This document shows positions 1 through 23,301 of a DNA stretch of 23,301 bases, piece by piece. The stretch's first letter is position 1; every line of letters begins with the position of its first letter. The notes under the pieces were generated by a model. It was given only the letters and a program-made list of their open reading frames with translations. It had not been told where the DNA came from and made no database searches. Made by a program: the position numbers and the translations under genes. Origin of the DNA: Chrysochromulina tobinii (Eukaryota; Haptophyta; Prymnesiales; Chrysochromulinaceae). The stretch covers positions 1 to 23,301 of the forward strand of contig JWZX01002185.1 of the NCBI GenBank assembly GCA_001275005.1, written 5' to 3'.

Positions 1-197
1 CACCTGATGTGCTCTCCCCAAGGGACTGAGCTCGAGCTGGAATATACCTAGAATAAACCTGCATGTGCCGATGGTGTGCGCCGTCTATCGAGCGCTTCCC
101 ACGCTGGGATGGCGCCAAATGCGCGCCGTCTTCCCGGGGCATGTGGCGGCTCTTGCTATGGTGTTGCTCGGAGGAGGCTTGGGAACCTCCAACTCTG

Positions 198-257
198 GGC
201 TACGCTCTCGTCGGCTACGCTCTCGTCGGCTACGCTCTCGTCGGCTACGCTCTCGAT
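198..257. repeat. 15-bp tandem minirepeat at the edge of satellite array 1
   Basis: Four consecutive copies of GGCTACGCTCTCGTC, the last ending in GATC. This 15-mer is part of the 129-bp satellite unit, so the minirepeat is a local amplification of a piece of the satellite at the array edge. The first 197 bases before it show no gene I can support. Confidence 0.9.
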
Positions 258-953
258 CTATGCTGCTGCTCTCGCTCTCTCGGAAGCATGAGCCGCACAG
301 GCCGCTCGCTGCTCGGCGTGCGCACCGCTGATCGCCCTGTCGGGTGTGACGCTCGCCGCCGCGGCTGCGTCTGCTACGCTCTCGATCTAAGCTGCTGCTC
401 TCGCTCTCTCGGAAGCTTGAGCGGCACAGGCCGCTCGCTGCTCGGCGCGCGCACCGCTGATCGCCCTGTCGGGTGTGACGCTCGCCGCCGCAGCTGCGTC
501 GGCTACGTTCTTGATCTGAGCTGCTGCTCTGGCTCTTTCGGAAGCATGAGCAGCACAGGCCGCTCGCTGCTCGGCGCGCGCACAGCTGATCGCCCTGTCG
601 GGTGTGACGCTCGCCGCCGCAGCTGTGTCGGCTATGCTCTCGATCTATGCTGCTGCTCTCGCTCTCTCGGAAGCTTGAGCGTCACAGGCCGCTCGCTGCT
701 CGGCGCGCGCACCGCTGATCGCCCTGTCGGGTGTGACGCTCGCCGCCGTGGCTGCGTCGCGTACGCTTAGGATCTTACATGCCGCTCTAGCTCTCTCGGA
801 AGCTTGAGTGGCACAGGCCGCTCGCTGTACGCTCGCTGCTCGGCGCGCGCACCGCTGATCGCCCTGTCGGGTGTGACGCTCGCCGCCGCAGTTGCGTCGG
901 CTACGTTCTCGATCCGATATGCTGCTCTCGCTCTCTTGGAAGCTTGAGTGGCA
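198..953. repeat. 129-bp satellite, array 1 (about 5.5 units)
   Basis: The marker GGAAGC(T/A)TGAG recurs at 282, 411, 540, 669, 798 and 938. Four intervals are exactly 129 bp; the last is 140 bp because of an 11-bp insertion of unit-derived sequence near 829. The unit carries a conserved GGTGTGACGCTCGCCGCC block, a perfect palindrome CGCAGCTGCG in most copies, and usually a HindIII site (AAGCTT) at the marker. 129 is divisible by three, so several frames stay open for many units. Stops and frame changes occur between copies and nothing outside the repeat extends a protein, so I treat it as non-coding. Confidence 0.95.
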
Positions 954-1184
954 CAGCCTGCGGTCAGCCTGAACCAGGGCTTCGTGCTCTTCCTCCTTTA
1001 TCTTCTGCTGCTCCTCGTGCCGTGGATATCCTCTACTGGATCTGGAGGGATCCTAGGGCCGCGGTGCGTCTAGCTCGCCTTCTCTCAGAAGGCTTCATTC
1101 CGGGCGTGGGTCTCCCCCGCGGGAACCTTCGCGAGTCGTCGGCTGGACTAGCCGAGGACGGCTCAGGGGCGGGGCCGCCTGCCC

Positions 1185-1512
1185 CTCGAGCCTCATCCCC
1201 TGCAGGGCAACGCAGGGGGTGCTCAACGTCTATCTTGCCGCAATGTGTATCGCCAGCTCGATCGACGAGCTCGACGAGCTGGCGACGGCCCAGGCGCGGA
1301 CGCGCCTCGAGCTCGCTGCAGCCCGGGAGCGGACGTGTCGCGGGTCGCCGGTCGCGTACACGCAGCTCGAGCCGCATCCCCTGCAGGGCAGCGCAGGGGG
1401 TGCTCAACGTCTATCTTGCTGCAATGTGGCACAGGCAACGGTACAGGCGACGGCCCAGGCGCGGACGCGCCTCGAGCTCGCTGCAGCCCGGGAGCGGACG
1501 TGTCGCGGGCTG
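1185..1512. repeat. Tandem duplication, about 165-181 bp
   Basis: The block with CTGCAGGGCA, GCAGGGGGTGCTCAACGTC and CTATCTTGC occurs near 1200 and again near 1381. The block starting GCGACGGCCCAGGCGCGGAC and ending in GTGTCGCGGG occurs near 1282 and 1447. The two halves differ in spacing by 16 bp because of an indel, so this is an old, partly eroded duplication. Confidence 0.85.
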
Positions 1513-1960
1513 CGACCCCCGTGGGTCGCGTACACGCAGCTTGATTCCTCTCGATTCTTTCTCGGGTGACCCCCGTGGGCCCGTCGGTGGGCTCTGCGCC
1601 TGCTGGCTCATCACCTCAGCTTGGCGACTCGCGTCGAGTAACGCGCGCCCGTGGAGGTGGTGAGCCCGAGGAGGATGGTGTGCCGCCGCGCACCAGAGCG
1701 TAACATGCGGGTGGCTCCTGCCGTCGCCTGCGCTCTCGCCGCCTCAGGGCCGGGAAGCGCAGGGCTCTGCGAACGATCCGGCTCCAATGCCCTCTCGCAC
1801 TCTGGGGCGCCATGGATACATGGGCACGGAAGAGAGGCGTAGCGAAGCGGCGCTTCGGCCTCTCGTCGTTCACGATGTTGATCACGGTGATTGCGATGTT
1901 GCGAGAGCTGATTTGACTTGATCTGATTTGATCACTGATCTGATTTCAGAGTTGTGATTT

Positions 1961-2062
1961 GAAAGCCCTGCGATCCTGACGCGGGTAACCCGTCTGCGAG
2001 ACGCAGGCAGCGAAAGCCCTGCAATCCTGACGCGGGTAACCCGTCGGTGAGACGCAGGCAAC
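1961..2062. repeat. 51-bp tandem duplication
   Basis: GAAAGCCCTGCGATCCTGAC begins at 1961 and recurs with one change at 2012, each followed by GCGGGTAACCCGTC and GAGACGCAGGCA. Further AAGCCCTGC copies near 2109 and 2129 suggest more decayed units downstream. Inside each unit, CGGGTAACCCG is a short inverted repeat. Confidence 0.9.
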
Positions 2063-2165
2063 CGAGGCGACCTGCCCGCGGGCTCTGCCCGCGAGCCTGG
2101 TCCCTCAACAAGCCCTGCAACAGGCACAAGCCCTGCGATTTGCCCAGCACAGGCATCCCGCCAAA

Positions 2166-5100
2166 GCGAGCTGCGTTGACTACGCTCTCGATCGGGGCTG
2201 CTGCTCTCGCTCTCTCGAAAGCTTGAGCGGCACATGCCGCTCGCTGCTCGGCGCGCGCACCGCTGATCGCCCTGTCGGGTGTGACGCTCGCCGCCGCGGC
2301 TGCGTCAGCTACGCTCTCGATCTATGCTGCTGCTCTCGCTCTCTCGGAAGCTTGAGTGGCACAGGCCGCTCGCTGCTCAGCGCGCGCACCGCTGATCGCC
2401 CTGTCGGGTGTGACGCTCGCCGCCGCAGCTGCGTCGGCTACGCTCTTGATCTGAGCTGCTGCTCTTGCGCTCTCTGAAGCTTGAGCGGCACATGCCGCTC
2501 GCTGCTCGGCGCGCGCACCGCTGATCGCCCTGTCGGGTGTGACGCTCGCCGCCGCAGCTGCGTCGGCTACGATCTCGATCTATGCTGCTGCTCTTGCTCT
2601 CTCGGAAGCATGAGTGGCACAGGCCGCTCGCTGCTCGGCGCGCGAACCGCTGATCGCCCTGTCGGGTGTGACGCTCGCCGCCGCAGCTGCGTCGGCTACG
2701 CTCTCGATCTATGCTGCTGCTCTCGCTCTCTCGGAAGCTTGAGTGGCACAGGCCGCTCTCTTCTCGGCGCGCGCACCGCTGATCGCCCTGTAGGGTGTGA
2801 CGCTCGCCGCCGCAGCTTCGTCGGCTACACTCTCGATCTATGCAGCTGCTCTCGCACTCTCTGAAGCTTGAGTGGCACAGGCCGCTCGCTGCTCGGCGCG
2901 CGCGCCAATGATCGCCCTGTCGGGTGTGACGCTCGCCGCCACAGCTGCGTCAGCTACGCTCTCGATCTATGCTTCTGCTCTCGCTCTCTCGGAAGCTTGA
3001 ATGGCACAGGCCGCTCGCTGCTCAGCGCGCGCACCGATCATCGCCCTGTCGGGTGTGACGCTCGCCGCCGCAGCTGCGTCGGCTACGCTCTCGATCTATG
3101 CAGCTGCTCTTGCTCTCTCGGAAGCTTGAGTGGCACAGGCCGCTCGCTGCTCGGCGCGCGCGCCGATGATCGCCCTGTCGGGTGTGACGCTCGCCGCCAC
3201 AGCTGCGTCAGCTACGCTCTGTGGATCTATGCTGCTGCTCTCGCTCTAGCTGCGTTGACTACGCTCTCGATCGGGGCTGCTGCTCTCGCTCTCTCGAAAG
3301 CTTGAGCGGCACATGCCGCTCGCTGCTCAGCGCGCGCACCGCTGATCGCCCTGTCGGGTGTGACGCTCGCCGCCGCGGCTGCGTCAGCTACGCTCTCGAT
3401 CTATGCTGCTGCTCTCGCTCTCTCGGAAGCTTGAGTGGCACAGGCCGCTCGCTGCTCAGCGCTTGCACCGCTGATCGCCCTGTCGGGTGTGACGCTCGCC
3501 GCCGCAGCTGCGACGGCTACGCTCTTGATCTGAGCTGCCGCTCTCGCTCTCTCTGAAGCTTGAGCGGCACAGGCCGCTCGCTGCTCGGCGCGCGCACCGC
3601 TGATAGCCCTGTCGGGCGTGACACTCGCCGCCGCAGCTGCGTCGGCTACGCTCTCGATCTATGCTGCTGCTCTCGCTCTCTCGGAAGCTTGAGTGGCACA
3701 GGCCGCTCGCTGCTCGGCGCGCGCACCGCTGATCGCCCTGTCGGGCGTGACGCTCGCCGCCGCAGCTGCGACGTCTACGATCTCGATCTATGCTGCTGCT
3801 CTGGCTCTCTCGGAAGCTTGAGTGGCACAGGCCGCTCTCTTCTCGGCGCGCGCACCGCTGATCGCCCTGTCGGGTGTGACGCTCGCCGCCACAGCTGCGT
3901 CGGCTACGCTCTCGATCTATGCTGCTGCTCTCGCTCTCTCGGAAGCTTGAGTGGCACAGGCCGCTCGCTGCCCAGCGCGCGCACCGCTGATCGCCCTGTC
4001 GGGTGTGACGCTCGCACTACAGCTGCGTCAGCTACGCTCTCGATCTATGCTGCTGCTTTCGCTCTCTCGGAAGCTTGAGCAGTAAAGGTCGCTCTCTTCT
4101 CGGCGCGCGCACCGATCATCGCCCTGTCGGGTGTGACGCTCGCCGCCGCAGCGGCGTCGGCTACGCTCTCGATCTATGCAGCTGCTCTCGCTCTCTTGGA
4201 AGCTTGAGTGGCACAGGCCGCTCTCTTCTCGGCGCGCGCACCGCTGATCGCCCTGTCGGGTGTGACGCTCGCCGCCGCAGCTGCGACGTCTACGATCTCG
4301 ATCTATGCTGCTGCTCTCGCTCTCTCGGAAGCTTGAATGGCACAGGCCGCTCGCTGCTCGGCGCGCGCACCGCTGATCGCCCTGTCGGGCGTGACGCTCG
4401 CCGCCGCAGCTGCGACGTCTACGATCTCGATCTATGCTGCTGCTCTGGCTCTCTCGGAAGCTTGAGTGGCACAGGCCGCTCTCTTCTCGGCGCGCGCACC
4501 GCTGATCGCCCTGTCGGGTGTGACGCTCGCCGCCACAGCTGCGTCGGCTACGCTCTCGATCTATGCTGCTGCTCTCGCTCTCTCGGAAGCTTGAGTGGCA
4601 CAGGCCGCTCGCTGCCCAGCGCGCGCACCGCTGATCGCCCTGTCGGGTGTGACGCTCGCTGCCACAGCTGCGACGGCTACGCTCTCGATCTAGCTGCTGC
4701 TCTCGCTCTCTCGGAAGCATGAGTGGCACAGGCCGCTCGCTGCTCGGCGCGCGCACCGCTGATCGCCCTGTCGGGTGTGACGCTCGCCGCCGCGGCTGCG
4801 TTGGCTACGCTCTCAATCTATGCTGCTGCTCTCGCTCTCTCGAAGCATGAGCGGCACAGGCCGCTCGCTGCCAGCGCGCGCACCGCTGATCGCCCTGTCG
4901 GTTTGTGACGCTCGCCGCCGCAGCTGCGTCGGCTACGCTCTCGATCTGATACGCTGCTCTCGCTCTCTCAGAAGCATGAGTGGCACAGGCCGCTCGCTGC
5001 TTGGCGCGCGCACCGATCATCGCCCTGTCGGGTGTGACGCTCGCCGCCGCGGCTGCGTTGGCTACGCTCTCGATCTATGCAGCTGCTCTCGCTCTCTCGA

Positions 5101-5396
5101 AGCATGAGCAGCACAGGCCGCTCGCTGCCGGCGCGCGCACCGCTGATCGCCCTGTCGGGTGTGACGCTCGCCGCCACAGCTGCGTCGGCTACGCTCTCGA
5201 TCTGATATGCTGCTCTCGCTCTCTCAGAAGCATGAACGGCACAGGCCGCTCGCTGCTCGGCGCGCGCACCGCTGATCGCCCTGTCGGGTGTGACGCTCGC
5301 CGCCGCGGCTGCGACGGCCACGCTCTCGATCTGATATGCCGCTCTCGCTCTCTCGCTCTTTCGGAAGCTTGAGTGGCACAGGCCGCTCGCTGCTCG
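2166..5396. repeat. 129-bp satellite, array 2 (about 25 units)
   Basis: Unit boundaries fall at 2217, 2346, 2475, 2604, 2733, 2862, 2991, 3120, 3296, 3425, 3554, 3683, 3812, 3941, 4069, 4198, 4327, 4456, 4585, 4713, 4842, 4971, 5099, 5227 and 5364. Spacing is 129 bp with occasional 128 bp. A 176-bp step at 3120-3296 contains a partial extra unit, and a 137-bp step at the end contains an 8-bp CTCTCGCT expansion. The array ends abruptly at about 5396. Single-base deletions (near 4016, 4692, 4841, 5098) and TGA in variants reading TCTCTGAAGC break every long frame, which argues against a repetitive protein gene. Confidence 0.95.
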
Positions 5397-5929
5397 GCCC
5401 GTTAGCGAGATGCCGGCAACGATAGCCCTGCACGAGGGCGAGCTGCTGCACCTCGTCTTCAAATGGCAGGCTTGGACTACACCAGCTGCCTACAAACACC
5501 CACCCACCCACCCATGGGGGGATTCAAACCAGTGACTGCACGACACCGCCCGACCACCTTAACCTCCGTCCTAACCGCCGTCTCTCGGCACCTCACACTC
5601 AGGGACTCAGAGCTCGGCCTCACAAGGCCAGCTCTCGGGGCTGATTATTACTTAACATCCCTAACAAGTGTGATGCACAGAGAAGACCAAGGAATTGCCC
5701 TGACGGTCGCGTGAATAGGCCGACGTGACTAGACATTTGCGTGAACGTTAACACGACAGACGCGACAACCGGTGCCATGGCACAATTACAGCCCGCTCAT
5801 GCGTGATGAATTCGCTTTCCTTTTTTGGACAAACTGTAAACTTTGGAATCCTTCGGTCTGCAGGCCTATTCCTCACTCCGCTATCATACTCCGCGACCCT
5901 CGCCGCGTACTACATAGAGCTCGAACAGG
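5397..5929. other. Intergenic stretch containing a SINE-like element
   Basis: Unique sequence between the satellite edge and the next gene. The SINE-like element on the minus strand takes up its first part; the rest shows no supported coding region. AT content rises toward 5640-5900, which fits a promoter for the gene starting at 5930, but no specific element is convincing. Confidence 0.5.
5461..5580 (-). mobile_element. tRNA-derived SINE-like element (Pol III A and B boxes)
   Basis: Read on the minus strand, GGACGGAGGTTAAGGTGGTC (5571-5552) resembles the D-arm/A-box of class II (Ser/Leu-type) tRNAs. About 22 nt later GGTTTGAATCC (5530-5520) matches the B-box consensus GGTTCGANTCC with one mismatch. 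The arms do not fold into a full tRNA: no acceptor stem, and a poor T-stem. A GGGT repeat follows the B-box. This is the layout of a tRNA-derived SINE head with a simple tail. Element limits are estimates; no target-site duplication was found. Confidence 0.4.
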
Positions 5930-6532
5930 ATGAAACAGGACGCCCGCTACTTGGAGCCCATCAGGCCCGTTCCCGACAAGGTCTGGGATCGTATGCTGGA
6001 GAGCGAGCCGAAGCTGAGCAAGTTTGCCCTTGAAGCCAAGTTGGACCACTTGTCACCACGCTACCAATACTTGCTTCACAGGAGGACGATCACACAGCTG
6101 GGCGTGCGCTCAGTCGTGGAGGTACCCACCCAAGTGTTTGCGACAGTGGCGGACCGCTACTATGACGCGTCGCGGTGGCCACAACGGATCGGCGCTGGCA
6201 CCAGTTGGGTCCCAGGTCCATTCGAGGTCCCAAGGGAGCTGCTGGCACCTCCTGTTAAGCGGTGGCCGCCAGTGACCATCGGACCCACCGCCCAGACGAG
6301 CCGAGAGTCTACGCAGCAGCAGCAGCAGAGGGCGTCGGCGGCAACACGTCAGCCCGTGGCCGATGAGGTGCTTCGGTCGTTGCCTCCGATAGCACACAAG
6401 TATTCGCCCACCTCAATCAACGAGGGGGGGCCTTGGCGTCAAGTTCCTCCGAACTCACCATCCACGCCGCGAAGAGGCAAAGAGTTAGGCAGTGGCAAAA
6501 GCACTGTGTCGCCTCGTCCGCCGCTCGCCTAA
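5930..6532 (+). CDS. Hypothetical protein, 200 residues
   Basis: I do not recognise this family. The ATG is the first in frame after a TAG at 5915, and the frame runs to TAA without an intron. Residues 1-100 look like ordinary folded protein: charged and aliphatic residues are mixed, with a helical stretch near 15-50 and a Pro/Trp-containing segment near 85-110. The second half is Pro/Ser/Thr-rich and probably disordered, with a five-Gln run encoded by CAG repeats near residue 130. No signal peptide, membrane segment or known catalytic motif is visible. It stands alone between repeats and a homeodomain gene on the other strand. The balanced composition of the first half supports a real gene; an upstream exon is possible. 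Confidence 0.55.
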   Translation: MKQDARYLEPIRPVPDKVWDRMLESEPKLSKFALEAKLDHLSPRYQYLLHRRTITQLGVRSVVEVPTQVFATVADRYYDASRWPQRIGAGTSWVPGPFEVPRELLAPPVKRWPPVTIGPTAQTSRESTQQQQQRASAATRQPVADEVLRSLPPIAHKYSPTSINEGGPWRQVPPNSPSTPRRGKELGSGKSTVSPRPPLA

Positions 6533-7802
6533 AACTACGTGTTACACCTTCGACCGGACTGAGAAATGCGAGCAGGGGTGTCGATGTGTCAAACTGGGCT
6601 GCCAGTGACAGTGCATCTGTATGCCGGTCATATTACATATACCGGTAACCCGAGGTGTCTCGGCCTGTGTAGCATATGGATAGATGGGCACGGTACCATA
6701 CAGCTGTGAACGAGCTTGTCTATCGCAACCAGTCCGAACCAGTCAACCTATAGGCACCTAAGCTGTACCCTCGCGCCGCACCGGCCACCGCGCGACGCGC
6801 CCCTACCGCCCCGCCGTCATGCCCGCCGTCCTCAATGCGCTTTTAATTTCCCGCGCTCATACGTCATAGTCGCGATTTTCGGGTAACCTTCCGATACATC
6901 GGACGTTCCCGGGAGACAGTCCGTGTACGACGCTCTCAGGTCAGGCGCGAGGCGGCAGAGCGGAGCAGAGTTTAGTGAGTTTACGCTTGAGCGGGCTGCG
7001 CAAACCCCACCGACGACGCGACGACGTTCCGCGCGTGGCCCCTGGCCGACGCCGGTAGGCCGGTTCGCCCGTGGGGTCGCGCGTCGCGAAAACCCGAGCG
7101 TCCCGAGGCCGAGCAGATCGCCGAGAGGCGCGGGAACCTGCCCGACGCGAGGAACCGCAAACCGAAACACGGCCCTCGTGCCTCGGCCGGGGTCAATTTA
7201 GATACGTCGCGGCGGTACTCACGGGCCCGGCGGCGAACGCAAGCGGCCAGCGCCCGCCCGGCACAGTGTTCAAAGCCTATGTGCTATGAGGTAATAAATG
7301 GTAATTATTTACCTGAGTAGATCGACCTTCGACGGAAAGTGAACGGAAGATCTGAACACTGAAGCGGAAGGGGTGCTAAGGGTCCCCCTAGGTCAAAAAC
7401 ATGGTCAAAAAAGTGCGCCCGGCCCGCTGCCCGGCGCGCGGCGCAGCACGGTCACGTAGTATCACTCAGCGTACTCAGGTACGGTGTCGATCGCGCTAGG
7501 TACGTCTCCAACAGCCAACGTATGTACGACCAGGCGCACGGCAGCGGGCCCGGCCAAAAATACACAGAGTGGAGCGACCAGGTGACGCAGCAGGGCCACG
7601 AGCCAGCGCGAACGCGGCCAGCTTCCAACTGCCAACACACTTTGACGCGACGATTTGCTATTGCGCAGGACACGTGTACGGGCATCCAGAGCGCATGCGC
7701 GCGTTTGAGCAAGCGCGCGCGGGGGGGGCGGGGCAGGGACGCGCGCGCGCGCGTCCGAAGGAGTTGCGCAAAACATCGCTGCGCCCAAATACGCGAAGCC
7801 AC
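6533..7802. other. Gene-poor, CpG-rich intergenic region
   Basis: No supported gene. 6780-7260 is very CpG-rich with arginine-rich chance frames on both strands. 7291-7314 is an imperfect inverted repeat (GGTAATAA then TTATTTACC). GGTCAAAAA is repeated near 7391 and 7403. 7735-7752 is a GCGC run. The part next to 7802 is probably 3' untranslated sequence of the homeodomain gene or, less likely, an alternative terminal exon of it. Confidence 0.5.
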
Positions 7803-10592
7803 TCACTCGGAGACGACGGGGCCGATGGTCTCGACCTCGAGCAGAGGGGCAGCACTGCTGCCGCTGCTGTCCACGCCCCTGCCGGAGATGCCTATCGCCG
7901 CGGAGATCTTGTCGGAGATGCCTATCGCCGCGGGCGATGCCGAAGTCGCGACAGCAACAGCGAGGGCCGCAGGGCTGGCGATCCTCTGCTGCGCTCGCGA
8001 CGGCGGCACAAAAGCCTCGGCATCCTCGGCAGCCGATGCGAGCGCGGTGGCACCGACGAGCACGGCGGCAGTTGGAGCAGCGCCTGCAACCGTACCGCTC
8101 ACGGTACCGTTCACATTGAAGGGCATGGCCGCCCCGAGTCGCGTACCCCCAAACGCATCGGCGGCGGACGCATCGAGCGTTGACGGCGGGATCCCGGCGG
8201 GTCGCACACCGAGCTGAGTCCCCACCTGTTGTTGAGAGCTTTGCTGGGCGAGAGAGGCGGCAAAACACTCGTTCCGCATCGCCCCCGTGCTGAGGTGGAT
8301 GCCAAGCCCGCCAACACCGCCGGGGCGGTAGCTGCTGCCGAGGCTCGAGGGGCCTCGGAGGTCGAGCCCGCCGCCGACGCCGCCAAAGTGCCCGCTGGCG
8401 CCGCCGGGCATGGCGCCCCCGCCGCCGACGCTGCCAAAGTGCCCGCTGGCGCCGCCTTGCATGGCGCCAGTGCCACCAGCGAGCCTCGAGGCGGTGGGCA
8501 GCGAGGGGCGGTGCGGCGGCGGCGGGAAGGGCTCGCGTGAGTGCGCGGGCACCGCCGGGCGCTGCGCAGTCTGTATCGGATTGGGCACCAGGAGGTAGGG
8601 GGGGGTCTCGACGCCCGCGGCGTTCTGAAGCGGTCGGCCGACGGCGAGCGCGTAGTGCTGACGCGCCGAGTTGAGCACGGCATTGACTGTGTCGGCCGCA
8701 TGGATCCAGCTCGTCAGCTCGGTGGTGGCGAGCTCAGGGCGCCCCAGCTGATTGCGCGGCTCATTCGACATGAATAGAGACGAGCCCCATCCGGCACCGC
8801 CCGATGGCGCATGGGTGCTGATGGAGTGCGAGATGGGCGCTACCGATGCTAGCGATGCATGCGGATGCATGCACGCACCTGGTCCGAAGTCCGCTGCATG
8901 GGCTAGCATGGGCGCGCCGCCAGCGCTCGTCGCAGCGCCAGAAAAGTCCTCTCCGAAGGCGATGGCCTTGAGAGCCTCCGTCGGCAGCGCCGGGAACGCG
9001 CACTCGTGATCCCTCTTCGAGCCAGCGCCGCTCGCCGCGCCGCCGCCGCCACAAGCACTGCCGCCCGTGCCACTCGTCGGTCTGGCCGCGCTCGCGGAGG
9101 CGCTCGCAGCTACGGCGGTCGCCCGAGGCGCTAAGGTGGGCGGGCCCTGCGCTGCGACGGCGGGGGACGCAGAGACTGGGTAGGGATCCGACGGCAGAGG
9201 CGGCGGCGGCTTCTGTCCGACGGACGAAGCTACGAATGAAGGGCCCCAGGTCGCCGCGTGCCCCGAACGCTCGAGCAAGGCTTGCACGCGCAACGCTGGG
9301 TCACCACTGCCTGCACGAGCCGCCGCCGAGGCCGCCTCGAGCAGCTCAGCCGCGGCGTGGTACTCGCGGCTCACGGGAGGGATCGTTGAGCGGAAGTTAG
9401 GACCAGCGGCGGAGGCCATCGCAGGCCTGCCACCCCTCGACGCTGCGTCGGCAGACGCGGCAGACGAGGCAGTGGCGGCGACGGCCGGAGCGAAGGTGGC
9501 CCCGTGCCCAGACTGCAGCGAAGTGCCCAGACCCCCGGCGCCGCCGGCGCAGTCCATTAGGTTGGCCGGCGACAATTGGGAGTTGCGCGCCGAGAACGCT
9601 GCTGTTATGTCACTGCTATGCGACTCGTAACTGCTGTCGCGTGACTCGTGCATTGATGAGCCGCCGCGCGACGAGCCGGCGTCGCGCAGGTCGCCGATGC
9701 CATTGGAGCCGCCGTTCCCTTGAAGATTGCCACCGCTGCACAAGGAGCCACCGGTCCCATGGACGGTGCTTTGCGCCTCGGCAGCTTCGGCGGCATCAGC
9801 GGCCTCCCCCTCCATCATACGCTGCTCTAGTTCGTAGAGCGATCCGGTCGAGCCGAAGATACTGCCGCCCACATAGTCGCTGCCAGCCCAACTGCTGCCG
9901 AGGCCGCCGCCGAGGCCGCCGCCGAGGCCGCCGCCGAGGCCGCGCCGCATCCCGCCAGGCTGCTCAAAGTCCATCAGGAGTTTGACGATGTCGTCCGACG
10001 AGGAGACCAGACCGGGCGTAGCTTTGGGGAACTGCTTGGCTTGGACGCTAGCCATGCCGAGTGCGCTGGGACCGCCACCGCCGCCGCGGCTCCGGCTGCG
10101 CTCCAGCTTGGCCACCTTGGCCTCCGGAGGCGAGGTGGCGGAGGAGAAATCCTGGGCGGCCGCAAAGTCAGTGGGAAGCCGCGCGGTAACGGCGGACTGA
10201 GCGCGGGCCGCGGCGGCACGTTCGAACGCCACATTGTCGATGCTCCAGGCGCCACTGGCCGCGCCAAAGGCGCCGGCGCCCCCGGCCACGAGGGCCTCGC
10301 GCCCATAAGAAGGATAGCGCTCGAGGCTTTGCTGCAACTCAGACTCTGCAGAAGACACAGGCGCCGCCTGGCCGTCTTCGGGCGGCTTTTCACGCTGCCG
10401 GCGGTTCTGAAACCACACCTGGATGCGCCGCGGGTCGACGTTGAGCTCGTCTGCGAGCCTCTTCTTGGAGCGTGGTGATGGGAAGCGCTTTCGCAGGTAC
10501 TCCCGCTCGAGTGTCGCCTTGTGCTCGTTTCCAATCTTCCAGCGCGGGTGCTCCTTATTGTCAGGATCGCCCTTGCGGCCGGCTGGCGGCAT
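7803..10592 (-). CDS. Large homeodomain transcription factor, 929 residues
   Basis: The homeodomain occupies residues 13-72. Aligned to the 60-position standard it has L16 (residue 28), Tyr at position 20, a three-helix layout without a TALE insertion, and the recognition-helix core WFQNRR, with W48, F49, N51 and R53 conserved. It should therefore bind DNA sequence-specifically in the nucleus. The remaining 850 residues are Ala/Gly/Ser/Pro-rich and look disordered: a Gly-Leu tract (near + strand 9900-9945), a 17-residue duplicated Gly/Ala block (near 8380-8465) and a 10-residue duplication near the C-terminus (7884-7943). I see no second domain such as LIM, POU or PRD. The ATG is preceded by a GC-rich leader and a TATA/CCAAT cluster 400 bp upstream. 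The single open frame needs no intron. Target genes cannot be inferred. Confidence 0.9.
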   Translation of the reverse strand: MPPAGRKGDPDNKEHPRWKIGNEHKATLEREYLRKRFPSPRSKKRLADELNVDPRRIQVWFQNRRQREKPPEDGQAAPVSSAESELQQSLERYPSYGREALVAGGAGAFGAASGAWSIDNVAFERAAAARAQSAVTARLPTDFAAAQDFSSATSPPEAKVAKLERSRSRGGGGGPSALGMASVQAKQFPKATPGLVSSSDDIVKLLMDFEQPGGMRRGLGGGLGGGLGGGLGSSWAGSDYVGGSIFGSTGSLYELEQRMMEGEAADAAEAAEAQSTVHGTGGSLCSGGNLQGNGGSNGIGDLRDAGSSRGGSSMHESRDSSYESHSSDITAAFSARNSQLSPANLMDCAGGAGGLGTSLQSGHGATFAPAVAATASSAASADAASRGGRPAMASAAGPNFRSTIPPVSREYHAAAELLEAASAAARAGSGDPALRVQALLERSGHAATWGPSFVASSVGQKPPPPLPSDPYPVSASPAVAAQGPPTLAPRATAVAASASASAARPTSGTGGSACGGGGAASGAGSKRDHECAFPALPTEALKAIAFGEDFSGAATSAGGAPMLAHAADFGPGACMHPHASLASVAPISHSISTHAPSGGAGWGSSLFMSNEPRNQLGRPELATTELTSWIHAADTVNAVLNSARQHYALAVGRPLQNAAGVETPPYLLVPNPIQTAQRPAVPAHSREPFPPPPHRPSLPTASRLAGGTGAMQGGASGHFGSVGGGGAMPGGASGHFGGVGGGLDLRGPSSLGSSYRPGGVGGLGIHLSTGAMRNECFAASLAQQSSQQQVGTQLGVRPAGIPPSTLDASAADAFGGTRLGAAMPFNVNGTVSGTVAGAAPTAAVLVGATALASAAEDAEAFVPPSRAQQRIASPAALAVAVATSASPAAIGISDKISAAIGISGRGVDSSGSSAAPLLEVETIGPVVSE

Positions 10593-10994
10593 GATGAGCA
10601 GAGCTGTGGCCGGCTGAGCTCTCCCTGATCGCCCACGCGTCAGTGGCAGAGAAAGACAGACGGTCCGTCATCAAGGAACTTGTGGGAACGCGGGTTTCGG
10701 CGCTGCCCGGTGCGTTCCGCTCACATGGTCGTCGTCACATTTCGTCAGTGCGACGCCCACAACTACAATTGTATGTGCACGGGCCGCACCACGCGCGCGC
10801 CCCCGCGCACCGCGGTTCCCGGCGTGGGGAGCGCAGCTGCTCTAACCATGGCTCTAACCGATCTTTCTCCTCTCCGCCAGGCTGTCGACGTCCTGTCGTC
10901 CTCTCGTCGACGTCGTCCCGGTTATGTGCACAAGTATGGGATAAATGTGTTAAAAAATACTTCCCGGAGTCTGTGCGCGGCTTCAGCGCGCCTC

Positions 10995-11057
10995 TACTTA
11001 TAAGTTATATAACTACTTCTAGCCAATTTTGCAGCCAATAAAGCCAATAGCGATTGG
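10995..11057 (-). promoter_or_regulatory. Candidate TATA plus CCAAT-cluster promoter of the homeodomain gene
   Basis: On the + strand CCAAT occurs at 11023, 11035 and 11044 and its complement ATTGG at 11053. TATA-like AT-rich sequence (TTATAAGTTATATAAC) lies at 10999-11014. Read toward the minus-strand homeodomain gene, the order is CCAAT boxes, then TATA 10-60 bp later, then about 400 bp of leader before the ATG, as in a classical Pol II promoter with NF-Y sites. This is pattern-based inference only. Confidence 0.4.
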
Positions 11058-11474
11058 CGAGAAGGGAGAAAGGGCAAAGGCGACCGCTTGCGATGACCGA
11101 TGACGCGTTGAGCGATGTTGTACGCGGCGCGAGAACGCCCCGGAACCGCGCCGTTCGGGGTACCGCGGCGCCAATTGCGTTTGCGAAATTGGGACCGCGC
11201 GACACCAATGAAAGTGTGGAACCGGCGCGCGTACCAAAAGAACCGTATTAAGTGCTATCATGGCCGTCGGCCCCCGGCGTGACGCGCGTGACCGTAGGGT
11301 GTAGGGCTCCGCCCATGCCCGTGCATGCTGACCATGGCACCATGCCATTCAACCGGTCACAAATGCCGCCCAGCTGCTGCCCAGGTGCCGTGCACCCCAC
11401 CCGGTAGCCGGAAGCCGCTCATGCCGCATGCCTACGTAGTACGTGCTGGCGCAGCTCTGAGAGAGCGCGAGCGT
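11058..11474. other. Intergenic sequence, nothing recognised
   Basis: No convincing gene on either strand. This stretch should contain the 3' untranslated region of the coiled-coil gene and the distal promoter of the homeodomain gene, which lie head-to-tail on the minus strand. Confidence 0.5.
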
Positions 11475-12050
11475 TCAAATGCTCATGTCCTCATCTTTTT
11501 CCGCTGGTTCTGCGCCTGCGCGGTGCCTCGCGTCTGAGAGCTCCGCCTGCACGTATGAGAGCCGTGACTTGAGGTACATCTCCTCCTTGAGCAGCTTTTC
11601 GATCTGCGTGGGCGTGCCCGGCGGCGCGTTTGGTTGCTGCCGCTTCGAAAAGCGCTCTAGGTTGGCAAGCTCCTGCAGCGTCACCTCGAGACGTTGCTGC
11701 AGCTGCACCATCTTCTCGGCAGTCTCGTCATGCGCTGCGCGCTCCACCTGTAGGTCCTTTCGAATCATAGACTGCGCGCAAGAATACGAGCGATGACAAC
11801 CATCGATAGAGTGACGACGCATAAGGACTAGATAGAGTGACGCATAAGGACTAGAGAGAGGACTAGATAGAGTGACGACGCATAAGGGCTCTCTCGATGC
11901 TCGCCGTTTTACCTGAAGGGCACGCTCGGTCACGAGAAGCTCCAGCAGCTCCTCCTTGGAGAGCTTGCTGATGTCCTCGGGAGCTTGCTTGTGCTTCTGC
12001 TGTGGCCGCGCGTCTGTCGAGAGCTCGGCATCGTCGACCGCTATGTCCAT
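11475..12050 (-). CDS. Small coiled-coil protein, two exons, 144 residues after splicing
   Basis: Exon 1 (12050-11913) encodes 46 residues ending in RALQ. Exon 2 (11771-11475) resumes with SMIRKDLQVE and runs to the stop. Splicing removes a 141-bp GT-AG intron in phase 0. The mature protein is mostly heptad-like helix: LSKEELLELLVTERALQ leads straight into a Glu/Leu/Gln-rich helix (about residues 47-87), then a Pro/Gly break and a second helix that begins QIEKLLKEEMYLKSRL. The C-terminus is acidic. This suggests a coiled-coil scaffold or subunit, but I cannot name the family. The heptad pattern continues across the exon junction, whereas intron-encoded residues would break it, which supports splicing. 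It shares a short divergent promoter with the MaoC-fold gene. Confidence 0.75.
   Translation of the reverse strand: MDIAVDDAELSTDARPQQKHKQAPEDISKLSKEELLELLVTERALQVKRRASREPLCVVTLSSPLSSPYASLYLVLMRRHSIDGCHRSYSCAQSMIRKDLQVERAAHDETAEKMVQLQQRLEVTLQELANLERFSKRQQPNAPPGTPTQIEKLLKEEMYLKSRLSYVQAELSDARHRAGAEPAEKDEDMSI
11772..11912 (-). other. Spliceosomal intron with internal 26-bp repeats
   Basis: On the minus strand the intron starts GTAAAACGG and ends CTTGCGCGCAG. Its middle holds three copies of a roughly 26-bp unit beginning CCTTATGCGTCGTCACTCTA (one copy lacks GTC), separated by TCTAGT-type sequence. It is 141 bp, a multiple of three, and has no in-frame stop, so an unspliced message would stay open for 47 extra codons. 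Confidence 0.8.
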
Positions 12051-12211
12051 GTCTACTCGTTCAAGACGTTTTTCGTGTTGCAGGAATTTCCTTAAGAAGA
12101 ACTAACTTTACATGTACCCAAAACAGTCTGGATCCTGCACACCCTAGCCCCAATCCGCCGGGAGACGAAGTTGTGGACTTGACGTGATCGTAGGATGCTG
12201 ATAGGATTGTG
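12051..12211. promoter_or_regulatory. Short bidirectional promoter region
   Basis: Only 161 bp separate the start codons of the coiled-coil gene (-) and the MaoC-fold gene (+). Both must be transcribed from here unless the starts are mis-set. No clear TATA is seen; GGATGCTGATAGGATTGTG just before the + start contains short direct repeats. Confidence 0.5.
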
Positions 12212-12691
12212 ATGATGCGATGTCTGCGATTCGGGCGAAGCAACTGTGCGGCTGCAAGTCGGACTGGGCAACTCGGCATCCGTCATTTCTCCAGCGTGGG
12301 CGAGGTCGGTCGCGCGACGCGCACGTGGACGAGTGCCGACGTCGCCGCGTTTGCAGAGCTAACGCACGACAGCAACCCCTTACACTCCAACGAAGACTTC
12401 ACAGCAGCTGCCCGCTTCGGCAAGCCGGTCGTGCACGGCATGCTGTACGCCTCCATGTTTAGCGCAATCGTCGGCCAGAGCTGCCCGGGCGCAGTCTACG
12501 TGTCGCAGTCGCTGAACTTCCGGAAGCCTGTTTACATTGGCGACACTGTGACTGCAGAGATTGAGGTGCAGCGCGTGGCCGGAGGCGGCCGGCTGCTCGA
12601 CTTTGCGACGCGCTGTTCCAACCAGGAGGCGGAGCTGGTGCTTGAGGGTGCCGCGAGGGTCCTGCTGCCGCGTAGGATTCGCGCTTCTTGA
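12212..12691 (+). CDS. Mitochondrial MaoC-like (hotdog-fold) 3-hydroxyacyl-thioester dehydratase, HTD2-like
   Basis: 159 residues, the usual size of a single-hotdog R-specific hydratase. The hydratase-2 motif is present at residues 51-58, THDSNPLH, with the catalytic pair Asp53 and His58. It is followed by the family-typical region RFGKPVVHGMLYASMFSAIV and a strand containing SQSLNFRKPVYIGDTVTAEI. The enzyme would reversibly dehydrate (3R)-hydroxyacyl thioesters, as HTD2 does in mitochondrial type II fatty acid synthesis. Residues 1-28 are rich in Arg, Ser and Ala without acids and end in RHFSS, a good mitochondrial presequence. Two ATGs (12212, 12215) can start it; I chose the first. A bacterial-type PhaJ role is an alternative, but the presequence favours mitochondria. 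Confidence 0.9.
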   Translation: MMRCLRFGRSNCAAASRTGQLGIRHFSSVGEVGRATRTWTSADVAAFAELTHDSNPLHSNEDFTAAARFGKPVVHGMLYASMFSAIVGQSCPGAVYVSQSLNFRKPVYIGDTVTAEIEVQRVAGGGRLLDFATRCSNQEAELVLEGAARVLLPRRIRAS

Positions 12692-13016
12692 CGGATGGCT
12701 GAGCCTCTCTCTCTCTCTCTTTCTCTCCGTCACCAGACCACCATCCACACCAAACCCATCCAGCTTCCAGGGCAACTTTATAGGACATCTCAGGCTTTGT
12801 TGTATAATATTGACAAAATATGATAATAACCCGTCGCTAGCCCGACAGTATCGGCGCGTTGCCTCCAAGATTATCATACTACCATAGTGCAATGCGCATG
12901 GACAGACGTGTCAATACCGTCTGTCTCGCAATGCACCGTCGCCTGAACGCCTCCCCCTCCGCCCAGCCGTCCCGCCGACTGGCCCCGAGCGTGCCTCAGG
13001 CCGGGCCATCGATGCC
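12692..13016. other. Convergent 3' intergenic region
   Basis: The MaoC-fold gene (+) and the KH gene (-) end facing each other here. Besides the CT run, an AT-rich patch (12798-12827) could serve as polyadenylation signal for the + gene. Next to the KH stop codon, GGCCGGGCC followed by TCGATG is duplicated in tandem (about 12998-13035), so the duplication straddles the end of the coding region. Confidence 0.5.
12702..12728. repeat. CT microsatellite in the 3' untranslated region
   Basis: A nearly pure CT run begins about 10 bp after the stop of the MaoC-fold gene and lies between two convergent genes. Confidence 0.85.
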
Positions 13017-15431
13017 TTAGGCCGGGCCCTCGATGATCGCTTCGATCTTGGCCCTGGCCGCGAGCATCACCTCCATCGAGCCTTTCAGCATGCATGTGGC
13101 CGAGCCGTTCGCGTCCTTTTGAAGGTCAATGATGGCGCCCGTCTGCTGCCGGAGTCCTTGGATGACTGCACCGCGCGCGCCGATGAGCTTCCCCACGCGG
13201 CTCGCGGGCACATTGATCACGATCATCTCATCGAGCATGCGCGAGAGCGTGTGCTGCACCTCGATAGGCACATCCTCGCGCGTGAGCTCGCTGATCTCGT
13301 CGCGAGCCGCCCGGACGGCTGCTGCCGCGCCGCTGATGGTGACGGTGCCCACGCCATTGTCGTCCTTAGCCACCTCGATCGTCGCGCCACTCCGCTCGCG
13401 CAGCTCCTTAATGGTCGTGCCGCGCTTGCCGATGATGCGCCCCACGAGGTGCCGTTCTACGGCGAGGCGCACCATGCCGCCGCCCTCCCTGGCCGCCTCA
13501 TCGATGCGCTGCGAGTAGTCGCGCTTTCCCGTGTTCGAGCGGAGTACGTCGCGCACCATCGACATCGCCTCGGCGCAGTGGTCGGCCGGCCCGATGATGA
13601 CCACGCGCCGCTGTGTCGAGCCCGCCACCCCATTCTCCGGTGGCTCCACCATGATGGAGACTCCCGCATCGCGTCGGATCGTATTGATCGTCTTGCCGCT
13701 CTCCCCAATGACGGCGCCAACCTGGTCCTTGTTGGTCAGCTCAACCTCGACGCGGACCTCGCCATTCGGTAGCGTCCTCGACGTGACACCCATCTCCGAA
13801 AAGCTCGCCGAGCCGTCGACGCTGCCTGCCGCACCGCTGCCACTGCCGTCCGTGGGCAGCGCGGAGTTGCCGCTGCCATCGCCGGACGAACCCACGCCGC
13901 CGCCGTACGCGCCGCCAGCTGCAAGCTCGGTAGCTGCTGCGTCACGTTCCTCGGTGGGCGTGACGATGGCCTCAATACGGCTCTTGGCTTCCTCTATGGC
14001 CGCGTGCGCCCCCCGTAGTGTGAGGCGTACCCAGCCGTCACCTGTGCGCTCGATGGCGACGCGCGCGCCCGCCAGCTTAAGGGCCGTCTTGAGCTGCCGA
14101 CTGCTCTCGAGCGCTCGTGCCTCTTCGGGGTTGAGCAGCAGCATGTACTCCTCCTCGTCTCGATCTCCGGACGGGCGCTCCTCATCTCCGCGATCTCCGC
14201 GATCTCCGTCGACGGGCGCGCGCGGCTCGCCGCTCATCATTGCGGCGAGGTCGGGATCCGATCGGTCGGCCGTTAGGATCATCTTCACGAGGGACGCGAC
14301 GTGGTCGAGCTTCGCCTCGTCACCGTGCACGGTGAGCGTCGCCGCGCCGCTCTCATCTTTGTCGAGTCGGATGTTGGCTCCGCTCTCCTCACGCAGCGCG
14401 TTGATCACAGCCCCCTTGGCGCCAATGATCTTGCCGACGTACTCGCGGGGGATGTTGATCTCCATCAGTCCCTCGCTCCCCGCGCCGCCCTCCTCCTCCT
14501 CGTACTCACCCTCCTCCTCCTCGTACTCACCCTCCTCCTCCTCGTACTCACCCTCCTCCTCCTCGTACGTCGCTGTGCCAGCACTCGCCGCCGCAGTGAT
14601 CGCCGGCGCTCCGTTGAACGCGTCGAGGTCACGCGCGACTTGCCTCAGCGTCGACCGGCTGGCCTCACATCCGTTTGCGGCGCACGCGCCTGCGGCCGCG
14701 GCCGCGGCCCGCGGCAACCCCTTAGCCGCCGACGCTGGTGCAGTCTGCGGCAACCCCTTAGCCTCAGCCACGGGCGCGGGCTGCGGCGACGCCCTGGCCG
14801 CAGAAAGCCACGCGGGCACGGCGCCAGGACCCCACGCCTTTGGCGGCGGTCCAACGGCCGCAGCGGCTGGCTTGCGGCTGCTGTGAGAGACGCCCGACGG
14901 CGGCGGCAGCCCAGTGAGCAGCGGCAGCCCAGCCGACGTCTTGGAGGCGAGTGGACGTGGCCCGCGCGACAAGGAAGGAGGAGGAGCTGCACCGCCGCTG
15001 CCGCCGCCAGTGGGCGCGCCATCCAGAATCCTTGCGATGATTTGGCGCGCGCTCTTGACGGCGTCCACCGGCCCCTTGAGCCGCACGACATCCTCTTCGG
15101 GCAAGCAGATCAGATCGGATGCTTCCTGGTGATTCAGGTCATCGATGGCCTCATCGATGCGCTCCCGTACGCATGGGAGCAGCGTCGGCGGGATCGTCAC
15201 CTCGACCTCCGTCCATGCGCCGGTGGCCGCCGCGGCGGCCTCACTCTCGACCGCGCCCCTCTTGGAGGTGGGTGAGAGGACGCCCGGCGGCAGCACGCCT
15301 GAACCAACCGCCGTCCGGCCAGGAGGAGGCAAAGCTGCGGCTGCTGCTACGGCCGCCTGCTTAGCACCCGCGCTGCTGCTGGATGCCGCCGGTTTCTTCG
15401 TGCCACCCACGGCAGTCTGCTGCTGCAGCAT
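13017..15431 (-). CDS. Multi-KH-domain RNA-binding protein, 804 residues
   Basis: Four canonical KH domains carry an intact GxxG loop: VGKIIGAKG near residue 333, VGAVIGESG near 575, VGRIIGKRG near 667 and VGKLIGARG near 750. Two further KH-like segments, near residues 75-140 and 425-495, keep the strand/helix pattern but lack GxxG. KH loops bind single-stranded RNA or DNA, so a role in mRNA binding, localisation or decay is likely, as for vigilin or PCBP relatives. Between them lie Ala/Pro/Gly linkers, a 12-residue duplication near 225-250 and an acidic YEEEEGE tract repeated four times near 287-315. I start at the first ATG; the frame stays open upstream, but a TGTCTTTCAG acceptor-like site sits just 5', so a leader intron is plausible. 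No nuclear signal is clear. Confidence 0.9.
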   Translation of the reverse strand: MLQQQTAVGGTKKPAASSSSAGAKQAAVAAAAALPPPGRTAVGSGVLPPGVLSPTSKRGAVESEAAAAATGAWTEVEVTIPPTLLPCVRERIDEAIDDLNHQEASDLICLPEEDVVRLKGPVDAVKSARQIIARILDGAPTGGGSGGAAPPPSLSRGPRPLASKTSAGLPLLTGLPPPSGVSHSSRKPAAAAVGPPPKAWGPGAVPAWLSAARASPQPAPVAEAKGLPQTAPASAAKGLPRAAAAAAGACAANGCEASRSTLRQVARDLDAFNGAPAITAAASAGTATYEEEEGEYEEEEGEYEEEEGEYEEEEGGAGSEGLMEINIPREYVGKIIGAKGAVINALREESGANIRLDKDESGAATLTVHGDEAKLDHVASLVKMILTADRSDPDLAAMMSGEPRAPVDGDRGDRGDEERPSGDRDEEEYMLLLNPEEARALESSRQLKTALKLAGARVAIERTGDGWVRLTLRGAHAAIEEAKSRIEAIVTPTEERDAAATELAAGGAYGGGVGSSGDGSGNSALPTDGSGSGAAGSVDGSASFSEMGVTSRTLPNGEVRVEVELTNKDQVGAVIGESGKTINTIRRDAGVSIMVEPPENGVAGSTQRRVVIIGPADHCAEAMSMVRDVLRSNTGKRDYSQRIDEAAREGGGMVRLAVERHLVGRIIGKRGTTIKELRERSGATIEVAKDDNGVGTVTISGAAAAVRAARDEISELTREDVPIEVQHTLSRMLDEMIVINVPASRVGKLIGARGAVIQGLRQQTGAIIDLQKDANGSATCMLKGSMEVMLAARAKIEAIIEGPA
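14497..14571. repeat. 21-bp in-frame tandem repeat in the KH gene
   Basis: CTCCTCCTCCTCGTACTCACC is present about four times in succession, encoding the seven-residue acidic unit YEEEEGE. Copies are nearly identical, so the expansion is recent or kept homogeneous. Confidence 0.9.
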
Positions 15432-15600
15432 CCGACTCCTCTGAAAGACACGACGAACCAAGCTGGAAGACACAGAGCGAGGCAATCTCGTGGGCTGCAC
15501 GTCCACGCGGATGATTCACATTCACACGAACACGTTGGTCCCGCGCATGCAAATTGGGGTGGGGGGGGGGAGGGGGGGGGAGGGGGGGGCTCGTGGTTAG
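15432..15600 (-). promoter_or_regulatory. Candidate promoter/leader of the KH gene
   Basis: It contains an exact octamer ATGCAAAT (15546-15553) and a long G-run (about 15556-15589; C-rich on the coding strand) with A interruptions. The leader ends in an acceptor-like TGTCTTTCAG just before the ATG. The G-run could form a quadruplex or act as a GC-box-like element. Assignment is by position only. Confidence 0.3.
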
Positions 15601-15609
15601 GTGCGGGAT

Positions 15610-16203
15610 TGGTAGCCAGGCTGCCCAGGAACTCGAGGCGGGCCATGTGCAGCCCGTTCTGGCCGTGGAGCAGCTGGCCAGCTGCACGGCAGCGAGGAGC
15701 TCCGCATCCGCGGCGGGGCTCCAGTCGCGCGGGCGGCTCTCGCGAGAGGTGGCGGGCGTGCTCGGCGGTGGCAGGGCGGCGTACTGGCGTTTCAGCAGGT
15801 GCTTGCTCCAGTAGGTTTTGACGGCAGTCAGGCCGTCGGGCACCCAGCTGGGCTCCGCGAGTGCAGCGGGCGCGATCTCGAGCCTCGTTGGGCAGCCGCT
15901 GGCCGGCGGCGTACTCAGGCGTTGCCGCAAGCGCTGCGAGCAGCGCCCCCTCCCTTGCGACAGAAAGGGCTCTTGAGGACCTCGGTGCGGGTGCGTCGGG
16001 TTGAAGAAGACACAGTCGCCGGGTTCGAGGACCCCGCTCCCGACCACATCCGGGCGCGTCTCGTTCTTCTCAAGGGAGGTCCACATTTCAATAAGTCTTT
16101 GGCGGTTCTGCGGTGGCACAGCATACCAACTGAGGGTCACAACTGCAACGGGCTTGTGGATGGGCTTTCGAATGGTCGGGCACGCACGTCCTACAAAGCC
16201 GGC
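15610..16203 (-). pseudogene. Disrupted gene with a 2-oxoglutarate/Fe(II) dioxygenase-like segment
   Basis: After an acceptor-like GGCACTCAG, a frame reads AGFVGRACPTIRKPIHKPVA and continues to VLEPGDCVFFNPTHPHRGP. The last part resembles the distal His strand of phytanoyl-CoA-type 2OG oxygenases (GD..FF....H.G). Protein-like sequence then changes frame at least three times. Near 15950 it moves to a frame reading REGALLAALAATPEYAAG. Near 15885 it returns to RLEIAPAALAEPSWVPDGL. Near 15680 it moves to a third frame reading LLHGQNGLHMARLEFLGSLA. No convincing splice pairs bridge these points. The HxD motif that should precede the distal His is not seen. It may be a decayed gene, a multi-exon gene with very small introns, or a locus with sequencing indels. 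The oxygenase label is weak. Confidence 0.4.
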
Positions 16204-16309
16204 CTGAGTGCCTTGCGCGCCCTATGCTCTCTCTGTTTTTGGCCTCCAGCTGCCGTTGGAATATCATCTGCAGGGCGCCCACCGGCTGGCGTGGTGGCGA
16301 CGTTGTGGC

Positions 16310-16475
16310 GACGGGGGCGGCGAGGGCGAGGGCAGTGAGGGCGGCGGCGAGGGCGGCGGCGAGGGCGGCGGGCTTGGAGGTGGCGGCGAGGGTGGTGGTG
16401 AGGGTGGGGAAGGCGACGGTGGCGGCGATGGCGGTGGCGGTGATGGTGGGGGTGAGCGCGGCGGTGAGGGCAAAC
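16310..16475. repeat. Low-complexity GGCGGCGAG-type tract
   Basis: Imperfect GGCGGCGAGG and GGTGGTGAGGG units cover this stretch; it is pyrimidine-rich on the minus strand. It yields Gly/Glu-rich frames on + and Pro/Leu/Thr/Ala-rich frames on -. It most likely lies in an intron of the minus-strand gene. Confidence 0.7.
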
Positions 16476-16480
16476 GCCAC

Positions 16481-16748
16481 ATTGCGGTGGGCTCTGGCAA
16501 ACGGCTGCAAGTCGCCGTAGTTGCAGTGCTTACAGATGAACTGATACCGTCTCTCGGAGTCACGTCCCGCGAAGACAAAGTTCTTGTGATTACTCGCGAC
16601 GAGATCATGAGCGTCGGGCTCGCAACCTTTCGGCGTGAGCGCGATCCATTTAGCAGCAACAGCCGCCGCCTCGACCCCCGCATCATCATCATCATCATCA
16701 GCATCATCGACAAGCCGTGCCACAAAAACGATGCCATCTTGTGCAACC
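16481..16748 (-). other. Possible exon of the disrupted minus-strand gene, with a CxxC motif
   Basis: On the minus strand, after an acceptor-like GATCGCACAG, an open stretch reads VAQDGIVFVARLVDDADDDD, then about 60 residues of normal composition including RYQFICKHCNYGDLQPFA. It ends before a pyrimidine-rich tract at a possible GTGGCG donor. The CxxC pair might bind metal, but one pair alone is not diagnostic. The Asp run is encoded by GAT repeats. Whether it joins the downstream dioxygenase-like segment is inference from position and strand. Confidence 0.3.
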
Positions 16749-16845
16749 CTGTGCGATCATCTACGGGCGCAGCGGCGGCAGCGGCAGCGGCATCGATGGG
16801 CATTGACGCTTATGACGCTGCTTGCCGCCGATGAGCCCATGGTTG

Positions 16846-17059
16846 AAGGTGTCCATTCAACGAAGTCGAAGTCAGTGTCTTCGTCGCCAGGCCCATCGTA
16901 TTGTGGGATGCTGCGTTGCTGCTTAGCACTCGCCTGAGCGGCAGCAGCAGCGGCCTGACGGACCGCCAGTGCCACTGGTGCTGCTGATGCCGCTGGTGCA
17001 GCCGGTGATGCCGCCCCGACCAAGCGCTTAACTAGCGCAGCTCGCTGCGCACTCTCGAA
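16846..17059 (-). other. Possible upstream exon of the disrupted minus-strand gene
   Basis: Following an acceptor-like CTCGATGGCTAG, the frame reads FESAQRAALVKRLVGAASPA, an Ala-rich linker, then QQRSIPQYDGPGDEDTDFDF and VEWTPSTMG. Composition looks coding, but there is no in-frame ATG and no recognisable domain. Further upstream on the same strand, a stretch reading IKPDGLWAALEVRHQHVAQK (near 17115-17175) may be another exon piece. Confidence 0.25.
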
Positions 17060-17124
17060 CTAGCCATCGAGGCGCCGGGGCTGAGCGGCAGCGTGCGCGC
17101 CGCGCAGCTTCTGTGCGACGTGCT

Positions 17125-17218
17125 GGTGGCGCACTTCGAGCGCTGCCCAGAGCCCGTCCGGCTTGATGGCAGGTGGCGCACTTCGAGCGCTGCCCAGAGC
17201 CCGTCCAGCTTGATGGCA
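17125..17218. repeat. 47-bp tandem duplication
   Basis: GGTGGCGCACTTCGAGCGCT starts at 17125 and again at 17172, each followed by GCCCAGAGCCCGTCC and GCTTGATGGCA, with one difference. 47 is not divisible by three, so the duplication would shift any frame passing through it. Confidence 0.95.
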
Positions 17219-17299
17219 CGCGCTCGTGCTGCGGCTGCCCGAAGACGGCAGGCGTTGCGCCTTGCAGCGTGTCCCTGTCAGGCAAAACAAGACAAGTTT

Positions 17300-17336
17300 C
17301 ACTTGACGAAGTGCAGTCAATCACTTTTCGTACGAA
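17300..17336. promoter_or_regulatory. Two small palindromes just upstream of the kinase gene
   Basis: CACTTGACGAAGTG (17300-17313) is an inverted repeat with 5-bp arms, and TTCGTACGAA (17327-17336) is a perfect 10-bp palindrome 28 bp before the start codon. They could be transcription-factor sites or leader hairpins. No factor can be named. Confidence 0.25.
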
Positions 17337-17364
17337 CCATTGGCTGTGAATACTCTGTGAAACG

Positions 17365-20240
17365 ATGGGAAACACCCTCCCGAAGTCCGCCGCCGTCAAC
17401 GTCGACGCTGGGGATTGGACTACGGCTTACAATCGACAGACCAAGACGCTGCAGCTGGAGCGCTCGGCCATGCGATTGAAGATCGGCCATGACACGGACA
17501 CGGACACGGATCATGCATCGATACGAAAGGAAGGCAACGAGATCACTTCTGTGAACGACTTTTCGGTTGTCAAGACACTTGGCAAAGGTGCGTTCGGCGA
17601 GGTCTTCCTCTCGAGCCGCAAGGGTGATCTCTATGCCGTCAAGGTGCTCAAAAAATCTGCACTAAAGCGCATGCGGCAGGGCCGGACAGGCAGCGCTTTG
17701 GATACAGTCAAGACGGAGATCGCCACGATGAAGAAGATCAGCCACCCCAATTGCGTCCAAATGTTTGACGTCATTCTCGACCCCGACCAGGACGAGGTAT
17801 TCCTGGTGCTCGAGTACGTCGACGGTGGCTCGTCGCAAAAGGGCGCCGATGGCAAGCCGCAGCGCCTCCCGCCTCGGACCATCTGGTCGCACCTGCGCCA
17901 CCTTGTCATGGGGCTCGAGTACCTTCACATGAACCAGATCGTGCACCGCGACATCAAGCCGGACAATTTGTTGGTGACGCGGCCGGGCAAGATGTATCCG
18001 GGCGACGCCGGCGTGCTCAAGATTGCTGACTTTGGAACCTCGTGCTTCTGCGAGGGCGATGCAAACGCTCAGAAGACCGCGGGTACGCTGCCCTTGTTCT
18101 CTCCAAAGCCCTCGCGCGCTGAGTGCCGCTGAGTGCTGCTGATTGCCGCTGAGCGCCGCTGGATGCAAAGCATGCAGGTACGCCGCCCTTTTTCTCCCCA
18201 GAACTCTGTTCGTCGGACACGTCGGGCACGTTCGACAACCGCGTGGTGGACCTGTGGGCAGTAGGAGTGACGCTCTATTTGTGGGCAAGTGCTCGGGTTC
18301 CCTTTGAAGCGCCTACGGCCATGCTGTTGCTCAAGCAGATCTCTGAGGCTTCGGAGATCACCCCTGCGCCGCCCGAGGTGCAGGAGATGGGCCTCCGTGA
18401 GGTCATCGGGGGCCTGCTGACGCGTGACCCGGCCACGCGGCTCACGCTCGCTCAGCTCCGCCTGAATGCGTGGCTCACTGACCACGACAAGCAGCCCCTT
18501 CCCCTTCAGCCAGAGTCGAACGTCCAGGTCAGCCCGGAGGAGATCGAGCAGGCGGTGACCAACCGGTCTACCATCAAGTTTGGTTCGGCCTCAGGGCCGT
18601 CGGCGCTCGGCGCGGCGCTTGCGTTGTGCGGCACGGGCGACTCCACGTTTGGGTGGTTACGGATTGGCTCGAATACCATCCGCAAGCGCTCCAACCTGGC
18701 CGAGGCGAACTTTTACCGAGCGATCGCAGCGAGTGGGCACCTGGCACCGCACCTGCCGATCATCTACTCGATCTCCGGGGCGGAGAGCAGCAGTGACGAG
18801 TTCATGCGGCTCGGCGCGACCGAGGGGGTCGGCAGAGAAGGCGGCACGAGTAGCTCGGGACATGCGAACTACGGCGCCAAGCCCAAGCGCGCGCGATCCA
18901 GCTTTGGGCTCAGCTTCGGTAGCAGTCTGAAGCGCATGGTGAGCTTCAGTGGTGGCAGCCCTAAGCGCATGGCGAGCGGTGGCAGTAGCCCTACGCGCAT
19001 GGTTAGCGTCACCGCCACTACCTCCTCCGACAGCGACGCGGCGACGACTCTGTTTCCGCGCGAGGCCGCCTCGACTCCGGCCGCGAGCGGCTTGCCTAAG
19101 GCGGCCTCATTCGATCTCCGCTCCGGCGAGCTCCCGAGCGTCGGGGGCGCCGACGCGGTCGACGCGGCTGTGGCCAGTGTGGACGACGTGGCCGTTATGG
19201 GTGATGTGGGCGGTGGGGACCTGGGAGGTGGGGACCCGAGTACGGCTCTGGCACCGGAGCCTGAGGAAGCTGTCCCTACGGCTGTGAACGAAGCTGTCCC
19301 TACTCCTGTGAAGGAAGCTGTCCCTACGGCTGTGAACGAAGCTGTCCCTACTCCTGTGAAGGAAGCTGTCCCTACGGCGGCACGCGCCGTCACGAGCAGA
19401 ACGGCCGCGCCGCCCTCTCGCTCTCTGGCTGGAACCACCGAGGATGTGGTGCACATCCTCATGGGGGATTTGGTCACGGGAATGAGCCAGCCGTGTGCCA
19501 TGTCGTTCCTAATGGGCGTTCGGACGATCACAGCTATCGACCTCGGGCCAGAGCAGGCGACGCCAAACGCGGCTTTGTGTGGCTCGATGCGCTCGATGGC
19601 GCCGGAGCGCGCTGCCCAGATGCTGACCGCAGAAGAGAAGGAGGCCGGTGCGGTACCTCTCCACAGGTACCTTGAGTTCCTCGACACCATCTCAACGAGT
19701 CGAACGCTCGGATTCCGCATCGATGCTGCCAAGACGGTTGTCAACGGCTCTCTCGATCTGCTCCCGCTATCCGAGGGCACCACCCTCAATACGCTCGCTG
19801 ATGAAGCGCAGACTGCGGAGGCCATCGCCATATTTTTGCAGCGGGATGCTGGGCTCGCGGTCGCCACACTCCTCAAGTTGAAGACGCTCGAGGCCGCACT
19901 TATGCGCTCCACCTTCTTTGCGCGGCATGTCTTTCTGAGGACCACAATGCTCCTCGTCTTTGACGATGCTCACCGTTCAAAGGGTGTCGACCTCAAGATC
20001 ATGAACTTCGGCTCGTCGTACGCTCTGCCTCCGAGCATGACTGTGAAGCACACCGAGCCGTGGGACGGCACGGCCGAGTGCCATGAGGACGGCTACCTTA
20101 CCGGTGTGCGCTCGCTCCTTCGGGTCGTGCAGCGCGTGTGTGACGCGCTTGCACCGCAAGCGAAGGTGACGCCTGCCGCGGCGGCTACGGCGCAGGAGAG
20201 CACAGGCAACGCACAGGGCGATGCGGCAGGCGCGGATTGA
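17365..20240 (+). CDS. CaMKK-like protein kinase fused to a degenerate inositol-trisphosphate 3-kinase domain, 926 residues, two exons
   Basis: Exons 17365-18082 and 18178-20240 join in frame. The kinase domain has the Gly loop GKGAFGEV (73-80), Lys93, Glu118, HRD (194-196), DFG (222-224) and, restored by splicing, AGTPPFFSPE (239-248), so it should be active. The KSALKRMRQ stretch, the DP..D loop and the DLWAVGVTLY region resemble calcium/calmodulin-dependent kinase kinases. Residues about 390-440 and 660-900 match the inositol polyphosphate kinase fold: EANFYRAI, an MGVRT strand, RTLGFRI near 750 and HEDGYLTG at 875. The catalytic PxxxDxKxG motif reads PCAMSFLMG (678-686; Asp to Ser, Lys to Leu), and the metal-binding IDF reads MNF (Asn849). 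That domain is probably a non-catalytic sensor or scaffold. A 220-residue Ser/Ala-rich insertion splits it. An ATP-site Lys may remain in TIRKRS. Confidence 0.9.
18083..18177 (+). other. 95-bp intron in the kinase activation segment
   Basis: It starts GTACGCTGCC and ends GCATGCAG, and interrupts the codon for Gly240. Splicing yields the conserved TAGTPPFFSPE segment; without it the frame ends 15 codons into the intron. Its first 23 bases match the first 23 bases of exon 2 at 20 positions, and its 3' half is a decamer repeat. Confidence 0.95.
18111..18166. repeat. 10-bp tandem repeat inside the kinase intron
   Basis: GAGTGCCGCT, GAGTGCTGCT, GATTGCCGCT and GAGCGCCGCT follow one another, flanked by partial units (CTCGCGCGCT before, GGATGC after). 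Confidence 0.9.
19266..19383. repeat. 24-bp in-frame tandem repeat in the kinase linker
   Basis: Five units encode EAVPTAVN, EAVPTPVK, EAVPTAVN, EAVPTPVK and EAVPTAAR. The alternation makes a 48-bp higher-order unit. It lies in the long insertion of the inositol-kinase-like domain, just before the domain resumes. Confidence 0.95.
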
Positions 20241-20529
20241 GTTTATTGAGAGGTTCTGGACGGAGGGTGCGACAGAGAACGTGCGCGCGGGGCTTGAGCG
20301 TTGAGGTGTTGTCTACCACGACCTGAGCAGCTTAGAGCATTGCTTGTTGGTCCTGGAAGGATGAGGGATAGGTTGACCTGGGCTTTGCCCATACTACAGC
20401 GCGGGCGATGCATGCATCGCGGCGCGTTTTATGAGGCGACGTTGAGAGATTCAACCGTTATTTCTGGACGGTGTTCCTTTCGCCGCGCCACGCACCATTG
20501 GAGCACATCGCGCCCTGAAATCCTGCACG
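20241..20529. other. Intergenic region between the fusion kinase and the Sfi1-like gene
   Basis: 289 bp between two genes on the same strand. It must hold the 3' end of the kinase transcript and the promoter of the next gene. GCGATGCATGCATCGC near 20404-20419 is a perfect 16-bp palindrome and the only standout element. Confidence 0.5.
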
Positions 20530-22140
20530 ATGAAGAGGAAAACATCTCGACCTCAAGTTGATTCTCTTCAGCTCCGCCTGATATCAGCTCGTCGAGAGCT
20601 TCTCTCCGATATCGTGCGACAGATCACCTCAGGTCCGTCAGACGGCGTCGCAAAAAGCTTGACCGTCGCCACGCTTCGTCGCCACGTGGATCAAGTGCAA
20701 GAAACGAAGCGAGAGCTAGCGACAGCGGACACCGCGCGCGTTAGAGCCTTACTGACGAAAATCTCTCCGACAGTGCATTCGCCGAGTAGCCATGACTCAG
20801 ATGAGCTCCTCCGGCTCGCGGAACGAATCTGGATTCCTTACTGCTCCGGCTGCGCATTTGCACAATGGATGGCTTTCACAACGGCCCAAAACATACGACT
20901 TCGGCGAGCGTATGTGCGCCATCTCATTGAGACACATTCGAAGATACGTCTCAACCTCACGTACCCTGCCCTATTACGCGCTGCGTTGCACCACTGGCGC
21001 ACCGCTGAGGCATGCTCGCAGCCCAAACTGCACCGCTCGTGCACGCACTTTGCACAGTACAAGATCTACTCGCGCGTCTGCAAGTCGTGGCTCGCAGTGA
21101 CACTCCGCGCACGCAACCTCGAGAGCATCCACGCGAGCGTGCGTCACTTGGAGCAGCGGCGGGGGCTTGTGAAGGGGCTCCGTGCATGGTCCGAGGCGAT
21201 CGCGGCACAGAAATCGGCACAGCCGCTCGCCTTCGCGGCGCTCTGTTGGTACGTCCACCGTGAGCTCAGTAGCTGCTGGCAACGGTGGACCCCGATCATG
21301 GCGCTGGCGGTGGAGCGAGCGCGCATGAATGGTGTCAGCCGACAACTTTGGACGCAGTCTTGTCTCTCGCTTGCATTCTATGCGTGGCTCGAGCTCGCGG
21401 GAGAGCGCATGCGCAGCTGCATGCATGCACCAAAAATTGGTTTCTCAACCTGGTGGCATTCGCATTGCCTGACGCGAGGCTTCAACGCGTGGGTCGAGGC
21501 AGCAGCATCGCGATCAGTCGAGCTGGTGTACGCGCGTATGTCCGTCAGCCAACTGACGCAGAGTACACTCACCAGCTGCAGAGTTGCGCTGGTGGTGTGG
21601 CATGCGAAAGCGCAGCGGCGCGCGCGCTACCAGCTTCTTGGATTGGTCATCGATCGACGCTCCGGGCAGCTGTACATCAGGCGACCCTTTGCACGATGGT
21701 GTGAGTATGCCAACGAGAACTTCCGCGCCGCAGCACTAGCAAAGCTCCGTGTCGAAGAAGCGCTTGATATGGCATGGCGCTGGAGCAGTGCGACGCGTAG
21801 CAAACTCATGGAAGTGACGCAAAGAGTCCACAGCGGCCCGCAGCCGCACTTTCGTGAGGACTTTTGTGACGAACGAGGCTTGATGTTGGCCGAACATCAA
21901 AAGGTCTTCTTGAACGTTCGACCAAGGAGACTTGTTGAAGCTCTCGTGGACATGCCTGCATGCTCCGAACCTAACTCTGAACCCACGGAGCACGGAACCC
22001 TTGCAACATGCGATTGGCTCCCAGTGCTGCAGGCCTGGGATGCGCTTGCGCATGTCGATCCAGCAAGTATAGTGGCCGCCATCCATGCCTTGTCAGACGA
22101 GGAAGCACGTGCATTGTCTGCTGCCCTCGGCCTCGACTAG
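20530..22140 (+). CDS. Sfi1-like Trp-repeat protein, probable centrin-binding, 536 residues
   Basis: A single-exon gene whose middle is a series of helical repeats, each with one conserved Trp after an aliphatic/aromatic pair: W113, W156, W187, W220, W253, W286, W321, W357 and W390. Spacing is 31-43 residues and most often 33. Examples are CAFAQWMAF, ALHHWRTAE, GLRAWSEAI, LAFYAWLELA, GFNAWVEAA and PFARWCEYA. This periodicity and the basic flanks match Sfi1 repeats, long single helices that bind centrin at centrosomes, basal bodies and spindle poles. Residues 1-90 form a charged helical N-terminus; 400-536 are non-repetitive with an acidic end. Sfi1 proteins are often longer, so this is a short member or a related axonemal/basal-body protein. 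No transmembrane or enzyme motif is present. Confidence 0.75.
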   Translation: MKRKTSRPQVDSLQLRLISARRELLSDIVRQITSGPSDGVAKSLTVATLRRHVDQVQETKRELATADTARVRALLTKISPTVHSPSSHDSDELLRLAERIWIPYCSGCAFAQWMAFTTAQNIRLRRAYVRHLIETHSKIRLNLTYPALLRAALHHWRTAEACSQPKLHRSCTHFAQYKIYSRVCKSWLAVTLRARNLESIHASVRHLEQRRGLVKGLRAWSEAIAAQKSAQPLAFAALCWYVHRELSSCWQRWTPIMALAVERARMNGVSRQLWTQSCLSLAFYAWLELAGERMRSCMHAPKIGFSTWWHSHCLTRGFNAWVEAAASRSVELVYARMSVSQLTQSTLTSCRVALVVWHAKAQRRARYQLLGLVIDRRSGQLYIRRPFARWCEYANENFRAAALAKLRVEEALDMAWRWSSATRSKLMEVTQRVHSGPQPHFREDFCDERGLMLAEHQKVFLNVRPRRLVEALVDMPACSEPNSEPTEHGTLATCDWLPVLQAWDALAHVDPASIVAAIHALSDEEARALSAALGLD

Positions 22141-22263
22141 ACGCGTGAATGTGGTGATGTGATCGGACATCGTGTATAGAGGTCAGTGCCACACAGTCGC
22201 TTCGGTTCTGGACACTGTGGAGGTTCTTTTGCTCGGGTTCACAAGGTTCGCATGCGGAAGTAT

Positions 22264-22320
22264 CCCGTGTGTGCAACGTGTGTGCCCCGGCTCCCCGGTG
22301 TCTCGTACAGTACCCGAAAC
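22264..22320 (-). repeat. Third, partial copy of the fold-back arm
   Basis: Blocks CCCGTGTG, GTGTGTGCCCCGGCTCC, CCGGTGTCT, GTAC and CGAAAC appear in the same order as in the reverse complement of 22723-22787, with small indels. It therefore belongs to the same repeat family as the inverted repeat about 460 bp downstream. Confidence 0.6.
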
Positions 22321-22381
22321 ACTATCACATCCCAACAGTACTAGCCCACGCCAACTTATGAACCGTTAAGCCCACGCCGCA

Positions 22382-22576
22382 GCTACTGTGGGACGTGAAG
22401 TTGAGCTCAAGCTCTACACCGCAGGACAACACTCAGGACCTGAGCTGGCGATCGAGGGGGTGTGCCTCGAGCTCCTCTCGCCCATGGAGGAGCACAACCT
22501 CCATGGCCATTGTCCATGACAACCTCATCACGGCGCAGAAGCGCATCGCGTGGATATGCTCCATGCAGCACGCGTG
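22382..22576 (+). pseudogene. Possible exon or gene fragment with a frame break
   Basis: After an acceptor-like CACGCCGCAG, one frame reads REVELKLYTAGQHSGPELAI and then EGVCLELLSPMEEHNL. From about 22502 a different frame reads AIVHDNLITAQKRIAWICSM to a stop. Both pieces look protein-like, and the switch lies within a repeated CCATGG/CTCCATGG area. I recognise no family, and the continuity is inferred. Confidence 0.25.
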
Positions 22577-22736
22577 ATTCGGGGGCGTCGGGTTCATGGG
22601 TCGATCTTGGTCTTATATCTTGGTCCGTGTCTCGTGTGTTAGAACTCACACAGACACACTTTCACATGCACACAGACTCCCATGGCGTTATGGCGTTTAC
22701 TCGTGTGCGTCCTGCTCCCTCCGGGGGTTTCGAGCC

Positions 22737-23118
22737 GTACCGGTAAGACACCGGGGGGAGCCGGGACACACACGGCGACACGGGACACACGGGACAGGGA
22801 CAGCGGGGACACACACGGGACACGCGGGCGCACAAAGGCACACGGACCACGCAGACGAACCTCACAACCATCCAAACCCACCAACAACACACATCCCGCA
22901 CGTCAGCGCGACGACCGAAGCCGCGGCCGACTCAACAGCCACAGGCCCGGAGCCGACCGCTCCCCGCGGCCGGCTCAGTACATGTACAGACGTACAGTAT
23001 ACATCTGGGATGCTTGTGAGGTTCGTCTGTGTGATACGTGTGCCCGTGTGCGCCCGTGTGTCCCGTGTGTTTCCCGGGTGAAAAGAAACCGGGGGGCCGT
23101 GACACATTTTACCGGTAC
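22737..23118. repeat. 382-bp fold-back (long imperfect inverted repeat)
   Basis: The ends are GTACCGGTAA (22737) and TTACCGGTAC (to 23118), exact inverses. Inside, the left arm contains GGGACACACGGG-type units ending in CAGACGAACCTCACAA (to about 22870). The right arm contains the inverse, TTGTGAGGTTCGTCTG (from about 23013), then CCCGTGTGTCCCGTGTG. The arms are about 110-135 bp with indels; the centre is GC-rich with its own CCGCGGCCG repeats. This is the layout of a fold-back or MITE-like element. Target-site duplications were not identified. No coding capacity. Confidence 0.75.
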
Positions 23119-23301
23119 ATCCAACAAACGATGCGTGGATGAAACTGCTCCAAAAAGTGAAACGCACTTTGTGGTCTCCTCGAGAGTGCTGGGGGCGGAG
23201 ATGGAGTTGGCAATGTCGCGAGATGAGTCAGGTAATCCGACGATACCTGCTCTATGAGCTCGCTAGAGGTCCAGCAAGATCTCATTGCATGAAACCCCTT
23301 T
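23119..23301. other. Window end, nothing recognised
   Basis: 183 bp of unique-looking sequence with no supported gene or element. Confidence 0.5.

Follow-up and report, generated by a model that had tools for sequence, protein, structure and literature searches.

One reading frame near the 3' end of the window appears to join a protein kinase related to CaMKK to a domain of the IP3 3-kinase (IP3K) type that lacks the residues needed for catalysis. This raises the questions of whether the fusion is real, whether the second domain has truly lost its chemistry, and what such a domain might do for the kinase. The window (the whole stretch of DNA analysed, 23,301 nucleotides) is contig C1081 of the 53.15-Mb assembly of 2253 contigs in which the genome searches were made.

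Gene model and domain identity

The window gene encodes 926 amino acids in one frame, interrupted by one 95-bp intron (17365–18082 joined to 18178–20237, with the stop codon ending at 20240). Its features are as follows.

17365..18082 (+), exon 1: N terminus (MGNTLPKS...) and kinase from the N-lobe to the activation loop, based on the translation and a Pkinase match of 5e-35
17560..18449 (+), protein kinase domain, residues 66–330, with the intron inside it; CaMKK-like, catalytic motifs intact
18083..18177 (+), intron: 95 bp, GT-AG; neither paralogue has an intron at that place
18178..20240 (+), exon 2: kinase C-lobe, linker and apparent pseudo-IP3K
18531..18611 (+), junction: SPEEIEQAV (358–366) and GSASGPSALG (375–384), conserved in the paralogues
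18645..18785 (+), IPK N-lobe, residues 396–442
18786..19433 (+), low-complexity insert of 216 residues (443–658), separating the IPK N-lobe from the C-lobe
19264..19378 (+), 48-bp tandem repeat within the insert, 2.4 copies, in frame, reading EAVPTAVNEAVPTPVK
19434..20099 (+), IPK C-lobe and IP-lobe, residues 659–880, based on the PF03770 match (1.6e-11) and the IP3K match (1e-20)
19491..19517 (+), PCAMSFLMG where PxxxDxKxG is expected; Asp is replaced by Ser682 and Lys by Leu684
19998..20012 (+), IMNFG where IDFG is expected; Asp is replaced by Asn849

An alternative acceptor at 18153, which would add eight codons, is likewise open, but both paralogues run continuously through T[AV]GTP.FFSPE at the intron site, and so the acceptor at 18177 is favoured. 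The opening 26 bases of the intron are identical to the opening 26 of exon 2 at 21 positions (18083–18203), and a 10-bp repeat lies within the intron (18117–18161). Together with the lack of this intron in the paralogues, these features make it look like an intron gained by tandem duplication. Two other frames in the window were noted: an 832-residue frame at 13017–15515 (−) carries KH domains in four stretches (KH_1, 1.5e-55), and a 564-residue frame at 20446–22140 (+) has no Pfam match at E 0.01 and contains recurring tryptophan-rich helical units, which by eye we take to resemble Sfi1-type repeats.

The initial annotation had identified the first half as a CaMKK-like kinase, and our searches bear this out. 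Exon 1 matches Pkinase at 5e-35, and its nearest solved structure is that of CaMKK2 (6cmj, 3.3e-27). The start of exon 2 also matches Pkinase (4.2e-6), at 26.8 bits, a score that falls under the cut-off of 31.7 with the exon 2 half scored alone. The motifs GKGAFGEV (73–80), HRDIKPDN (194–201) and DFG (at 222) are intact. The C-terminal part matches PF03770 (IPK) over model positions 1–189 of 190 with 44.9 bits (1.6e-11) against a cut-off of 22.2, and its best solved match is IP3K A/B (1tzd, 1e-20), as expected from the assignment of this part to the IP3K type. The lack of a significant IPK match had been named initially as grounds for rejecting the fusion; the match obtained is significant. 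A search of NCBIfam returned bacterial models only, mostly kinases, none near its cut-off, and single-sequence structure prediction of exon 2 alone was uninformative (pLDDT 36.1, pTM 0.19). Within the IPK N-lobe, IRKRS has its Lys opposite a Lys of IP3KB that we take to be the ATP-site Lys.

Three fused genes in one genome

A genome-wide search with the IPK profile gave four matches above the cut-off. Two of these, on contigs C2248 and C1323, belong to genes related to the window gene in the kinase and IPK parts alike. C2248 carries both domains in a 699-residue unspliced frame (Pkinase 1e-46, IPK 4.2e-18), which makes the fusion independent of any inferred intron. C1323 has both matches (Pkinase 3e-54, IPK 2.6e-9) in one frame that continues up to an inferred intron, which interrupts the IPK tail only. 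The PF03770 scores of the window, C2248 and C1323 copies (44.9, 66.4 and 37.7 bits) all exceed the curated cut-off of 22.2. The claim that the window gene is a real fusion therefore stands: there are three such genes, and two adjacent genes or a bad splice can be ruled out by C2248, which is made without any splice. The low-complexity insert of the window gene is absent from C2248 and shorter in C1323 (residues 427–492).

The fourth IPK match, on C1858, retains VDIKVG and IDF, which indicates that intact IPK motifs are detected where they are present; the 860-residue piece scanned has no Pkinase match. For the haptophyte Emiliania huxleyi, Table 1 of PMC8024741 gives a count of five IPK proteins. 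Conversely, C2022 and C433 (L032 and L033) are CaMKK-like relatives in which no IPK match was found, either in their frames or in the genome-wide IPK search. Their starts read MGAACS and MGAGCS, respectively, and the kinase is followed by other, partly basic sequence of roughly 100–200 residues. Of these two, C433 alone was compared with solved structures, and it is CaMKK-like by its best match. The spacing from HRDIKPEN to DFG is 237 residues in C2022 and 200 in C433. A scan of viral contigs with the C2248 protein found nothing.

All seven catalytic kinase patterns are present in each of the three fused genes, and on this evidence their kinases are likely to be active. In the comparison of fused kinases with solved structures, which covered the window gene and C2248, the C2248 kinase scored 166 bits with CaMKK1 and 120 with the best match outside the CaMKKs; by sequence score, CaMKK is clearly the nearest kinase. 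In a nine-row kinase tree, which leaves out five badly cut rows of a 14-row tree, the three fused kinases group together with support of 100/99, and they also lie on one side of a branch in the 14-row tree. The split that holds the fused kinases, CaMKK and C1335 is weak (70/63), so the descent of the fused kinases from CaMKK is weakly resolved.

Catalytic residues, substrate pocket and selective constraint

Alignment to the IP3KA and IP3KB chains confirmed the exact positions at which the initial annotation had placed Ser682, Leu684 and Asn849 in the window gene, opposite the catalytic Asp, Lys and Asp. In the window, C2248 and C1323 copies, Asp262 of IP3KA is replaced by Ser, Ala and Gly, Lys264 by Leu, Val and Leu, and Asp416 by Asn in all three. 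PxxxDxKxG has thus kept its Pro and Gly and lost its Asp and Lys in every copy, and IDF reads MNF, MNF and INF. At the SLL motif (SSLLF in IP3KA), the copies read TTMLL, TTLLF and SGLLL. It had been suggested that orthologues with intact motifs would point to a sequencing error; the comparison made here was with paralogues, and both C2248 and C1323 proved degenerate too. Because the catalytic residues are lost in all three genes, neither sequencing error nor mis-splicing explains their loss; error at the motifs is ruled out by the agreement of three separate contigs. That the whole arrangement is an artefact of gene modelling or assembly, with neighbouring genes joined or motifs misread, is highly improbable: the one intron of the window gene is inferred, but C2248 is intron-free and the three contigs agree.

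From these substitutions, the IPK domain is very likely to be without InsP3 kinase activity. It could still be an enzyme that works through other residues or catalyzes a different reaction, given that the match covers the IPK model wholly or for the most part, that dN/dS is below 1 (see below) and that Asn is chemically close to Asp at the metal site. We consider this improbable in view of the alteration of three catalytic positions, including the PxxxDxKxG pair, which has become Ser, Ala or Gly and Leu, Val or Leu. The domain instead appears to be a pseudo-IP3K, an old metabolic enzyme reused as a regulatory part.

The initial annotation had suggested that such a domain might sense inositol phosphates, a function for which the substrate pocket of IP3K should be informative. 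We assumed R285, K312, R319 and K419 of IP3KA to be InsP3-contact residues. The residues K264, M288, K291, Y315, M316, R331, E333 and K347 of IP3KA are named in PMC10876669, which gives K264 as a contact residue; when the IP3KA numbering was checked, all of them fell on the right letter. K264, K312, R319, K347 and K419 are replaced in all three copies, and K291 in two, being basic in C1323 only. At R285, two copies are gapped and the third has Gln; gaps in the copies make the alignment unsure throughout this region (R285–K291). Four other positions, R268, R314, R331 and K336 (Lys, Lys and Arg in the three copies), are basic throughout, and Tyr315 and the N-lobe Lys are kept in all three. The IP-lobe is of IP3K length (60, 54 and 57 residues in the window, C2248 and C1323 copies vs 58), and it contains 5, 6 and 4 Lys and Arg residues, respectively, vs 12 in IP3KA.

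We also compared the loss of basic residues with the loss of other conserved residues. Between positions 246 and 350, the two IP3K references share 17 basic sites, 10 of which have no basic residue in any copy, and 32 of the 67 non-basic sites that are identical in the references are also altered in all three; the same comparison for positions 351–460 gave 5 of 6 basic and 28 of 63 non-basic sites. As the copies are only 29–32% identical to IP3Ks, this overall divergence is high, and the total loss of charge is just somewhat above drift, so that the argument is carried by the named contact residues. The replacement of K264, K312, R319 and K419 in all three copies weakens the case for InsP3 sensing by an IP3K-type site and makes that claim less probable. 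A wider form of the idea, in which the pseudo-domain binds an inositol phosphate, phosphoinositide or nucleotide through altered contacts and signals to the kinase, would fit the four positions that are still basic, the retained Tyr315, N-lobe Lys and IP-lobe length, and the presence in the genome of PI-PLC-X matches (on two contigs) and one RYDR_ITPR match. The replaced contacts (K291 in two copies, the other five in all), the uncertainly aligned gap, gap and Gln at R285, and the depleted IP-lobe charge count against it, and we regard it as unlikely.

A pseudo-domain might also be a passenger that has been decaying since two genes fused. In the IPK C-lobe and IP-lobe, the copies are 52%, 49% and 48% identical (window–C2248, window–C1323 and C2248–C1323, the order used throughout), with dN of 0.40, 0.50 and 0.44, dS of 1.16, 1.34 and 1.02, and dN/dS of 0.34, 0.37 and 0.43; the kinase values of dN/dS are 0.28, 0.28 and 0.35. 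These ratios were obtained by the simple counting method of Nei and Gojobori from GC-rich DNA in which dS is about 0.9–1.3. Third-position changes outnumber second-position changes in the C-lobe and IP-lobe in all three pairs. Constraint is weak in the N-lobe between the window copy and C1323 (0.60/0.78), and the N terminus looks nearly free between the window copy and C2248 (0.80/0.84). The 216-residue low-complexity insert of the window copy and this weak N-lobe constraint are what a decaying passenger would predict, but the excess of third-position changes, the dN/dS of 0.34–0.43 and a frame that is open in all three genes indicate that the domain is constrained and is not debris. We therefore consider decay improbable.

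Position and proposed role of the pseudo-domain

In the fused genes, the kinase is followed by V[ST]P.EIEQA..NR, then by SA.GPS.LG, and then by the IPK N-lobe. The V[ST]P.EIEQA stretch resembles the stretch that follows the kinase domain of the CaMKKs, and the junction lies where CaMKKs presumably carry their autoinhibitory and calmodulin-binding tail. The fused genes thus resemble CaMKK1 and CaMKK2 in the best solved match of their kinase and in this stretch; unlike them, they have no autoinhibitory or calmodulin-binding tail that could be recognised by eye, and have an IPK fold there instead. C2248 and C1323 start with MGC..S[KR], which fits the N-myristoylation pattern, and so probably act at a membrane; the window copy fails the pattern (Pro6).

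The anatomy of the fusion is well supported; the mechanism that we propose is inferred from it. The pseudo-domain would have been gained, and its chemistry lost, before the three genes split. Judging by its position, it may stand in place of the autoinhibitory and calmodulin-binding tail of an ordinary CaMKK, and it would act in cis, either packing on the kinase and setting its activity or docking the kinase to a partner or substrate. The pseudo-domain may hold the kinase, as was also suggested initially. The link between calcium and inositol-phosphate signalling put forward in the initial annotation is conjectural; the genome does contain matching pathway components, namely the PI-PLC-X and RYDR_ITPR matches. 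We lean towards the reading that the pseudo-IP3K is an in-cis regulatory or docking module of a CaMKK-like kinase, the most plausible use left for a domain that is conserved but lacks its chemistry. A more specific account, in which an IP3 3-kinase was captured by a CaMKK, lost its catalysis and substrate pocket, and is now an in-cis switch that replaces the calmodulin-binding tail, making this the first pseudo-inositol-kinase family, is offered tentatively, as something that may well not hold in full.

Several known systems share part of this arrangement. The fused copies resemble ITPKA, ITPKB and ITPKC (PF03770) in their 29–32% identity, their IP3K-length IP-lobe and the landmarks TLGFRI and HEDGYLTG, and differ from them in lacking PxxxDxKxG, IDF and the InsP3 contacts and in being joined to a protein kinase. 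In the JAKs (JH2-JH1), an active kinase and a dead domain of the kinase fold lie in cis, and dead protein-kinase domains are well known as regulators. Plant tandem kinase-pseudokinases also combine the two in cis (PMC6170490). The dead domain of such tandems is a protein kinase, whereas here it belongs to the inositol-kinase branch of the fold. The Plasmodium HDAC2-IPMK fusion likewise joins an IPK-family domain to an unrelated enzyme, but the partner is different, and its IPMK2 keeps PxxxDxKxG (PMC12694804). Among the open-access papers that our searches listed, we found none describing a CaMKK-IPK fusion, a pseudo-IP3K or a dead inositol-kinase domain. If the proposed role is correct, the fold of the IPKs would share with that of the protein kinases, which it resembles, the capacity to become a regulator, and a calcium-type kinase would have gained a form of control for which calmodulin may not be required.
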